From Acidithiobacillus sulfuriphilus (GTDB lineage: Bacteria > Pseudomonadota > Gammaproteobacteria > Acidithiobacillales > Acidithiobacillaceae), in the NCBI RefSeq assembly GCF_003721225.1, contig NZ_RIZI01000195.1, forward strand, positions 1-64,000: DNA of 64,000 nt. Direction: 5' to 3'. Of the stretch, positions 1 to 64,000 are shown piece by piece (the stretch's first letter is position 1; each line of letters opens with the position of its first letter). The position numbers were made by a program, and so were the translations under genes. A model generated the notes under the pieces. That model made no database searches and was not told the origin of the DNA. It saw nothing but the letters and a program-made list of their open reading frames with translations.

Positions 1-975
<975 letters not shown>

Positions 976-980
976 AGCGC

Positions 981-2039
981 GTGCATAGTCCCCTGCAGAA
1001 CGACACCTTCCTGCGCGCCTGCGAGCGCGAAGCGACGCCCTACACCCCCATCTGGCTCATGCGGCAGGCAGGACGCTATCTCCCCGAGTATCGCGCGGCA
1101 CGTGCAAGGGCCGGAGATTTCCTCACCCTCTGCACCACGCCGGAGCTGGCTTGTGAGGTTACCCTGCAGCCCGTGGACCGCTTTCCGCTGGATGCCGCCA
1201 TCCTGTTTTCCGATATCCTGACCATCCCCTACGCTATGGGACTGGGCCTGCATTTCGTGGAGGGCGAGGGACCGGTATTCGAGCGCCCCCTGCGCAGCCG
1301 CGCCGATATCGAGCGTCTCGGTATCCCCGATCCCGAGACGGATCTGCGTTTTGTCGGCGACACCCTGCGCATGATTCGCCGCGAGTTGGCCGGTCGCGTG
1401 CCCCTCATCGGCTTTGCCGGCAGTCCGTGGACCCTGGCTTGCTACATGATAGAAGGCAAGGGCAGCCGCGATTTCGTCCAGATCAAGGGCATGCTCTATA
1501 GCGACCCGGGCCTCCTCCATCGTCTGCTCGGCCTCCTGGCCGAGGCCGTGGCCCTCTATCTCAACGCGCAAATCGCCGCAGGCGCCCAGGCCATCATGCT
1601 CTTCGATACCTGGGGGGGCACCCTCAGCACCCGCGCCTATGAAGCCTTCTCCCTCGCCTACATGCGCCAGGTCATGGCTGCCCTGCACAAGGAAGCCGAA
1701 GGCCGGCGCGTCCCGGTCATCCTCTTTACCAAGGGTGGAGGCGGCTGGCTGGAAGCCATGGCCGACAGTGGGGCCGATGTCATCGGCCTGGACTGGACCG
1801 TGGAACTGGGCATCGCCCGCCAACGCATCGGCGATCGGGTCGCGCTGCAAGGCAACATGGACCCCATCGCCCTTTACGGACAGCCGGACCTGATTGCTCA
1901 GGAAGCCATCAGCATTCTGGACGGCTATGGCGCGGGTGGCGGTCATATCTTCAACCTGGGCCATGGACTCACCCCGCAGACGCCGCCGGAGCATGTGGCC
2001 CTCCTGGTGGATACCGTCCACCAATACCGTCGTTCCTAG
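981..2039 (+). CDS. hemE: Uroporphyrinogen decarboxylase
   Basis: The 352-residue product has the usual length for HemE, which removes four carboxyl groups from uroporphyrinogen III to give coproporphyrinogen III in cytoplasmic haem synthesis. The N-terminal signature [16 protein letters not shown] is intact near residues 20-37, followed by the [12 protein letters not shown] segment with the catalytic aspartate, then [16 protein letters not shown] and FDTWGG. The start is GTG, placed ten bases after a GGAG at the end of gltD; no ATG is available before the conserved N-terminus. The GltD-HemE pairing is compatible with glutamate supply for tetrapyrrole synthesis, but this functional link is only an inference from adjacency. 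Confidence 0.96.
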
Positions 2040-2046
2040 GCCCGGT

Positions 2047-2955
2047 TCAGGCCCCGTGCTTGCTCCGCCAGGCTGACCACGCTGCGCGGATGGGATGGGC
2101 GCGTCTGGGGTTGAGATAGGTGACGGGCGCCCCCTGCTCCATCCGCTGCAGCGCCTGGACGATGGCCGTCCTGGCCTCCCCAGCCAGTTCCCGACGCTTG
2201 AGGGTCGGCGCCAAGGCCGGCAAAAACTCCACCCGCAAAGTGAGCGGCGCCGCCGCCGTCAGCCGCCAGAGATGGCCCAGGAGGCTATCATCGCCCACAA
2301 AGGGACAGCGTTGATCGGCCTGCCCCGGGTGCAGGACATCCTCATAGCGCAGGGCCACCGGAACGGTGTCCACATGCGCCTCGCGGGCCGCCTCGAAGGG
2401 CGCAGCAAAGAATTCGCCCACGCCGCGGCCATCGCTGGTGGTGCCTTCGGGGAAGAGGATGACCGGCGTACCGTCCCGCAGGATACCCGCCGCATCATGA
2501 ATCACGCGCTGACTCGCCCGCGCATCACTTCGATCGATGAAGAGCGTGCCGAGCCAAACGCCCATGATGCCGAAAAACGGCCAGCCGCGCATTTCCTTCT
2601 TGGCGACAAAGCGCCCCGGAATGAGGGTGGAAAGGGCGAGAATATCCAGGTAGGAGACATGATTCCCCACCACCAGGGCCGGCTTTGCGGGGGCAATCCC
2701 GTCCATGCGCAGGCGCAGGCCGAGGATGCGCATGGCCTGCCGGCTCCACCAGGCAAAGGCGCGGTAGCTCAGGGCGTCGGGTGCGGCTTTGCCCCGGCAG
2801 GTCCATACCGCCAGGGGGTAAGCCACGACCAAATGCAGCAATAATCCGGGCACGCGCCAGAGGCGCCGCAATGGATTGGGGCCCGAACGGCGCCAACGCC
2901 GTCCGGGATAGGACACCAGTACATCATCGGCGCCGATCTTTTTCCGCACCCTCAT
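2047..2955 (-). CDS. olsA: 1-acyl-glycerol-3-phosphate acyltransferase family, likely lyso-ornithine lipid O-acyltransferase OlsA
   Basis: A 302-residue PlsC-type acyltransferase. It shows the catalytic NHVSYLD motif (H99, D104) and the FPEGTTSDG substrate-binding motif (168-176), plus a hydrophobic N-terminal segment at about 36-52 that should anchor it to the inner membrane. The start codon overlaps the stop of the upstream OlsB-like gene as ATGA, indicating translational coupling. In olsBA operons OlsA adds the second fatty acid to lyso-ornithine lipid, so the context favours that role over phosphatidic acid synthesis. Some OlsA enzymes do both, and the substrate cannot be settled from sequence. 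The gene is convergent with hemE, with only seven bases between the stops. Confidence 0.82.
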   Translation of the reverse strand: MRVRKKIGADDVLVSYPGRRWRRSGPNPLRRLWRVPGLLLHLVVAYPLAVWTCRGKAAPDALSYRAFAWWSRQAMRILGLRLRMDGIAPAKPALVVGNHVSYLDILALSTLIPGRFVAKKEMRGWPFFGIMGVWLGTLFIDRSDARASQRVIHDAAGILRDGTPVILFPEGTTSDGRGVGEFFAAPFEAAREAHVDTVPVALRYEDVLHPGQADQRCPFVGDDSLLGHLWRLTAAAPLTLRVEFLPALAPTLKRRELAGEARTAIVQALQRMEQGAPVTYLNPRRAHPIRAAWSAWRSKHGA

Positions 2956-3728
2956 TTGCGGCTATCCACCGGCTCTAAAAAGCGCTGCTGATAACGCGGC
3001 GTGATCAAACGGGATTCACACCACATGAAAAAATCCGCGCAGTGGAATTGGGGATCCCAATAGGGCTCACCGCCAATGCGCACACCAGCCCGCAGATAGC
3101 CCTTGATCAAGCTGGGCAGGGAGACCGGCTCCACCTGTGCCCGGGGATCAAAACCGGGTACGGAACGTAAGGGGAAAACGCGCTGCTCGGGAGTGGTGAG
3201 GCGGTCCGCAAGGCTGTGATACAAGGCACCCAATGCCGCCCCATCGGTGCTGTGGATACTGGCGCAACCCATGAGATAGTCGATGTCCCACATCGCCATG
3301 GCCTCCGCCAGGCCCGACCACAGCAGGGTAATGACCGCACCCTGGCGGTAGTCGGGGTGAACGCAGGAACGCCCTAGTTCCATGACACGCGCGGGCATGT
3401 TGAGCAGGCGTCCGATGTCAAACTCGGTTTCCGCGTAATACCGCCCCACCCGTGCCACCTGTTCGGGCAAAAAAAGGCGATAAGTTCCCACCACCTCCTG
3501 GCGGGCTTCGTCTTCGACGATGAGGTGCTCACAGAAGGGATCATACTCGTCTTCATCCAGGCCTGGACGCCCGCTGAGCTGGGCCGCATATTCGGCGCTG
3601 AAGACGAGGTAGCGCAAACGCTGCGCCGCCTCTATTTCATCCTGCTGACGTGCCAGGTAGATACGCAGTGATCGGGATGCTTTACTGGACACGCGGTCTG
3701 TGCTGCCATGGTGCTGAGTGCTGAACAT
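2952..3728 (-). CDS. olsB: L-ornithine N-acyltransferase-like GNAT protein, OlsB
   Basis: The 258-residue product belongs to the hemolysin/OlsB branch of the GNAT superfamily: an RYLVFSAEY start region, acidic DEDEYDPFCEHLIVED, VVGTYRL, ELGRSCVHPDYR and a WDIDYLMGCASIH stretch. OlsB transfers a 3-hydroxyacyl chain from acyl carrier protein to the alpha-amino group of ornithine, the first step of phosphate-free ornithine membrane lipids. I chose the ATG at 3728 rather than upstream ATGs because GGAGAG lies seven bases before it and the conserved domain starts soon after. It overlaps olsA by four bases. Ornithine lipids are known to help acid tolerance in other bacteria, which would suit an acidophile. 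Confidence 0.82.
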   Translation of the reverse strand: MFSTQHHGSTDRVSSKASRSLRIYLARQQDEIEAAQRLRYLVFSAEYAAQLSGRPGLDEDEYDPFCEHLIVEDEARQEVVGTYRLFLPEQVARVGRYYAETEFDIGRLLNMPARVMELGRSCVHPDYRQGAVITLLWSGLAEAMAMWDIDYLMGCASIHSTDGAALGALYHSLADRLTTPEQRVFPLRSVPGFDPRAQVEPVSLPSLIKGYLRAGVRIGGEPYWDPQFHCADFFMWCESRLITPRYQQRFLEPVDSRK

Positions 3729-3762
3729 GCAAAGGCTCTCCGTCCGAGGGAATAGCAAAACT

Positions 3763-3790
3763 TTTGTAGTTTGACTCATCCATATGACAA
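3763..3790 (-). promoter_or_regulatory. Predicted sigma70-type promoter for olsBA
   Basis: On the minus strand TTGTCA (3785-3790) and TACAAA (3763-3768) are separated by 16 bases and lie about 35 bases before the chosen olsB start. The match is seen by eye only. Confidence 0.35.
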
Positions 3791-4333
3791 TAGTGCGACG
3801 ATTCCATGAACTTTTTATGACAGGCATCCTAGCCCGCCCCTCCGGAACGAATCAAGATGCTCCGCAGGCCATGCAAATCAAGGCGTCAATCCAGTATTCA
3901 TTATACACCTATTTTATAACCAGATTTAATAGTTGCCGGAGCATGCTCGCCAGTGTCGCAGGGCGCCGGGGCCCTCATCGCCTTTGGCGCCCGGGAACCG
4001 GCGAACCCGCAAGATCGCCGGCCAGCCCTTGCCCTCCTTCAACCCCATCCATTTATCACCCACCATACGCCGCCACCTCATGACCCTGGTCCTTTTTACC
4101 CCGGCACGGGCCACGGAGACCTTCATCCACCTAGCCAATCTCTTTGGCCGCCGCCCAGTGCTCCTTACCGGCTGGCTGGCCTATGGCGTCATGTTCACCC
4201 TCATGCTGACGAGGCCGCTCCCCGATAAACCTGGATGAGCTATCAGGCCATAAAAAACCATGCCCTTGCACCACGCCCTCGCAATGACTAATGTATCAGT
4301 CCTCTTTTTTTCCACCGAGCAAAGGTTCCGACC
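3791..4333. other. Intergenic region between divergent olsBA and the BFD-like gene
   Basis: About 540 bases hold no convincing gene. A 52-codon frame at 4080-4238 on the plus strand would encode a short peptide with one hydrophobic stretch, but it has no ribosome binding site and no recognisable family. TTGCAC at 4266-4271 and TAATGT at 4289-4294, 17 bases apart, could be the promoter for the gene at 4334. Confidence 0.4.
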
Positions 4334-4543
4334 ATGTCCGCCGAGCCCCAGGAAGTCGACGACAGCCCCTATTGTTGCTGTTCGGCCGCCACTTTTCAGG
4401 AGATCCTCGAACGCCAACGCGCCAATCCTCTCCCATTCATGGAGTTGATCATGGTTCATGCCGGCTGTGGAAGTGGTTGCGGTAGCTGCATCTCCGATCT
4501 TGAGGCCTATCTGAAGGCGCACGACGCTTATATCGAAGACTGA
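4334..4543 (+). CDS. Small BFD-like [2Fe-2S]-type protein
   Basis: This 69-residue protein has a cysteine cluster YCCCS at 13-17 and a second cluster CGSGCGSC at about 45-52, separated by roughly 30 mostly helical residues. That arrangement resembles the CxC...CxxC pattern of the bacterioferritin-associated ferredoxin (BFD) fold, which binds a [2Fe-2S] cluster. In E. coli Bfd helps release iron from bacterioferritin, but BFD-like domains also occur in other redox proteins, and no bacterioferritin gene is in this window. The ATG follows AAAGG by about eight bases. It ends 12 bases before the YheT gene. Confidence 0.6.
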   Translation: MSAEPQEVDDSPYCCCSAATFQEILERQRANPLPFMELIMVHAGCGSGCGSCISDLEAYLKAHDAYIED

Positions 4544-4555
4544 TTGACCTGCGCA

Positions 4556-5515
4556 ATGCCCGCTTTTCATCCCCCACGCTGGCTTCCCGGGGGGCACCAG
4601 CAAACGGTATGGGCTGCCTTTCTCGCGCCGCGCCCGAAGGTTCTCCTGCGCCGTGAAATCTGGTCCACCCCCGATGGGGATCGCATTGCCGTAGATTGTC
4701 TGGACGCGCCGCCGGAGGCCCCCGTCGTTACCCTTTTTCACGGCCTGGAGAGCAGCTCGTCTGGTCACTACGCCGCCCCCCTGGCGGCACTTTTACGCGC
4801 ACAGGGATGGCGCGGCTACTGGGTCAACTTCCGCGGCTGCGGCGGCTTGGATAATCTGCTGCCCCGTGCCTATCACGCCGGGGACAGCGCCGAGATCGCC
4901 TGGGTCCTGGCGCGCATCGCCACACAAAATCCCACGGTGCCGCGCTTCGCCGTCGGCGTTTCCCTGGGGGGCAACGCCCTGCTTAAATATCTCGGTGAGA
5001 CCGGAGGCGACGGGCAGGCCATCCTGCAAGGGGCCGCCGCCGTTTGCGCACCGGTGAATCTGGTCGCCACCGCTGCGGCGCTGGAGCAAGGCCTGGGGAT
5101 CTTGTATAGTCGTTACTTTCTGAGGCAGTTGAAGCGATCGGCCCGCCGCTATCGGCGGCTGCATCCGGGTATGGCCGACTGGAAGAAAGTGCTAGCGGCC
5201 GCTGACTTGCATAGCTTTGATGAATGTTTTACGGCACCCGTCCACGGTTTTTCCGGAGCGGATAGGTATTGGCAACAAGCATCGGCGGCACCATGGCTGC
5301 AATACATCCTGGTGCCCACCCTGCTTTTGAACAGCGAGGATGACCCCATCGTGCCCATCAGCGCCATTCGCGCCTCCTCCCTCAGTCCGGCCATCACCCC
5401 TTGCTTCCCGGCCCATGGTGGCCATGTCGGCTTTGTGGATGGCCCTTTTCCGGGCCGGCTTCAATGGTTGCCCCATGCCCTCCTTGCCTACTTTGAGAGC
5501 ATCACCCAGCCATGA
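4556..5515 (+). CDS. YheT-family alpha/beta hydrolase
   Basis: A 319-residue hydrolase of the YheT/UPF0017 group. The N-terminal PPRWLPGGHQQTVWAAF segment is characteristic. HGLESSSSGHY provides the oxyanion-hole side, the nucleophile is S136 in GVSLGGN (134-140), and the acid and base are expected in LNSEDDPIVP and in HGGHVGF near the C-terminus. Family members are predicted esterases or lipases of unclear physiological substrate. The ATG at 4556 is preferred; an in-frame TTG at 4544 would add four residues. The stop overlaps the next start as ATGA. Confidence 0.85.
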   Translation: MPAFHPPRWLPGGHQQTVWAAFLAPRPKVLLRREIWSTPDGDRIAVDCLDAPPEAPVVTLFHGLESSSSGHYAAPLAALLRAQGWRGYWVNFRGCGGLDNLLPRAYHAGDSAEIAWVLARIATQNPTVPRFAVGVSLGGNALLKYLGETGGDGQAILQGAAAVCAPVNLVATAAALEQGLGILYSRYFLRQLKRSARRYRRLHPGMADWKKVLAAADLHSFDECFTAPVHGFSGADRYWQQASAAPWLQYILVPTLLLNSEDDPIVPISAIRASSLSPAITPCFPAHGGHVGFVDGPFPGRLQWLPHALLAYFESITQP

Positions 5516-5898
5516 ATGAACCAGTTCAACCCCGCCTGCGGGTCCTTCTCGGCCAGGCCATCGCCATTGGACCCGGGAAGGCCGATCTGCTGCGCTACAT
5601 TCGTGCCCACGGGTCCATATCGGCTGCGGCACGGGCCATGAACATGAGCTATCGCCGCGCCTGGCTGCTGGTGGACACCATGAATCATTGCTTCGTCGGA
5701 TCTCTGGTGAGTACGGCCACGGGCGGCAGTCACGGCGGAGGGGCGCAACTCACCGCCCTGGGAGAAGACATCCTGACCCGCTACGAGGCGATGGAAACCA
5801 AGGCCATTGCCGCGCTGGCCGAGGACATGGAGAGCTTCCGCCTATTGATGAATCCCTTAGCACCGAGCCAGGAAAGCCATGAAAAACCTCCTGCGTGA
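5512..5898 (+). CDS. ModE N-terminal-type winged-helix regulator
   Basis: The 128-residue protein contains a LysR/ModE-like winged helix-turn-helix: GPGKADLLRYIRAHGSISAAARAMNMSYRRAWLLVDTMN, then a wing with GGSHGGGAQLTALGEDIL. Full ModE proteins add tandem molbindin domains that sense molybdate; these are absent, so this is the one-domain form whose ligand is unknown. It overlaps the YheT gene by four bases and ilvA by 20, so it should be cotranscribed and translationally coupled to both. No molybdate transport genes lie nearby, so a molybdenum role is not supported by context. Confidence 0.78.
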   Translation: MNEPVQPRLRVLLGQAIAIGPGKADLLRYIRAHGSISAAARAMNMSYRRAWLLVDTMNHCFVGSLVSTATGGSHGGGAQLTALGEDILTRYEAMETKAIAALAEDMESFRLLMNPLAPSQESHEKPPA

Positions 5899-7399
5899 GG
5901 TGCTCTGCAGCCGCGTCTATGATGTAGCCCGGGAAACGCCCCTGGAAGCGGCGCCCAAACTCAGTCAGCGATTGGGCCGCAGCATCCTCTTCAAACGCGA
6001 GGATCTGCAGCCCATCTTCAGCTTCAAGCTGCGCGGCGCCTACAACAAGATCGCGCAGCTTTCGCCGGAGGAACAGGCGCGGGGCGTCATCACCGCCAGC
6101 GCCGGCAACCATGCCCAGGGCGTCGCCTTCTCCGCCCGGCGGCTGGGCATCCGTGCCGTCATCGTCATGCCCCAGACGACGCCGGAGATCAAGGTGGCCG
6201 CAGTGCGGGCCTTCGGTGCCGAGGTGGTGCTACAGGGCGACAGCTACTCCGATGCCCAGGCCCATTGCGAAAAACTGGTGGAAAGCACGGGCATGGTATT
6301 CATCCATCCCTTCGACGATCCTTTGGTCATTGCCGGCCAGGGTACTGTCGGCGCCGAGATCCTGCGGCAAAGGGGCAGCGGACTGGAAGCGGTCTTCGTC
6401 CCCATCGGCGGCGGCGGCCTCATTGCCGGCATTGCCGCCTTTCTCAAAGCCATCCTGCCCGATGTCCTGATCATCGGCGTCGAGCCCTTCGAGGCCGACG
6501 CCATGTACCAGTCCCTGGCCGCCGGCCGGCGGGTGCGTCTGGAACAGGTGGGCATCTTTGCCGACGGAGTGGCGGTGCGCGAAGTCGGCCGTCACACCTT
6601 TCCCCTCTGCCGCGAGCATGTGGATGAAATCGTGCGGGTGAGCAACGACGAAATCTGCGCGGCCATCAAGGACGTCTTCGACGAGACCCGCTCGGTCATG
6701 GAGCCGGCCGGAGCCCTGGCGGTGGCTGGCCTCAAGCGCTATGCGGCGGAGCGGGAAAGCCGGGGCGGCGCCTGGGTCGCCATCCTCTCCGGCGCCAACA
6801 TGAATTTCGACCGGCTGCGCTTCATTGCCGAGCGGGCCGAACTGGGGGAAGCGCGCGAAGCGCTCTTTGCCGTCACCATTCCCGAGCGCCCCGGCGCCTT
6901 TCGCGCCTTCTGCGCCGCCATCGGCCAGCGCGTCATCACGGAGTTCAACTATCGCCTGCACGGCCGCGCCCAGGCCCACATCTTCGTAGGAGTCGCCATC
7001 CGTGACCGCAGCGATGCGGCGACCCTCCTCGAACACCTGCGCCAGGAAGGGCACGAGGCCCTGGATCTCAGCGACGACGAGATGGCCAAGCTCCATATCC
7101 GCCATATGGTGGGCGGGCACGCCCCGGAGGCCCGGGATGAACGCCTGTACCGTTTTGAATTCCCCGAACGGCCCGGCGCGTTGATGGAATTCCTCGACAA
7201 GCTGGGCGGCCACTGGAATATCAGCCTCTTTCACTACCGTAACAATGGTGTGGATTTCAGCCGCGTGCTGGTAGGGATCGAAGTGGGGGATGGGGATTTG
7301 CCGGCCTTCGGCCATTTCCTGGAGCGACTGGGCTATCCCCACGTGGAAGAAACAACCAATCCCGCGTATCGCTTCTTTCTTGGCGAAAGCCGGCCCTGA
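5879..7399 (+). CDS. ilvA: Threonine ammonia-lyase, biosynthetic (threonine deaminase)
   Basis: A 506-residue PLP enzyme that converts threonine to 2-oxobutanoate, the committed step of isoleucine synthesis. The PLP lysine is K50 in SFKLRGAYN, the glycine-rich phosphate loop is IGGGGLIAG, and ASAGNHAQGVA is conserved. Two ACT-like regulatory modules fill roughly residues 320-506, the arrangement of the long, isoleucine-feedback-inhibited biosynthetic form. The ATG lies inside the end of the ModE-like gene. A perfect hairpin covers its stop codon. Confidence 0.96.
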   Translation: MKNLLREVLCSRVYDVARETPLEAAPKLSQRLGRSILFKREDLQPIFSFKLRGAYNKIAQLSPEEQARGVITASAGNHAQGVAFSARRLGIRAVIVMPQTTPEIKVAAVRAFGAEVVLQGDSYSDAQAHCEKLVESTGMVFIHPFDDPLVIAGQGTVGAEILRQRGSGLEAVFVPIGGGGLIAGIAAFLKAILPDVLIIGVEPFEADAMYQSLAAGRRVRLEQVGIFADGVAVREVGRHTFPLCREHVDEIVRVSNDEICAAIKDVFDETRSVMEPAGALAVAGLKRYAAERESRGGAWVAILSGANMNFDRLRFIAERAELGEAREALFAVTIPERPGAFRAFCAAIGQRVITEFNYRLHGRAQAHIFVGVAIRDRSDAATLLEHLRQEGHEALDLSDDEMAKLHIRHMVGGHAPEARDERLYRFEFPERPGALMEFLDKLGGHWNISLFHYRNNGVDFSRVLVGIEVGDGDLPAFGHFLERLGYPHVEETTNPAYRFFLGESRP

Positions 7400-7409
7400 A
7401 AGGGCCGGC
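7389..7409 (+). terminator. Hairpin at the ilvA stop codon
   Basis: GCCGGCCCT and AGGGCCGGC form a nine-base-pair perfect stem with a GAA loop across the end of ilvA. No T-run follows, so it may act as an mRNA 3' stabiliser or an atypical terminator. Confidence 0.45.
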
Positions 7410-7439
7410 GGCCTTCAGCGAGGGGCGAACATCAGCCGC

Positions 7440-7612
7440 AGCGATTCGCCGATACCCGAAGCCAGACCCAAGCAGTATTACGCCAGATCAGGGGGGAACC
7501 GCGTGAATGCGCGACGGGGCGTCGCGATTCCCGAGATTGGAAACGCCGGCATCCCCGATAGCGCGAAGACTACCGGCTTCCCGGTCTGCCGAAACAAGCA
7601 AAGACCCGGAGG
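7440..7612 (+). promoter_or_regulatory. Possible structured leader of the OsmC-like gene
   Basis: This non-coding stretch contains GGGGGGAACCGCGTGAAT at about 7489 and GCGCGAAGACTACCGGC near 7560-7577, which together recall the GGGAA...GTG...AA and AAGAC-TACC boxes of cobalamin riboswitches. Several stems are possible, including GCCGG/CCGGC around the second box. The canonical ACTGT box is not obvious and the downstream gene is not a typical cobalamin target, so the identification is weak. Confidence 0.22.
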
Positions 7613-7618
7613 ATACAG

Positions 7619-8029
7619 ATGCAACAACAAACCTATCATGTCCGCGTTGAACGCATTGACCCCTTGCACGTCAACGCCAGCGTGCGGGATTTCGAGATCC
7701 GGCTTGGCGCCAAGCGGGCCGACCCCACGGCGGGCTTCAACCCGGTGGAAACCCTCCTTTCCTCCATGGGCGCTTGCCTGTTGACCGCCATCGCTTTCGT
7801 GGCCGAGGCTTCTCATATTCCTCTGGCCGGCGCGAGGATAGAACTTGAAGCCACCCGACAAGATCGCCCCCCTATCCTCACGCAGATCCACTACATGTTG
7901 TACTTGAAAAGCGATGCCTCCCCAGAGCAACTGGATCGCCTGGTAGATCTGGCTAAACGTAATAGCACGGTATTCCAGACGGTGTCCCTTGCCGTTTCCG
8001 TCGAAGGCGGCTGGACGGCCGAGCCATGA
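7619..8029 (+). CDS. OsmC/Ohr-fold protein with a single cysteine
   Basis: The 136-residue protein has the OsmC fold pattern: an N-terminal beta strand, DPTAGFNPVETLLSSMGACLLTAIAFVAE with C53, then IELEATR and a C-terminal QTVSLAVSVEGGW. Canonical OsmC/Ohr peroxidases use two cysteines; the second, normally in a C-P-V segment, is replaced here by RNSTVFQ. Hydroperoxide reduction by the usual mechanism is therefore doubtful, and it may be one of the OsmC-like proteins of unknown activity. GGAGG lies six bases before the ATG. It follows a possibly structured leader. Confidence 0.8.
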   Translation: MQQQTYHVRVERIDPLHVNASVRDFEIRLGAKRADPTAGFNPVETLLSSMGACLLTAIAFVAEASHIPLAGARIELEATRQDRPPILTQIHYMLYLKSDASPEQLDRLVDLAKRNSTVFQTVSLAVSVEGGWTAEP

Positions 8030-8162
8030 CCTCTGGAACCATACGCGGTCCGGACAAACAGCGATCTCTTCCAGACTGGGCGACGAAAGCCTACGCTCTG
8101 TTTTACCAGGGGCAGTCTCATGACCTTTGCGTCATTCCATCCAGGACTGACACCCTCCTACG

Positions 8163-8921
8163 ATGCCATCGGTAAACACAGAATGGTGGCTCCTCCCTGC
8201 ATTGTTCGCCGCCGGGATGGGTGCCGGGTTCATCAATGTCCTGGCCGGCGCTGGATCCATGCTGACCCTGCCGGTGCTCATCTTCGTTGGCCTCGACCCC
8301 ATCACCGCAAACGGCACCAACCGCATCAGCATCCTTTTGGAAAATCTCACCGCCGCTCGCACCTTTTACCACCACAACTTGGTGGATTTAAAAAAAGGGA
8401 TGAAGCTGGCCCTGTGGACGTTGCCGGGAGCCATGCTCGGGGCTATTGCGGGTGTTCATATCGGCAATCTCTGGTTTCAGCGCATGTTAGTGATTGTCTT
8501 GGCGCTCAGCACGGCCACGATGTTCTTTCCAAAGATTGTCGCTGGAGAATCTACACGTCCCGATGGCAGTGCGTCACCATGGCTGTATCCCTCCATGCTG
8601 GCGCTGGGCTTTTACGGCGGCTTTATGCAGCTAGGTATCGGCTTCCTCTTCATTTTTGCCCTGCGCCATTTGCTCACCAGGAATTTAGCGCAAGTGAATG
8701 CTTACAAAACCCTTATTATCACGTTGTACACATTGCCTACCATCCTTGTCTTCGCCTGGATGGGTCAAGTTCACTGGGGCATCGGCTTTGTCATCGGCAT
8801 AGGCGGCATGATAGGCGCGCGGTTGGCTACGGGGCTTACGGTGAGCCGACGCGGAGAACTGTGGGTCAAGGTGATGATGGCGATCATCGTGCTCGTGATG
8901 GCTGCCAAGCTCTGGGTTTAA
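8163..8921 (+). CDS. TauE/SafE-family sulfite/organosulfur exporter-like permease
   Basis: A 252-residue integral membrane protein with about eight hydrophobic segments, GAGFINVLAGAGSMLTLPVLI at the N-terminus and ITANGTNRISIL, both typical of the TauE/SafE (DUF81) family. Members export sulfite, sulfoacetate or related sulfur anions across the inner membrane. In a sulfur-oxidising acidophile, sulfite export would be reasonable, but the substrate is not encoded in any motif I can read. Its stop codon coincides with the left end of a decayed insertion sequence, so the transcript may originally have continued or had its own terminator displaced. Confidence 0.85.
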   Translation: MPSVNTEWWLLPALFAAGMGAGFINVLAGAGSMLTLPVLIFVGLDPITANGTNRISILLENLTAARTFYHHNLVDLKKGMKLALWTLPGAMLGAIAGVHIGNLWFQRMLVIVLALSTATMFFPKIVAGESTRPDGSASPWLYPSMLALGFYGGFMQLGIGFLFIFALRHLLTRNLAQVNAYKTLIITLYTLPTILVFAWMGQVHWGIGFVIGIGGMIGARLATGLTVSRRGELWVKVMMAIIVLVMAAKLWV

Positions 8922-9069
8922 GAGGTTGCTGAAAAAGTCTCTGCCCCGGACCTGCTCTTGGAAGAGCATTTTTCGGTGGATGGGACACTGCTGGAGGCCC
9001 GGGCGTCCCAGAAGTCCTTATCAGCCCAAAGACCCCGAAGCCCGGATGGAGACGGGGCGGACCATTTTA
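8917..9069 (+). mobile_element. Internally deleted IS5/IS1182-like remnant, copy 1
   Basis: It starts with an IS end (GAGGTTGCTGAAAAA at 8922-8936) shared with the copy at 10060, then jumps directly into an internal transposase segment. That segment reads LLEEHFSVDGTLLEARASQK, the conserved block around the first catalytic aspartate of this DDE transposase group. It then decays. The N-terminal third of the transposase and everything downstream are missing, so it cannot be active. The tauE stop codon lies in the first bases of the IS end. Confidence 0.7.
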
Positions 9070-9561
9070 TCATATCGACGAGAATCCCACCATCATAACA
9101 ATCATCCAAGGGATTATGGACATAAATAGGGCAAAATTCGCCCGCCTCAACCACGCGAACTTATCTCTGGCAATCTCAGCATTACGGTAGCATTGCTTGA
9201 CGTAGTCTTCAAATAATTCGTCTTCTTTCATACTATCAATTCTATTTTTGTATCCATCACAATCAAACATTGCGATATGTTGAAAATACAGCACCGACCT
9301 GGAGGACGCCCCAGATAACCTTGGGTGTATCACAAAAAATGCTGACAGCATGCAAAACGACAATAGTAATGCTGAAACAATTATAAAAACCCAATCATAC
9401 CATACCAAAAATCTAGCCTTGGCAAGTATGGTAATTTCAAACCCAAGCATGGCTGTCGACACGGTAAACAAATGTGTCACCTTATGATCCGCTGTGGCTA
9501 TAGATCCTGATATTTTGTGGAGCGTTCTATCTAATAAGTCTATTTTCTCCCTTGTGTTCAT
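9070..9561 (-). CDS. Pycsar effector-type membrane protein (PycTM, DUF5706 family)
   Basis: The 163-residue protein matches the PycTM layout: an N-terminal helix with LLDRTLHKISGSIATADHKVTHL, TM segments at about 30-46 and 55-78 ending in IHPRL, a cytoplasmic middle with DELFEDYVKQCYRNAEIARDKFAWLRRAN, and a last TM segment at about 141-159. In Pycsar anti-phage systems such proteins bind cCMP or cUMP made by a uridylate/cytidylate cyclase after infection and disrupt the membrane. No cyclase gene is adjacent: upstream is about 500 bases without a recognisable gene, then an IS remnant. Base composition is clearly more AT-rich than the neighbours, indicating horizontal transfer. It may be an orphan effector or the survivor of a system broken by IS activity. 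Confidence 0.72.
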   Translation of the reverse strand: MNTREKIDLLDRTLHKISGSIATADHKVTHLFTVSTAMLGFEITILAKARFLVWYDWVFIIVSALLLSFCMLSAFFVIHPRLSGASSRSVLYFQHIAMFDCDGYKNRIDSMKEDELFEDYVKQCYRNAEIARDKFAWLRRANFALFMSIIPWMIVMMVGFSSI

Positions 9562-10059
9562 GGCACACTCTTTTCAATTCGCCACCGCACTACAAACAAT
9601 CGTTCTTCCTCAGTCCGCTGTTTCATCCGGTTCCCATCCCATCCAGCAGGTCATCTTTCCTCGGTCCACGTCTCTGGCTGCCTGATCATAGGCCCGCCAC
9701 GCATCATCCCCAGAGATGCCAGCTTGCGTAGCTCCCAGGAGGATTGGCGCCGGCGATGAACAGCACGTCAATGGCCTGCGTGATGACGCGTGGATCCTCC
9801 AGCATGTGGGTGATCAACGACGCATGACCAAATGCAGATCACCCGCAGCCAACTGCCAGCGTGCGCGGATGCCGATGCATTTCTCCCCGATAGGTATTTC
9901 ATGGTCATAGATCCTATAATCACGGGAAATGGCCTCACTGGTCAAGACGCCATCCCCTGGTTGCTGGTGAGATTCCGGGCACTATCCATGTTCTCCCCAA
10001 CTCTAGCGTTGCTTCACAGAAAAAGGCCGCAAACGGCTCAGGCGACCAGAGTTTGCCAG
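9562..10059. other. Decayed accessory DNA between the PycTM gene and the second IS remnant
   Basis: No intact gene is visible. On the minus strand, protein-like stretches are open, for example one ending in GKMTCWMGWEPDETAD just before 9596 and one reading SRDYRIYDHEIPIGEKC near 9910-9950. They are separated by stops and frame changes, suggesting pieces of lost genes. No nucleotidyl cyclase motif was recognisable in either strand. Confidence 0.4.
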
Positions 10060-10400
10060 TTTAAGAGGCTGCTGAAAAAATCTCTGGTATAATGGCCGTA
10101 AATGCGGGGCGGGAGGCCAATGGGATGCGCGGTGCGCAGGTGGAGACGCAGGGGTTGTTCAGCTACCTCTCCCCGGAACAACAGGTCCCGCAGGATCATC
10201 CGCTGCGTGCCGTCGGGGTGATCATGGACCGGTCTCTGGCGGAATTGGAGAGCCATTTCGACCGCATCTACCCGACCCCCGGCCGTCTTTCCATTTCCCC
10301 GGACACCTTGGCTATGATCGCCGCGAGTTCGCCCAGGCGCGGCGGGACAAGAACGTGACCCCCCATGTGGCCAGGAAGCGGAAGAGCAAGGTTTTTAATG
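10060..10400 (+). mobile_element. Internally deleted IS5/IS1182-like remnant, copy 2
   Basis: The left end GAGGCTGCTGAAAAA (10065-10079) matches copy 1. A TATAAT lies at 10088-10093, near the transposase start. The transposase N-terminus follows intact: QGLFSYLSPEQQVPQDHPLR, then HFDRIYPTPGRLSISPD. At about 10310 the sequence jumps and shifts frame into a later conserved segment, LGYDRREFAQARRDKNVTPHVA, and is lost before the next gene. Both copies are in the same orientation but carry different deletions, so they arose from independent insertions or decays. Confidence 0.72.
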
Positions 10401-10436
10401 GCAATTCATTCGGATTTTTGCGGGAAAGGATGATGT

Positions 10437-11384
10437 ATGGCACACGACCCTCATGACCATGCCGGCCATACCGCCCACGCGCGGGGGCATGGCCATGCCC
10501 ACGGTCCGGCGGACCACGGCCGCGCCTTTGCCATCGGGGTGGCGCTCAACCTGAGCTTCGTGCTGGCTGAGGCCGTGTTCGGGGTGATTGGACATTCCTT
10601 GGCCTTGCTGGCGGATGCCGGGCATAACATGAGTGACGTCCTGGGCATGCTCATGGCTTGGGGCGCCACGGCCCTGGCCCGCCGTCGGCCCTCGGCGCGC
10701 TTTACCTACGGGCTGCGCAGCTCGTCTATTCTGGCGGCCTTGGCCAATGCCGTATTCCTGTTGGTGGTGACTGGCGGGATCGCCGGGGAAGCGATCCAGC
10801 GCCTGCTGCATCCCACGCCCGTGGCAAGCGGCATTGTCATTGGCGTCGCAGCCTTCGGAGTGGCGATCAATACCGGGACTGCCCTGCTGTTCATGGCGGG
10901 GCGCAAGGGCGATCTGAACATCCGGGCGGCGTTTCTGCACATGGCGAGTGATGCCGCCGTATCGCTCGGGGTGGTCCTGGCGGGGATCGGGATGCTGTTT
11001 ACCGGCTGGTTCTGGCTGGATCCCGCGGTCAGCCTGCTCATCAGCGCGGTGATCGTGATCGCCACCTGGGGCTTGCTGAGGGATTCCCTCAACCTGGCCC
11101 TGCACGGCGTGCCCGAAGGGATCGAAACCCGGGCGGTACGCGCCTATCTCGCCGCCCTGCCGGACGTGGCGGCGGTACATGACCTGCACATCTGGGCCAT
11201 GAGCACCACCGAAACGGCGCTGACCGCGCATCTGGTCATGCCCAACGGCTACCCCGGCGACGCGCTCCTGAACCGGATCGGCAATGAGTTGCAGACGCGC
11301 TTTCGCATCGACCACCCCACCTTGCAGGTGGAGGCTGGCGATCCGGCCCACCCGTGCGCACTGGCGCCGGATCATCGGGTGTGA
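10437..11384 (+). CDS. Cation diffusion facilitator (CzcD/ZitB type)
   Basis: A 315-residue CDF transporter that exports Zn2+, Cd2+ or Co2+ from the cytoplasm in exchange for protons. The N-terminus is histidine-rich (AHDPHDHAGHTAHARGHGHAH), a metal-binding extension usual for CzcD. The transport-site motifs are present: ADAGHNMSD in TM2 and LHMASDA in TM5, the HxxxD pairs of zinc-type CDFs. A cytoplasmic C-terminal domain follows, with LHIWAMS. An AAAGGA lies just before the ATG. With the P-type ATPase downstream it forms a small metal-homeostasis cluster next to IS debris. Confidence 0.9.
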   Translation: MAHDPHDHAGHTAHARGHGHAHGPADHGRAFAIGVALNLSFVLAEAVFGVIGHSLALLADAGHNMSDVLGMLMAWGATALARRRPSARFTYGLRSSSILAALANAVFLLVVTGGIAGEAIQRLLHPTPVASGIVIGVAAFGVAINTGTALLFMAGRKGDLNIRAAFLHMASDAAVSLGVVLAGIGMLFTGWFWLDPAVSLLISAVIVIATWGLLRDSLNLALHGVPEGIETRAVRAYLAALPDVAAVHDLHIWAMSTTETALTAHLVMPNGYPGDALLNRIGNELQTRFRIDHPTLQVEAGDPAHPCALAPDHRV

Positions 11385-11677
11385 GGTTTTCCGGAAGGTT
11401 TACGCAAGGACCCAGGAATATGGCTTCGAGAAGATTTCTTTTCCACAATATGGATCCACTGAAGACCAACGTCCTCAGGGGATTAGGAAAGAGACAGGAG
11501 CCGCCATCAACACCTTTGTGGATCGGCTTGTCATAAACTCCGGTACCTGGTACATGAGCGATATCGCCCACCGGCTGATCAGATCGCCATCACCTGTACC
11601 TAATCAGTGCAGATCGTTGAACAAGCATTTCTTCGGTATGGGCTATGGCCTGAACCAAAACCATTGAGGAAAAGGTC

Positions 11678-14092
11678 ATGAACCCGACTGGAGCCCGAGG
11701 ACTCACCCCCGAAGAAGCCCAAGCCCGCCTCGCCCGCTTCGGGCCGAACCGCCTGTTCACGCCGGCCCCGGTGCGCTTCTGGGCGATCGCCGCCGAGGAA
11801 ATCCGCGAGCCGATGATCCTGCTCTTGCTGGTGGTGGGCGTCTTCTACAGCCTGTGGGGCGGGCTCGGCGATGCGCTGACCATCTTCGTGGTGATCCTGC
11901 TGCTGGTGGCCGCCGAGGTGGGCAACGAGTTCCGCGCCAAGCGTGCCATCGCCGCGCTGGAGCGCATCGCCGCGCCCAAGGCGCGGGTGCGGCGCGCCGG
12001 CCAGGCGGTGACGGTCGATACCCAGACGGTGGTGCCGGGCGACGTGCTGCTCTTGCTGCCCGGCACGCGGCTGGCGGCCGATGCCAATCTCATTTCCACC
12101 GTCAATCTCGGCGTCGATGAGGCGGCGCTCAGCGGCGAATCGCTGGCGGCGGAAAAGGTCGCGGGCGATGCGGTCTATGCCGGCACCGTGGTGGCGACGG
12201 GCGAAGGCGAGGCCGAGGCGACCGCCACCGGCGGAGCAACCCGGCTCGGCCAGATGGCCGCGCAGCTTGGGGCAGTGAAACCGCCCAAGACGCCGCTGCA
12301 ACTGGCGATGAAGGCGCTGGCCGGCAAGCTGGTGTGGGTGGCGGTGTTTTTCTCGGTCGCCATTCCGCTGATCGGCATCGCTCGCGGCGGCGACTTCCGC
12401 GAAATGATCCTCACCGGCCTGTCGCTGGCCTTTGCCACCATTCCCGAGGAACTGCCCATCATCATCACCATGGTGCTGGGGCTCGGTTCCTTTCGCCTGT
12501 CGCGGCAGAAGTTCCTGGTCAAGCGCCTGCGCGCCGCGGAGACACTCGGCGATGCCACGGTCATCCTCACCGACAAGACCGGCACACTGACCGAGAGCCG
12601 CATGCGGGTAGTGGCGGTATACCCACGGGAACAGGAACGGGCGGTGCTCGCCGCCGCGCTCGGCACGGTTTCGCCCGAAGTGCCGGACGCATTGGAGCAG
12701 GCCGTGCTGGAGCGCGCCCGCGCCCTCGGCGCCGCCGCGCCCCAGGGCGACATCCTGGGTCTGCGCCATCCCGGTGACGGTCGGCGCAGCAAGGCCGTGC
12801 TGTGGCGGCACCAGGACGGGCTGCGCCTCCACCTGACCGGTGCGCCGGAGGAAATCTTTGCCCGCTGCCGCGAGGTGCCCCCGGTGCTGCGCGAGCAACT
12901 GGAAAGCGAAGCCGGGCAGGGCCGCCGCTGCGTCGCGGCGGCCACCCGCGCGCTGGACGCACGGGAGGCCGGACGACCGCTCGATGAACTTGAGCGGGAC
13001 CTCGAACTCGTGGGTCTCATCAGCTTCGCCGATCCGCCGCGCGCCGACGTCAGGGAGACGCTTGCGCAGGTGGCCGGCGCCGGTATCCGCACGCTGATGG
13101 TGAGCGGCGACTATCCCGCCACAGCCGCCGCCATTGCCCGCGAGGTCGGCATCGCGGCTGATCGGGTGCTCACCGGCGAAGAACTGGATTGCCTCGACGA
13201 TACGGCGCTCGCCCAGGCGGTGCGCGAGGTTTCGGTCTACGCCCGCGCGACGCCACAGCACAAGTACCGGCTGGTCGTGGCGCTGCAAAGGAACGGCGAG
13301 GTGGTGGTGGTAACCGGCGACGGAGTCAATGACGCGCTGGCGCTCAAGGCCGCCGATGTCGGCGTCGCCATGGGGATCAAGGGCACCGATGTGGCCAAGG
13401 AGGCGGCGCAGGCGGTGCTCGCCGACGACAACTACGCGACGCTGGCTCGCGGCGTGTTCGAGGGCCGGCATTTTTTCGACAACCTGCGCAAGGGCGTCAA
13501 CTATTACCTTGCGGTCAAGGTCGGCCTGATCGCGATTTTCCTGCTGCCGGTGCTGGCCGGGCTGCCGCTGCCGTTCTCGCCGATCCAGATCATCCTGCTG
13601 GAGTTGTTCATGGATCTGGCCGCGTCGGCGGGCTTCGTGGCCGAGCCGGCCGAAGCCGACATCGCCAGTCGTCAGCCGCGCAGCGCCGCTGCGGTGTTGA
13701 TCGATACCTCCGCCGTACGCATCATCCTGTTCAAGGGCGGGCTGCTGTTCGCCGCAGTGATGGCGGCCTACGGCTGGGCAAGCTGGCGTGAACTGCCGCC
13801 TGTGGCCGTGCAAGGCTGCGCCTTCGCCGCCTGGATGGTGGGGCATGTGGCGCTCGCCTTCATCTCGCGCAGCGACCGCCACTGGATCGTCCGCCATGGC
13901 CTGTTCACCAACCCGGTGATGAACCTGTGGGCGGTGGCGGCGATCGGCTTCCTGCTGCTCACCATTTACCTGCCGCCATTGCGCGAGGCGCTGCGCTTTG
14001 CGCCGGTAGCGCCTGCCGATCTCATTGTATCCGTAACACTGGCCCTGCTGCTGGTCGCCCCGGCGGAGTTGAGAAAGGCATTCGTGAGATGA
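11678..14092 (+). CDS. P-type cation-transporting ATPase (P2-like)
   Basis: An 804-residue P-type ATPase. It has an N-terminal cation-ATPase segment (GLTPEEAQARLARFGPN), an actuator loop with DEAALSGES, PEELP at residues 256-260 in the place of the usual PEGLP/PEGLL, phosphorylation motif DKTGTLT with D299, and the hinge GDGVNDALALKAADVGVAMG from residue 547. There are about eight to ten TM segments, and there is no N-terminal CxxC heavy-metal domain, so it belongs with calcium/magnesium/manganese-type pumps rather than copper or zinc CPx ATPases. The transported ion is unknown. GAGGAAAAGG precedes the ATG. The 293 bases upstream contain no recognisable gene. Confidence 0.87.
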   Translation: MNPTGARGLTPEEAQARLARFGPNRLFTPAPVRFWAIAAEEIREPMILLLLVVGVFYSLWGGLGDALTIFVVILLLVAAEVGNEFRAKRAIAALERIAAPKARVRRAGQAVTVDTQTVVPGDVLLLLPGTRLAADANLISTVNLGVDEAALSGESLAAEKVAGDAVYAGTVVATGEGEAEATATGGATRLGQMAAQLGAVKPPKTPLQLAMKALAGKLVWVAVFFSVAIPLIGIARGGDFREMILTGLSLAFATIPEELPIIITMVLGLGSFRLSRQKFLVKRLRAAETLGDATVILTDKTGTLTESRMRVVAVYPREQERAVLAAALGTVSPEVPDALEQAVLERARALGAAAPQGDILGLRHPGDGRRSKAVLWRHQDGLRLHLTGAPEEIFARCREVPPVLREQLESEAGQGRRCVAAATRALDAREAGRPLDELERDLELVGLISFADPPRADVRETLAQVAGAGIRTLMVSGDYPATAAAIAREVGIAADRVLTGEELDCLDDTALAQAVREVSVYARATPQHKYRLVVALQRNGEVVVVTGDGVNDALALKAADVGVAMGIKGTDVAKEAAQAVLADDNYATLARGVFEGRHFFDNLRKGVNYYLAVKVGLIAIFLLPVLAGLPLPFSPIQIILLELFMDLAASAGFVAEPAEADIASRQPRSAAAVLIDTSAVRIILFKGGLLFAAVMAAYGWASWRELPPVAVQGCAFAAWMVGHVALAFISRSDRHWIVRHGLFTNPVMNLWAVAAIGFLLLTIYLPPLREALRFAPVAPADLIVSVTLALLLVAPAELRKAFVR

Positions 14093-14382
14093 ACCGGAAA
14101 GAAGGGCTGTGCCGCCCCGGCGTGCCGGCCGCACACGCGTACTCCGCTGCGAACCCTGGGGCAGACGCCGGTCTACCAGACCATCCAGACCCCCATCCTC
14201 CTAGCGCTCGATATACCAGCGAAAAGTCCGCTCATGGGCTCCTAAGCCGCGCCGCTCCTTGAAAAAGTTCTTGGGCATGGCAACACCCCGGTGGCGCAGA
14301 TATCGGGATGCGAGCCAGCACACTTGCAGCATCCCATTGCCCCGGCCGGATACCCCGTTAAGCGATTGTTCGTAAAACATGG

Positions 14383-15174
14383 TTATGCAAAATCCCGCTC
14401 GACCATCATCCACGTTGACCATTGCGGCTGGGCAGTATCTTGTTGGAATGCAGCCTGCTCACCTACGGCGAGCAGCCATTGCTGCGACAAGTGGTAGCCG
14501 ACCTGCGGCAGCACGCTGCCCTCGATGCCGCGGCGCCCGTTGTCGAGCACCAACTGGTTATCCGCCTCCACTTCAAGCTGCACGGCAAAGGCGATGTTCA
14601 ACGCCCTGCCCAGGCTGGTGTTCACAAACCAACCGCTGGTGACCCCGGAGCCGACTCGTTGGGTGTACCCTGCCTCCCCCTCGGTGAACCAGGGATACCA
14701 GAGTTGCGCCCACATGACCTGCGCCGTCACAGAGTTACCTTGTCCGGGCAAAACCGCGGGGCGCGGGTTCGCCCAGTACTGCCCTTCCACTTCGCCTGTC
14801 AGTAGCGTGGCGCGGCCGTTGCTCATGTCGCACGAATGCAAGGCGGCCACCTTGATGCCAGCTGCAACAGGTCCGAATGCGCTCGGCCCGCTGCCGAGTG
14901 GTTCCACTGCGGTGAACGTCGGCAGATCCAGTTCCATTCCCACGCGGTCGCTGAACCGGGCCTCGATCTCGGGCGCTAGCGTGATGGATTGAGGGCTGCC
15001 GTTGTTGTCCACCTGGGCAAACAGGTAGGCGGCGTTTTCAAGCCACGGTTCTTCAATGCCGATGGCCTTGGTGATGTAGTCGTCCACATCGCAAGGCTGC
15101 GCTGACGCGGCGCTGATACCAACAATCCCCAAACCCACAACCCATCCCGTCCGGCCCAACATATTGATTCGCAT
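14383..15174 (-). CDS. Exported outer-membrane-type protein of unknown function
   Basis: A 263-residue protein with a signal peptide (hydrophobic segment at about 8-24 ending SAASAQ). The mature part is rich in alternating polar/hydrophobic stretches: QSITLAPEIEAR, VGMELDLPTF, TGEVEGQYW and LNIAFAVQLEVEADNQL, as in small beta-barrels, and it ends in aromatic-containing MMVERDFA. It starts with CDVDDY and has one later cysteine (HSCDMSN). GGAGAG lies six bases before the ATG, and a Fur-box-like palindrome lies about 25 bases further up, so iron-dependent expression is plausible. I do not recognise a named family. Confidence 0.6.
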   Translation of the reverse strand: MRINMLGRTGWVVGLGIVGISAASAQPCDVDDYITKAIGIEEPWLENAAYLFAQVDNNGSPQSITLAPEIEARFSDRVGMELDLPTFTAVEPLGSGPSAFGPVAAGIKVAALHSCDMSNGRATLLTGEVEGQYWANPRPAVLPGQGNSVTAQVMWAQLWYPWFTEGEAGYTQRVGSGVTSGWFVNTSLGRALNIAFAVQLEVEADNQLVLDNGRRGIEGSVLPQVGYHLSQQWLLAVGEQAAFQQDTAQPQWSTWMMVERDFA

Positions 15175-15196
15175 ATATTCTCTCCTCTTCGTCGTT

Positions 15197-15215
15197 AATA
15201 CGAATCATTATTATT
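15197..15215. promoter_or_regulatory. Fur-box-like site upstream of the exported protein gene
   Basis: Read on the minus strand, the 19 bases AATAATAATGATTCGTATT resemble the GATAAT-GATAAT-x-ATTATC arrangement of Fur sites, with mismatches in the second and third hexamers. They lie just upstream of the gene starting at 15174. Confidence 0.4.
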
Positions 15216-15240
15216 ACCAATTGATGTCAGTATGGCAAGC

Positions 15241-15889
15241 TTTCATCGATATCATCGCACAATGTTGTAACCCACCATGCCACTGCCGACTTCATGGATG
15301 ATGTACTGCAAATCCGGCATGAGCGTCGCCCTCTTCCAGAGTGGCACTAGGCAGGCTTGTCGTCATAGCTAGGGATTCAGCGGCATCAAGACGACACCGG
15401 CGGCACCGGAATCTGCCCATCCATTCCCGGCTGGTGGAAGGTGAACACATGCGATTTGTCCGTCAACGGGGAGCCCGCTCCGGGCGTAATCCAGCAACCG
15501 CGGAAACCGTCCGGATACCCGCCAAGCATAGCGTGCATTTCAAGGCCGCCGAAGACCCCCTGCGACGAATCCCAATGACGCCCGCCCCGGGGCGCTGATA
15601 AGAAACGCGGAGGGCACGGTGAAGCCGACCCAGGCGGCGCGGCGTAGCCCGGCCAGAAACCCGATCCGGCTCGGCCGATGCCGTCCTCCTCGGTAGGTCA
15701 CGGCTCATGGAACAGTTCCCCAAACAATTCCTGGACCTTCTGCTTGGCCGCAGCGAAAACGCGGCACCCCAGCGGGATTGCCCAGTAAAAGCGGCGGACC
15801 GTGCGCCCCTCCCGCTCGCGTACGGAGTCGATGGCCCTCCTTCGAGCGTCAACCGCTGATCCGGGAGTAAGGCGTAGCCCGCAAAGCCA
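15241..15889. other. Decayed intergenic DNA
   Basis: About 650 bases between the exported protein gene and rmuC hold no intact gene. Apart from the PadR-like remnant at 15698-15858, minus-strand protein-like text such as HVFTFHQPGMDGQIPVPPV (around 15390-15455) is present but broken. Confidence 0.45.
15698..15858 (-). pseudogene. PadR-type regulator C-terminal remnant
   Basis: An open minus-strand frame ends at 15698 with REREGRTVRRFYWAIPLGCR followed by VFAAAKQKVQELFGELFHEP. The R-x-V-R-R-F-Y-W-x-x-P-x-G pattern followed by an amphipathic helix resembles the wing and dimerisation helix of PadR-family repressors. There is no start codon and no helix-turn-helix part, so only a C-terminal piece survives. 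Confidence 0.4.
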
Positions 15890-17431
15890 TCAATCGGGCA
15901 AGGAAGGTGATGCGCCGGCCTCCCCCGCCAGCAGTTCCGGCGCGCTGAGGATGCGCGGACTACGCTCCACGGGTACGGCCTCGCTCAATTCGGCATCGGC
16001 GGGGGCGGCGCGCAGATCGCGGAAACGGCGGGCCGTGACCAGCACCCGACCCTCCAGCGCCCCCACCGACTTATTGTAGGCCTCCACCGTCTGTCCCAGG
16101 GATTTGCCCACTCGGGCCCAGTGCTCCGCCAGGGTGGCAATGCGCTCGTACAAAAGCCTGCCCAGATCCGCCACCTCGGCGGCGTTGCGGGCCAAGGCTT
16201 CCTGGCGCCAGCCGTAGGAAGCGGCGCGCAGGAGGGCGATGAGGGTGGTGGGGGTGGCGGTGATCACCTTTTGGTCGACGCCGTACTCGATGAGGCTGGG
16301 GTCTTCCTGCAAGGCCGCGCTGAAAAAGACCTCCCCGGGCACGAAGAGCACCACAAACTCGGGGCTCGGCTGGAATTGCTCCCAATAGGCCTTGCGCCCC
16401 AACTGACCCAGATGATTGCGCAACTGCTGGGCATGCTTGCGCAAGAGCGCCTTGCGCTGCTGTTCATCATCCAGTTCGCTGGCTTCGAGATAGGCATCCA
16501 GGGGTACCTTGGCATCCACCACGATCTGTTTCCCGCCGGGGAGACGCACCACCAGATCAGGGCGCTGGCGACGCTCCCCATCCGTGCTGCTCTCCTGCTC
16601 GACGAAATCGCAATGTTCCAGCATCCCCGCCATTTCCACTACCCGCTTGAGCTGCATCTCGCCCCAGCGCCCCCGCGCCGCCGGCTGACGGAGGGCCTTG
16701 ACGAGGCTCTGGGTCTCGGCACGCAGTTGCGGGATCTGCACTTGCGCGAGGTCCGTGAGTTGCTGTTTGAGGCCGCTGTAGGCGGACAGTCTTTCCCTCT
16801 CCAGGTCGGCCAGCTTGCCGTCCACTTTGGCCAGGGACTCGCGGATAGGCTGCACCAGTTGGTCCACCGCGAGGCGGCGCTGTTCCAGTTCGCTGCTTGC
16901 ACCCTCCTGAAAGCGCTTGAGGTTCTCGCCGGCGAGGGCCAAAAAGGATTGATTGTTTTGCCGCAAGGCATCCGCCGAAAGGGTCTGAAAGGCATCGGCC
17001 AGCTTTTGCCGCGCCTCATCCAGCAAGGCCAGCTTATCGGCGCTGCTGCGCCGCTCCTGCTCCAGTCGCTCCGCCAACTCCGCATGGCGGCGCTGCAGAT
17101 CGGCCAACGCCGCCGAGCGCTCCGCCGATGCGGCCTCCATGGCAGGTAGACGGGCCGCCTCCGCAGCCGCCGCAGCCCGGGCCGCCCCTTCAGCGCGCAA
17201 AGCGCTCTGCAAAAGTTCCCGCTCCTGCCGCAGACTGGCAATCTCCTGCTGCAGTTGCTCCTGATGGAGTTCCAGGCCACGCAGTCGCTCCTGCAGGGTG
17301 GATTGCTCCGCCTGCCAAGCCATCTCCCCCTGGGCAATGCGGGCCCCGGAACGGGCCTTGTGGACCATCCAACCCAGCACCGCGCCCAAAGCCAAACCGC
17401 TCAGTAAAAAAAGCCAGTATCCCCAATTCAT
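15890..17431 (-). CDS. rmuC: DNA recombination protein RmuC
   Basis: A 513-residue protein with an N-terminal TM helix (YWLFLLSGLALGAVLGW), a long coiled coil over roughly residues 30-230, and the RmuC domain: RGRWGEMQLKRVVEMAGM, then PDLVVRLPGGKQIVVDAKVPLDAY, FVVLFVPGEVFFSAAL and ITATPTTLIALLRAA. The VVDAK segment is the core of its PD-(D/E)xK nuclease-like fold. RmuC limits inversions at short inverted repeats in E. coli; its biochemistry is not settled. AAGGTG lies five bases before the ATG. Confidence 0.93.
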   Translation of the reverse strand: MNWGYWLFLLSGLALGAVLGWMVHKARSGARIAQGEMAWQAEQSTLQERLRGLELHQEQLQQEIASLRQERELLQSALRAEGAARAAAAAEAARLPAMEAASAERSAALADLQRRHAELAERLEQERRSSADKLALLDEARQKLADAFQTLSADALRQNNQSFLALAGENLKRFQEGASSELEQRRLAVDQLVQPIRESLAKVDGKLADLERERLSAYSGLKQQLTDLAQVQIPQLRAETQSLVKALRQPAARGRWGEMQLKRVVEMAGMLEHCDFVEQESSTDGERRQRPDLVVRLPGGKQIVVDAKVPLDAYLEASELDDEQQRKALLRKHAQQLRNHLGQLGRKAYWEQFQPSPEFVVLFVPGEVFFSAALQEDPSLIEYGVDQKVITATPTTLIALLRAASYGWRQEALARNAAEVADLGRLLYERIATLAEHWARVGKSLGQTVEAYNKSVGALEGRVLVTARRFRDLRAAPADAELSEAVPVERSPRILSAPELLAGEAGASPSLPD

Positions 17432-18080
17432 GAATCACCTTTACCCCTTGCCCGGCGAGCACCGTTCATAATCCCCAGAGGCGACAGTTGGCATGGATGT
17501 TTTGCCGCAACCCTGGCCAAAGCCGTCATCGTCTTAGGCGAAAGCCCGCCCGGCAGGCGAACCGGTCGAGCCCGCAGAACGGTTTAGCCTACCAGATTTT
17601 CTGGATGCCGTGGGGCATGGCGCCCGCAACCAGATGGCGGATGCCATTATGAATGCCTTCCAGGTGGAGCGGGATTTTTGAATGTCCTACCAGGAATGCT
17701 AGGAAACTACCCGCATTATGCCTAAGAGCTAAATATTATCAATTTTATCATATAATCGATATGATAATTGCAAAGGAAATAAAGCCATTCACTGATGGCG
17801 TAGCGGCACGGTGGCGGAAGAGCCCGCCCATGTCCCAGGGGGATCGGAATGCCGGAGTATTCTCAGGGATATGGACCAGTCATTCGGCCTTTGCGCCCAC
17901 CAAGGTCCCTCCCGTCAGTTACCCGTCACCTTCAATGCGGGAAAATGGTATATCATGATGACGGCATCTTCAGATCTGATATACTTTATCAAAAGTAGCA
18001 GGAAATTCCGCCCGAATGTCATCTCCCGCCAAAGCCCGGCCGTCCTTTCCGCACTTGCCGCTCGACCGCTTCATGGGGGC
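17432..18080. other. Upstream region of the GGDEF-EAL gene
   Basis: The region is divergent from rmuC and becomes AT-rich at 17725-17775. It contains a perfect 7-bp inverted repeat ATCATAT-AATCG-ATATGAT (17747-17765) that overlaps TATAAT (17751-17756), which suggests a promoter covered by an operator. The frame of the downstream gene is open back to 17811, so an earlier start (for example ATG at 17958) cannot be excluded. Confidence 0.4.
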
Positions 18081-21000
18081 ATGGGCATGAGGAAATCCAT
18101 GGCCTTTTTCCGCAGCGACCGCGGGATCCTTTGGGGCGCCACTACCATTTTCGTCGCTTTGGCACTCCTGTTTGCCAGCCTTGTCCTTTGGCGCGCCATC
18201 AACCTTCAACAATCCACAAAAGCCAATTTCCGCGACCAGGCGGAAATTGTCGCTACGCGAACCGCCGATGCGGTGGCAGTCAACATCAATGCCCGTTTCC
18301 ATGACCTGGCATTCCTCAAGAATGCCTTTTTTGCCGAGGGCACAGGCCATTTGTTGCCGAGTGCCCAAGTTCTCTCCGCCTTTGCCGCCTTTCAGCACAC
18401 CCATCCGGCCGTTTCGGCCATCAATATCCAGGACCCATCCGGCGACCGGATCGTCTGGTCGAGCGTGAAGCAGCCGGCAAGGCCCATCACTCCGGACAAG
18501 GATTTCTCCCCCCTGCCGGGATATCCGGATCGCTTCCTAGGCAGGGTTGCCCATGCCCAGCGGACCCAAGCCTGGGTGCTCACCATGCGCCAACGCATCC
18601 GGGACAACGAAGGACATGTGCTGGGATTCATCGGTTCCCCTTTTCTTCTCGCCAATCTGGGCATGATTCATACGCCTCCGGAGCTACAATCCGTGGTCGT
18701 CATGCGTCCCCATGGGCAGGTCGTATCAGTCTGGAAGGACGGTCGGTGGATGCCACCGGATACGCCGTTGGCCCCGGTCGATGGTGAAGTGGTGGTTCCT
18801 GTCCCCGGTTATCCCTGGGATCTGCATGTGCAGTGGACGGCCGCGGCCCTGAATCACGCCTTTTGGCAGGTGGAACGGACGAGGCTGCCAATCTTTCTGA
18901 TGGGCCTGTTCTTTATCGCGGGCATGGGCACGTTGACCCGACGACTGCTCCGCCGCCTGCTGCGCTTGCGCCAGTATCAAGCGGCAGCGGTACTGGCCCA
19001 GCAGGATCTTCTGCGCCAAAACGACCCCAAGGTCATGTATCAGCGGCTGGTGGAGGTCGTGGTGGAACAGACGGAAGCCATTGGGGCCTATATCGCCGTT
19101 CCCGAAGCGGGCAGCGAGTGGTTGCGGGTCGCGGCCGCCAGCGCGGACACACCGGATTTGCGGCAGGCCATGGAACAACTCACTCCCTCCAAGGATCCGG
19201 CGCACTTTCCCTATGGCAATATGGTCCCCAGCCTGGCCTTCCGCGAAAAAACCCCACAGGGACCCGTCAGTCCCGGACAATCCCCTGCGATGACGGCTGT
19301 ACAGCGGCAGCAAGCTCCCCTGTCGCGCATCCGGAGTGTCATGGCCTATCCGGTGTTCCTGTGCGAGGAGCGGGAGCCAACGGCCGTGCTGGTGATCGAG
19401 AGCGACTCTTCCAGGCATTTCACCCAATCCCTGCAACGATTGCTCGGCCAGTTGGCCGTCACCCTCGGCCTGGCGCTGACGCAGTGGCGGCATCATCGGG
19501 AACTCATAGAAAAGGATGCCGAAATTCAGCAAATGGCGTTTTACGACGACCTGACCGCCCTCCCCAACCGGCGTTTCCTGGAGATCCAGATGGAACAGGA
19601 CATGGCCCGCGCCGAACGGCACAACCGGCTCCTGGCGGTCTGCATGCTGGATCTGGATGGCTTCAAGCCTGTCAACGATACCTATGGCCATGAGGCCGGA
19701 GACGAAGTGCTGGTGGCATTGGGAAAACGATTGCCCGAAGCCTTGCGCAAATCCGATTTCGTCGCCCGCCTGGGAGGGGATGAATTCGTGCTGCTGGTGG
19801 AAGATCTTGCCGATCTCGGCGATCTCACCCAAACCCTGAAAAAGGTGGAGGACACCATAGCCGCCCCCATCCGGCTGAGCAACGGCGAAACCATCCGGAT
19901 TGGGGCGAGCATGGGCATCTTTCTTTATCCCTTTGGCGATGGGGAAACGGCTGACCAGCTCCTGCGCTGGTCCGATCAGGCCCTTTACGAGAGCAAGGCC
20001 CATAAGGCCGACCGGGAGCACCCCTGGGTGCTTTTTGGCGAGGAGGTCCGCAAAGCACAGCGCACACCCGCGCAACATCTGCTGGATGCCGGGGCCTTGG
20101 AGGTCTGGTATCAACCGATCCTGGACAACCGCGCCCGCAAGGTGGTGGGCGTGGAGGCCCTGGCGCGGTTGCGGGATGCGGAGGGGAAAATCTGGCCGCC
20201 GGCGGAGTTCCTGCCGCAATTGCGGGATGCGGATTTTTTCGACCTCAGCAAGAAAGTCTTTGCGCAGGCATTGGCCGATCTGCCTATCCTGGACGCCCAA
20301 GGCTGGTCCTTATGGGTATCCGTGAATGTCGATCCGCGTTCGGTCTCGGAGTCCTGCATAACGTGTCTGCGGGAGATGATCACCCTGGGTGCGGTGGATC
20401 CGTCGCGCATCACCTTGGAGATTCTGGAGGGGAGTGACTTCCTGGAACAGCAGGCGGCCTTGGAACACCTCCTGGAAATGAAAACGTTGGGCGTCCGTCT
20501 GGCCCTGGATGACGTGGGGAGCGCCTATGCCTCGCTGCTGCGCCTGAAGGATCTCCCCATCGATGAGATCAAGCTGGACCAGGCCTTTGTCCGCACCCTG
20601 GAAAAGCGGCCCCAGGATCTGCATTTTGTGGGAGCTACCCAGGACCTCGCCTCCGGCATGGGCGTGAATCTGGTGGTGGAAGGCGTGGAAACCGATGACA
20701 TATTTGATGCGGTAACGGTCATGGGTGCGCCCCTCCTGCAGGGCTACGCCATCGCCAAACCCTTACCGCTGGCAGAATTGCAGGAATTTCTCCAGCACAC
20801 CCCCTCCCATCATCGGCGGCATCCGACCGGCTTGCTCGGGCTCTATGCGGCGCAACTCGCCAACCACAGCGCCCTGAAAAAAGCGATTCGCCAGAACCCC
20901 CGCCTGGTGGACTACATGACGCTGGTGGATGCCACGACCTGTCCCATCCATGATGATATGCGCCGCCTGGGAGTCGATGACGGTGGCCCCCTGGATCGAC

Positions 21001-21173
21001 TCCATCAGGAGTACCACCGAGCCATCGCGGTCATGGATGCCCTGCTGATTTCCTCTCCAGCCAATGACGACTGGAGCGCCGCAGAGCGAGCGGAGAAGGC
21101 ATTGGAACAGGCCATCATAGAGGCGTTCTGGAAGAGTAAAGCAGAAGACGGCAACCCGCTATCCTCAGGTTAA
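18081..21173 (+). CDS. Membrane sensor with GAF, GGDEF and EAL domains (c-di-GMP turnover)
   Basis: From the ATG at 18081 the product has 1030 residues. TM1 lies at about 14-36 (GILWGATTIFVALALLFASLVLW) and TM2 around 270-290, with a periplasmic Cache-like sensor between. A GAF-like region follows, then GGDEF at 565-569 with a preceding I-site RKSD, so cyclase activity with product inhibition is expected. The EAL domain starts at 692; N in SVNVDP, E in LEILEG, K in DEIKLDQAF and VVEGVET are kept, but loop 6 reads DDVGSAYAS instead of DDFGTGYSS, so phosphodiesterase activity is uncertain. The last 120 residues form an extra helical domain with H929, C954, H975 and H979, reminiscent of zinc-binding CZB domains. 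The start is preceded by GGGGG. Confidence 0.85.
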   Translation: MGMRKSMAFFRSDRGILWGATTIFVALALLFASLVLWRAINLQQSTKANFRDQAEIVATRTADAVAVNINARFHDLAFLKNAFFAEGTGHLLPSAQVLSAFAAFQHTHPAVSAINIQDPSGDRIVWSSVKQPARPITPDKDFSPLPGYPDRFLGRVAHAQRTQAWVLTMRQRIRDNEGHVLGFIGSPFLLANLGMIHTPPELQSVVVMRPHGQVVSVWKDGRWMPPDTPLAPVDGEVVVPVPGYPWDLHVQWTAAALNHAFWQVERTRLPIFLMGLFFIAGMGTLTRRLLRRLLRLRQYQAAAVLAQQDLLRQNDPKVMYQRLVEVVVEQTEAIGAYIAVPEAGSEWLRVAAASADTPDLRQAMEQLTPSKDPAHFPYGNMVPSLAFREKTPQGPVSPGQSPAMTAVQRQQAPLSRIRSVMAYPVFLCEEREPTAVLVIESDSSRHFTQSLQRLLGQLAVTLGLALTQWRHHRELIEKDAEIQQMAFYDDLTALPNRRFLEIQMEQDMARAERHNRLLAVCMLDLDGFKPVNDTYGHEAGDEVLVALGKRLPEALRKSDFVARLGGDEFVLLVEDLADLGDLTQTLKKVEDTIAAPIRLSNGETIRIGASMGIFLYPFGDGETADQLLRWSDQALYESKAHKADREHPWVLFGEEVRKAQRTPAQHLLDAGALEVWYQPILDNRARKVVGVEALARLRDAEGKIWPPAEFLPQLRDADFFDLSKKVFAQALADLPILDAQGWSLWVSVNVDPRSVSESCITCLREMITLGAVDPSRITLEILEGSDFLEQQAALEHLLEMKTLGVRLALDDVGSAYASLLRLKDLPIDEIKLDQAFVRTLEKRPQDLHFVGATQDLASGMGVNLVVEGVETDDIFDAVTVMGAPLLQGYAIAKPLPLAELQEFLQHTPSHHRRHPTGLLGLYAAQLANHSALKKAIRQNPRLVDYMTLVDATTCPIHDDMRRLGVDDGGPLDRLHQEYHRAIAVMDALLISSPANDDWSAAERAEKALEQAIIEAFWKSKAEDGNPLSSG

Positions 21174-23572
21174 TAGAGCAGGTAGCGGCGGCGAAGCCCT
21201 TCGAAGTCCTGCACCGCCCTGCGCCACCGCGCCGCGATGAGCCTGGGGTCTTCTCCCCTCTGGATAGCCGCCACGACCCACCGCGCGCCGACCATGCCCA
21301 GGATACGCCGCGTCTGGAATTTTTCCGGGTATAAGCGGGTGAGAGCGCTGGCGATTTCCACGCCGAGGGCCGGCGCGTCGAGGGCTTGGCGGTCGGCAAG
21401 GGCAACGCGCACACCGTGACACAGCCGCCCCTGGTAGCGGCTCGAACGGGGCGTAAAGGCCGCCGGCACGAACCGCACCCCTGGTATGTCCCTGTCATTC
21501 AGATACTGCGCAAGCTGTCCGGCGTCGATCCACGGCGCCCCGACCAATTCAAAGGGTGTGTCCGTCCCCCGCCCCACGCTCACATTGGCACCTTCGACCA
21601 GACCCACGCCGGGATAAAGGGCGGTTTCCGCGAGCGTGCGCAAATTCGGCGACGGCGCAACCCAGCGGAGCCCCGTGTCGTCATACCAGTCTCTGCGCTG
21701 GTAGCCCCGCATGCGGATCACATGGAGATTGGCCCCCAGGTGGTCTTCGGCATTGAACATCTCGGCGAGCTCCCCGACGGTCATGCCATAGCGCACGGGA
21801 AGGGGGAAATAACCAGTGAAGGACTCCAGGTCGGCATCCAGGATGGGACCCTGCACGACATTCGCACCGATGGGATCCGGGCGGTCAAGGATGTAGAAAG
21901 GGATGCCGTATTTCGCCGCCGCCTGCATGGCATAGGCCATGGTGGTGATATAGGTGTAAAAGCGGGCCCCTGCATCCTGTACGTCGAAGACCAGCGCGTC
22001 GATCCCCTGGAGCATTTCGCCCGTGGGCCGTCTGACGTTTCCGTAGAGGCTGTAGACGGGCAAGCCCAGGGATGGCTCCATGCCGGAGGCGACCTTTTCG
22101 TCCAAATCCCCATACAAGCCGTGTTCGGGACTGAATATGGCCACGAGTCTCACGCCCGGGGCCCTGGACAGCAGGTCGACCGTGCGGTTGCCATGGGCGT
22201 CAACCCCGGTCTGGTTCGTGATCAGGCCCACGCGCAGGCCCTTCAGGGGAGCGAAGCGTTCCGCCTCCAGGACATCCACGCCCACTTGCACCTTGCCCGC
22301 CGCGTATGCCTCGTTCAGCCCCGCATAATAGCGCCCAAGGAGGGGGCGGCTTGATACCACTTCAGCGTCGGTCAAGGGCGCGAGATGGGAAGATACCAGA
22401 TTGATCACCGCTTCCCTGAGAGGGCCGGCGTTGCCCTTGCCGAAGGGATAGACCCGGTTCGTCAGGATGATCACATAGGTCCCGGATACCGGGTCGATCC
22501 ACAGGAGCGTCCCGGTAAACCCGGTGTGATCATAGGCGCCCACCGGCAGGAGGTCTTTCCGGTTGGGGGCAAAAGGTGCGGCCAGATCCCAGCCCAGCCC
22601 GCGCAACCGCACTTTTCCGGGCGGGGATTGTGGGATGGTCATCCGCTCCACGATGGGGCGGTCCAATATCCGCACGCCGTGATAGCTTCCCCCGTCGAGA
22701 AGTGCTTGGGCAAAAACGGCGAGATCGCCGGCGGTGGAAAAGAGCCCGGCATGGCCCGAAACCCCTCCCATGCGGTAGGCCGTGGGATCATGCACCTCGC
22801 CCCAGCGCAGCTTGCCATCCAGGTATTCCGTGGGGGCGATGCGATATCGCTCCCAGGCGGGCGGATGAAAGGTGGTTTTCCCCATGCCCAGCGGCCCGAA
22901 GATGTGCTTTGCGCAGTAGACATCGAGAGGTTCGCCGGAAACCCGCTGAACGATTTCGCCGAGGGCCTCGAAATTGATATCGCTGTACACATAACGGGTG
23001 CCGGGCGCAGCCACCGGCTTTTCCGCGATGATCGCCCGCAGCGCCCCCTGGGTACCGCTCCATGGCGTTTCCAGGTTGAGGTCGGGGGCTAGACCCGAAT
23101 AATGGGTGAGCAGCTCCCGCACGGTGATGGCTCCCTTGCCGTTCTCCCCAAAGGCCGGCCAGTATCTGGCCGCAGGGACGTCAAGCGCCAGCTTTCCCTG
23201 TTCCACGAGTTGCATCACCGCCGTGGTGGTGGCGACGACCTTGGTGAGGGAAGCCAGATCGAAAAGCGTCCCGACGGTCATGGGAATCTTTTCTGGCCCC
23301 GGCACGGCGTAGCCGAAGGCCTTGCGGTAGACGATCCGGCCTTCGTTGCCCACGAGTACGACAGCCCCCGGGATCCTGCCGGCCCGGATTTCCTTTTGAA
23401 CGATCTGCGCGATACCGGACAGATCCGCCCGCTGGAGACTTTCGGGGCCACCATCCGCCCGGGCGGACAAAATGCCCGTGCCCAGCAGGGCGGATAGCAG
23501 CAACGCCCATGCCGTCCCTTTCCCGATTAGCGCCCAAGCCGCGGCGCATCTTCCGCAATATTGCGTGAACAT
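21170..23572 (-). CDS. Serine hydrolase (beta-lactamase fold) fused to NamZ-type exo-beta-N-acetylmuramidase
   Basis: An 800-residue exported fusion. A signal peptide ends near residue 39 (ILSARA-D). The N-terminal half, about 50-390, is a class C beta-lactamase/DD-peptidase-fold hydrolase with nucleophile motif S108-L-T-K111 and THYSG as the YxN-like element. The C-terminal half, about 425-800, is DUF1343/NamZ: GVDVLEAERFAPLKGLRVGLITNQTG, FSPEHGLYG, FDVQDAGARFYTYI, YILDRPDPI and the RGTDTPFELVGAPW region. NamZ removes MurNAc from the non-reducing end of peptidoglycan fragments. The start overlaps the upstream DUF4015 gene by 46 bases, so the three-gene operon is translationally coupled. A role in cell-wall turnover or recycling is likely. 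Confidence 0.86.
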   Translation of the reverse strand: MFTQYCGRCAAAWALIGKGTAWALLLSALLGTGILSARADGGPESLQRADLSGIAQIVQKEIRAGRIPGAVVLVGNEGRIVYRKAFGYAVPGPEKIPMTVGTLFDLASLTKVVATTTAVMQLVEQGKLALDVPAARYWPAFGENGKGAITVRELLTHYSGLAPDLNLETPWSGTQGALRAIIAEKPVAAPGTRYVYSDINFEALGEIVQRVSGEPLDVYCAKHIFGPLGMGKTTFHPPAWERYRIAPTEYLDGKLRWGEVHDPTAYRMGGVSGHAGLFSTAGDLAVFAQALLDGGSYHGVRILDRPIVERMTIPQSPPGKVRLRGLGWDLAAPFAPNRKDLLPVGAYDHTGFTGTLLWIDPVSGTYVIILTNRVYPFGKGNAGPLREAVINLVSSHLAPLTDAEVVSSRPLLGRYYAGLNEAYAAGKVQVGVDVLEAERFAPLKGLRVGLITNQTGVDAHGNRTVDLLSRAPGVRLVAIFSPEHGLYGDLDEKVASGMEPSLGLPVYSLYGNVRRPTGEMLQGIDALVFDVQDAGARFYTYITTMAYAMQAAAKYGIPFYILDRPDPIGANVVQGPILDADLESFTGYFPLPVRYGMTVGELAEMFNAEDHLGANLHVIRMRGYQRRDWYDDTGLRWVAPSPNLRTLAETALYPGVGLVEGANVSVGRGTDTPFELVGAPWIDAGQLAQYLNDRDIPGVRFVPAAFTPRSSRYQGRLCHGVRVALADRQALDAPALGVEIASALTRLYPEKFQTRRILGMVGARWVVAAIQRGEDPRLIAARWRRAVQDFEGLRRRYLLY

Positions 23573-24894
23573 GTTCCCGTCCCGATCCGTCCCAGGTTTC
23601 CCGGAGCCCCACCATGGCTATTCATCTCCATTCCCGGCTTTGGGGGGAGCCCTGCTGCAGTATAGACATTACGGGGGTTCCATAGCATCCAGCCATCCGC
23701 TCCGATGCTCTGCGCCGCATCGATCTGCGCCGCGATCTCTTCGCTCCCGAAGGGTTGCCCACCAAAGGCGTAGTCACGAAATGCCTGCAGCCAGGGGCGA
23801 AAGCGGACCGCAGGCAACCCCGTTCTCTCCTCGGCCTTGCGAAGCGAGAGGTAAACGATCTGGCGCGGATGGCGGACGGGATCGGGGTAGCCGGGGATAC
23901 CGTACTGAAAACCAGAAGGATAGAGCATGGGAGAGATATAATCGACCTGCTGCGCCAGATCGTTCAGTCTCTGACCGATCCCCGTGTCGTTGCGGTTCCA
24001 GATCACGTAACCAAAAATATCTGCGGAAAGAAAGACGTTGTAGGGCACCAGCCGCTTGCGGGCTGCCGCGAGAAATCCCGAAATTGCCGCAATTCTGTTC
24101 TTCTCGGTGTTCGGCTCCGAAAATACCAGACCCTTGGCATCGGGAAAGCGAACGTAGTCGAACTGGATCTCATCGAATCCATCCCTGGCGGCCTCAACGG
24201 CAATGTCGATGTTGTAGTCCCATACCTGCCTGGCGAAGGGATCGGTCCAGCCGATGCCTTCCCGATCCCTCCAGATGGCACCACTTGCGGTCCGCACCGC
24301 CCAATCCGGTCTCGCCAGCGCGAGGAGGTTGTCCTTGAAAACGACGATCCTGGCAATGGCATAGATGCCCTTCTTGTGCAAATCGTCTATCAGCCGCCTG
24401 ATATGTTTGATGGTGATGCCCTTTTGTGCCCCGATTTCCGCCGCCAGAGGAATGTCGGTCCGGTACGCTATCATCCCCCGGTCGCTTTTCACATCGATCA
24501 CCACGGCATTGAGGTCCGTCTTTCCGATGAGATCCAGGGCCGATTCCCGCAGGTGCATGTTGCCCGCTCCGTAGGAAGACAAATAAAGGGCCTTGGGCCG
24601 GAACGGCGCAAGGGATAGGGTTTCGCCCGTCTTGAGATCTCCCACGGGAATTTCGCTTCTCCCGTAGCCGTAAGCCCTGAGGCCCAGCACCGCCCCTTCC
24701 CCGCCAATCTGGAAATGACCATCCTGGCTGGTGCGCACAACCGTATCCCCCAAGGTCACGAAGGCTCCCGGGATCGGTTTGCATGTCAAGGCGTCCACTA
24801 CCGTCCCGTCGTAGGCGGCGGCGCTCCCAGGGACAAGCAACAGGACCGCAAGTAATGAAGCGCATATGTTCCTGAACTTTTGATAGCCCCCCAC
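23527..24894 (-). CDS. DUF4015 putative glycoside hydrolase with N-terminal carboxypeptidase-regulatory-like domain
   Basis: A 455-residue exported protein. A signal peptide (ASLLAVLLLVPGSAAAY) is followed at about 27-95 by a small beta domain of the carboxypeptidase-regulatory type (GTVVDALTCKPIPGAFVTLGD). The TIM-barrel DUF4015 domain comes next: LNAVVIDVKSDRGMIAY, KKGIYAIARIVVFKD, WTDPFARQVWDYNIDIAVEA, FDEIQFDYVRFPD, VFLSADIFGY, DYISPMLYPS and GADGWMLWNPRN. These barrels are predicted polysaccharide hydrolases and resemble the C-terminal half of PgaB-like enzymes. The start is GTG with GAGGTGA shortly before it. It lies 12 bases downstream of the deacetylase gene. Confidence 0.8.
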   Translation of the reverse strand: MGGYQKFRNICASLLAVLLLVPGSAAAYDGTVVDALTCKPIPGAFVTLGDTVVRTSQDGHFQIGGEGAVLGLRAYGYGRSEIPVGDLKTGETLSLAPFRPKALYLSSYGAGNMHLRESALDLIGKTDLNAVVIDVKSDRGMIAYRTDIPLAAEIGAQKGITIKHIRRLIDDLHKKGIYAIARIVVFKDNLLALARPDWAVRTASGAIWRDREGIGWTDPFARQVWDYNIDIAVEAARDGFDEIQFDYVRFPDAKGLVFSEPNTEKNRIAAISGFLAAARKRLVPYNVFLSADIFGYVIWNRNDTGIGQRLNDLAQQVDYISPMLYPSGFQYGIPGYPDPVRHPRQIVYLSLRKAEERTGLPAVRFRPWLQAFRDYAFGGQPFGSEEIAAQIDAAQSIGADGWMLWNPRNVYTAAGLPPKPGMEMNSHGGAPGNLGRIGTGTCSRNIAEDAPRLGR

Positions 24895-24906
24895 AACTCA
24901 CCTCGT

Positions 24907-25683
24907 TCATCTGGAATTCGTTTTCAGCAGCCTCCCGAAGGCCTTGCCCGCATCCTGGTCCGTGACCAGATAGCGCGGGAGCGCCATCACATCATCCGCC
25001 GGACCCGCCGGCGCCCTTACCATGGTGAAGGCGGCCACATACCCCGCCCCCGCGGCGTCCCTCATCAAGCCCTCATCATAGATCCCGTAGGGCCACGCGA
25101 GCATGTCCACCTTGATCCCCAATTCCTTGTCGAGCGTTGCCTTGGACCTTTCCAACTGCATGGCCACGAACTTCGCATACGCCTGAGGGGCAAGACGTTT
25201 TTTTTCCGTCCTGAAGTTCGGATGCCAGTAGGTATGGGATTGAATGTCCACGAGCCCCGAGTCGTGCATGGTCCTCAGTTCATCCCAAGTCAGGGCGTAG
25301 GATGCCCGGGATATGGCGGAGGGATAGATGAACAGCGTCACCGGGATATGGTATCGCCGCACCAGGGGAAAGAGGTCCGTGTACACCGACTGGTGCCCGT
25401 CATCCGCGGTGATCACCACGGAATGGGGAGGGGGCGGGGGTCCAATGCCGCGAATATAGGCCACGACCTCCTTGAGGGGGACGACCCGGTAACCATGGCT
25501 TCTCAGGTACTCAAGCTGAGCCGCGAAGACCGTCGTCCGAACGGTCATGGCATCCCGCGCCACGGGGCCAAAACGATGATAGAGCAGGATGGGCACAACA
25601 TGCTCCGTCCCCGATCCCCAAGCCGGCGCGGCGAAAAACACGGCGAGTAAAGGAATCCAGAAAATGGATCGCAGCTTGCCCAT
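24907..25683 (-). CDS. Exported polysaccharide deacetylase (NodB/CE4 type)
   Basis: A 258-residue CE4-family enzyme with a signal peptide ending near AWG-SG. VPILLYHRFG is the strand-1 motif, TADDGHQSVY is motif 1 with the metal-binding aspartate pair (the usual F of TFDDG is A), SHTYWHP is motif 2 with the two metal histidines, and MLAWPYGIYDE is motif 3. Such enzymes remove N-acetyl groups from poly-N-acetylglucosamine or peptidoglycan sugars. It is the first gene of a minus-strand operon with DUF4015 and the NamZ fusion. Deacetylase followed by a TIM-barrel hydrolase mirrors the two domains of PgaB, so cleavage of a partly deacetylated glycan is a reasonable inference. Confidence 0.84.
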   Translation of the reverse strand: MGKLRSIFWIPLLAVFFAAPAWGSGTEHVVPILLYHRFGPVARDAMTVRTTVFAAQLEYLRSHGYRVVPLKEVVAYIRGIGPPPPPHSVVITADDGHQSVYTDLFPLVRRYHIPVTLFIYPSAISRASYALTWDELRTMHDSGLVDIQSHTYWHPNFRTEKKRLAPQAYAKFVAMQLERSKATLDKELGIKVDMLAWPYGIYDEGLMRDAAGAGYVAAFTMVRAPAGPADDVMALPRYLVTDQDAGKAFGRLLKTNSR

Positions 25684-26114
25684 ACACGCCCTTTGCCAGA
25701 CAATACGCCGCCAGATCGGCTCCTGTTGTTCCTAGTTCAACACAGCCGAGGGCTCAGATCCAGCCTCTGGCAATATTCGGTAACCTTTGTCGCGCCCGAT
25801 TCCGCCGGATCCAATCCCCCGCATCCAGCAAGGGTTGCCCCCAAGGACGCGACCCGGCAACCGCCATGAGAGGGTCCGGCGCTGGCCAGGGGCCAGTACG
25901 CCTAGCTAGCAGCGCACTATACCGGGTTCCAGGCTTGGCAGCGTTCCCTCAAACACGGTAGGCAGGGACCCATATTGCCCGGGATAAGATCTTCGTCGAG
26001 CAAAGACAGGACGCGCGCCCGACTGACGGCTTGGCGGTAGTCTCTACCGAGCGATTTTTTGATTTCGCGCTTGCCGACGGCGCCCAGATCCTGGACTACT
26101 GTTCTCCCAAAGAG
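25684..26114. other. Left flank of the tRNA-Ser integration hotspot
   Basis: Apart from an integrase fragment at 25998-26086, no gene is visible in these roughly 430 bases. The stretch probably contains the promoter of the deacetylase operon near 25690-25780, but no clear boxes were found. Confidence 0.4.
25998..26086 (-). pseudogene. Tyrosine recombinase N-terminal fragment, remnant 1
   Basis: The minus strand reads VGKREIKKSLGRDYRQAVSR followed by ARVLSL, nearly identical to residues in the N-terminal region of the complete integrase at 31595-33316. The nucleotide match with 33160-33245 is also close. Nothing of the integrase start or catalytic domain is attached. It marks an earlier, now deleted, related element. 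Confidence 0.72.
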
Positions 26115-26129
26115 TAGGATTTAATCCTA
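26115..26129. promoter_or_regulatory. Palindromic operator upstream of parDE
   Basis: TAGGATT-T-AATCCTA is a perfect 15-bp palindrome 22 bases before the parD start. ParD antitoxins typically bind such sites for autoregulation; TATCAT at 26128-26133 could be the -10 box. Confidence 0.55.
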
Positions 26130-26151
26130 TCATGACGAATGGGAGCCAGCC

Positions 26152-26421
26152 ATGCGAACCACCCAGCAAATGAGCATTACCCTGCCCAACGACATGGCAG
26201 ATGCGGTGAAGGCCAAGGTACGCTCTGGCGAGTACGCCAGCGAGAGTGAAGTGATCCGGGACGGACTGCGGGCGCTGATGGCGCGGGATCGCGCCGTGGA
26301 AAACTGGCTATACAACCAGGTTGGTCCCGCTTATGACGCCTTAAAGGCGGATCCATCCCGCGCCGTCAGTGTTGACCAGGTGCGTGCCCGACTGGCCGCC
26401 GAACACGCCAAGACGCGATGA
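26152..26421 (+). CDS. parD: ParD-family antitoxin (type II)
   Basis: An 89-residue protein starting with a ribbon-helix-helix DNA-binding region: QMSITLPNDMADAVKAKVRSG followed by EYASESEVIRDGLRALMARD, which is characteristic of ParD/CopG antitoxins. The remaining C-terminal half should wrap the toxin. GGGAG lies six bases before the ATG and a 15-bp palindrome lies just upstream, consistent with autorepression by the antitoxin or the complex. Its stop overlaps the parE start by four bases. Confidence 0.9.
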   Translation: MRTTQQMSITLPNDMADAVKAKVRSGEYASESEVIRDGLRALMARDRAVENWLYNQVGPAYDALKADPSRAVSVDQVRARLAAEHAKTR

Positions 26422-26747
26422 GTTATCGCGTCGTATTCAGCCCGGAAGCCCAAGAACAACTTGCTGAGCTTTACCGCTATATCGCTGATACGGCGTCGCC
26501 AGATATTGCTGCGCAATGCACCGAAGCCATCGTGAGCTACTGCGAAAGTCTGTGCACGTTCCCCCTTCGCGGCACCATGCGCGATGACGTGAGGCCCGGT
26601 TTGCGCATCACCAACTACAAGGGGCGGGCAGTGATCGCCTTCGACGTGGACGCCGAGACGGTTTCCATTATCGGTGTCTTCTACGGCGGGCAGGGCTATG
26701 AAACGATCCTGCATGATGACCCGAACGACGACAGATCAGAACACTGA
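26418..26747 (+). CDS. parE: ParE/RelE-superfamily toxin
   Basis: A 109-residue toxin of the ParE type: VVFSPEAQEQLAELYRYIADTASPDIA, FPLRGTMRDDVRPGLRI and VIAFDVDAETVSIIGVFYGG are conserved. ParE toxins poison DNA gyrase, whereas related RelE proteins cut mRNA; PGLR-x-x-NYKGRAVIAF favours ParE. Its start overlaps parD by four bases. The pair lies between integrase remnants, so it was probably carried in by an earlier mobile element and may stabilise the region. Confidence 0.88.
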   Translation: MSYRVVFSPEAQEQLAELYRYIADTASPDIAAQCTEAIVSYCESLCTFPLRGTMRDDVRPGLRITNYKGRAVIAFDVDAETVSIIGVFYGGQGYETILHDDPNDDRSEH

Positions 26748-26923
26748 GCCGCTTGACAGACGATTTTTCTTTTTTCGAGAACATCCGAGGATTTCGGTGA
26801 ACCCAGCGAGTACGTGGGCATATCCACTTTGCTGAAGCTCGCTGAGGATGGGCTGCTGTAGGGGGGGATCCATCACAGGATTTACTTACCCAATTTGGGC
26901 TTTATACAATAAAATCCAGTCAC

Positions 26924-27103
26924 TTACATCAGTGTAGGCGTGCATTTTTCAAGGGCCGGCAACGGTGTCCACGGGCGCCCCTCCACCAGCATCGCCCACT
27001 GTGCTGTGGAGAGTTCCACGGCGCCGGTATCGGCTCTGGGCCAGTGCAGTCGCCCCTGATCCAGACGGCGGTACAAGAGCCAGAAGCCCAGGCCATCCCA
27101 TGC
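26924..27103 (-). pseudogene. IS66 TnpB (Orf2) C-terminal fragment
   Basis: The stretch DGLGFWLLYRRLDQGRLHWP followed by VELSTAQWAMLVEGRPW is the conserved end of IS66-family TnpB accessory proteins. It is joined in frame to an integrase N-terminus, so the present open frame (26924-27397) is a chimera made by a deletion or insertion. No other IS66 part is visible in the window. Confidence 0.68.
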
Positions 27104-27109
27104 CGAGGG

Positions 27110-27343
27110 AATCTCCGGCACTGAAAGGGGAGGCAGAGCCTGCAGGGTTTCGTCCACTTCCACCGCAAAGCGACGGGCCAGGCGCCCCGCCTCCCGGCGG
27201 TTTCCGGTACCCAGGGAAAAACGCAGATAGCCATTAGCCCCAACCTTCAGGGAGCCAGAGGCCAGCACCAGTTCAACACCTTTCAGAGAATCCGGGAGCT
27301 TGCGGGAAAAATGGAAGACCGCTCCCCGGCGAAGAAGATACAT
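27110..27343 (-). pseudogene. Integrase N-terminal fragment (DUF6538 type), remnant 2
   Basis: From the ATG at 27343 (AAGGAACCC precedes it), MYLLRRGAVFHFSRKLPDSL and RFSLGTGNRREAGRLARRFA give the short N-terminal domain seen in DUF6538-type tyrosine recombinases. After about 78 residues it runs into the IS66 fragment. It starts 105 bases from the tRNA-derived direct repeat at 27448 and points away from it, as the intact integrase does at the tRNA. It is therefore the relic of an older element in the same attachment site. Confidence 0.65.
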
Positions 27344-27447
27344 GGGTTCCTTGACCTCACTTTTAGCTACATTCCTAGCCACAGTGTCTAGTCTCAACCC
27401 ATTGAAATATAGTTTCTTTTATGGAAAATCAGAAACTTCTGAATGTA

Positions 27448-27464
27448 TGGCGGAGAGGGTGGGA
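27448..27464 (-). repeat. Distal attachment-site repeat (tRNA-Ser 3' end copy)
   Basis: This is an exact 17-base copy of the tRNA-Ser 3' terminus; similarity to the tRNA stops immediately on both sides. Confidence 0.85.
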
Positions 27465-27902
27465 CACTCCACGACTAATATATGTTCCTTGTTTAACAAC
27501 AACTTACAAAGAACCCGTTTTAGCTTTTTGTACCACCTCGTTGTACCAGAAATCCGGTCCAACACCGAAACGGAGTATAGTGCCCTTATGGCAACCATTT
27601 CAACCTCTGTGCTAAGACCTCTGTGCTAAGACCTTGGACCGAGCAGGGCGAAAATGCCCTGCTCGCCACCACATTCCCCATGTTGTATCATTGGACGGTG
27701 ATGCCGCTGTGAAGGAGTAACCATGAAACCTGACAGATCATGGAGCACGGCAGGCGGGCAAAGAGCACATGAGACTCTTTAGATACATGATGTCTTGTGT
27801 ATTATTGATTGATCTTCAAGCTTGAGACAGCCGCATTAGAAATATCATAAAATACCTTTATGTTAACCAGTGATTACTACATCACGATATATAAGGTGTA
27901 AA
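27465..27902. other. Element end and upstream region of the cargo cassette
   Basis: No long gene is present. The region contains a perfect tandem duplication of CCTCTGTGCTAAGA (27604-27617 and 27618-27631), a perfect hairpin GAGCAGGGC-GAAAAT-GCCCTGCTC (27641-27664) without a T-run, and a 19-codon frame at 27723-27782 that starts five bases after AAGGAG and may be a leader peptide or a truncated gene start. The dyad GTGAT-N6-ATCAC (27870-27885) lies 17 bases before the Mrr-like start and may be an operator. Confidence 0.5.
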
Positions 27903-28472
27903 ATGACGACAAACCGCAAAAGGCGCAAGCCAAAAACAGAACCGTTGTCTTTTCTAGGTGTCCTGTTATTTTTGCTTGTGGTTTTTTTACTCACAAAATC
28001 TAGATCATTTTTATCATTGGTTGTCATCTTTGTAATAATGATAATTTCTTTATTCATCGCACGTTGGTACTGGAGATGCCGTCAAAAAAGCCAGATAAGG
28101 GCCGCTTTACTAACTGCTGGAACCACAAACCCGATGCAACTGACACCAGAGGAGTATGAAAGATTCTGTGCTGTACTGCTGGAAAACCATGGATGGCGGA
28201 CGGAACTGACAAAAAAGTCCGGGGATTATGGCGCAGACATCATAGCCAGCAATGGCAATCAACGCATGGTTATTCAATGTAAACAGTGGTCTAAATCTGT
28301 AGGGATTAAAGCTGTCCAGGAGGCGCATTCGGCAGGGGCATACTACAATGCAAGCATTGTTGCAGTAGTTGCAACAACAAAATACACACCAGCCGCCAAA
28401 GATATGGCCAGAAGTATCGGGGTGCGACTATTGAGTCATAATAATTTAGCATCTGGAAATTTCAATGGCTAA
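27903..28472 (+). CDS. Membrane-anchored Mrr-like restriction endonuclease-fold protein
   Basis: From the ATG at 27903, chosen because AAGGTG lies four bases before it, the product has 189 residues. A basic N-terminus is followed by two TM segments at about 16-30 and 36-53. The C-terminal 110 residues are an Mrr_cat domain: MQLTPEEYERFCAVLLENHGW, then SGDYGADIIAS with D112, and VIQCKQW with Q125 and K127, the D...QxK form of the PD-(D/E)xK site. Mrr-type domains cut DNA; Mrr itself targets methylated DNA. Membrane-bound versions are found near phage-defence genes, but the substrate here is unknown. Composition is markedly AT-rich compared with flanking chromosome. It overlaps the CFI-box gene by eight bases. 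Confidence 0.8.
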   Translation: MTTNRKRRKPKTEPLSFLGVLLFLLVVFLLTKSRSFLSLVVIFVIMIISLFIARWYWRCRQKSQIRAALLTAGTTNPMQLTPEEYERFCAVLLENHGWRTELTKKSGDYGADIIASNGNQRMVIQCKQWSKSVGIKAVQEAHSAGAYYNASIVAVVATTKYTPAAKDMARSIGVRLLSHNNLASGNFNG

Positions 28473-28797
28473 AAGAGGAAGAAAGAAGACGTCAAAAACC
28501 ATACTAAATCCTCGAGGAGATCCTCCAAGTGTATTAAAGCGAAAAAGAGGGCGTCGTAATAGAAATTCTCCGTGCTTCATAGCTACTGTCGTTTATGGTG
28601 ACTCATTAGCACCAGAGGTATTTGCATTGCGTAGGTTTCGCGATGAATTCCTTATGCCTTATAGGTTGGGGAAATTTGCAGTCTGGTACTACTATCGTTT
28701 TTCTCCACCTATTGCAAATTGGTTACTATATCATCCACGAATCGCAAGCCTAGTGCGCTACCCACTAAATTTAATAGCTCGGCATTACCAGGATTGA
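28465..28797 (+). CDS. Small CFI-box domain protein
   Basis: A 110-residue protein with a very basic first 35 residues (KRGRKKTSK, KRKRGRRNR) followed by the CFI-box: C37-F-I-A-T-x-V-Y-G, APEVFALRRFRDEFLMP, then YYYRFSPPIANWLLYHPRIA. This domain occurs at the C-termini of many bacterial proteins and has been proposed as a sorting or processing signal with no assigned partner; here it is almost the whole protein. The C-terminal segment is aromatic and hydrophobic enough to lie at a membrane. Its position between a membrane nuclease and a signal-peptidase-like protein is suggestive. I cannot assign a function. Confidence 0.68.
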   Translation: MAKRGRKKTSKTILNPRGDPPSVLKRKRGRRNRNSPCFIATVVYGDSLAPEVFALRRFRDEFLMPYRLGKFAVWYYYRFSPPIANWLLYHPRIASLVRYPLNLIARHYQD

Positions 28798-28822
28798 TAA
28801 TGAAACAGCGAGTAACCGTCGA

Positions 28823-29446
28823 ATGAGTACAAGCGCAACCACAAAAACAATAAACCTCAAATCTGCGGTCATAATGGCAGCAGCATCGCTGCTACTTTTA
28901 CAAGCTAGTTACTCTTACGGCTGGGACCCTGTCTTCGTATCAAAAAAATCTGGGTCCATGTTACCTACAATAAAGCAAGGAAGCATGTTTGTCATAGGTC
29001 ATCCTGGGCGATACTCAAAAATATCTTCTGGCGATATGTTAGCCTTTTTTTATCCAAAAAACATAAAAGAAACATTCATTGATAGGGTTGTTGCTACCCC
29101 AGGAGAGGTTATCAAGATAAATGGTAATACTCTATACATAAATGGAAATTTAATCCCGCAAAAATATATCGGCACCTTTAACTATCGCCCGGAGGGGCAG
29201 GGTGCCGAGGGGATGGTTATCCCCACCAAAGAATATGAACAGGAACTGGGTGGTCATCATTTTCACATTATTGAGTTTGATACCCCGGAAGCGCAGATGA
29301 ACTTCGGGCCATACAAAGTACCAAATGATTGTTATTTTGTTATGGGTGACAATAGAGATAACGTTAATGATAGTAGGTTTTGGGGTTGCGTTCCGAAACA
29401 AAATATTTTAGGAAAAATACATTTATATAAGTTGAAGAAACAGTAA
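28823..29446 (+). CDS. Signal peptidase I-like (S26) protein lacking the catalytic lysine
   Basis: A 207-residue S26-family protein with one N-terminal TM helix (about 14-30). The nucleophile motif SGSMLPT is present (S45), and the C-terminal motif MGDNRDNVNDSRFWG (from residue 174) is complete. In LepB-type enzymes the general base is lysine in a K-R-V-x-x-x-P-G motif. Here the same motif reads IDRVVATPGE, with D87 at the lysine position. The serine/lysine dyad is therefore broken, and the protein may be inactive, use another base, or process special substrates. It follows the CFI-box gene by 25 bases and shares its AT-rich composition. The codon for D87 (GAT) was read directly at 29080-29083. 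Confidence 0.78.
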   Translation: MSTSATTKTINLKSAVIMAAASLLLLQASYSYGWDPVFVSKKSGSMLPTIKQGSMFVIGHPGRYSKISSGDMLAFFYPKNIKETFIDRVVATPGEVIKINGNTLYINGNLIPQKYIGTFNYRPEGQGAEGMVIPTKEYEQELGGHHFHIIEFDTPEAQMNFGPYKVPNDCYFVMGDNRDNVNDSRFWGCVPKQNILGKIHLYKLKKQ

Positions 29447-29624
29447 AACAAAATGTAAATAAATGAAGGTTTCCTGAACACCATGTTCCTGGACACTTTT
29501 CGGCTCGTTTCGGTGGACCAAAGTGTTCGTTTACCCATCCAAATTTCAACGTTCAGAAAATCTTGGCCAAGAAGCCGTTGCTGGCCATCTGCCCCCGCGC
29601 CAACTAGATATCCGGCGCAGGGCC

Positions 29625-30533
29625 TCAGTCAGGTGGTGCTTCGACCTTGCTCGCGCGCGACTTGATCTGTTCCAGCTCGGCGCCCATACGGCGCACGCGC
29701 TCTGTCAGAGCAGATTCCGTAGCGGAAAGCCGTCTTCCTCTCCAGTTCTCGGGTGGAAACAGCAATGTCCCGACCTGTTCCAAACCATCCCAGCGGCCCC
29801 TTGCGGTCTGATGCGCGCTGTAAAGCTCAATGGCATCCTGCAGAGTGTCCGGCCAGCGTTCTTCATCGGCCACTCTTGACAGCCTTTGCGTCAGCGTGGC
29901 CCCCAGATGGTCTTCGGCAAAGTAGAGGCCGAGGCCGGTAAGATAAGTTTTTTCGCTGATCTGATACGGGCCCTGGCACGCCGCCGCCAGAGACCCCCGG
30001 ATGAACTGCAACAGCGCCTCGAAATCGGCCGTTTTCCGGCTGTGCGCTTCGACCTCGATCCATTGCAGTTCCGCGCCTTCATCATCAACGTGGAGGACCG
30101 CCCCATCCGGCATCTTTCCGGCAATAGTCAGCGCGGGCATGCGCCGGGTCAGGATCTCGAACTCCGTCCAAACCTGTGCGCCCTGTAGCATCTGGGTGAT
30201 AAGAACATTGTTGGTGAGGCTCCGGTGCCGAACGTTTCCGAGGCGCAAATCCAGCCCCGACTTGGCGACGACCTGGGGCCTGAGCCCATTCAGGAAGGCG
30301 GCACCAGAAGGACGCAGCACGTAAGCAGACCCACCGCCATCGATGACCCGGCGTAGCAGGAGGCCCTTTTCCTGGGCTTTGCCGAGCAGCCGGTTGCCAA
30401 GCTTTCCACGGGTGCCTGATGAGCTGCACGGCCACAGCAGTCGGGTGATCTGGTCACGAGTGAGCCAGCCGAAGCGACTGACCGCTTCCAGGCCGTCCAA
30501 CAGGTTTTCTTGATGCTTTTGTAAAGTATCCAT
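29625..30533 (-). CDS. Replication-relaxation family protein
   Basis: A 302-residue protein of the Replic_Relax type found on plasmids and integrative elements. The N-terminus has a winged-helix region, LDGLEAVSRFGWLTRDQITRLLWP, and LLGKAQEKGLLLRRV, then YVLRPSGAAFL. The central part has HRSLTNNVLI, PDGAVLHVDDEGAELQWIEVEAHSRKTADFEALLQF, resembling a nuclease-like core with conserved acidic residues, and the C-terminal 40 residues are charged and helical. These proteins are thought to act in plasmid replication initiation or DNA relaxation, and here it is the likely replication or mobilisation protein of the element. It is convergent with the cargo cassette and faces away from the hairpin-rich region at 30534-31160. 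Confidence 0.78.
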   Translation of the reverse strand: MDTLQKHQENLLDGLEAVSRFGWLTRDQITRLLWPCSSSGTRGKLGNRLLGKAQEKGLLLRRVIDGGGSAYVLRPSGAAFLNGLRPQVVAKSGLDLRLGNVRHRSLTNNVLITQMLQGAQVWTEFEILTRRMPALTIAGKMPDGAVLHVDDEGAELQWIEVEAHSRKTADFEALLQFIRGSLAAACQGPYQISEKTYLTGLGLYFAEDHLGATLTQRLSRVADEERWPDTLQDAIELYSAHQTARGRWDGLEQVGTLLFPPENWRGRRLSATESALTERVRRMGAELEQIKSRASKVEAPPD

Positions 30534-31160
30534 GCGCAGTATAGCGACCCCGCCCGCAGAGTGTGGCCATAAGTCGGCGTCGCGCGTGTTTGCACCTTGT
30601 GCGCCAGGTGGGGGCTATGTACCGACCCTGGCGCCTGTGGGTTCCGACCGCTCCCGCGCTCTACACCCATTGGGTATGACCACCTTCGGTGGCCATGACT
30701 AGGGGCAGGAAGCCAGGAAATACGGGGCTGAACGCCCCTATTTCCAGGCCAAGCGCTGCACGCGCTTGCCTGCCCCCTTTACAGCGGTCCCCCGGGCACT
30801 GCGCGCCCGGCGGCAACCCGCTCACACGGTGCCGCTGAACGCGCCACCGGCTTCGTCGCCTCCGGCTCCTCGGGTTCCGGCGCTGTGCGCCTACACCTGA
30901 GCAAGTTGCCCCCGGCCTTCGGCCCGGGGGACGGGGCTCCGCCCCCCGACTCAAAACCGGCACCTGGGGGTGCCTGGCCACACGGCTCCGCGCTGAACGC
31001 GCGTCGCTTCGTTGCGGCCTTTTGATCGGCGCCCCCCGGCCTCTGCCCGTTCCGCGCTGCACGCGCGAACCGTTCAGAGGGGTTCCGCAGGTCGGCTACG
31101 CCGCCCGCTGCACCCCGCACTTTCTCCCCAGTATCGGTAGCGCGGCTCCCCCAACTGAAA
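30534..31160. other. Hairpin-rich GC-rich noncoding region, possible replication or transfer origin
   Basis: No convincing gene lies in this stretch. It contains AAGCGC-TGCAC-GCGCTT (30752-30768), the arms CCCGG/CCGGG around 30790-30810 and a strong CCCCGGCC-TTC-GGCCCGGGG-type hairpin near 30909-30931. Variants of CGCTGMACGCGC recur at about 30754, 30832, 30991 and 31057. Such structure between the replication-relaxation gene and a regulated small gene is what an origin of replication or transfer would look like, but no nick site is recognisable. Confidence 0.45.
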
Positions 31161-31162
31161 TA

Positions 31163-31209
31163 TTGTTGTGTGATACTCACGGCATGCTATAATGTGACTA
31201 TCACATTAT
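31163..31209 (+). promoter_or_regulatory. Promoter with paired GTGA-N3-TCAC operators upstream of the 80-residue gene
   Basis: TATAAT (31188-31193) has TTGTGT 16 bases before it (31166-31171). GTGATACTCAC (31170-31180) and GTGACTATCAC (31194-31204) sit on either side of the -10 box, 24 bases apart. The second is the core of a longer perfect palindrome with nine-base arms ATAATGTGA/TCACATTAT (31189-31209). Binding there would block transcription. Confidence 0.65.
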
Positions 31210-31224
31210 GCAGGAGTTTCACTC

Positions 31225-31467
31225 ATGCCCCGCCCACCCATACACCAGCAGCCAATGACCGCACGGGAGCGCAAACGGGAGCAGTACCAACGCGACCAGC
31301 GGGCGGTGACAGAAGCTATCGGCAATGAGGCTACAGCGCCCAACAAGGCACTCTTGAGCCTCATGGGCAAGGTGGACAAGCCAGAGTGGTCTGAGCGCGC
31401 CCAGATCGCCTGGGAGGCCTTTGGACGGCGTTATGGCTGGATACGTGACACTCACGATAAGATATAG
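31225..31467 (+). CDS. Small basic hypothetical protein of the integrative element
   Basis: An 80-residue protein with AGGAG eight bases before the ATG. The first half is highly charged (MTARERKREQYQRDQRAVTEAIG) and probably helical; the second half reads NKALLSLMGKVDKPEWSERAQIAWEAFGRRYGW. I do not recognise a family and see no clear helix-turn-helix, though its size, charge and flanking operators would suit a regulator or accessory mobilisation protein. One operator pair covers its promoter and another covers its stop codon, so it is probably tightly regulated, perhaps by itself. It is encoded on the strand opposite to the integrase and convergent with it. Confidence 0.6.
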   Translation: MPRPPIHQQPMTARERKREQYQRDQRAVTEAIGNEATAPNKALLSLMGKVDKPEWSERAQIAWEAFGRRYGWIRDTHDKI

Positions 31468-31481
31468 CGTGAGTGTCACGT
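31443..31481. promoter_or_regulatory. Second GTGA-N3-TCAC operator pair forming a 14-bp inverted repeat
   Basis: ACGTGACACTCACG (31443-31456) and CGTGAGTGTCACGT (31468-31481) are perfect inverted repeats. Each contains a GTGA-N3-TCAC palindrome (31445-31455 and 31469-31479), again exactly 24 bases apart. The stop codon of the 80-residue gene lies in the loop. It may act as an operator, a terminator hairpin or both. Confidence 0.62.
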
Positions 31482-31594
31482 TATGGTAAAAACCCTGTAC
31501 CCCGCTAGATCGGCTTCAATCGCAGTTCCATGCGTACATGGTCACGGATTAAGGAGAGCTGAATCCAACCACTTGCCCGGCGTCGGCACAGCCT

Positions 31595-33316
31595 TCAGGG
31601 CACACCATGGGGTGTGCCCTTCTGCAAGCGTTTTGCGCGTAGGGGATCAGAGACCGAAAGGCTTCCCGTAAAAGGCAGCGGTCGGGGAATCTCCAGTGGA
31701 AGCGTGATCTTCGCCATCTGCTCGAGCTTCACCTCCAGCGAATAGCCGTCGCCGTAATCGTCTCCCACGTTGCTGGCCTCGCCAAGATTGGAGTGGCCGG
31801 TCAGGGCGTGGTGTAGATCACGGGGGATCAAGGCATTGCGACAGAGGTCCTTAAAGCTATGGCGGAGTGAATGGAAAACCACTGTTTCAGGCATCGCCAA
31901 TTTGCCATGAATAAACCAACTAAACCATTTGCCCAGCAGCTCACTGTCTTCGTTGATCTTTCCCCGGCTACGCAGGAAGGGCCAAAGGGTGATATGTCCA
32001 GCGTTTCGGATGGCCTCGACATAGTCTAGAAAACCTAGTTCAATCAGTTTGGGATGTATCGGCACGTCCCGGATACTGGACTGATTTTTCGCGTGCAGAA
32101 TACGGAAATGGGGCACGGGATCGAGTGATATATGGGATAGGGTGAGTTGGCCGATTTCGTTCAGCCTGGCGCCGGAATACAGACCCACCAGCGGCATCCA
32201 GACGCGGGCATGGTAGCCTCCCCCACCTTTGCCATTGGTGACGCCAAAAAGCCCTTCGGGGGAGAAAATCCGGGTCAATTCCTCCATGGAAAAGGGGCGA
32301 CGCTCCTCCTCAGGGGCGATCCCTTCTTTGGCGGCAAAGCGGCGATAATCAAAGCCGGAGAAGGGGTTCTTGGGGAGCAGTTCATCTTTGACGGCGACGG
32401 AGAAGATCGCCCCTACCAAAGTGCCTTTCTTTTCCAGCGTCTTGGCGCTATTGCCGCGCTGGTCTCGTTCATGGCGCAACCACTCGGTGACCTGGGCGCG
32501 GGTCAGGGTGCTGGGAATAGCTTTGGGGACGAAAGCGGAAAGAGACTGCACCAGTCTTTGAATTTCATGGTCAGTGCGCGGCTTGCGTTCGCAATCCTGC
32601 CGCCAGTGCTTGAGCAAGGCTTCCCAGTTCAGGCCAGTGTCGGCTGGGGCTGGGGTGGGCTCCCAGACGGCGGGTAACGGGATGTTTTCCGTAGGGGAAA
32701 GTGCGGGCTGAACCAGCCGCCCGGCTTGCCGCTGGGCGAGAATGTCGTAGCCTTCCTGCAGGGCGGGCAGGACGTCGAGCACGAGGCGGCATTCTTCTTC
32801 GGGGGATACGGTCAGTTGATATCCCTTGCCCACTAAAAGGCCGTGTACCACCGGGAGAAAGGGTTCAGGTCGTCCACACGCCAGTGCTTTGGCGATCTCG
32901 GCCTGGACCTCGGCGATGTTTTTCTGGAGTTCCTGGTATTCCTCATCATCGATCCCTTCGCGGCGCCAAGTCAGGTCGGCATCCAGACTGGATAGCCACA
33001 GGGCGCGGAGCCCCGCTGCGAGTTCCGGCGTGACCGCGGTGATGGATTGCAGGCGTTGGTCTGGTGGACGGGCAATATAGCGCTGGAAGGCTTCGGCGTA
33101 TTCCATCTGCGGGGTGATCTGCTGCCGCAGAGCGTTGAATTGCTGGTCGGTCTGCAGGGACAAAAAACGGGCCTGGCTGACCGCCTGGCGGTAGTCTCTA
33201 CCGAGTGATTTCTTGATCTCGCGCTTGCCAACGGTCGGGCGCAGGGGTTCGGGGACAACAATGCGGAAGACAAATCCGTGGGGGGTCTTGTAGCAGTTGC
33301 TGGGCAGGGCGGGCAT
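31595..33316 (-). CDS. int: Tyrosine recombinase/integrase of the tRNA-Ser element
   Basis: A 573-residue phage-type integrase. I chose the ATG at 33316 because GAGGAG lies six bases before it; the conserved N-terminal domain (CYKTPHGFVFRIVVPEPLRP, VGKREIKKSLGRDYRQA) follows directly. A long linker and SAM-like core-binding domain come next, then the catalytic domain: R384 in YSGARLNEIG, H482-S-L-R485-H in the box II motif, LTGHS, and a tyrosine in GDDYGDGYSLEV near the C-terminus. It lies about 100 bases from the tRNA-Ser 3' end and reads away from it, as expected when the attachment site is next to int. Two relics of related integrases lie 5-7 kb to the left. Confidence 0.92.
   Translation of the reverse strand: MPALPSNCYKTPHGFVFRIVVPEPLRPTVGKREIKKSLGRDYRQAVSQARFLSLQTDQQFNALRQQITPQMEYAEAFQRYIARPPDQRLQSITAVTPELAAGLRALWLSSLDADLTWRREGIDDEEYQELQKNIAEVQAEIAKALACGRPEPFLPVVHGLLVGKGYQLTVSPEEECRLVLDVLPALQEGYDILAQRQAGRLVQPALSPTENIPLPAVWEPTPAPADTGLNWEALLKHWRQDCERKPRTDHEIQRLVQSLSAFVPKAIPSTLTRAQVTEWLRHERDQRGNSAKTLEKKGTLVGAIFSVAVKDELLPKNPFSGFDYRRFAAKEGIAPEEERRPFSMEELTRIFSPEGLFGVTNGKGGGGYHARVWMPLVGLYSGARLNEIGQLTLSHISLDPVPHFRILHAKNQSSIRDVPIHPKLIELGFLDYVEAIRNAGHITLWPFLRSRGKINEDSELLGKWFSWFIHGKLAMPETVVFHSLRHSFKDLCRNALIPRDLHHALTGHSNLGEASNVGDDYGDGYSLEVKLEQMAKITLPLEIPRPLPFTGSLSVSDPLRAKRLQKGTPHGVP
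31597..31620 (-). terminator. Hairpin at the end of the integrase gene
   Basis: AGGGCACACC and GGTGTGCCCT form a ten-base-pair stem overlapping the last codons of the integrase gene. No T-run follows on either strand. Confidence 0.4.
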
Positions 33317-33419
33317 CGCTTTCTCCTCGTCCACCTTGCTCCGTTTTGTACCGGCTTTTTGTACCACTGAGCCTCCTGAATGCCTTGCTACACTTGGTAT
33401 TCAGTATATTAGTACAAAT

Positions 33420-33510
<91 letters not shown>

Positions 33511-33613
33511 TTAGGCGGCGCAGTGTACCCCAGTGCCGCTGCTTCGGCAATCATCCCTTGCCTATCCAACTCCTACAAGTCCGGCAACGCCTTGTTGAAG
33601 GTCCCTTGTTTGC

Positions 33614-33967
33614 TCAGAAGGTGAGGACTTCCCGTGGCGCCGCTGGCGCATTCAGCAGTAGATTCTGAATACGGATCAGAACGCCGGAGCGGTCGTTGGT
33701 GAATTGCACGCCAATGCCGGGCGGGCGTCCCTCACGATTATCCGGCGGGGTCACCCACACCACCTTCCCCATTACCGGCGCCCGCGGTTGCCCGTCCGGC
33801 AAAGTGATCATCAGCAAGACATCGGCGCCAATCTTAAAGTGGTGGGGCGTCTCCACCAACACCGCGCCACCTTTGATGCGCGGCATGAAGTAGCGTTGCA
33901 CCGCATCCAGATCCCGCAGCACCACCGACAGGGCGCGCGCCGCCATGCTCTCAGGCCGATCGTCCAT
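33614..33967 (-). CDS. PilZ-domain protein
   Basis: A 117-residue protein from the ATG at 33967, preceded by GGAGG. It shows GGAVLVETPHHFKIGADVLLMITLPDG, VMGKVVWVTPPDNR, GIGVQFTND, the strand pattern of the type IV pilus PilZ subgroup. The classical RxxxR and DxSxxG c-di-GMP ligands are not clearly present, as in PilZ proteins that bind pilus assembly factors instead of c-di-GMP. It overlaps the end of holB by 17 bases, so it is the last gene of the fatty-acid and growth operon. A role in type IV pilus motility is inferred from the family. Confidence 0.83.
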   Translation of the reverse strand: MDDRPESMAARALSVVLRDLDAVQRYFMPRIKGGAVLVETPHHFKIGADVLLMITLPDGQPRAPVMGKVVWVTPPDNREGRPPGIGVQFTNDRSGVLIRIQNLLLNAPAAPREVLTF

Positions 33968-34967
33968 GTTCCTCCGCCCTCCCTGCCCAGATGGCATACC
34001 AGGCAAAAATCATATCTTCCAATAGGATCAGTTGATTACGATTTTGTTTTAAAGTAACAGGTAATTTTCTCCATAAGGCTTCACAGCTCCATAATGCCCC
34101 CGGACTGGCGCTGCCGGCCAGGGACTGCAGCTTCGTTATATAGTCGTCATTGACCAGAGTTTCCACAAGACCCAGGCGCAGACGCAGCAAATCTTCGAGA
34201 ATGCTCAGGGCGATCTCCCGCAACACCGGCAGTGTCGCTGCCTTGCTCCAGCTTTCGGCAAGGGCCAGTGCAGCGCCGATACCCTCATGCGGCAAGGCCA
34301 GAAGCTGCGGGATCCATTGCTCCCGTTCCCGAAGGACACCGTCCTGCCAGGCTTGCCACGCCCACAGAGGACGGTCTCCGGCCCAACGCGCCAGACGCGC
34401 GGCAGCGCTCTCCGGCACGCCTTTTTCGCGCAGCCACTGCTGCGTTTCCGCGCGCCCGGCCAGACGCATGGGCAGGCGTTGCAGACGCGAACGGATGGTG
34501 GGCAAGAGGCGTGAAGGTGCCGCGCTCAGCAAGACTATGTGGGCGCGCGGCGGCGGCTCCTCCAGGGTTTTCAGAAAGGCGTTGGCGGCGGCGGGTGCCA
34601 GGGCTTCCGCCGGTTCCACGCGCAATACCCGCCGCGCGGCGATCTGCGGCGTATAGGATAAAAAATCGGCGGCGGCGCGAACCTGGTCGATGCTGATCAG
34701 CTTCCCCTCTTCCTCGGCCTGCAGGCGCAGCAGATCCGGATGCACCCCCTGCCTCTGCAGGATACAGGAACGACATTGGCCGCAGGCAGTCTGATCACTC
34801 CGGGGCGCGAGGCACAGCATGGCGTCGAGGAAAAGATCCGTCAGTTCCACCACGCCACTGCCCCAAGGGCCAACACAGAGCATGGATTGCGGCAATCCCC
34901 CCGCCAAGAGCGCGGCCAGGGGCGGCCAGGCCTCTGCGGCTTGGGGAATGGCGGAGATCACCCGCAC
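33951..34967 (-). CDS. holB: DNA polymerase III subunit delta'
   Basis: About 338 residues from a GTG at 34967 (an alternative GTG at 34961 overlaps the tmk stop). The AAA+ clamp-loader fold is recognisable: the P-loop region is degenerate (CVGPWGSGVVELTDLF), and the zinc-binding segment CGQCRSCILQRQGVHPDLL is intact. ISIDQVR, RVLRVEPAEALAPAAANAFLKTLEEPPPRAHIVLLS and TIRSRLQRLP complete the pattern. Delta' is the stator of the clamp loader and lacks ATPase activity, in keeping with the altered P-loop. Overlap with tmk and pilZ indicates translational coupling. Confidence 0.88.
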   Translation of the reverse strand: MRVISAIPQAAEAWPPLAALLAGGLPQSMLCVGPWGSGVVELTDLFLDAMLCLAPRSDQTACGQCRSCILQRQGVHPDLLRLQAEEEGKLISIDQVRAAADFLSYTPQIAARRVLRVEPAEALAPAAANAFLKTLEEPPPRAHIVLLSAAPSRLLPTIRSRLQRLPMRLAGRAETQQWLREKGVPESAAARLARWAGDRPLWAWQAWQDGVLREREQWIPQLLALPHEGIGAALALAESWSKAATLPVLREIALSILEDLLRLRLGLVETLVNDDYITKLQSLAGSASPGALWSCEALWRKLPVTLKQNRNQLILLEDMIFAWYAIWAGRAEEHGRSA

Positions 34968-35593
34968 CCCAGGGCCTCTGCGAGGCACTGGGCTATTTGC
35001 CCATGGACCAGGTCCAGGGGCAATTCGGCGTCGATCCGGATGATGCGTGCAGGTTCCTCCTGCCAGCGCTGGGCAAAGACCGCGCGGGCGCGATGGAAAA
35101 AGGCAGAATCCTCCCTTTCGACGCGATCGGGGTGCCGGGAAAGGGTCCTTTGCCGGCCCAGATCCGGGCTGATATCCAGCCAGAAGGTCAAATCGGGCTG
35201 ACGCTGGATGCCCGCCCACGCGGACAAGGCATGGATACGCGCCAAGGGCACTCCCCGCCCGCCCCCCTGGTAGGCATAGGTGGAATCTTCAAAGCGGTCA
35301 CAAAGCAGCACCCGACCCCGGGCCAGGGCGGGCAGAATTTTTTCATAGAGGTGTTCCCGCCGGGCCGCATAGAGCAGCAGCAATTCGCTATCGGCGGCAA
35401 TGGCCAGGTCGGGGTTCAGGAAGATCGGGCGCAGGGCCTCTCCCAATGGGGAACCGCCGGGTTCCCGTGTCACTTCGACGGGATAACCGCGCTCCTCCAG
35501 CCAGTTGGCGATAAAGGCAACGGCTGTGCTCTTGCCCGCGCCCTCGATACCCTCCAGGGTGAGGAAGAAAGCGCGATTAGGGCGTGGCGGCAT
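34958..35593 (-). CDS. tmk: Thymidylate kinase
   Basis: From the ATG at 35593, 211 residues, the normal length. FLTLEGIEGAGKST contains the P-loop, TREPGGSPLGEALR is the DRX-type base-binding region, CDRFEDSTYAYQGGGRGV is the conserved catalytic segment, and TFWLDISPDLGRQR precedes the LID. It phosphorylates dTMP to dTDP. The open frame extends further upstream, but the conserved strand begins at once after this start, and the gene overlaps mltG by 17 bases. Confidence 0.94.
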   Translation of the reverse strand: MPPRPNRAFFLTLEGIEGAGKSTAVAFIANWLEERGYPVEVTREPGGSPLGEALRPIFLNPDLAIAADSELLLLYAARREHLYEKILPALARGRVLLCDRFEDSTYAYQGGGRGVPLARIHALSAWAGIQRQPDLTFWLDISPDLGRQRTLSRHPDRVEREDSAFFHRARAVFAQRWQEEPARIIRIDAELPLDLVHGQIAQCLAEALGCG

Positions 35594-36599
35594 GGCTTGC
35601 TCCGGGTTTGCCCTGCAAATAGCGGCGGATCTGCTGCAGATGCACGGTATAATGCTGAGTATAGAAATACTGCTTGCCCTTGGCGATGAAATAGAGATCA
35701 TCGCTGCGAGCGGGATGCAAAACGGCCGCAATGCTGCTGTATCCGGGCATGGCGATGGGGGTGGGCGGCAATCCTTTGTGCAGGTAGGTATTATAGGGGC
35801 TCGGGAAACGCATGTCCGCGGCCGTGAGCGCGCCTTGGTAGCGATCCCCCATGGCGTAGATCACCGTGGGGTCGGACTGCAACGGCATGCCCAGACGCAG
35901 GCGATTGAGGAAAACCGCGGCGATGCGCGCCTGCTGATCGGCAGATGCCCCCTCCTTCTCCACCACCGATGCCAGAATCAAGGCCTGATACGGGTTCTGC
36001 AGGGGAAGCCCGGGGGCGCGATCCGACCACAGGCGGGCGAGCTGCCGCTGCATCCGGACCGCCGCCCGGTGCAGGACACTCAAGGCGCTTTCACCCGGTA
36101 CATAACGATAGCTGTCGGGATACAAGCAACCCTCGGCACTTACCGACCCCACCCCCAGGGAGGGCAACTGCCTTGCCGCGAGCGCCGCTGGCGGCAGGCC
36201 ATGGAGATCCAGATATGGGGCGTCCTTCGCCATTTCCGCATACACGTCCTGCAGGCGCCAACCGGGAATGACCCGCAGGAAAAGGGGCGTTGATTGACCG
36301 TGGATCAAGCGGCGCAAAAGTTCCGCCTGGGAAAGCAGACCATGAAACTGATACAGTCCCGCCTGCAGGGAAGGCTTGCCCGCCAGGAGCAGGGCCAGCC
36401 GGAAGACTTGGGGATACGGCAGCAGTCCGGAATGCTCCAGATCGGTAACGGCCTGTGCCGTGGACGACCCGAGCCGCAGCGGCAATGTGACTCCTGCCGC
36501 CGGCAGGGTCTGGGGCCAGTACATGCACCAAGCATAGTATCCCGGTGGCAGCAGCAGCGCGAGCAACAGGATAGCCCAGAGGGCAAGTCGCCTGCTCAT
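35577..36599 (-). CDS. mltG: Endolytic murein transglycosylase MltG
   Basis: 340 residues from the ATG at 36599, which overlaps the pabC stop as ATGA. One N-terminal TM helix (LALWAILLLALLLPPGYYAW) anchors it in the inner membrane. The periplasmic YceG domain shows LIHGQSTPLFLRVIPGWRL, PDSYRYVPGESAL, ALILASVVEKEGAS with the catalytic glutamate, RLRLGMPLQSDPTVIYAMG and SPYNTYLHKGLPPTPIAMPG. MltG cuts nascent glycan strands during elongation and so sets their length. The pabC-mltG-tmk-holB-pilZ order is conserved in many gammaproteobacteria. Confidence 0.95.
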   Translation of the reverse strand: MSRRLALWAILLLALLLPPGYYAWCMYWPQTLPAAGVTLPLRLGSSTAQAVTDLEHSGLLPYPQVFRLALLLAGKPSLQAGLYQFHGLLSQAELLRRLIHGQSTPLFLRVIPGWRLQDVYAEMAKDAPYLDLHGLPPAALAARQLPSLGVGSVSAEGCLYPDSYRYVPGESALSVLHRAAVRMQRQLARLWSDRAPGLPLQNPYQALILASVVEKEGASADQQARIAAVFLNRLRLGMPLQSDPTVIYAMGDRYQGALTAADMRFPSPYNTYLHKGLPPTPIAMPGYSSIAAVLHPARSDDLYFIAKGKQYFYTQHYTVHLQQIRRYLQGKPGASHAATP

Positions 36600-37450
36600 G
36601 GGCGAGCCCCCAGGCCCAAGCCCTCGCCCCACGTCAACAAAGCCGCCGCCACCGCTCCGGCGCTACCCGGCCAGGAGCGGGCGGCGAACTGCCGCACGGG
36701 CCAGATCCCCATGAGGCTGTTACAAAAAAAGAGCTCATCGGCCGTTTCCAGGGCCTCCGGGCCGCGCTGCTCTTCGCGGACTTCCAGCCCCCATGACCGC
36801 CCCTGGTCCATGATGGCGGCACGTTGAATGCCGGCGATGCCCCCATCGTCGAGGCGGGGTGTACACAATCGCCCCCCTTCTACCCAAAAAAGATTGGACA
36901 TGATGCCCTCGCGCAAAACGCCCTTGCCATCCAGCAGTATACCCTCAGGATACTCCGGCGACAGTTCGCGGCGCGCTTGAATCTGATTCAGACGGTTCAG
37001 GGACTTGACCGTCAGGTACGGCGCGCCGGTGGCCAGGGGCGTAGGACAGATGGCCGTGCGGATGCCCGGACGCCAATTGGCGCCGGGACGATCCGGCCAT
37101 GGCAGGATCACCGCGTAACGGCGCGGTGTGGGCATTGCAGGCGGCGCATAACCCCAGCCCGGTCCGCGGGTCAGCATGAGCTTCAGTACGCCATGGGATA
37201 ACGGCTCTGATAACGCCTGTAGACGGGACAAATCCGCTTCCCAATCCCCGGCGGCGGGCATGGGGATACCCAGGATGGAAGCCCCCTGGGCCAGCCGGCG
37301 CAGATGCGCTTCCCAGAACAGGGGCCGGCCATTCACCAGCGCAATGGTTTCAAAAAGCCCGTCGCCATAATGCAGCCCGCGTTCGGCAAAAAACAGGGCG
37401 GCCCCGGCAGCGATGGCCTCACCATCCACCAAGACCGCCCGGGCTGGCAT
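36596..37450 (-). CDS. pabC: Aminodeoxychorismate lyase
   Basis: A 284-residue fold-type IV PLP enzyme that turns 4-amino-4-deoxychorismate into 4-aminobenzoate and pyruvate for folate synthesis. ERGLHYGDGLFETI is the N-terminal signature, the PLP lysine is in LTVKSLNRLNQ, and EGIMSNLFWVEGGRLCTP and GIQRAAIMDQ bind the cofactor. The related branched-chain aminotransferases share this fold; operon position between fabF and mltG supports PabC. It begins eleven bases after fabF ends. Confidence 0.92.
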   Translation of the reverse strand: MPARAVLVDGEAIAAGAALFFAERGLHYGDGLFETIALVNGRPLFWEAHLRRLAQGASILGIPMPAAGDWEADLSRLQALSEPLSHGVLKLMLTRGPGWGYAPPAMPTPRRYAVILPWPDRPGANWRPGIRTAICPTPLATGAPYLTVKSLNRLNQIQARRELSPEYPEGILLDGKGVLREGIMSNLFWVEGGRLCTPRLDDGGIAGIQRAAIMDQGRSWGLEVREEQRGPEALETADELFFCNSLMGIWPVRQFAARSWPGSAGAVAAALLTWGEGLGLGARP

Positions 37451-37461
37451 AAAATTAACGT

Positions 37462-38703
37462 TCAGGGATGAAAACGGCGAAAAACCAGGGTGCTATTGGT
37501 ACCCCCAAAACCGAAGGAATTGCTGAGGGCCACTTCCACCTGGGCATGGCGGGCATGATGGGGCACATAATCCAGATCACAACCCACGTCCGGCTCATCC
37601 AGGTTGATGGTAGGCGGAAGCATGCCATGGTACAGCGCCAGCACGGTAAAGACCGCTTCCACCCCTCCCGCCGCACCCAGCAGATGCCCGGTCATGGATT
37701 TGGTGGAACTCATGGCCAGGCGATAGGCATGCTCGCCGAAGACCTCGCGCACCGCCTCCGTTTCGGTGCGATCGCCCAGGGGCGTGGACGTCCCATGGGC
37801 ATTGATATAGCCAACCTCTTGGGGGGTCGCGCCGGCGTTGCGCAAGGCCGCCCGCATACAACGCGCCGCACCCTCACCGCCCGGCGCAGGCTGGGTCATG
37901 TGATAGGCATCGGCGCTCATGCCGTAGCCGGAGAGTTCCGCATAAATGCGCGCGCCCCGGCGCAGGGCAAAGTCCCGTTCTTCCAGAACAAGGACGCCGG
38001 CGCCCTCGCCCAGGACAAAACCATCGCGATCCTTGTCCCAGGGCCGGCTGGCCTTTTCCGGGGCGTCGTTGCGCGTGGACAGGGCGCGGGAGGCCGAGAA
38101 TCCCCCCAAGCCCAGGGGGCTCAATGCGCCCTCGGCACCGCCGGCGATCATGACGTCGGCGTCACCGTATTCGATGAGGCGAGCGGCATCCCCAATGGAA
38201 TGCGTTCCCGTGGAGCACGCCGTCGCCATGGCAATGTTGGGGCCCTTGGCCCCATACATGATGGATACGTGCCCGGAAACCATGTTCACGATGCAGCGCG
38301 GAATGAAAAACGGAGATATACGGCGCGGGCCGCCCTGGGTGACCACATCGTGCTCGGTCTCGATGCCGGGCAGGCCGCCAATACCGCTGCCGATGGAAAC
38401 CCCCACCTGCTCGGCGATCTCCGGCGTGACCTTCAAGCCCGAGTCGGCAACGGCCTCCATGGCCGCAGCAAGACCGTAATGGATGAACAGATCCATCTTG
38501 CGTGCTTCCTTGGGCGCAATGTACTGACCCATGTCGAAGCCTTTTACCTCGCCGGCAATCTGCGAAGCATAAGAAGCGGAATCAAAACGGGTGACCCGCG
38601 TAATCCCACTCCTCCCCTGGATGATGCTATCCCAGGCGCTGGGAACACCCACTCCCACAGGGGAAACGACCCCAAGACCGGTAACCACGACACGCCGTTT
38701 CAA
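37462..38703 (-). CDS. fabF: 3-oxoacyl-[acyl-carrier-protein] synthase II
   Basis: A 413-residue condensing enzyme that elongates acyl-ACP with malonyl-ACP. The active-site cysteine is C163 in [10 protein letters not shown]; the two histidines are in [11 protein letters not shown] and [20 protein letters not shown] ends the domain. The start is TTG at 38703, supported by a strong GAGGAGAGG six bases before it and by the immediate [13 protein letters not shown] strand. Together with acpP, fabG, fabD and fabH it forms the elongation and initiation core of type II fatty-acid synthesis. Confidence 0.96.
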
Positions 38704-38739
38704 AAGCCGCCTCTCCTCATTCCCTTTACCAGCCGCTCA

Positions 38740-38988
38740 CTATTCACCCTTGGCAGGAAGATGGGCGCCAATGTAATCGATGGCCTGCTGCACCGTTGCG
38801 ATCTTCTCCGCCTCTTCGTCGGGGATTTCGCAGTCGAACTCCTCTTCCAGTGCCATGACGAGTTCTACGGTGTCCAGGGAGTCTGCGCCCAGGTCATCCA
38901 CGAAGGAGGCCTCGTTGGTGACTTCATCCTCGTTGACGCCCAGTTGCTCTACCACCACTTTTTTAACGCGTTCTGCCAAATTGTCCAT
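38740..38988 (-). CDS. acpP: Acyl carrier protein
   Basis: An acidic 82-residue protein carrying the phosphopantetheine attachment site S37 in [15 protein letters not shown]. It shuttles growing acyl chains between the Fab enzymes and would also supply 3-hydroxyacyl chains to OlsB. I chose the ATG at 38988, giving the standard AcpP N-terminus ([16 protein letters not shown]). Confidence 0.97.
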
Positions 38989-39070
38989 GCGAGAGACTCC
39001 TCTGCTGGTAAGAAAATTATTGTCGGCGAGATTGGACCACATGCGCGGGCGAAAAGTAAAGTTGCGCGCC

Positions 39071-39820
39071 TTAGCCCATCCACATGCCGCCGTTCACATG
39101 TAGAACCTGTCCAGTGATATAACTTGCCTGGGAACCGGCAAGAAAAGCCACCGCCCCCGCCACATCGGCTGGGGTACCCAAACGACCTGCGGGTATCTGT
39201 TGCAGCAGGGCGTGACGATGCGCGTCCGTCAGGCCCTCCGTCATATCCGTGACCACAAAGCCCGGCGCCACGCAATTGACCGTCACGTTCCTGCCTGCGA
39301 CCTCTCGGGCCAGGGCGTGGCTGAAACCGGTCACACCCGCCTTGGCGGCGGCATAGTTGCACTGTCCGGCATTGCCCATGGTACCGACCACGGAGGTAAT
39401 ATTGATGATCCGCCCATAACGGGCCTTGAGCATATCCCGCAAACAGGCTTTGCTCAAGCGGTAGACGGCATTGAGGTTGGTCTGCAGGACCGCATCCCAG
39501 TCCTCGTCCTTCATGCGCAACAGCAACTGATCGCGAGTAATGCCGGCGTTGTTGACCAGGATCGTGGGTGCGCCCCAGTCCTGGCCCACTTGCTCCAGAA
39601 AACCGGGGAGGGCCCCATGATCCGTCACATCCAGCCGATAACCGCTGCCGGAGATCCCCTGCTCGGTCAGTAATGCGCCAATGGCCGCCGCCCCGCTCTC
39701 CGTTGTGGCCGTCGCTGCGATCTTGGCCCCCATCCGCCCCAGAAACAACGCGATCTCACGGCCGATGCCACGACTGCCGCCGGTGACCAGGGCCACTTGT
39801 CCACGCAATGATCCGTCCAT
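39071..39820 (-). CDS. fabG: 3-oxoacyl-[acyl-carrier-protein] reductase
   Basis: A 249-residue short-chain dehydrogenase. NADPH binding is by TGGSRGIG (13-20), and NNAGIT, serine in NITSVVG and YAAAKAG supply the N-S-Y-K catalytic set. [10 protein letters not shown] and the C-terminal [15 protein letters not shown] are typical of FabG. It reduces 3-oxoacyl-ACP to 3-hydroxyacyl-ACP. The ATG directly follows the fabD stop codon. Confidence 0.96.
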
Positions 39821-40756
39821 TCAAACCGCCTCCAAAGCCGTCTTGAGGCTTTTGCCATCCTCCACATGCAACATGGTCAGGGACGGCTCAATCCGTTTGC
39901 CCAGCCCCGATAGGACCCGGCCGGGGCCGAGCTCCAGGAAGGTTGTGGCCCCCTGCCGGGCCAGATAACGGATGCTTTCGGTCCAGCGCACCGGCGAGTA
40001 AATCTGCCGTACCAGGGCCTCGCGGATGGCGGCACCGTCGTTGTGGCTCTGAACATCGACGTTGTGCACCACCATCACCTTGGGGCTGTGCAAGGTCGTG
40101 GCGGCGAGAAGGGCGCGGAAGGCTTCGGCGGCGCCCTGCATCAAGGCACAGTGACTGGGAACGCTGACGGGCAAGAGGACCACCCGCTTGGCCCCCGCGG
40201 CACGCGCCGCCTCCATGAGACGCTCCAGGGCCGCCTGGGTGCCAGCCACCACCACCTGTCCCGGCGCATTGAAATTGGCGGGCGCCAGCACATCGCCCTG
40301 GGCCTCCTGTTGGCAGAGTTGGCGGAGTTCGTCATCGCCAAGGCCGATTACGGCTGCCATGCCCCCCATCCCTTCGGGGACGGCTTCCTGCATGAGGCGG
40401 CCACGTTCGGCCACCAGGCGCACGGCATCGGCGAAGTCCAGGGCCTCGGCCACGACCAGGGCGGTATACTCCCCCAGGGAGTGCCCGGCGACGAAATCCG
40501 GCGCGCTGCCCCCCTCCTCTTCCCACACCCGGTAGACGGCATAGCCCGCCGCCAACATGGCCGGCTGGGTAAGACGCGTCTGGTTCAGGCGCTCCACCGG
40601 GCCCTCCTGGACCAGTTGCCAGAGATCCACTCCCAGCGCCGCGGATGCGTCGGTGAATACTTCCTGCACCAGGGGATGGATACTGGCCAAATCCGCCAAC
40701 ATACCCAGCGACTGGGATCCCTGACCCGGAAAAACGAAGGCAATAGAACCGAGCAA
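39821..40756 (-). CDS. fabD: Malonyl-CoA:ACP transacylase
   Basis: A 311-residue enzyme that loads malonate from CoA onto ACP. FPGQGSQ (9-15) is the N-terminal motif, S93 in GHSLGEYTALV is the nucleophile, and the catalytic histidine lies in VPSHCALMQG. QIYSPVRWTESI and LELGPGRVLSGL close the domain. It sits between fabH and fabG in the operon. Confidence 0.96.
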   Translation of the reverse strand: MLGSIAFVFPGQGSQSLGMLADLASIHPLVQEVFTDASAALGVDLWQLVQEGPVERLNQTRLTQPAMLAAGYAVYRVWEEEGGSAPDFVAGHSLGEYTALVVAEALDFADAVRLVAERGRLMQEAVPEGMGGMAAVIGLGDDELRQLCQQEAQGDVLAPANFNAPGQVVVAGTQAALERLMEAARAAGAKRVVLLPVSVPSHCALMQGAAEAFRALLAATTLHSPKVMVVHNVDVQSHNDGAAIREALVRQIYSPVRWTESIRYLARQGATTFLELGPGRVLSGLGKRIEPSLTMLHVEDGKSLKTALEAV

Positions 40757-40798
40757 CGTAACCTCCTGATGACCTGAATTCGCCCGTCGTGCCCGGGC

Positions 40799-41758
40799 TC
40801 AGCCCCAGCGCAACAACGCCGATCCCCATGTAAAACCACCCCCGAACGCCTCCAGCAACAGCAACTGCCCTGGCCGGAAGCAACCCCGCCTGGCCGCGTC
40901 ATCCAGGGCCAGAGGTACCGATGCCGCCGAGGTATTGCCGTGGTGATCCACCGTCACCACGACGCGCTCCATGGGCAGATTCAATTTATCGGCCGTAGCC
41001 CGAATAATGCGAATATTGGCCTGATGCGGCACCAGCCAGTCAATATCGCTGGGTGCCAGATCGTTCGCCCCCAGCGTTTCATGAACGATTTCTTCCAGGG
41101 TCCGCACCGCCACCCGGAAAACCGCGTTCCCCTGCATTTCCATGACCGCCTTGCCTGCGGGCTCGGCCAGCCCGCCCGGCACCTGCAAAAGGTCGGCGTA
41201 GGCCCCATCGGCGTGGATGTGGGTGGAAATCAGGCCGGGTTGATCCGCAGCCTCCAGGATCACCGCTCCGGCGCCATCACCAAAGAGGATGCAGGTGCCC
41301 CGGTCCGTCCAGTCGGTGATGCGCGACATACTCTCGGCGCCCACCACCAGCGCGCGCCGCACCGTACCGCTGCGAATGAATTGATCGGCGCAGGCCAAGG
41401 CATAGATAAAGCCCGTGCAAACCGCCTGCACGTCAAAGGCCGGGCTACCGCGATTGCCCAGGCGGGCCTGCAGCAGACAGGCCGTGCTGGGGAAGATCTG
41501 GTCAGGCGTGGTGGTGGCGACGATGATGAGGTCAAGGTCCTGGGGGCCCAGCCCGGCATCGGCCAGGGCCTGCCGGGCAGCCGCTTCGGCCAGATCGACG
41601 GTCTTTTCACCGGCGCTGACCACATGGCGGGAGCGAATGCCGGTACGGGCCTGAATCCATTCATCGCTGGTGTCGACCATCTGCTCCAGATCGCGGTTGC
41701 TCAGCACCCGCTCCGGGAGATAGCCACCCGTGGCAATGATACGGCTATATCTGGGCAT
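40799..41758 (-). CDS. fabH: 3-oxoacyl-[acyl-carrier-protein] synthase III
   Basis: A 319-residue initiating condensing enzyme that joins acetyl-CoA to malonyl-ACP. C114 in [13 protein letters not shown] is the nucleophile, with histidine in VPHQANIRI and asparagine in [21 protein letters not shown] and [13 protein letters not shown] are conserved. Its start overlaps the plsX stop by one base (TGATG), which favours coupled translation. Confidence 0.96.
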
Positions 41759-42783
41759 CAGGCGCTGTCCCTGACCGTCTGGGCGAGATTTTCCCGGATT
41801 GCTTCGGCAATGCGCAAGGTGAGGCGATGGGTCGCCTCCTCGATGGCCACCTCCACCGCCCGCGCAAAGGCGAAACGATCGGCATTGCCATGACTTTTGA
41901 CCACGATCCCGTTCAATCCGAGCAGCGTTGCCCCGTTATAACGGCGCGAATCGAGGCGATGGCGCAGACGCTGCAGAATGGGGCGATTGATGAGATAGGC
42001 GATGCGCCCATACCAGCTATGGGTATAACCGGCACGCAATTCATGGCGGATCATGGCGGCCAGCCCCTCGGAGGTCTTGAGGGCGACGTTGCCCACAAAG
42101 CCGTCGCAGACCACCACATCGGCGGTGCCGCGATAGAGATCGGAGCCTTCCACATTACCGATGAAATGCAGCGGACTCGTCCGCAGCAGGCGGGCCGCCT
42201 CCTTGACCTGCTCGTTACCCTTGATCTCTTCGGAACCGATGTTGAGCAGCCCGATCCGCGGCCGCGCCAGGCCATGCACCTGCTCCATGAGCACCGAGCC
42301 CATGACGGCAAACTGCAGGAGGTGTTCGGGGTGACAATCCACATTGGCGCCCAGGTCGAGGACGAGCACGCGGCCGGTCATGGTCGGCAGGAAGGCGGCA
42401 ATAGCCGGTCGATCGATGCCGGAGATGGTGCGCAGGAAGACCTTGCCCATGGCCATCAACGCACCGGTATTGCCGGCGCTGACCACTGCATCCACCTGGC
42501 CGTCGCGCAGGAGCGCAATGGCCAGGTGCATGGATGAATCGCGTTTGCCGCGCAGGGCCTGGGAGGGCGCCTCATCCATGGCCACGACCTGACTGGCGTG
42601 ATGCAGCACGATCTGCGGGGAACCCCGCAAACGGGCACGGGCCACGCCATCCTGCAGCACGTCCAGGGCCCCGACCAAGTGGAAAACCACATCGGGATAG
42701 GTTTTCACCAGTGAGGCAATGGCCCGGATGATCGTGGAGGCGCCAAAGTCTCCGCTCATGGCATCGACCGCAATATGCGGCAT
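41758..42783 (-). CDS. plsX: Phosphate acyltransferase PlsX
   Basis: A 341-residue enzyme making acyl-phosphate from acyl-ACP for glycerolipid synthesis with Pls[12 protein letters not shown] at the N-terminus, [42 protein letters not shown] and [19 protein letters not shown] are family signatures. The ATG at 42783 is preceded by a GGAGGTGG-like site eight bases upstream. It links ribosomal protein L32 synthesis to lipid synthesis through the conserved rpmF-plsX-fab order. Confidence 0.95.
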
Positions 42784-42820
42784 CCTGGCCACCTCCACCG
42801 AATATGTCTCGCGCTAGGTC

Positions 42821-43006
42821 TTAGGCCTCGACGGCCTTCTTGATCATCTCGCGACCGCGGTAGAAGCCGCATTCCGGGCAAACGTGATGGGGCAGCTTGG
42901 CTGCACCGCAGTTGGCGCAAACCGAACGGTTCGGCACCAGCAGAAAATCATGGGCGCGCCGCATGTCACGCCGGGAAGTGGAGGTCTTACTCTGTGGAAC
43001 GGCCAT
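42821..43006 (-). CDS. rpmF: 50S ribosomal protein L32
   Basis: A 61-residue basic protein with the L32 N-terminus [20 protein letters not shown] and a zinc ribbon formed by CANCGAAK and [16 protein letters not shown] lies seven bases before the ATG. It lies between DUF177 and plsX, the usual position. Confidence 0.97.
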
Positions 43007-43037
43007 CGCTCATCTCTCCCAAAAAACAAATAAAAAA

Positions 43038-43499
43038 TCAGTTTGTTACCTGCGGCGGCACCATGTTGGAAACGCTACAGGGACCTTCTACCCATATCTC
43101 ACAGCGCGGGACCATGGGCAAGGCCAGCAACGTTTCATCTTCGAGCCAGGTCTGCAGATCAAGGATCCCGTTGGCGGCGACAACGGCATCGAGCTCCGGA
43201 TCCAAGGCCTCAACCGCGGCCTCGCTCTCGCCAATCCCCACCCGTAGAGGCACCCGCAGGGATAGGGGCATGGCACCCAGGCAGCGCTCACAGAGCACAC
43301 TGCCGAGGACCTGCAACTCCCCCTCCGCCAGCACCACCTGCCCGCGCCTGCTCAGTGTAAGCCTTAGCTTCACGTCCCTCAATTCCAGCAACGCGCTCCG
43401 CAGACGACCCCAGACGCGCAGATCCACTTCGCCCACTACTGCGTCGCCCTCGAGCGAAACGCGGGAAATCAATAAGGTAGCAGATTTGGCGGAAAACAT
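43038..43499 (-). CDS. YceD/DUF177 family protein
   Basis: A 153-residue protein with the DUF177 pattern: LTLSRRGQVVLAEGELQVLGSVLCERCLGAM, DPELDAVVAANGILDLQTWLEDETLLALPMVP. In other bacteria it is encoded just before rpmF, as here, and is implicated in 23S rRNA accumulation in plants and bacteria. Two cysteines in the CERC motif could bind metal. It is the first gene of the long minus-strand operon. Confidence 0.88.
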   Translation of the reverse strand: MFSAKSATLLISRVSLEGDAVVGEVDLRVWGRLRSALLELRDVKLRLTLSRRGQVVLAEGELQVLGSVLCERCLGAMPLSLRVPLRVGIGESEAAVEALDPELDAVVAANGILDLQTWLEDETLLALPMVPRCEIWVEGPCSVSNMVPPQVTN

Positions 43500-43941
43500 A
43501 AGCGCGGCATATTAGCGACGGCGTGCAGGGAAGTAAAGAGTCCGTATCGACCCAGCATCTTAACCTGAAACAACGAACCTGTTGTCCACGATAACAGAGC
43601 GTAGGAGCGGGCCATGCCCGCGACCACCAGTGGTGGCGCCCCGGACAGATCGCGGCCATGGGCCGCTTCTACCGGTTGGGCGGCCCGTTTGCTGATGACG
43701 GGGGAATCCGGTGGATCTCCGCTCGTTAGACCCGGGCCGGCGACGCCGGGAGGCGACAAGCCCGGCTTTTCTGCATTAGACTAAGGCCATTGAGCGGATT
43801 AACGGGGGCAGTGTGTGCGCAGAACCCCGCGCAGACGATCCCGGGACGCGCTCCGTATTCCGTATGGACCAATAATGCATGGCCCGGGACCGGACTGACA
43901 GAATATCGTACAGCGGACACAGCGGGCGGGAGATCTTCAAT
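43500..43941. other. Divergent intergenic region between DUF177 and ppc
   Basis: No gene is recognisable. It holds a REPIN-like pair of repeats (43601-43672). It must also contain the promoter of the fab operon on the minus strand and that of ppc on the plus strand; no convincing boxes were found. Confidence 0.45.
43601..43672. repeat. REPIN-like pair of inverted REP elements
   Basis: GTAGGAGCGGGCCATGCCCG (from 43601) has a GTAG head followed by an imperfect GC-rich stem-loop. The inverted counterpart at 43649-43672 reads GTAGAAGCGGCCCATGGCCG on the other strand. This is the arrangement of RAYT-mobilised REPINs, and the first sequence resembles the GTAGGAGCGGGC-type REP of pseudomonads. No RAYT transposase gene is in the window. 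Confidence 0.6.
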
Positions 43942-46728
43942 TTGGATAACACGGCAGTCAAAGACAAGGCATTGCGGGCGCGCGTCAAGTTACTGGGCAA
44001 TCTGCTCGGCGACATTCTCCGGGAGCAGGCCGGCACTCGGGTCTTTAATGCCGTTGAGCAGCTCCGCCAGGGATATATCCGCTTGCACAAACGGGAGGAT
44101 CCGCGTCTGCGCCTGCGTCTGGCCCGATTCATCGACACCCTCCCCCAGGATGACCTGGTGCTGGTGATCCGCGCCTTCAATACCTATTTCAGTCTGGCCA
44201 ATATTGCCGAGGAAGAATTCCAGCATATCCAGCGGCGGCGCTTTTTACAGAAAGGTGAGGGACGCTGGCCGGGATCCTTTGAACATACCCTGCGCGAATT
44301 GCAGGATCAGGGGGTGCATCCCGGTCAACTGCAGTTCCTGCTCGACCAGCTCCGCTACATTCCGGTCTTTACCGCCCACCCCACCGAAGCCAAGCGGCGG
44401 ACGGTACTCCATGGCCTGCGCCGTATTTTCCTGACCAGCAAGGCCCTGGACGATCCCAATCTGGGCGATGAAGAAGAGCTGGAGGTCATTGCGCGGCTGA
44501 AGGCACAGATCCAGGTGCTCTGGGAAACCGAAGAAGTCCGCGCCAATCGTCCGCAGGTGCAGGATGAGGTGGAAAACGGCCTCTTTTATTTCCGTGACAG
44601 CCTCTTTGAGGCGGTGCCCCATACTTATCGCGCGGCGCGCCGCGATGCCCGCAAGGTCTTTGCCAATACCGACATCGAGATACCGGCCTTCATCCGCTTC
44701 GGCTCCTGGATCGGCGGCGATCGTGACGGCAACCCCAATGTCACGGCGGCCATCACCGGCTGGGCCCTGCGTACCCAGAGCATCGAGGTCCTGCGCGAGT
44801 ACCAGCGGCGCCTGGGGGAGCTGTACCAGCTTTTGGGGCATTCCAGCCGCTTTTGCCATATCTCTCCCACCTTGCTCGCCTCCCTGGAGCGCGATGCCGA
44901 TGATTTTCCGGAACTCGCCGAATGGGTGGATCAGCGCTTCCCCAGCGAGCCCTATCGCCGCAAGCTGCGCTACACGCTCACGCGCCTGGATCTGCGCCTG
45001 CGGCAACTGGAAAACGGGCAGACCATCAACGAGTCACTGGGGCCCGCCTACCGCGACGCCCAGGAATTCCTCGCCGATCTGCAACTGGTGCGGGAATCCT
45101 TGCGCGGCCATAACGATCTCTATATTGCCGATACCGAGTTGCAGGATCTGATCTGGCTGACCGAGACCTTTGGCTTTTATCTCGCCAAACTCGATATCCG
45201 CCAGGAGTCGACGGTGCATACCCAAACCGTGGCCGAACTCTTTGCCGGGGTCGCCGGTTTTGAGGATTATCTGCGGCTTGGGGAGGAGGCACGCCTTCTG
45301 GTGCTGGCCGATGCCTTGCGCCGTCCCGGCCCAATGGCGGGCACGCCGGACCTTTCCCCGCTGGCCGCCGAGACCTGCGCCATGTTCCGCTGCATCGCCC
45401 AGTTGCGCCGGGAGGTCAGCCCCGATGGTTTTGGCAACTACGTCATCTCCATGACCCATGAGGCCAGCCATGTCCTGGAGGTGATGCTGCTGGCCAAGGA
45501 GTTCGGCCTTGCCGGCTGGTCGCGGGAAGGCTTGTATAGTGAAATAGCCATCACGCCGCTCTTTGAAACGATCCATGACCTGGAGCGCATGGAAACGGTC
45601 ATGTCCACGCTTCTGGACAACCCCATATATGGGGAGATCCTGCGTAGTCAGGGGGATACCCAGGAAGTCATGCTGGGCTACTCCGACTCCTGCAAGGATG
45701 GCGGCATCCTCGCTTCCAGTTGGTCCCTCTACCAGGCGCAGTTGCGTCTGGCGGCCCTGGCGGAAAAACGGCGCATCCACATCCGCATCTTCCATGGCCG
45801 GGGCGGCAGTGTCGGCCGGGGCGGCGGCCCGACCTACGAGGCCATCCTGGCGCAGCCCCCCGACACGGTGCGCGGACAGATCAAGGTGACCGAACAGGGG
45901 GAGGTCCTGTCCTTCAAATATGCCAACCTCGAAACGGCGGTCTACGAGCTGACCGTGGGGGCGGCTGGCCTGATGAAGGCCAGCATCGGCCTGGTACGGC
46001 CGGTCCCCGCCGATCAACCGGACCATCTCAGCATCATGACCGAACTGGCCGATACCGGCGAGCAGGTGTACCGCGCCCTCACCGAGGGCACGCCGGGCTT
46101 CATGGATTATTTCTACGAAGCCACGCCCCTCAACGAAATCGCCCACATGAACATCGGCTCGCGGCCCTCCCACCGCAGCCGCAGCGACCGCTCCATGTCC
46201 TCCATTCGCGCCATCCCCTGGGTCTTTGCCTGGGCGCAATCGCGGCATGTGCTGCCAGCCTGGTATGGCCTGGGCTCTGCCCTGCAGCAATGGCGCGGCG
46301 AGGACCCGCAGCGCCTGCAAAAGCTGCGGGAGATGTACCGGCACTGGCCCTTTTTCCGGGCGCTGCTGGGTAATATCGCCATGGCCATGGCCAAGGCCGA
46401 CATGGCCATTGCGGAGGAGTATGCCGGTCTGGCGCACGACCATACCCAGGCCATGGAGATCTTTCAGACCATTCGTGCGGAATTCCAACGCAGCCTGCAC
46501 GAGATCCTCGCCGTCGCCGACGCGGAGCAATTACTGGAGGACAACCCGACCCTGGCCTTTTCCCTGCAGCGGCGCAACGTCTATATGGAGCCCCTCAATC
46601 ATATTCAGCTTGCACTCTTGCGCCGCTACCGCAATGAGGACACCGCACCGGAATATCGGGAAATATGGCTGGATCCCCTGTTGCGGAGCATCAACGCCAT
46701 CGCGGCCGGTCAACGCAACACCGGATAA
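43942..46728 (+). CDS. ppc: Phosphoenolpyruvate carboxylase
   Basis: A product of 928 residues that carboxylates phosphoenolpyruvate to oxaloacetate, replenishing the TCA cycle. The catalytic histidine lies in VFTAHPTEAKRRTVL; GYSDSCKDGGILAS and FHGRGGSVGRGGGPTYEAI are the other active-site loops, and the C-terminus is QRRNVYMEPLNHIQLALLRRY...NTG. I prefer a TTG start at 43942 with GGGAG nine bases upstream, because the conserved helix KALRARVKLLGNLLG then begins at the usual distance. An ATG at 43879 without a ribosome binding site would add 21 residues. In an autotroph this enzyme would work alongside the CBB cycle. Confidence 0.95.
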   Translation: MDNTAVKDKALRARVKLLGNLLGDILREQAGTRVFNAVEQLRQGYIRLHKREDPRLRLRLARFIDTLPQDDLVLVIRAFNTYFSLANIAEEEFQHIQRRRFLQKGEGRWPGSFEHTLRELQDQGVHPGQLQFLLDQLRYIPVFTAHPTEAKRRTVLHGLRRIFLTSKALDDPNLGDEEELEVIARLKAQIQVLWETEEVRANRPQVQDEVENGLFYFRDSLFEAVPHTYRAARRDARKVFANTDIEIPAFIRFGSWIGGDRDGNPNVTAAITGWALRTQSIEVLREYQRRLGELYQLLGHSSRFCHISPTLLASLERDADDFPELAEWVDQRFPSEPYRRKLRYTLTRLDLRLRQLENGQTINESLGPAYRDAQEFLADLQLVRESLRGHNDLYIADTELQDLIWLTETFGFYLAKLDIRQESTVHTQTVAELFAGVAGFEDYLRLGEEARLLVLADALRRPGPMAGTPDLSPLAAETCAMFRCIAQLRREVSPDGFGNYVISMTHEASHVLEVMLLAKEFGLAGWSREGLYSEIAITPLFETIHDLERMETVMSTLLDNPIYGEILRSQGDTQEVMLGYSDSCKDGGILASSWSLYQAQLRLAALAEKRRIHIRIFHGRGGSVGRGGGPTYEAILAQPPDTVRGQIKVTEQGEVLSFKYANLETAVYELTVGAAGLMKASIGLVRPVPADQPDHLSIMTELADTGEQVYRALTEGTPGFMDYFYEATPLNEIAHMNIGSRPSHRSRSDRSMSSIRAIPWVFAWAQSRHVLPAWYGLGSALQQWRGEDPQRLQKLREMYRHWPFFRALLGNIAMAMAKADMAIAEEYAGLAHDHTQAMEIFQTIRAEFQRSLHEILAVADAEQLLEDNPTLAFSLQRRNVYMEPLNHIQLALLRRYRNEDTAPEYREIWLDPLLRSINAIAAGQRNTG

Positions 46729-46743
46729 GCCAGGAACCTGTTC

Positions 46744-47334
46744 ATGAACCGAGAAACGCCGGTCATTCTTGCCTCCACATCCCCTTACCGGCGCGATCTG
46801 CTGGCGCGTCTGGGCATCCCCTTTACCGTCGCCGCACCTGCGGTGGAGGAGACGCCCCTTCCCGACGAAACGCCGGCGCAACTGGTCCAGCGCCTGGCGC
46901 AGGCCAAAGCCGGCGCGGTTTTTACCCAACATCCCCAGGCCATCGTCATCGGGGCCGATCAGATGGCTGTTTGCGCGGGGGCGGTTCTGGGCAAGCCAGG
47001 CAACGCCGAGCGGGCGGCACGGCAGTTGCGCCGGGTCAGCGGCAAGCGGGTGGATTTTTTGAACGGGCTGGCTCTCATGGCGCCCTCCCTGCCCGCAGCC
47101 CGGGTGGAACTCGTCGTCTATACCGTACACATGCGGGAACTCAGCGATGAGGAAATTGCCGGCTACATCCGTCGGGACCATCCTTTCGACTGCGCCGGCA
47201 GTTTTCGCTCCGAAGGGCTGGGGATCGCGTTGGCCTCCCGGCTGGAGGGAGACGATCCCACGGCCCTCGTCGGTCTACCCCTGATCCGCCTCTGTACCCT
47301 CCTGGCGGCGGCCGGCCGGCCGGTTTTGGGCTGA
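46744..47334 (+). CDS. Maf-family nucleoside triphosphate pyrophosphatase
   Basis: A 196-residue Maf protein: VILASTSPYRRDLLARLGI corresponds to the LASxSPRR substrate motif, with IVIGADQMAV, GKPGNAERAARQLRRVSGK and CAGSFRSEGLGIAL also conserved. Maf proteins hydrolyse canonical or modified NTPs to monophosphates; this looks like the YceF branch, which acts on 7-methyl-GTP. It starts 15 bases after ppc and is probably cotranscribed with it. Confidence 0.88.
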   Translation: MNRETPVILASTSPYRRDLLARLGIPFTVAAPAVEETPLPDETPAQLVQRLAQAKAGAVFTQHPQAIVIGADQMAVCAGAVLGKPGNAERAARQLRRVSGKRVDFLNGLALMAPSLPAARVELVVYTVHMRELSDEEIAGYIRRDHPFDCAGSFRSEGLGIALASRLEGDDPTALVGLPLIRLCTLLAAAGRPVLG

Positions 47335-47392
47335 AGCAAAAAACAGATCTGCCAACGGCCGGATCCAGGCGAAATCAAAGCCCAATTAGCAA

Positions 47393-47426
47393 AACAGCCT
47401 CTTTCTCCGTGGAGAAAGAGGCTGTT
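47393..47426 (-). terminator. Rho-independent terminator
   Basis: AACAGCCTCTTTCTCC and its complement form a perfect 16-bp stem with a two-base centre. On the minus strand it is followed by TT, placing it as terminator of the TPR gene; the stem could also stop transcription from maf. Confidence 0.75.
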
Positions 47427-47481
47427 CCGGACGCTGTTACCAGTCGAACGCAGGGCTTCAGTGGATCAAGGCAGCCCCGCG

Positions 47482-48264
47482 CTAGCCCCAGGAGCCGTCA
47501 TCCCCGCCATCAAAACCAAAGCCATCATCCTGGTTGGAGGCCAACTGATCGTTGGCGCCCCAGGAATCATTGTTCATGCCAAAGTCACTGTCGGCAGCCG
47601 GGTTGGCAGCGGGATCTGCCGCCGCCCCGTCCTTATGGCCGAAAAGGCTACCCGCCAGGGCTTCCCCGGCAGCCAGGCCGGCGCCGATACCTACGCCCGT
47701 CGCCAAGCCGGAAGCCAGACCCGAGCCCAAACCAGGACCTGCCTGGGGTCCACCCATATTACCGGGTCCATAACCCCCACCCCCCATGGGTCCGCCAAAG
47801 GCCGACGGATTATTGCCGCCATAGGGCATGCTCTGTACCGGCCGGCGCCGGCGGAAAAACGCCGTGATCAGCCAGAACAGCAGGCCCGCACCCAGAGCGA
47901 TGGCGAGCATGCGCAGCCAGGCAGGCGTAGCCCGGCCCTGGTGGGCCGCCACCTGCTTGGCAAAGGCCTGTGCATCGGCAACCTTGACGAAGGGCAGACC
48001 CGGCGCCAGACGCTGTGCCTCCTGCAGTTGCGTCGCTGCATCCTGCCACTTGCCTTGCTGGGCGAGCAGGCGCGACTCGACATAATGGGCCTGGGCCGAA
48101 TGGGGATGTTGTTGGAGGACTTCCGCCATCATCCGTTGCGCCCCGGCCAGATCCCCCGCCTTGGCAGCCTGATAGACCTGGTCCACGCTCGGCCCTGCCG
48201 CCCAGACCATGGGACTGAACAGCAGCAGACCCAGGGCTCCCAGACCGGTTATAAATCGTTGCAT
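47482..48264 (-). CDS. Exported TPR protein with TM helix and glycine-rich tail
   Basis: A 260-residue protein. A signal peptide (LGALGLLLFSPMVWAAG) precedes two TPR-like repeats (VDQVYQAAKAGDLAGAQRMMAEVLQQHPHSAQAHY and QGKWQDAATQLQEAQRLAPG), then a TM helix at about 117-136 (WLRMLAIALGAGLLFWLITAFF) with a following RRRR stop. The last 120 residues are glycine-rich and end in an acidic DDGFGFDGGDDGSWG. The TPR part should therefore be periplasmic and the tail cytoplasmic. The tail resembles the low-complexity ends of YgcG/DUF-type membrane proteins, but no family is clear. Confidence 0.7.
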   Translation of the reverse strand: MQRFITGLGALGLLLFSPMVWAAGPSVDQVYQAAKAGDLAGAQRMMAEVLQQHPHSAQAHYVESRLLAQQGKWQDAATQLQEAQRLAPGLPFVKVADAQAFAKQVAAHQGRATPAWLRMLAIALGAGLLFWLITAFFRRRRPVQSMPYGGNNPSAFGGPMGGGGYGPGNMGGPQAGPGLGSGLASGLATGVGIGAGLAAGEALAGSLFGHKDGAAADPAANPAADSDFGMNNDSWGANDQLASNQDDGFGFDGGDDGSWG

Positions 48265-48370
48265 GAGATGCTCCCTCTCTAATGAATGAAACCTCGCTCA
48301 TAATATGGGAATATATGCGGGTTAATTCAAGAGCAAATCCATTGACAATGGATAGACCGTCTGCCAACAT

Positions 48371-48382
48371 CCGACCGGTCGG
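48371..48382. promoter_or_regulatory. TetR-type palindrome upstream of the RND efflux operon
   Basis: CCGACCGGTCGG is a perfect 12-bp palindrome located 21 bases before the GTG of the outer-membrane efflux gene. TetR-family repressors of efflux operons often bind such GACCGGTC-centred sites. No tetR gene is near it. Confidence 0.5.
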
Positions 48383-48403
48383 TATATCGGAGAGGTAGTT
48401 TTT

Positions 48404-49942
48404 GTGACCATGCCCTTGCGTAGATCCCTGTTGCTTCCCCTTTCCGCCGCCCTCGCCAGCACCCTGACGGCCTGCAGCTTCGAACCCCCATTGCGGCTAC
48501 CGGAAACTCCGGCGAAAGTGCCTTTCACGGCCCACCCCGCACCGGGCAAGACGGTGGCCAGTGCCGGCACGAACGGCACGGCACAGGAGATGGCCTATGG
48601 CAAGGATCTCGACCAGCAGTGGTGGACGCTCTTCCATTCCCACACCCTCGACGCGGTCATCCAGCAGGCGCTGAAGAACAGTCCCACCATTGCCCAGGCC
48701 CAGGCCCAGTTGCGCCAGGCCGAGGCCACCGCCCGGGTCAACGCCAGCATTTTCTATCCGCAAGTCACCGGCAATCTGGGTGCCAATCGCAGCAAGCAAT
48801 CCGCCGCGGCCTTTGGCGGCAACAAGACGGGCTTCCAGTACACGCTCTTCACCGGCAGCGTGGGAGTCACCTATTACCCGGACATCTTCGGCGTCAATCG
48901 CCTCATCTACCGAGGGAGCGAGGCGCAGATAAGATACCAGCGTTATGAACTGGAGGCGGCGCGGCTGACCCTCACCGGCAATATCGTCAACACCGCCATT
49001 GGCGAGGCGGCCACCCAGGCGCAGATCGCCGCGACCCACGCCATTGTCGAACACGAGCGAACCCTGCTGAACCTGACCGAAAACCAGTACCGGGCCGGTG
49101 CCGTCCCCTATCTCAACGTGGTGAACCAACGCGCCCAACTGGCCACGCAGATGGCCACCCTCCCCCAGTTAGAACAGCAACTGGCGGTGTACCGGCACGA
49201 GATGGCCATCCTCGTCGGCAGTTTTCCCGGCCAGTGGCAGGAAAAACCCTTCACCCTGGAGGACCTCAGCCTCCCCACCCGGATCCCGGTCAGCCTGCCC
49301 TCGGAGGTGGTAAAGCAGCGCCCCGACATCCAGGCAGCCCTGAACCAGCTCAAGGTCGCCAATGCCCAGATCGGCGTGGCGCGCGCCCAGTTTTATCCCA
49401 CCGTCGCCCTCACGGCCTCCTTTGGCGACACGGCTTCCACGGCCGGGATGTTTTTCAATCCCATGAGTAGCGTGTGGAGCCTGGTGGGCACCCTGGCCCA
49501 ACCGCTTTTCCAGGGCGGGAAACTGGAGGCGCAAAAGGCCGCTGCCTATGCCGCCTATGATGCCAGTTTCAACGCCTATCGGAACACGGTGCTGACGGCC
49601 TTCCAGCAGGTGGCCGACGCCCTGCGGGCCCTTCAACATGACGCGCAGACCCTCGCCGCCCAGCAAGAGTCCCTACAGGCCGCCCAAGAGGCCCTCACCC
49701 TGGCCCAAAGCAGCTACCGCGCCGGCGCCACCGATTATCTTTCCCTGCTCACGGCAGAGGTGCAATACAACACGGCCAAGATCGCCGAAATCAAGGCCGA
49801 GGCACAGCGCTATCAGGACACCGCGTCACTCCTGGTAGCCCTGGGGGGTGGCTGGTGGAATACCCCGGCCCCAGACCATGCGGTCGCCGAACAAACGACC
49901 GCCCCCCGGGAAGTGGCCCCCGGCCAAGGCAGCCACTCCTGA
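48404..49942 (+). CDS. RND efflux outer-membrane lipoprotein (OprM/NodT family)
   Basis: A 512-residue channel protein. A lipoprotein signal with lipobox LTAC (C24) follows MPLRRSLLLPLSAALAST. Two repeated OEP domains show LDAVIQQALKNSPTIAQAQAQLRQAEAT, VTYYPDIFGVNRL and later PDIQAALNQLKVANAQIGVARAQFYPTVALTASFG, LTLAQSSYRAGATDYLSLLTAEV. It forms the trimeric outer-membrane exit duct. The GTG start is supported by GGAGAGG eight bases before it; an ATG two codons later is an alternative. It is first in the operon, ahead of adaptor and pump. Confidence 0.93.
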   Translation: MTMPLRRSLLLPLSAALASTLTACSFEPPLRLPETPAKVPFTAHPAPGKTVASAGTNGTAQEMAYGKDLDQQWWTLFHSHTLDAVIQQALKNSPTIAQAQAQLRQAEATARVNASIFYPQVTGNLGANRSKQSAAAFGGNKTGFQYTLFTGSVGVTYYPDIFGVNRLIYRGSEAQIRYQRYELEAARLTLTGNIVNTAIGEAATQAQIAATHAIVEHERTLLNLTENQYRAGAVPYLNVVNQRAQLATQMATLPQLEQQLAVYRHEMAILVGSFPGQWQEKPFTLEDLSLPTRIPVSLPSEVVKQRPDIQAALNQLKVANAQIGVARAQFYPTVALTASFGDTASTAGMFFNPMSSVWSLVGTLAQPLFQGGKLEAQKAAAYAAYDASFNAYRNTVLTAFQQVADALRALQHDAQTLAAQQESLQAAQEALTLAQSSYRAGATDYLSLLTAEVQYNTAKIAEIKAEAQRYQDTASLLVALGGGWWNTPAPDHAVAEQTTAPREVAPGQGSHS

Positions 49943-50006
49943 TGCCGGTCTTTCCTAACGCCTTTCTCTGGCGCCATGCCAGTCCTGTATTCCGCGGAGA
50001 TCCGTC

Positions 50007-51098
50007 ATGAAGAAACGTCTCGCCATCGTCGTCATCGCGCTCGTCGTGGTTTTTGGCGGCATTTTTGGCTACAAGGCCTTCGGCAATTACATGATGCACA
50101 AGGCCCTGGCGCACATGCCCGTGCCCGTGATCAGCGTCAGCACCAGCCGGGTGGCGGAACAAGAGTGGCATCCGGAAGTGACCGCCGTGGGATCTTTTGC
50201 CGCCATCCAGGGAGTGGAGGTGACACCGCAAATGGGCGGTGCCATTACCGCCATTCATTTCCACTCCGGGCAGTACGTCAAGGCCGGCACCCTCTTGCTC
50301 CAGATCGACAACAGTAACCAGTTGGCACAACTGGCCAACGACGAGGCCCAGCAGCGGCTGGCCCAGATCAATCTCCGCCGGACGCGGGAGCTGATTGCCA
50401 CCAAGGCTGCCAGCCAGTCACAGCTCGACTCGGCCGTGGCCACCTACCAAAGCGCCGTGGCCACCGTAAAAAATGACCGCGCCACCCTGGCGAAGCTCGC
50501 CATTCGCGCACCCTTCAGCGGTTATCTGGGGGTGCGCCAAGTGGATCTCGGGCAATACATCATACCGGGTACCGCCATGGTCGATCTCCAGTCCTGGGAT
50601 CCCCTTTATGTGAACTTTACCGTACCCCAAAGCGATTTTGCGCGCATCCATATGGATACGCCCGTCCAGGTGGAGGTGGACAGCTACCCCGGGCAACATT
50701 TCAGCGGCAAGATCACTGCCCTGGGTTCGGCCATCAATACCGCCACGCGCCAGATTGACGTCCAGGCCACGGTACCCAATCCAAAAACCATCCTGCGCCC
50801 GGGAATGTTCGGGAATGTCACGGTGATCGAGAAACGGCAGGAGAAAGTGTTGACCGTCCCGGCCAGCGCCATCACCTACAACACCTTTGGCGACTTTGTC
50901 TATGTGGTGGAGAAAAAAGCCGTCAATGGCAAGGAAGGACAGGTGGCGATCCAGCGCATCGTCAAAACGGGCACCCAAAGAGGCAGCGAAGTGCAGATCC
51001 TGTCGGGGCTGCAGCCGGGAGAACTGGTAGTCACCGCGGGGCAGATCAAGCTTCACGAGGGTAGTCCAGTCGAAATCCGCGACAGCGGCAAATCCTGA
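50007..51098 (+). CDS. RND efflux periplasmic adaptor (MFP family)
   Basis: A 363-residue adaptor with an N-terminal membrane anchor (LAIVVIALVVVFGGIFGY). The lipoyl halves are split by a short coiled coil: VEVTPQMGGAITAIHFHSGQYVKAGTLLLQIDN and LAIRAPFSGYLGVRQVDLGQYI. A beta-barrel (LYVNFTVPQSDFARI) and membrane-proximal domain with GLQPGELVVTAGQIKLHEGSPV follow. It bridges the inner-membrane pump and the outer-membrane channel. GGAG lies seven bases before the ATG. Confidence 0.93.
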   Translation: MKKRLAIVVIALVVVFGGIFGYKAFGNYMMHKALAHMPVPVISVSTSRVAEQEWHPEVTAVGSFAAIQGVEVTPQMGGAITAIHFHSGQYVKAGTLLLQIDNSNQLAQLANDEAQQRLAQINLRRTRELIATKAASQSQLDSAVATYQSAVATVKNDRATLAKLAIRAPFSGYLGVRQVDLGQYIIPGTAMVDLQSWDPLYVNFTVPQSDFARIHMDTPVQVEVDSYPGQHFSGKITALGSAINTATRQIDVQATVPNPKTILRPGMFGNVTVIEKRQEKVLTVPASAITYNTFGDFVYVVEKKAVNGKEGQVAIQRIVKTGTQRGSEVQILSGLQPGELVVTAGQIKLHEGSPVEIRDSGKS

Positions 51099-51109
51099 GG
51101 ACGGCGGCG

Positions 51110-54100
51110 ATGAAATTTACGGATATCTTCATTCATCGGCCGGTCCTGGCCACGGCCCTGAGCCTGGTGATCCTCCTCCTCGGATTGCGCGCCTATACGG
51201 AAATGACGGTGCGCGAATACCCGGCCATCACCAACACCGTGGTGACGGTGACCACGGCCTATCCCGGCGCCAATCCCAACACCATCCAGGGCTTCATCAC
51301 CACCCGGTTGGAGCGGGTGATCGCCAGCGCCCCCGGCATCGACTACATGACCTCCAACAGCTCCGAGGGCATGTCCACCATCACCGTATACATGAAACTG
51401 AATTACAGCCCCGACGCGGCGGTGGCCAATATACAGTCCAAGGTACAGCAAGTGACCAATGAACTGCCGGCGGGTAGCCAGTTGCCGGTGATCAACGTGA
51501 CGGTGGGCAATACCACGGATCTCATGTATATCGCTTTTTACAGCAACCAACTCAATCAACAGCAGATCACGGACTATCTGCTGCGGGTGGTCCAACCCAA
51601 GCTTGCGGCCGTAAGCGGGGTGGGCGAGGCACAGATCCTGCCGCCCGGCTCCGGCAACGGCAACACCTACTCCATGCGCGTCTGGCTCAATCCCCGGAAG
51701 ATGGCCGCGCTGGGGATCAGCGCTTCTCAGGTATCCCAGGTTCTGGCCGCCAACGACTTCATCTCCGCGGTGGGGAGCACCCGCGGGACCGAAACGGCGG
51801 ACTCCATCGTCGCCACCACCAACCTCCATGACGCGGCGGAGTTCCGCAACCTCGTGGTCAAAAATGTGGGCAATACCATCATCCGTCTCAAGGACATCGC
51901 CCAGGTGGATCTGGGGGCGCAAAATTATGATTCCAGCGCTTTTTTTGACGGCAAGCCGGCGGCCTTCGTTGGCATCCAGGAGGCGCCGTCGGCCAACTCG
52001 CTGGACGTGGCGGCCGGCGTCAAAAAGGCCCTGGCCGAACTCGGCACCGCCCTTCCGCCGGGCATGCACATGGCCATCCCCTACGACGCCACGGATTACA
52101 TCAAGGCCTCCATCGACGAGGTCTTGCTGACCATCGGCATCACGCTGGCGGTGGTGGTCCTGGTGATCTTCCTCTTCCTGGGCTCCTTCCGTTCGGTGCT
52201 CATCCCGGCGGTGGCCATTCCGCTGTCCATCATCGGTGCCGGTTTCATCATGTGGGCCATGGGCTTCACCATCAACCTGCTCACCTTGCTGGCGGTGGTG
52301 CTGGCCATCGGCCTGGTGGTGGATGACGCCATCATTGTGGTGGAAAACGTCCATCGTCACATCGATGAAGGCAAAAGCCCCATGCAGGCCGCCTTGATGA
52401 CCGGACGGGAACTGGGCGGCGCCATCGTGGTGATGTCCACCACCTTGATCGCCGTATTCGCCCCCATCGGCTTCATGAGCGGGCTGACGGGCAGTCTTTT
52501 CAGCGAGTTCGCCTTCACCCTGGTGGCCACCGTGCTGGTCTCCATGGTGGTGGCGCTGACCCTTTCCCCCATGCTCAGCAGCAAGATCCTGACAGCCGGC
52601 AGCGAACACGGATTCGCCCACTTCATCGATACCCGCTATGAGGGGCTGCGCCGCTTTTACGATCGGCTGCTCCAGGGCAGTCTCAACTTCGTGCCGGTAA
52701 CCCTGGTTTTTTCCGCCGTGATTTTCGTGAGCATTTACTTCCTCTTCACCACGAGCAGACAGGAACTGGCGCCGCAGGAAGATCAAGGCATCATTTTCAA
52801 CATGGGCACCGGCGCGCCCAACGTCACCCCTGAACTGTTGAGCAAGTACGGCATGGAGATTGTCCATGACCTGAGTAAATATCCGGAAGCCAAAGCCACC
52901 TTCATGGTCACCGGCATTTCCGTGGGGAGTGGTGGCGGGACCAACAGTCTCATCGCCGGCATGCGGCTGAAAAACTGGGATGAGCGATCGGTAACCGCCA
53001 TGCAGTTGGCGCCCCAGGTACAAAAACAAATGAACCGGATCACCGGTCTGCAGGTGGCCTCCTTCCAGCCGCCGTCACTGCCGGGATCCGCCGGCGGTCT
53101 GCCGGTGCAGTTCGTGCTGCAATCGAGCGGTGGTTACGATAAATTGGATCAGGTGGCCAACGAGGTCATCGGCCGCGCGCAAAAAAGCGGACTCTTCGTC
53201 TATGTGACCAAGGACCTGCGCATCGACAACCCGGAGATCGTCCTCCGTATCCACCGCAACATGGCGGCGAACCTGGGTTTGACCATGGCGGATATTGCCC
53301 AGGATTTGCAGCCGCTGCTGGGCGGCAATTACATCAATCGTTTTGACCTGGAAGGGCGGAGTTATGAAGTGATCCCGCAGGTACCGGACCGCTTCCGCGC
53401 CGATCCGGGCCTGCTCAAGACCTACTACGTCGCCACCGCAACGGGGCAGATGGTACCGCTGTCCACCCTGGTGTCCGTGGAAACCAAAGTGCAGCCGCAG
53501 TTCCTGCCGCAGTTCCAGCAGCTCAATTCGGCGACCGTTCAGGCGGTCCCCGCTCCCGGCGTGACCCTCGGCCAGGCCCTGGACTACCTCAAAACCCAGG
53601 CCCGGGAGATCATGCCCAATGGCTTTTCCATTGACTACGCCAGCCAGTCGCGCCAGTATGTGCAGGAGAAAAGCGGCCTGTTGGTCACCTTCGCCTTGGC
53701 CATCCTCCTCATTTATCTGCTCTTGGCGGCGCAATTCGAGAGCTTCCGCGACCCCTTGATCGTGCTCATCACGGTGCCCATGTCCATCAGCGGAGCGTTG
53801 ATCTTCATCAGTCTGGGGCTGGCCACCATCAACATCTACACCGAGGTGGGCCTCATCACCCTCATCGGCCTCATCGCCAAGCAAGGCATCCTCATCGTCC
53901 AGTTCGCCAACCAGATCCAGCAGCACGAAGGGCTGGACAAGCGCGCTGCCGTGGAAAAGGCCTCCAGCATCCGTCTGCGGCCCATTCTCATGACCACCGG
54001 CGCCATGGTGCTGGGCGTGGTGCCCCTCCTGCTGGCCGGTGGGCCAGGGGCGGTCAGCCGCTTCGACATGGGATTGGTGATCTTTGCCGGGCTGGGTATC

Positions 54101-54187
54101 GGGGCGATCTTCTCGTTGTTCGTGGTACCGGCCATGTATATGGTCTTGGCCAAAGACTTGCGGGCGAAAACGGGGCAGCCCGTCTGA
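51110..54187 (+). CDS. RND multidrug efflux permease (HAE1 family)
   Basis: A 1025-residue inner-membrane pump with MKFTDIFIHRPVLATALSLVI at the N-terminus, two large periplasmic loops and twelve TM segments. The TM4 proton-relay motif GLVVDDAIIVVENVHRH with its adjacent aspartates is kept, and GLITLIGLIAKQGILIVQFAN in the C-terminal half is typical of hydrophobe/amphiphile exporters, not metal pumps. The first proline/glycine loop, EYPAITNTVVTVTTAYPGA, matches AcrB-like porter domains. It starts 11 bases after the adaptor and completes the tripartite operon; its substrate is unknown. Confidence 0.94.
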   Translation: MKFTDIFIHRPVLATALSLVILLLGLRAYTEMTVREYPAITNTVVTVTTAYPGANPNTIQGFITTRLERVIASAPGIDYMTSNSSEGMSTITVYMKLNYSPDAAVANIQSKVQQVTNELPAGSQLPVINVTVGNTTDLMYIAFYSNQLNQQQITDYLLRVVQPKLAAVSGVGEAQILPPGSGNGNTYSMRVWLNPRKMAALGISASQVSQVLAANDFISAVGSTRGTETADSIVATTNLHDAAEFRNLVVKNVGNTIIRLKDIAQVDLGAQNYDSSAFFDGKPAAFVGIQEAPSANSLDVAAGVKKALAELGTALPPGMHMAIPYDATDYIKASIDEVLLTIGITLAVVVLVIFLFLGSFRSVLIPAVAIPLSIIGAGFIMWAMGFTINLLTLLAVVLAIGLVVDDAIIVVENVHRHIDEGKSPMQAALMTGRELGGAIVVMSTTLIAVFAPIGFMSGLTGSLFSEFAFTLVATVLVSMVVALTLSPMLSSKILTAGSEHGFAHFIDTRYEGLRRFYDRLLQGSLNFVPVTLVFSAVIFVSIYFLFTTSRQELAPQEDQGIIFNMGTGAPNVTPELLSKYGMEIVHDLSKYPEAKATFMVTGISVGSGGGTNSLIAGMRLKNWDERSVTAMQLAPQVQKQMNRITGLQVASFQPPSLPGSAGGLPVQFVLQSSGGYDKLDQVANEVIGRAQKSGLFVYVTKDLRIDNPEIVLRIHRNMAANLGLTMADIAQDLQPLLGGNYINRFDLEGRSYEVIPQVPDRFRADPGLLKTYYVATATGQMVPLSTLVSVETKVQPQFLPQFQQLNSATVQAVPAPGVTLGQALDYLKTQAREIMPNGFSIDYASQSRQYVQEKSGLLVTFALAILLIYLLLAAQFESFRDPLIVLITVPMSISGALIFISLGLATINIYTEVGLITLIGLIAKQGILIVQFANQIQQHEGLDKRAAVEKASSIRLRPILMTTGAMVLGVVPLLLAGGPGAVSRFDMGLVIFAGLGIGAIFSLFVVPAMYMVLAKDLRAKTGQPV

Positions 54188-54433
54188 CCGGGTGATGATC
54201 CTGGATTCGGCAGTTTTTAGGATCATTGATCCCCCCGGATCCTCTTTTCCGCCACGGTCATGCGGTCGTGGCGGAGCTGCCGCCTTGACAAGGAGAAAGG
54301 CGCCCCGAAGAATAACGGTCTCAGCATCGCGCAGGGCGAAGCAAAAAAGGCACATCGTTCCTTCACAGGCTCATCATTCCATGCAAAATAAGGCCTTTCC
54401 CATCATTCCCTCTTTTCGCCGCCAGAAGCAGCC

Positions 54434-55303
54434 ATGGTGAGTGCCAGCATCATCGATGGCAAGGCCATCGCCGCCAGGATTCACGCCGAACTGCGCCAGC
54501 GCAGCGCCTCATTTTTCCAGGCCCATGGTCGTTCTCCGGGCCTCGCGGTGGTATTGGTGGGGGATGACCCCGCCTCAACCGTGTATGTGAAAAAAAAACG
54601 GGATGCCTGCGCTGCGGTAGGCATTCGCTCTTTTTCCACCAGTCTTCCCGCAACCTGCCCCCCCCAGGAACTTCTGGAACAAATCGCCCGTCTCAATGAG
54701 GACAACGCAGTGGACGGCATCCTCATCCAGTTACCCCTGCCACCGCAGTTCGATACCGAGCAGATCATCGAGGCCATTAGCGTGACCAAAGACGTCGATG
54801 GCTTCCACCCCTACAACATCGGCCGCCTCGCCCTGCGCGCCCCCCTGTTGCGCTCCTGCACCCCCGCGGGGATCATGACCCTCCTTGCCGAGACGGGCAT
54901 CTCTCCCAAGGGAATGGAGGCGGTCATCGTCGGCGCCTCCAACATCGTCGGCCGGCCCATGGCGCTGGAACTGCTCCTGGCCGGAGCTACGGTGACGGTC
55001 TGCCACCGCTTCACCCAGGACCTGGAAGCCCACGTGCGCCGGGCGCAACTCCTCGTGGCTGCCGTGGGCAAGCCGGGGCTCATCCGCGGCGAGTGGATCC
55101 GCCCGGGGGCGGTAGTCATTGACGTGGGCATCAACCGCCTGCCCGATGGCCGCCTGAGCGGAGATGTGGACTTTGCCGGCGCCAGTGCCCGGGCCGCCTG
55201 GATTACCCCCGTCCCGGGGGGGGTCGGGCCTTTGACCGTAGCCACCTTGCTGAGCAACACCCTGGACGCGGCGGAACGCCGGGTCGGCGCCGCCCATGTC
55301 TGA
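54434..55303 (+). CDS. folD: Bifunctional methylenetetrahydrofolate dehydrogenase/cyclohydrolase
   Basis: A 289-residue FolD that interconverts 5,10-methylene-, methenyl- and 10-formyl-tetrahydrofolate. [15 protein letters not shown] contains the catalytic lysine region, [10 protein letters not shown] and [14 protein letters not shown] are substrate loops, [19 protein letters not shown] text ([15 protein letters not shown]) is the NADP site, and [17 protein letters not shown] closes the fold. The ATG is immediately followed by GTG. It overlaps ppk by eight bases. Confidence 0.95.
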
Positions 55304-57416
55304 CGCGGCGCCTTCCCTCGCCCCAGGCGCAGAGCCGGAGCCTCCGCTACCGTCCCTGGATCGTCCGGAACTCTATTTCAACCGTGACCTCAGCATCCTC
55401 GAATTCAACCGCCGGGTGCTGGCCCTGGCCGACGATCCCCAGGTGCCCCTGCTGGAGCGCTTGCGCTTCCTCACCATCGTCTCCACCAACCTGGACGAGT
55501 TCTTCGAAGTGCGTGCCGCCGGGCTCATGCAACGCCGCAAGTTTGGCGCTGGGCCCCTGGGGCCGGACATGCTCGGACCCAACCGCGAGATCGAGGCCAT
55601 CTCCGAGGTCACCCACGGAATCATCAACGCGCAATATCGCTGCCTCAATGAACGCCTGCTGCCAGCGCTGTCCGGCGAGGGTATTCGTCTGCTCCGCCGG
55701 CAGGTTTGGGCACCGGCCCAACGCCGCTGGAGCGAAGCGTACTTCCAGAAGGAAGTCCTGCCGCTCCTCACCCCCCTCAGCCTGGATCCCGCCCATCCCT
55801 TTCCCAAGGTGCAAAACAAGGGCCTGAACTTCGCCATCGTCCTGGAAGGACAGGACGCCTATGGACGCAAGAGCCCCATCGCCGTGGTGCAGGCGCCGCG
55901 CATCCTGCCGCGCATCATCCAGGTCCCCACGGAGATTGCCGGCCCCAGCGACTTCGTCTTTCTCTCGTCGCTGATTCACGAGCATGTGCAGGCACTCTTC
56001 CCGGGGCTGACCATCAAGGGCTTTTTCCAGTTTCGCGTCACCCGCAACAGCGAACTCTTCGTGGATGAGGAAGAGGTGGACAACCTCCTGGACGCCCTGG
56101 CGGATGAACTCCCCCTGCGCCCCTTCGGCGAGGCGGTCCGTCTGGAAGTCGCGAGCAACTGCCCCGGCGAAGTGGTGGACTATCTCCTGCGCCATTTCGA
56201 GCTGGGCAGCGGCGACCTCTATGCCCTGCCCGGACCGGTCAACCTCTCGCGCCTGGCGGCCATCATCGACATGGTACGGCGGCCGGATCTGCTTTATCCC
56301 CCTTTCGTACCCAGCCAGCCCCCGGAGTGCGCGCGGCCCGAGGCCATTTTCAGTCAACTGCGGCGCGCGCCCATTCTGCTCCATCATCCCTACCAAAGCT
56401 TCACCCCGGTGCTGGATTTCATCCGCCAGGCGGCCCGCGATCCCAAGGTCCTGGGCATCAAGCAAACCCTGTACCGAAGCACCCCCGACTCGCCCATCGT
56501 CGATGCCCTGACGGAGGCCGCCATCAGCGGCAAACAGGTAACGGCGGTGGTGGAACTCAAGGCGCGTTTCGACGAGGCCAACAATATCCAACTGGCCGAA
56601 CGCCTGGAAGAAGTGGGCGTGCAGGTAGTCTATGGGGTGGTCAATCACAAGGTCCACGCCAAGATGGCCCTGGTCCTGCGCCGGGAAGACGAGGGCATCC
56701 GCATGTACGGGCATCTGGGGACCGGCAACTATCATCCCCGCAACGCCCGGATTTATACGGACCTGAGCCTGCTCACCGCCGATCCGGAGATCACGGCGGA
56801 CATGAACGACCTCTTCATGCACATTACCGGCATGGGCAAGGCGCCCAAACTGCGGCGCCTGCTGCAAAGCCCCTTCACCCTCTACGACGCGGTGCTGGCG
56901 GGTATCGAAAAGGAAATCCGGCGCGGCAAGAGGGGACGCATCATCGCCCGGATCAACGCCCTGGTGGACCCCGGCATCATCCGTGCCCTCTATCGCGCTT
57001 CTCAGGCAGGGGTGGAGATTGACCTCATCGTGCGCGGGGCCTGCGCCCTGCGGCCGGGCATCCCCGAAGTCTCCGAGCACATCCGCGTGCGTTCCATTGT
57101 CGGACGGTTTCTGGAGCACAGCCGCGTCTACTATTTCGGCAACGGCGGCAAGCCCCAGGTCTGGGCAGCCAGCGCCGACTGGATGGGCCGCAACCTCTTC
57201 CGGCGCCTGGAAGTGGCCTTTCCCATCGACGGCCCGGCCTTGCAGGCCCGGGTGGTGCAGGAGGCCCTGACCTTTTACCTGGAGGACGAGTGCAATGCCT
57301 GGACCATGCAGGCGGATGGGCAATACCGCAGCCTGCGCCCGACCCCCGAAACCCCCTGCCGCTCGGCCCAGGATCGCCTGCTGGAGCGCTATGCCCGCAA
57401 TACGAGCCATGACTGA
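55296..57416 (+). CDS. ppk: Polyphosphate kinase 1
   Basis: A 706-residue Ppk1 that polymerises ATP gamma-phosphate into polyphosphate. The N-terminal region has [22 protein letters not shown], and the two phospholipase D-like domains carry the autophosphorylated histidine H473 in [49 protein letters not shown], and [10 protein letters not shown] near the end. Polyphosphate is a phosphate and energy store and helps metal and acid stress. The two following genes, an orphan ParA and a CYTH-CHAD protein, are contiguous or overlapping, suggesting one polyphosphate-related transcript. Confidence 0.96.
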
Positions 57417-57422
57417 GCTGCC

Positions 57423-58061
57423 ATGACCCGCGTCCTGATCCTCAACAGCAAGGGCGGCTCCGGCAAGACCACCATCGCCACCAATCTCGCCAGCCTCCTG
57501 GCCCTGCGCGGCTCGGTGCTGCTGGCGGACCTCGATCCCCAGGGGTCTGCCACTGCCTGGGGACAACGGCGCCCGCCCAGTCTGCCCGCCATCACCGTTC
57601 TGGCCGATCCCGATCGGGACTTTGTCCACTATCCCCCGGCAGCTTTCACCCTTTTTGACGCTCCCCCGGGGATGAAACGCAGCCGTCTGGAGGCCATGGC
57701 CGCCGAGGCGGAATGCGTGCTGGTGCCCATTACCCCATCGGCCTTCGACATGGACGCCAGCAGTGACTTTTTAGGGCGTCTGCAGGAAATCAAACGCGTC
57801 CGCAAGGGACGGGTTGCCGTGGGCCTCATTGCCAATCGGGTCAACCTCCATACCCGTGCCGAACAGGCCCTCAAAGACTATCTTAGCGAGCGCGACTGGG
57901 CTCCCATTGCCACCTTGCGCGATAGTCAGATCTATGTACGCGCCGCGCAACTGGGGGTGGGGATCGCCGATCTGCGCGCCTTTGAAAGCCGCGCCGAGCT
58001 TCCCCAGTGGGCGCAGATCCTGGATTTTGTCATGAGGAAACCCCATGGAGCAGGAACTTAA
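57423..58061 (+). CDS. Orphan ParA/MinD-type ATPase
   Basis: A 212-residue P-loop ATPase with the deviant Walker A motif SKGGSGKTT, including signature lysine K10 and K15, then LLADLDPQGSATAWG (the A' box) and TLFDAPPGM as Walker B. It lacks the N-terminal DNA-binding domain of plasmid ParA and has no adjacent ParB, so it is not a chromosome-partition pair. Single ParA/MinD ATPases position protein complexes and storage bodies in other bacteria. Lying six bases after ppk and overlapping the CYTH-CHAD gene by 17 bases, it may position polyphosphate granules; this is inferred from context only. Confidence 0.85.
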   Translation: MTRVLILNSKGGSGKTTIATNLASLLALRGSVLLADLDPQGSATAWGQRRPPSLPAITVLADPDRDFVHYPPAAFTLFDAPPGMKRSRLEAMAAEAECVLVPITPSAFDMDASSDFLGRLQEIKRVRKGRVAVGLIANRVNLHTRAEQALKDYLSERDWAPIATLRDSQIYVRAAQLGVGIADLRAFESRAELPQWAQILDFVMRKPHGAGT

Positions 58062-59514
58062 ACTTCGTCTTCTGGACCCAACGGCCTGGGAGCAGATGCT
58101 GGCTCATCCCCTGCTGGCCCTGCAGGATACGCCGGCCATCTCCATGCATGCCATTTATTACGATACCCCCGATGCCACCCTGCAGCGTGCCGGCCTGGCC
58201 TATCGGGTCCGGCGGGAGGGAGAGCGCTGGGTGGCGACCCTCAAGGGGGAGGGGAGCGCGGCGGGCGGTTTGCACCAGCGCCCGGAATGGAATGTCGCGG
58301 TCGACGATGCTCGCCCCTGCCTCACGGTCTTTACGGAAAGCCCGGTGCAAGCGGTCCTCGAAGCTCTTCGGGACCGGCCTTTGCTGGCGATCCTGGAAAC
58401 GGAATTTCAACGCATTGAAAAATCCGTCTCTTGGGAAGACGGTAGTCGCATCCTGCTTGCCGCCGATCGCGGAGAGATCCGCGCCAACGCGGCCAGGGAA
58501 CCCATCCTGGAACTGGAGCTGGAACTGGTCGAGGGAGACCCCGCCGCGGTCCTGACCTTGGGGGCCGCCCTGTGCCGGGATCTCCCTCTCCTGCCCGATG
58601 CCCAGAGCAAGATGCTGCGCGGACTGCTGCTGGCCGGGCTCCTCCCCGAGAAGGCCGCGCCGCGGCCCAAGGCGGTCCGCTTGCGACGCCATGACGATGC
58701 CGGAGAAGCCCTGGCGGCGCTGATGCTGGCCCACTGCCATCAGGCCCTGGCGGAGCTGGGCGCCTGCCTCGCCGCACCCGTGGCGGCGGAGCCCTTCCAT
58801 CAGTTGCGCAAAACCATCCGCAGCCTGCGCAGTCTCCTGCGTTTTAGCCGCCCCCTGGACCCCGAAAAACGTCTAGCCACCCTGCGCCGCGAACTGGCTA
58901 ACTGGTTCCATGGGCAAAACACGCGCCGTGACTACGATGCTTTGGGTCTTTACTGGGCCCAGTTGCGTGACGAGATGGACATAACGCCGGAGCCCCTGGC
59001 CGGTTTTTTGCGGGACCAGGCGAAGGCAGCACAGGATGAGGTGGAACTGCGCGCCGTGGTTGCCCTCCTGCTCTCCCTCTGGGCTCTGCTGCTGCGCCAT
59101 GGCCTCGCCAGCAGCCAGCCGCTACAGGACTTCTGCGAAGGTCGATTTCGCCAGTGGGATCAGCGGGTGCGTAGAGCCCACCAGGCGGGCGAAGACGTGG
59201 CGAGCTTGCATGCCCTGCGCATCCAGATCAAAAATCTCCGCTATGCGGCTTTAGCCATGAGCCCCTTGTGGCCCGGCCAGGACAGCAAGCCGCTGCTCAA
59301 GGTCCTGACGAGCTTGCAGGAATCTCTGGGGGGGATCCGCGACGCGCAGATGGCCCTGGAACGATGTTCGCCGCTGGCTCATGGCCGCAAGGCGCTGCTC
59401 GCTTACGAAGCCGGCCTCCTGCTGGGTTACCTCCAGGCCCGGCGCAGCAAGCATTTGAAAAAATGCCGCAAATATTGGGAGCGCTGGCGCACGACGGCAC
59501 GCCCCTGGGATTGA
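58045..59514 (+). CDS. CYTH and CHAD domain protein (inorganic triphosphatase-like)
   Basis: A 489-residue protein. The N-terminal CYTH domain opens with E2-x-E4-x-K6 (MEQELKLR), has YYDTPDATLQRAGLAYRVRREGERWVATLK and ELELELVEGD, the metal- and triphosphate-binding tunnel. From about residue 215 to the end is a CHAD domain rich in histidine and arginine: FHQLRKTIRSLRSLLRFS, WFHGQNTRRDYDALG, LHALRIQIKNLRYAA. CYTH domains of this type hydrolyse tripolyphosphate (YgiF), and CHAD domains bind polyphosphate. GAGGAAA precedes the ATG inside the end of the ParA-like gene. Confidence 0.9.
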   Translation: MEQELKLRLLDPTAWEQMLAHPLLALQDTPAISMHAIYYDTPDATLQRAGLAYRVRREGERWVATLKGEGSAAGGLHQRPEWNVAVDDARPCLTVFTESPVQAVLEALRDRPLLAILETEFQRIEKSVSWEDGSRILLAADRGEIRANAAREPILELELELVEGDPAAVLTLGAALCRDLPLLPDAQSKMLRGLLLAGLLPEKAAPRPKAVRLRRHDDAGEALAALMLAHCHQALAELGACLAAPVAAEPFHQLRKTIRSLRSLLRFSRPLDPEKRLATLRRELANWFHGQNTRRDYDALGLYWAQLRDEMDITPEPLAGFLRDQAKAAQDEVELRAVVALLLSLWALLLRHGLASSQPLQDFCEGRFRQWDQRVRRAHQAGEDVASLHALRIQIKNLRYAALAMSPLWPGQDSKPLLKVLTSLQESLGGIRDAQMALERCSPLAHGRKALLAYEAGLLLGYLQARRSKHLKKCRKYWERWRTTARPWD

Positions 59515-59624
59515 AGCAAGCTGCATGGTCCAGTGACGCATCGGTCGCCTGCGACTGGCACCCCTCCCCACCCGCAGAGATCAAGACGGGGAATCGGGCC
59601 GATCAGCCCAATCCCTTCGCGGCA

Positions 59625-59966
59625 TCACTCCAGGTTTTCGCGCTTGCGCTCGGTCATGTGCGCCAGGAGGGCGATTTCGTGGGCGATGCAATAGTCCCGG
59701 GGATCCACTTCCCACTCCACCATTTGCCGGTGATCCAGGCCGCTCGTATCGCAGGGGACCTCCAGCTCTTTGCAGGTCTTGGTCTCGGTGAGAAAGCCGG
59801 CCAGTTCGGCGATCTGGTTGTTCTCCAAGGCTGCTACGGCCTCGTCCAGGGTAAGGTTGTCCTTTTCTGTCAACTGTTCGGCAACGGCAATGGTAGCGGC
59901 ATCAAGGGGGCTTTCGTCGGCCATGGCCAAGGCCCGCTGAACGGCGAGATTGCGATCTATGCTCAT
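59625..59966 (-). CDS. Small hypothetical protein
   Basis: A 113-residue protein from the ATG at 59966, which has AGGAGAG five bases before it. It is acidic, mostly helical: NLAVQRALAMADESPLDAATIAVAEQL, then LTLDEAVAALENNQIAELAGFL, and a C-terminal part with WEVDPRDYCIAHEIALLAHM. Two cysteines (TCKELEVPC) are close together near residue 80. I recognise no family. It stands alone between convergent CYTH-CHAD and codirectional pepN. Confidence 0.6.
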   Translation of the reverse strand: MSIDRNLAVQRALAMADESPLDAATIAVAEQLTEKDNLTLDEAVAALENNQIAELAGFLTETKTCKELEVPCDTSGLDHRQMVEWEVDPRDYCIAHEIALLAHMTERKRENLE

Positions 59967-60007
59967 GTTTTCTCTCCTACCACAGTGATGTAATAATGTT
60001 TTCAAGA

Positions 60008-62647
60008 TTAGGCCAGCTTGAGGGATTTCTCCAGTACCTCGCCGAGATCCCTGGACAAATTGGCCTTGCCCGCAAGATCCTCCAGGGCCTGACGCATGAG
60101 GCCCTGCCGTTGGGCGTCGTAGCGCTGCCAGCGGCTCAGCGGGGTGGCCAGGCGCGCGGCGATTTGCGGATTGAGCTCGTCAAGATGGCGGATCTGCGCA
60201 GCCAGAAAAGCATATCCCGAGCCGTCAGCGGCATGGAAGACCGTAGCGTTGGCGCCCAAACTGCCCAACAGGGCACGCACCCGGTTCGGCGTGCGCCAGT
60301 CAAAGGCCGGATGCTGCAACAGCGCCTGGGCCTTGGCCAGGGTATCGGGGCGTGGCGCACTCGCCTGAATGGCAAACCATTTATCGATGACCAGGGGGTG
60401 CTGCTGCCAACGCTGGTAAAAGTCGGCCAGAATGTCGCTGACGTCGGCATCGGGCTGATGCACCAAAAGGCTAAAGGCCGCCAGATGGTCCGTCATGTTG
60501 TCGGCCTGCCGGTATTGTTGCCGCGTCCTGTCCAGGTACGAGGCATCGCTGGCCAGCAGATAGGCCAGGGCCAGATTACGCAAGCGCCGGCGCCCGCTGC
60601 TGACGCCATCCCGACTATAGGGAAAGGCGAGACTTTCGTAATCAGCCGCCCATTGTTCGCCAAAGGCCGACCCCATGGCCCGCCGCAGGGCCTCCCGGGC
60701 GCAGTGGATGCCCTCCACATCGATGACGGCCATCTGTTCGCCCACGTAATCTTCACTGGGCAGGGTGAGCAGTTCGGCGCGATAGGCCGGATCCATCTGC
60801 GCGTCGCTCAACACCGCCGCCAGTGCCCCGTGAAGGAGTTCCGGCAAAACTCCTGCCCCATGGGATTGATCAATGGCCGCCAACAAGGCCTGGAGCGCCA
60901 ACCCTTGCATGGCCTCCCAGCGATTGAAGGGATCGTCGTCATGGCTGGCGAGGAAGGCCCGCTGCGCGTCGCCAAACCCCATCTCCAAACGCACCGGCGC
61001 GGAAAAGCCCCGGAGCAGGGAGGGTATAGGGGGCTCGCTCACCTCCGTAAATATCCAGGTCTGCTCTGCCGTATCCAGCATGAGAATGCGTTCCCGATCC
61101 CCTGCCCCATCTTCTTCCTGCCCGCGCAGGGGCATGGCCTGTCCCGCCGGGCTGAACAGGGCCATCCGCACCGGGATGGGCAGGGGCCGCTTTTCGGGCT
61201 GCCCTGGGGTGGGGGCTGCCTCCTGACGCAGGGTCAGGGAATAGCGCCTCTGCGCGGGATCATACCGCCCCGCGGCATGCACTACCGGCGTACCGGCCTG
61301 GCTGTACCAGAGGCGGAAGGCGGCGAGGTCCCTACCCGTGGCCCCTTCCATGGCGGCCAGGAAGTCTTCAATGGTAACGGCCTGCCCGTCATGACGGGCG
61401 AAATAGAGGTCCATCCCCTGGCGGAAAGCCGCGGCGCCCAAAACCGTGTGGATCATGCGCACCACTTCGGCACCCTTTTCGTAGACCGTCGCCGTGTAGA
61501 AGTTGTTGATCTCGATGTAGGCATCGGGACGGACCGGGTGGGCCAGGGGGCCGGCGTCCTCGGGGAACTGGGCGGCCCGCAGGCGACGCACATCGCCGAT
61601 GCGCTGCACGCCGCGGGAGTTTTCGTCGGCGCTGAATTCCTGATCCCGGAATACCGTGAGACCTTCCTTGAGGCTCAACTGGAACCAGTCGCGCAGGGTC
61701 ACGCGATTGCCCGTCCAATTGTGGAAATATTCGTGGGCAATGACGGATTCAATCCCTTGGTAATCGGTGTCGGTGGCGGTTTCGGGGCGGGCCAGGACGT
61801 ATTTGGAATTGAAAATATTGAGGCCCTTGTTTTCCATGGCCCCCATATTGAAGGTATCGGTGGCGACGATCATGTAGCGGTCGAGGTCGTATTCGCGGCC
61901 GTAGACCCGCTCATCCCAGGCCATGGCGCGCTGGAGGGCATCCATGGCCTGCGCACAGGCGTCCAGATGGTGCGCCTCGACATAGATCTCCAGGGCGACC
62001 TCCCGCCCGGAAGCGGTGCGGAAATGATCGCGCACGCAGCCCAGATCCCCGGCCACCAGGGCAAAGAGATAACAGGGTTTGGGAAAAGGATCCTCCCAGC
62101 GTACCCAGTGCCTGCCATGGGCCTCCTGCCCGGCGGCGATGCGATTGCCGTTGGCGAGGAGGACCGGATGAGGGCCCTGCTCGGCATGGAGGGTAACGCC
62201 AAAACGGGCCAGCACGTCCGGCCGATCCAGATAATAGGTGATGCGGCGAAAGCCTTCGGCCTCACACTGGGTAATGAAATGGCCGTTGGCGAAATACAGT
62301 CCGGACAAGGCGGTATTGGCTATGGGCCGGATCTGCACCAGGGTTTCGAGGACAAAGTCCCGGGGCGGATGCAGCAGCAGCAAAGCGCCTTCTTCCAGGC
62401 GATACTGGTCCTTTGGCAGGGTCTGCCCATCCTGCCGGATCTCCAGCAGTGCCAGCCCTTCCCCGCAGAGGCGCAAGGGCTGATCATCGGCCTCGGATTG
62501 ACGGCGCAGATGGAGGCGGGCGCGTACCTGGGTAAGCTCCGGGTCGAGCTGGATGTCCAGGTCGACCGCATCGACGACGAAGCGGGGCGGGCGATAATCC
62601 TCGCGGTGGATGACCAACGGCGCGGGGCTACGCGCGGGCGCGATCAT
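60008..62647 (-). CDS. pepN: Aminopeptidase N
   Basis: An 879-residue M1-family zinc aminopeptidase. GAMENKG supplies the N-terminal substrate recognition, and the zinc site is H305-E306-Y-F-H309 in VIAHEYFHNWTGNRVT, followed by the downstream glutamate in SLKEGLTVFRDQEF. The length and the PepN-type ending (ALEDLAGKANLSRDLGEVLEKSLKLA) agree with gammaproteobacterial PepN. It cleaves N-terminal residues from peptides in the cytoplasm. The start ATG overlaps the stop of the Dsb-like gene by four bases. Confidence 0.94.
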   Translation of the reverse strand: MIAPARSPAPLVIHREDYRPPRFVVDAVDLDIQLDPELTQVRARLHLRRQSEADDQPLRLCGEGLALLEIRQDGQTLPKDQYRLEEGALLLLHPPRDFVLETLVQIRPIANTALSGLYFANGHFITQCEAEGFRRITYYLDRPDVLARFGVTLHAEQGPHPVLLANGNRIAAGQEAHGRHWVRWEDPFPKPCYLFALVAGDLGCVRDHFRTASGREVALEIYVEAHHLDACAQAMDALQRAMAWDERVYGREYDLDRYMIVATDTFNMGAMENKGLNIFNSKYVLARPETATDTDYQGIESVIAHEYFHNWTGNRVTLRDWFQLSLKEGLTVFRDQEFSADENSRGVQRIGDVRRLRAAQFPEDAGPLAHPVRPDAYIEINNFYTATVYEKGAEVVRMIHTVLGAAAFRQGMDLYFARHDGQAVTIEDFLAAMEGATGRDLAAFRLWYSQAGTPVVHAAGRYDPAQRRYSLTLRQEAAPTPGQPEKRPLPIPVRMALFSPAGQAMPLRGQEEDGAGDRERILMLDTAEQTWIFTEVSEPPIPSLLRGFSAPVRLEMGFGDAQRAFLASHDDDPFNRWEAMQGLALQALLAAIDQSHGAGVLPELLHGALAAVLSDAQMDPAYRAELLTLPSEDYVGEQMAVIDVEGIHCAREALRRAMGSAFGEQWAADYESLAFPYSRDGVSSGRRRLRNLALAYLLASDASYLDRTRQQYRQADNMTDHLAAFSLLVHQPDADVSDILADFYQRWQQHPLVIDKWFAIQASAPRPDTLAKAQALLQHPAFDWRTPNRVRALLGSLGANATVFHAADGSGYAFLAAQIRHLDELNPQIAARLATPLSRWQRYDAQRQGLMRQALEDLAGKANLSRDLGEVLEKSLKLA

Positions 62648-63498
62648 TCCTTGCAGGCCCCGCCTTGCAGATTGCCCAGTTGCCCCAGGAGTCCCGTCAA
62701 ACCCTCTTGGGGCAGGCCATGGATGACTTTCAGGCCGGTTTTTTTGTTGCAGTAAATCAGGGTGGGGGTAGCCAGCTCGCCGCTCTTGGCCAGTAGCCGG
62801 GTGTTGTTTTCCACAGCCGCACGCAGCGCCGGCGGGGGATTGTCCATGGGCTTGATGCCGCCCTCTTCCGTGGCGGCGTCAAAGCCTTTCTCGTTTTCGG
62901 CCATGGCGGCCTGGGGGTCTTTTGCGCCGAGAATGGCTGCGGCCCTGGGCGCACTATCGGGCTTGAGGAAACCCACAATCACAAAGCGCACGCGCAATTT
63001 GCCGGCGTTGATCAAGGGTTGGGCTTGTTCATAAAATTTATGGCAAAAAATGCAGTTGGGATCCACAAAGGCGGTAATCTCGGGCCCAGTCTTGCCCAGG
63101 ACGAAACCACCGGCCTCTTTGCTCGCCAATTGGGCGAAATCCGCGGGGGCCATGACCTTCGGCAAGAGATCGAGCTTTTCCATGGCCAGCCGCGTTTCAT
63201 CCTGCCCTTGGGCATTCAGGAGGGGGCCGACGGCAAGATACTTCCCGCCCGGGGTGATCCAGGCCACCAGGGGGTGTTGATTGGCCTCAATGACCACCCC
63301 GGTCAGCCCTCCGGGGCCGGGGAATACCTTTTTCGCCTGTGCCTGACCGTGGGTGACCGCGTCGATGAGGCGCTCGGCGGCATCCAGTTTCACGCCGGCC
63401 TGGGCATTACCAATGGGCAGGAAGCGGTCGGCAACGACGCCGCCGAGACTGCCTACCACGAAAAGGGCGATGGCCATAGCGATGGATTTTTTGTGCAT
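62644..63498 (-). CDS. DsbC/DsbG-like periplasmic thiol-disulfide protein
   Basis: A 284-residue exported protein from the ATG at 63498 (AAGG lies nearby). A signal peptide or anchor (AMAIALFVVGSLGGVVA) precedes an N-terminal dimerisation-like region and a thioredoxin fold with C149-I-F-C152 in FVDPNCIFCHKFYEQ. TPTLIYCNKKTG contains the cis-proline. The DsbG family uses CPYC, so CIFC is a variant, likely with altered redox potential. It should isomerise or protect thiols in the periplasm. It is translationally coupled to pepN, an unusual pairing. Confidence 0.85.
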   Translation of the reverse strand: MHKKSIAMAIALFVVGSLGGVVADRFLPIGNAQAGVKLDAAERLIDAVTHGQAQAKKVFPGPGGLTGVVIEANQHPLVAWITPGGKYLAVGPLLNAQGQDETRLAMEKLDLLPKVMAPADFAQLASKEAGGFVLGKTGPEITAFVDPNCIFCHKFYEQAQPLINAGKLRVRFVIVGFLKPDSAPRAAAILGAKDPQAAMAENEKGFDAATEEGGIKPMDNPPPALRAAVENNTRLLAKSGELATPTLIYCNKKTGLKVIHGLPQEGLTGLLGQLGNLQGGACKE

Positions 63499-63614
63499 AA
63501 CCTTTTCCTTGTGAGCGTTTGCAGGTGCCGGAGCGGATTTGCTTGATTCTAAACCGTGCACAGGGCGAAAGGCCAGCACAGGCCCAAATGCGCAGGCCCA
63601 AATGCCTCTTTCAC

Positions 63615-64000
63615 TCAATGAAAATCCCGGGAAGACAGAGTCAGTCGCCCCAGCCAGGGACTCAGGTCGCGCAACTGGCTGGCGATGAGGTGAACGACCT
63701 CCCCTTCCCGCTCCAGGGTGCCGCGCACCCCCAGCAGTTGCGCCTGCAGGAGGACGCGGCGATGGGCTTCCACCAGATCGCCCCAGACAATGACATTGAG
63801 CATGCCGGTCTCGTCTTCCAGGGTCAGGAAGATCGTGCCCTTGGCGGTGCCCGGCCGTTGCCGGTTGATCACCAACCCCGCCAGGGTCTGCCGGCTTCGG
63901 GCCCGCGCCTGGCGCAAACGGGATACGGAGCGATAGCCCTCCCGCTCCAGACGAGGGCGGAGAAACGCCAAGGGGTGAGGGCCGAGGCTAAGACCCAGTT
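63615..64000 (-). CDS. dnaE2: Error-prone DNA polymerase (DnaE2/ImuC), C-terminal end
   Basis: Only the last 128 codons are in view; the frame is open to the window edge. GLSLGPHPLAFLRPRLEREG, ARSRQTLAGLVINRQRPGTAKGTIFLTLEDETGMLNVIVW and a closing OB-fold ending SSRDFH match the C-terminus of DnaE2. This polymerase works in translesion synthesis with ImuA and ImuB. The replicative DnaE has a different C-terminus, so DnaE2 is preferred. Confidence 0.85.
   Translation of the reverse strand, partial: LGLSLGPHPLAFLRPRLEREGYRSVSRLRQARARSRQTLAGLVINRQRPGTAKGTIFLTLEDETGMLNVIVWGDLVEAHRRVLLQAQLLGVRGTLEREGEVVHLIASQLRDLSPWLGRLTLSSRDFH

Follow-up and report, generated by a model that had tools for sequence, protein, structure and literature searches.

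A membrane Mrr nuclease and CFI-box protein pair beside a predicted inactive LepB derivative on a tRNA-Ser element of Acidithiobacillus sulfuriphilus

Three genes lie side by side on a small mobile element, about 6 kb long, that is integrated in tRNA-Ser(GGA) of Acidithiobacillus sulfuriphilus. They encode a membrane Mrr-type nuclease, a CFI-box protein and a relative of the S26 signal peptidases, and raise the question of whether these work as one system and what a peptidase relative does on such an element. The features found in the window, the whole 64,000-nucleotide stretch of DNA that was analysed, are collected in Table 1. The Mrr and CFI genes overlap by 8 bases, the S26 gene follows after a gap of 25 bases, and all three are co-oriented. 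Their GC content is 0.39-0.43 against 0.615 for the whole window. Spacing, base composition, repeats and integrase all agree with a preliminary description of the locus as three tightly packed AT-rich genes on a tRNA-borne element. Homologues of the integrase lie near matching tRNA-Ser sequence in L218, L220 and L224, as do those of the Replic_Relax-like protein in L218 and L224. The two copies of the 17-mer repeat match exactly, and one of them forms the end of the tRNA; in the control, which allowed up to 3 mismatches, two or more matches were seen in 10 of 100 shuffles.

Table 1. Coordinates of the element, its cargo genes and the regions of the S26 protein
Feature	Position	Strand	Evidence or remark
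Distal attachment repeat, 17 bp	27448..27464	.	identical to tRNA-Ser 3' end
Mrr_cat (PD-(D/E)XK) nuclease, 189 aa	27903..28472	+	PF04471 E 5e-26; 28-sequence alignment; hydropathy; frame open from 27870
CFI-box protein, 110 aa	28465..28797	+	NF041770 E 5.4e-22; Mrr adjacency; hydropathy
S26 protein, 207 aa	28823..29446	+	PF10502 E 5.7e-32
Regions of the S26 protein	residues ~1-33; 36-98; 99-163; 164-207		leader; catalytic; LepB domain II; box E to end
Replic_Relax-like protein, element backbone	29625..30533	-	PF13814 E 0.008, below Pfam cut-off
Tyrosine integrase (DUF6538 + Phage_integrase)	31595..33367	-	adjoins tRNA gene
Proximal attachment repeat	33420-33436		exact second copy of the 17-mer, the 3' end of tRNA-Ser(GGA)
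tRNA-Ser(GGA), integration site	33420..33510	-	3' end carries proximal repeat

The nuclease is a member of the Mrr family by its Mrr_cat domain (PF04471) and its PD-(D/E)XK residues, D112, Q125 and K127 being invariant across 28 aligned sequences, the window's included. Two hydrophobic stretches can be read in its N-terminus. In a simple hydropathy scan of 6 relatives, both stretches scored in 5, while in the window nuclease the second alone did; the domain and residues of the "two-TM Mrr_cat nuclease" first described thus stand, with one of its two TM stretches scored. The same domain with D..QxK is found in Mrr family and type IV restriction nucleases and in the Mrr domain of ZorD. The window nuclease differs from these in being small, apparently TM-anchored and accompanied by a CFI-box partner gene, and outside the Mrr/REase group it has no Pfam domain above cut-off. 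In PADLOC 2.0 it gave domain-level matches alone (the best to ZorD, residues 90-194), the CFI and S26 proteins gave none, and the component models of no system were matched. Neither PADLOC nor the literature searched holds a named system with this gene set, as had been supposed. The literature search found nothing specific on membrane Mrr proteins, and the Mrr profile had no sequence match among solved structures (E up to 0.01).

The CFI protein matches the CFI-box-CTERM profile NF041770 with 77.4 bits (cut-off 40). The box occupies residues 37-101; because residues 1-36 are a basic tail, the earlier wording that the protein is nearly all CFI-box was somewhat strong, the box itself being present. 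The protein has a net charge of +17, and hydropathy shows neither a leader nor a TM segment in it. CFI-box is a curated domain for which no paper was found: the term did not appear in the literature searched, and the profile had no sequence match among solved structures (E up to 1). The domain also forms the C-terminus of many long ORFs and of CSD and TPR proteins, and outside the small-CFI group the window protein finds its closest relatives among CSD-type proteins, with 55-59% over 65-71% of the query. Viral contigs searched held no relatives of the small CFI protein.

The association of the two proteins is recurrent. The small CFI protein occurs in 3 of 29 family genomes, and in all three the Mrr gene lies directly upstream, which supports the membrane Mrr nuclease and CFI-box protein as a recurrent pair. 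The third gene is different at each locus, a pseudo-LepB in the window, an exported DUF4850 protein in L005 and a lipoprotein-like ORF in L004. Three pairs of protein matches share "longest contig" values (5781, 1958 and 27239), suggesting co-location. Other counts speak against the association: among Mrr relatives in genome contigs (the best 80 of 439) CFI was found near only 2, and near 0 of 22 viral ones. A class sample of 369 genomes held CFI-box in at least 38, Mrr in at least 45 and both in at least 4; among the candidates scored, the two were adjacent solely in the window's own genome. The complete trio was seen in no other genome, plasmid or viral locus searched. No S26 gene stood near Mrr homologues at 80 genome loci (best 80 of 439 relatives) or 22 viral loci, the S26 group has a member in 1 of 29 family genomes, and the trio was rejected as a conserved system. 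The co-occurrence search proposed in the preliminary description has thus favoured the pair and gone against the trio.

Small CFI-box proteins are repeatedly paired with membrane PD-(D/E)XK nucleases elsewhere. A set of 21 plasmid CFI loci was picked for variety, not at random, from lists of 37, 43 and 78 records, with 22 Xanthomonas records represented once. Where the CFI protein has a Cas4-like N-terminus (Cas4N-CFI), a TM-anchored PD-(D/E)XK gene is next or next but one in 16 of 16 plasmid loci examined, and these nucleases lack the Cas4-like N-terminus that the CFI protein bears; one genome locus (L239) has the same pairing. By eye, Cys and GxxxH are both present in 17 of 17 Cas4N-CFI rows, and the plasmid partners have D-(E/D)xK, 15 of the 16 with three Cys at the C-terminus as well. 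These plasmid pairs are apparently a split Cas4. On a haloarchaeal plasmid of Haloquadratum, Mrr is fused to CFI as Mrr-WYL-CFI, beside an Mrr-TM gene. Four of the 21 loci had no nuclease with the two profiles used, and two CSD-CFI plasmid loci examined had no such nuclease. Three loci chosen for their TM nuclease and not for a CFI protein (L234-L236) match the profile and have no CFI. The nuclease profile was seeded with 5 of the 16 plasmid nucleases; un-iterated, it matched 10 of 11 held-out loci (E 7e-57 to 0.0048), with a best stray match of E 0.068 among 7305 ORFs. The nuclease missed, at L274, was matched after iteration and is PD-(D/E)XK according to its record and Pfam.

The Cas4/MGE-Cas4 proteins of Burkholderiales conjugative plasmids (PMC5704561, in the part available, where the word "split" is absent) share the Cas4-type Cys and GxxxH with the plasmid CFI relatives and D-(E/D)xK with their partners. 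The plasmid pairs differ in their division over two genes, in the TM anchor and in the added CFI-box. The window pair is different again, with an Mrr partner and a CFI protein that has no Cas4-type Cys or GxxxH. Because no Cas4-like N-terminus is present in the Acidithiobacillus CFI proteins and the CFI part alone aligns in the profile comparison, the plasmid logic extends to the Mrr pair as an analogy. A homology between the basic N-tail of the Acidithiobacillus CFI protein and the Cas4 N-terminus, raised by an "RGE.." likeness seen by eye, was not supported, hhalign covering the CFI part alone. The CFI-box had been described as a proposed processing or sorting signal. With the term unfound in the literature searched, a carrier that shows no sign of export and small CFI proteins that adjoin nucleases, that description has given way to another: in this locus the box is most likely the mark of a protein that partners a nuclease, and the CFI protein of the window is itself probably the partner of its Mrr neighbour.

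A broader proposal, speculative and rather improbable, is that CFI-box is a docking module of membrane PD-(D/E)XK nucleases on mobile elements, taking in the plasmid split Cas4, the TM-Mrr, the haloarchaeal Mrr fusion and the LepB decoy discussed below. It would serve the TM-Mrr in Acidithiobacillus and be fused to Mrr on the haloarchaeal plasmid. On the other plasmids it would be fused to the missing Cas4 N-terminus, the two proteins jointly forming a single active site and a single Fe-S cluster, with Cys from the CFI protein and three Cys from the TM protein. The domain gains a testable functional lead, as partner of membrane PD-(D/E)XK nucleases, and for the plasmid pairs it is sharply predicted that the active site and an Fe-S cluster are common to two proteins.

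The S26 protein belongs to its family by profile (TIGR02227 112.6 bits, cut-off 47, besides PF10502), as first described, but not as a plausible active peptidase. Ser45 of the catalytic dyad is kept and the Lys is replaced by Asp87. The Lys is missing in all 7 group members, which have Asp or Gly at the site, and Ser is gone as well in 5 of them; it is present in 29 of 29 host LepB proteins (one per family genome) and in 11 of 11 outgroup rows. The protein is very probably dead as an enzyme. It has no LepB-type anchor region, and has instead a short leader (by eye and hydropathy); several group members show an AxA-like site by eye, such as ..YALA or ..SAFA. In the tree the S26 group with P0043 is monophyletic (100/98) and nested inside Acidithiobacillaceae LepB (MEROPS S26A), from which it thus differs by loss of the Lys general base, frequent loss of Ser and a leader in place of the TM anchors.

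The regions of the protein have diverged unequally. In the catalytic region, identity is 37% between group and LepB, 90% within LepB and 56% between LepB and outgroup, whereas the corresponding values for domain II are 70%, 83% and 27%, a contrast reached in 0 of 20000 column permutations. The box E region of the window protein is 56% identical to LepB, no closer than the outgroup (59%). Compared with the LepB of L088, the window protein has a dN of 0.06 in domain II and 0.75 in the catalytic region, with synonymous sites saturated or nearly so. Domain II is therefore under purifying selection, and a recent copying of it from host lepB by gene conversion was rejected. It matches the LepB of its own host at 45 of 61 positions (dN 0.17) and LepB from other genera of the family at up to 58 of 65 (L088); the LepB donor was therefore probably another lineage than the present host. 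Relatives of the pseudo-S26 protein come from metagenomes as well; none were found in viral contigs searched. With the catalytic machinery lost and one surface domain kept, the protein is probably a mimic rather than an enzyme. It is an unusual pseudoenzyme, an exported descendant of LepB that retains its non-catalytic domain as the catalytic part decays, the opposite of what would be expected if enzyme function mattered.

These observations can be joined, tentatively and with somewhat less than even confidence, in an account in which the cargo is a conserved pair attacking or processing DNA at the membrane, together with a swappable gene for an exported product, here a dead LepB mimic. Two TM helices would anchor the nuclease in the inner membrane, on its cytoplasmic side, where the basic, cytosolic CFI-box protein would bind and assist it. 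Attack on or processing of DNA at the membrane, that is, defence against or exclusion of incoming DNA, would be the most likely work of the pair, a role that is possible and put forward with reserve. The S26 protein, as a putative exported and dead descendant of Acidithiobacillaceae LepB with strong selection on its domain II surface, would most likely bind whatever binds LepB domain II, acting as a soluble decoy or mimic. Colicin D import is described as using LepB non-catalytically (PMC4049620, PMC4026351, both in the part available). The LepB surface can therefore be worth mimicking; the likeness of colicin D to the window protein lies in this non-catalytic use of LepB by a toxin and is an analogy alone. 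We know of no such bacteriocin for Acidithiobacillus. Derived from an essential LepB of host type and secreted as a decoy, the S26 protein could protect element-bearing cells against an agent that exploits domain II, a function that seems doubtful on balance. If true, mobile elements and their rivals would be engaged in an arms race over the surface of an essential secretion enzyme.

Other explanations put the genes together differently. The three may be unrelated cargo, with Mrr-CFI the sole unit and the S26 protein unconnected, which has a considerable though less than even chance of being right. The change of third gene at all three loci with context, the rarity of pseudo-S26 in the family and its absence near the genome and viral Mrr loci all fit, but the 25-base spacing, shared strand and similar base composition argue the other way, and at 3 of 3 loci the third gene encodes, by eye, a product that is exported or resembles a lipoprotein, which may not be chance. 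Processing or sorting of the CFI-box protein by an active S26 peptidase, for which the preliminary description suggested the neighbouring peptidase, is very improbable: adjacency, family match and the kept Ser45 are set against the Asp at the Lys site, the dyad losses across the group, an export-type leader on the S26 product with none on the CFI protein, and two other Mrr-CFI loci that have no S26 gene.

A dead S26 protein could also work as a chaperone or trap, its cleft still binding signal peptides or some secreted substrate and so holding or titrating them. The streptococcal pilus pseudo-signal peptidases SipA/LepA (PDB 4N31, 4K8W) have the same dead S26 fold, and SipA of Streptococcus pyogenes, with Asp and Gly at the dyad, is described as keeping its peptide cleft and TM anchor and working with sortase pili (PMC4049620, in the part available). 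The literature search on inactive LepB homologues found nothing specific beyond SipA. The window protein matches 4n31 weakly in sequence (E 5.6e-6) and its group shows Asp or Gly in place of the Lys; however, it has no anchor, the cleft-bearing catalytic region has diverged most and domain II is what it keeps. No pilin or sortase match was found among the larger element ORFs, to which the scan was confined, and a SipA-like role is unlikely. As for the Mrr-CFI pair, it might serve maintenance or transfer of the element, for example by processing DNA at excision, and not defence. Plasmid CFI-nuclease pairs are often near conjugation or maintenance genes (mobI, traG, parM, ssb), which speaks for such a role, yet it is somewhat unlikely, for the examined stretches of L004 and L005 contain the pair without the integrase/Replic_Relax backbone, which for its part is found at relatives' tRNA-Ser genes.

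The preliminary description suggested that the three cargo genes form a defence or inter-element competition module in which the S26 peptidase could process the CFI-box protein. Among 29 family genomes, a small CFI protein is present in three, in each of them encoded directly behind a TM-Mrr gene. The pseudo-S26 protein occurs in one, that of the window, and the Mrr profile in nine, several being domain-only matches within longer ORFs. The neighborhoods of the 80 best Mrr relatives, out of 439 in genome contigs, hold CFI in two cases and an S26 gene in none; those of 22 viral Mrr relatives hold neither. In the genomes searched, a conserved neighborhood is thus seen for the Mrr-CFI pair but not for the trio.

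Two of the three CFI genomes match fetched loci with identical genes. The gene after the pair encodes an exported DUF4850 protein in one (L005, Acidithiobacillus montserratensis) and a lipoprotein-like ORF in the other (L004, Acidithiobacillus sp.), the start of which repeats the CFI gene start. About 45 bases from the beginning of the CFI gene recur there nearly identically, a sign of recombination in a variable third slot. In L004 the pair follows a TOTE-type primase-helicase gene (PF22548, E 4e-100). Protein matches paired on equal-sized contigs (5781, 1958, 27239) tentatively suggest three further Mrr-CFI loci. Across 369 class genomes the CFI-box was found in at least 38, Mrr in at least 45 and both in at least four (G000, G270, G331, G388), these being lower bounds because only part of the first-look candidates was scored. 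Among the candidates scored, the two adjoin only in the window's own genome.

The window nuclease has an Mrr_cat match (E 5e-26) C-terminal to a hydrophobic N-terminal stretch. A hydropathy scan gave two N-terminal hydrophobic segments in 5/6 relatives and one in the window protein. An alignment of 28 sequences, among them the window's, shows no change at D112, Q125 or K127. The Mrr and CFI genes overlap by 8 bases, the CFI start lying within the 3' end of Mrr. The CFI box spans residues 37-101 of the 110-residue product, and residues 1-36 form a basic tail with the consensus MAKRGRKKT...NPRGES (10 aligned sequences, the window's included). The net charge is +17 and the hydropathy scan showed no hydrophobic leader.

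CFI proteins also accompany nucleases on plasmids. The plasmid loci fetched from CFI matches number 21, and in 16 of them the CFI protein bears a Cas4-like N-terminus (Cas4N-CFI). Each of these 16 also has a co-oriented gene for a TM-anchored PD-(D/E)XK nuclease, which comes next in 12 and next but one in four. One further pair was found in genome G373. Eight of ten partner nucleases scanned matched PDDEXK_1 or Cas_Cas4, though not always above the curated cut-off. The alignments begin at profile position 86-121 (of 247) or 29-69 (of 160), leaving the N-terminal part uncovered. By eye, a Cys and a GxxxH, which we take to be the Cas4 N-terminal motif, are found in 17/17 Cas4N-CFI rows, and three C-terminal Cys in 15/16 plasmid partners, the exception (L268) ending early beside an IS21. 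In Pfam, 2/11 Cas4N-CFI proteins weakly matched the early nuclease part (Exo5, E 0.014; Dna2, E 0.038) and the remaining nine had no nuclease match; in PHROGs, 1/3 matched the early part of an exonuclease (E 7e-5). Since such matches are sparse, the Cas4-like reading rests mainly on motifs. The two proteins together are apparently a split Cas4, found mainly on plasmids. Four conserved cysteines are common to Cas4 proteins, one clade of which is tied to Burkholderiales conjugative plasmids; the word "split" is absent from that 2017 paper (PMC5704561).

A search starting from the nuclease yielded three TM nucleases of the same PD-(D/E)XK family, on two MOBH plasmids (one typed IncC) and an untyped Comamonas plasmid (L234-L236); these have neither a CFI neighbor nor the three-Cys cluster. 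Haloquadratum walsbyi plasmid PL47 encodes an Mrr-WYL protein with a CFI box at its C-terminus, directly followed by a gene for an Mrr with a C-terminal hydrophobic segment. At four of the 21 plasmid loci (CSD-CFI twice, TPR-CFI, Aneurinibacillus) neither of the nuclease profiles used gave a match. The CSD type is also the closest to the window's CFI protein once the small-CFI group is set aside, and many chromosomal CFI boxes sit at the C-terminus of long ORFs. The CFI-nuclease link is therefore strong for the small Cas4N-CFI plasmid proteins and is also seen in the Mrr pairs of Acidithiobacillus and Haloquadratum, but it does not hold for all CFI proteins. A peptidase gene lies just upstream of the pair at 7/16 plasmid loci, and tblastn with a TM PD-(D/E)XK family query gave hits in 1086 plasmid records, most of them spanning roughly half of the query.

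The S26 protein was compared with LepB, the type I signal peptidase (S26A). The general-base Lys is present in 29/29 host LepB, each from a different family genome, and in 11/11 outgroup rows. It is absent from all seven proteins of the group to which the window S26 protein belongs (Asp in six, Gly in one); alignments to solved signal peptidases likewise put this Asp opposite the Lys. The nucleophile Ser, found in 29/29 host LepB and 10/11 outgroup rows, is retained in two of the seven, including the window protein, and replaced by Ala or Asn in five. By eye, the LepB anchor region is also absent, short hydrophobic leaders taking its place, several ending in ALA, AFA or similar. With a metagenome protein, P0043, the group is monophyletic (support 100/98) and nested within family LepB; support is lower for the inner forks of this nesting (84/96, 93/78), and long branches drew a warning from the treeing tool. 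P0043, of the same LepB descent, has Gly at the Lys site and is fused to a tRNA_anti-like (OB-fold) domain. Two other metagenome proteins, P0027 and P0040, are C-terminal halves of pseudo-S26, 80% and 95% identical to the window's; a foreign N-terminus, possibly an insertion-sequence end, is joined to both at one common point (by eye).

When the group is compared with host LepB, the catalytic region is 37% identical (LepB-LepB 90%, LepB-outgroup 56%), the box E region 56% (88%, 59%) and domain II 70% (83%, 27%). The contrast between the catalytic region and domain II was reached in 0/20000 column permutations. Against the LepB of L088, dN of the window S26 is 0.06 in domain II, where synonymous sites are saturated, and 0.75 in the catalytic region; against its own host's LepB (L002) the values are 0.17 and 0.76, and between the two LepB 0.13 and 0.09. 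This pattern indicates selection keeping domain II and drift of the catalytic part. An active processing peptidase, as the preliminary description proposed, is thus hard to reconcile with the lost residues and decayed catalytic region. Judged from sequence, an enzyme role is unlikely and the protein likely acts through its domain II surface.

In the proposed mechanism, the Mrr nuclease would wait at the inner membrane, and the basic CFI protein would dock to it via the CFI box and aid it on DNA. An exported third product would deal with something in the envelope. In the window this product would be a LepB mimic, the soluble domain II of which, in the weakest step of the proposal, would divert an agent that exploits LepB. 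We know of no LepB-using bacteriocin or phage for Acidithiobacillus. Possible precedents for a non-catalytic role are colicin D, which uses LepB non-catalytically (PMC4049620, PMC4026351), and SipA, a dead S26 protein indicating that such proteins can function without catalysis (PMC4049620). The literature searched had no mention of CFI-box or CFIATA, and the finding is taken as unpublished solely on those searches. Restriction systems on islands are listed in the A. caldus flexible-genome paper, whose main text does not use the term "signal peptidase" (PMC3826726).

Features of the window and of fetched loci
Feature	Sequence	Coordinates	Strand	Remark
Mrr nuclease	window	27903-28472	+	
CFI-box protein	window	28465-28797	+	
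S26 protein	window	28823-29446	+	
tRNA-Ser(GGA)	window	33420-33510		
Exact 17-bp copy of tRNA-Ser(GGA) 3' end	window	27448-27464		
Tyrosine integrase	window	31595-33367	-	adjoins tRNA-Ser(GGA)
ParD-like antitoxin, ParE-like toxin	window	26152-26747		just beyond element boundary
Truncated second integrase frame	window	26924-27397		DUF6538
TOTE-type primase-helicase	L004	258-2687		
CFI gene start and its repeat	L004	3566-3610, 4046-4090		
Mrr-WYL-CFI protein then Mrr	L233 (PL47)	3224-5005		
Cas4N-CFI then TM PD-(D/E)XK core	L226, L227, L228, L229, L230, L232, L268-L277			plasmids
Cas4N-CFI then TM PD-(D/E)XK core	L239			genome G373
Upstream S49 peptidase	L226, L270, L277			
Upstream M48 peptidase	L230, L268, L269, L276			

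The source assembly comprises 2.81 Mb in 194 contigs. Its probable place is in the Acidithiobacillaceae, since the LepB relatives of the window S26 protein found by sequence search carry Acidithiobacillus names and the closest loci with a name are Acidithiobacillus contigs. Integrase homologues lie close to a matching tRNA-Ser sequence at 3/11 relatives' loci (L218, 54% identity over 135 aa; L220, 86% over 446 aa; L224, 75% over 394 aa) and were not seen in the other eight within the stretch examined. The tRNA-Ser in L220 may be a different copy, because the PilZ gene that flanks it in the window is missing there. With the 17-bp repeat and the tRNA-adjacent integrase, these homologues make the tRNA-Ser an integration hotspot and the element ~6 kb. 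Its cargo genes are AT-rich (GC: Mrr 0.43, CFI 0.42, S26 0.39) compared with the integrase (0.585) and the window (0.615). The truncated integrase frame, with an IS66 TnpB-like end, lies beside the ParD/ParE genes; these are likely leftovers of a previous element that used this tRNA.
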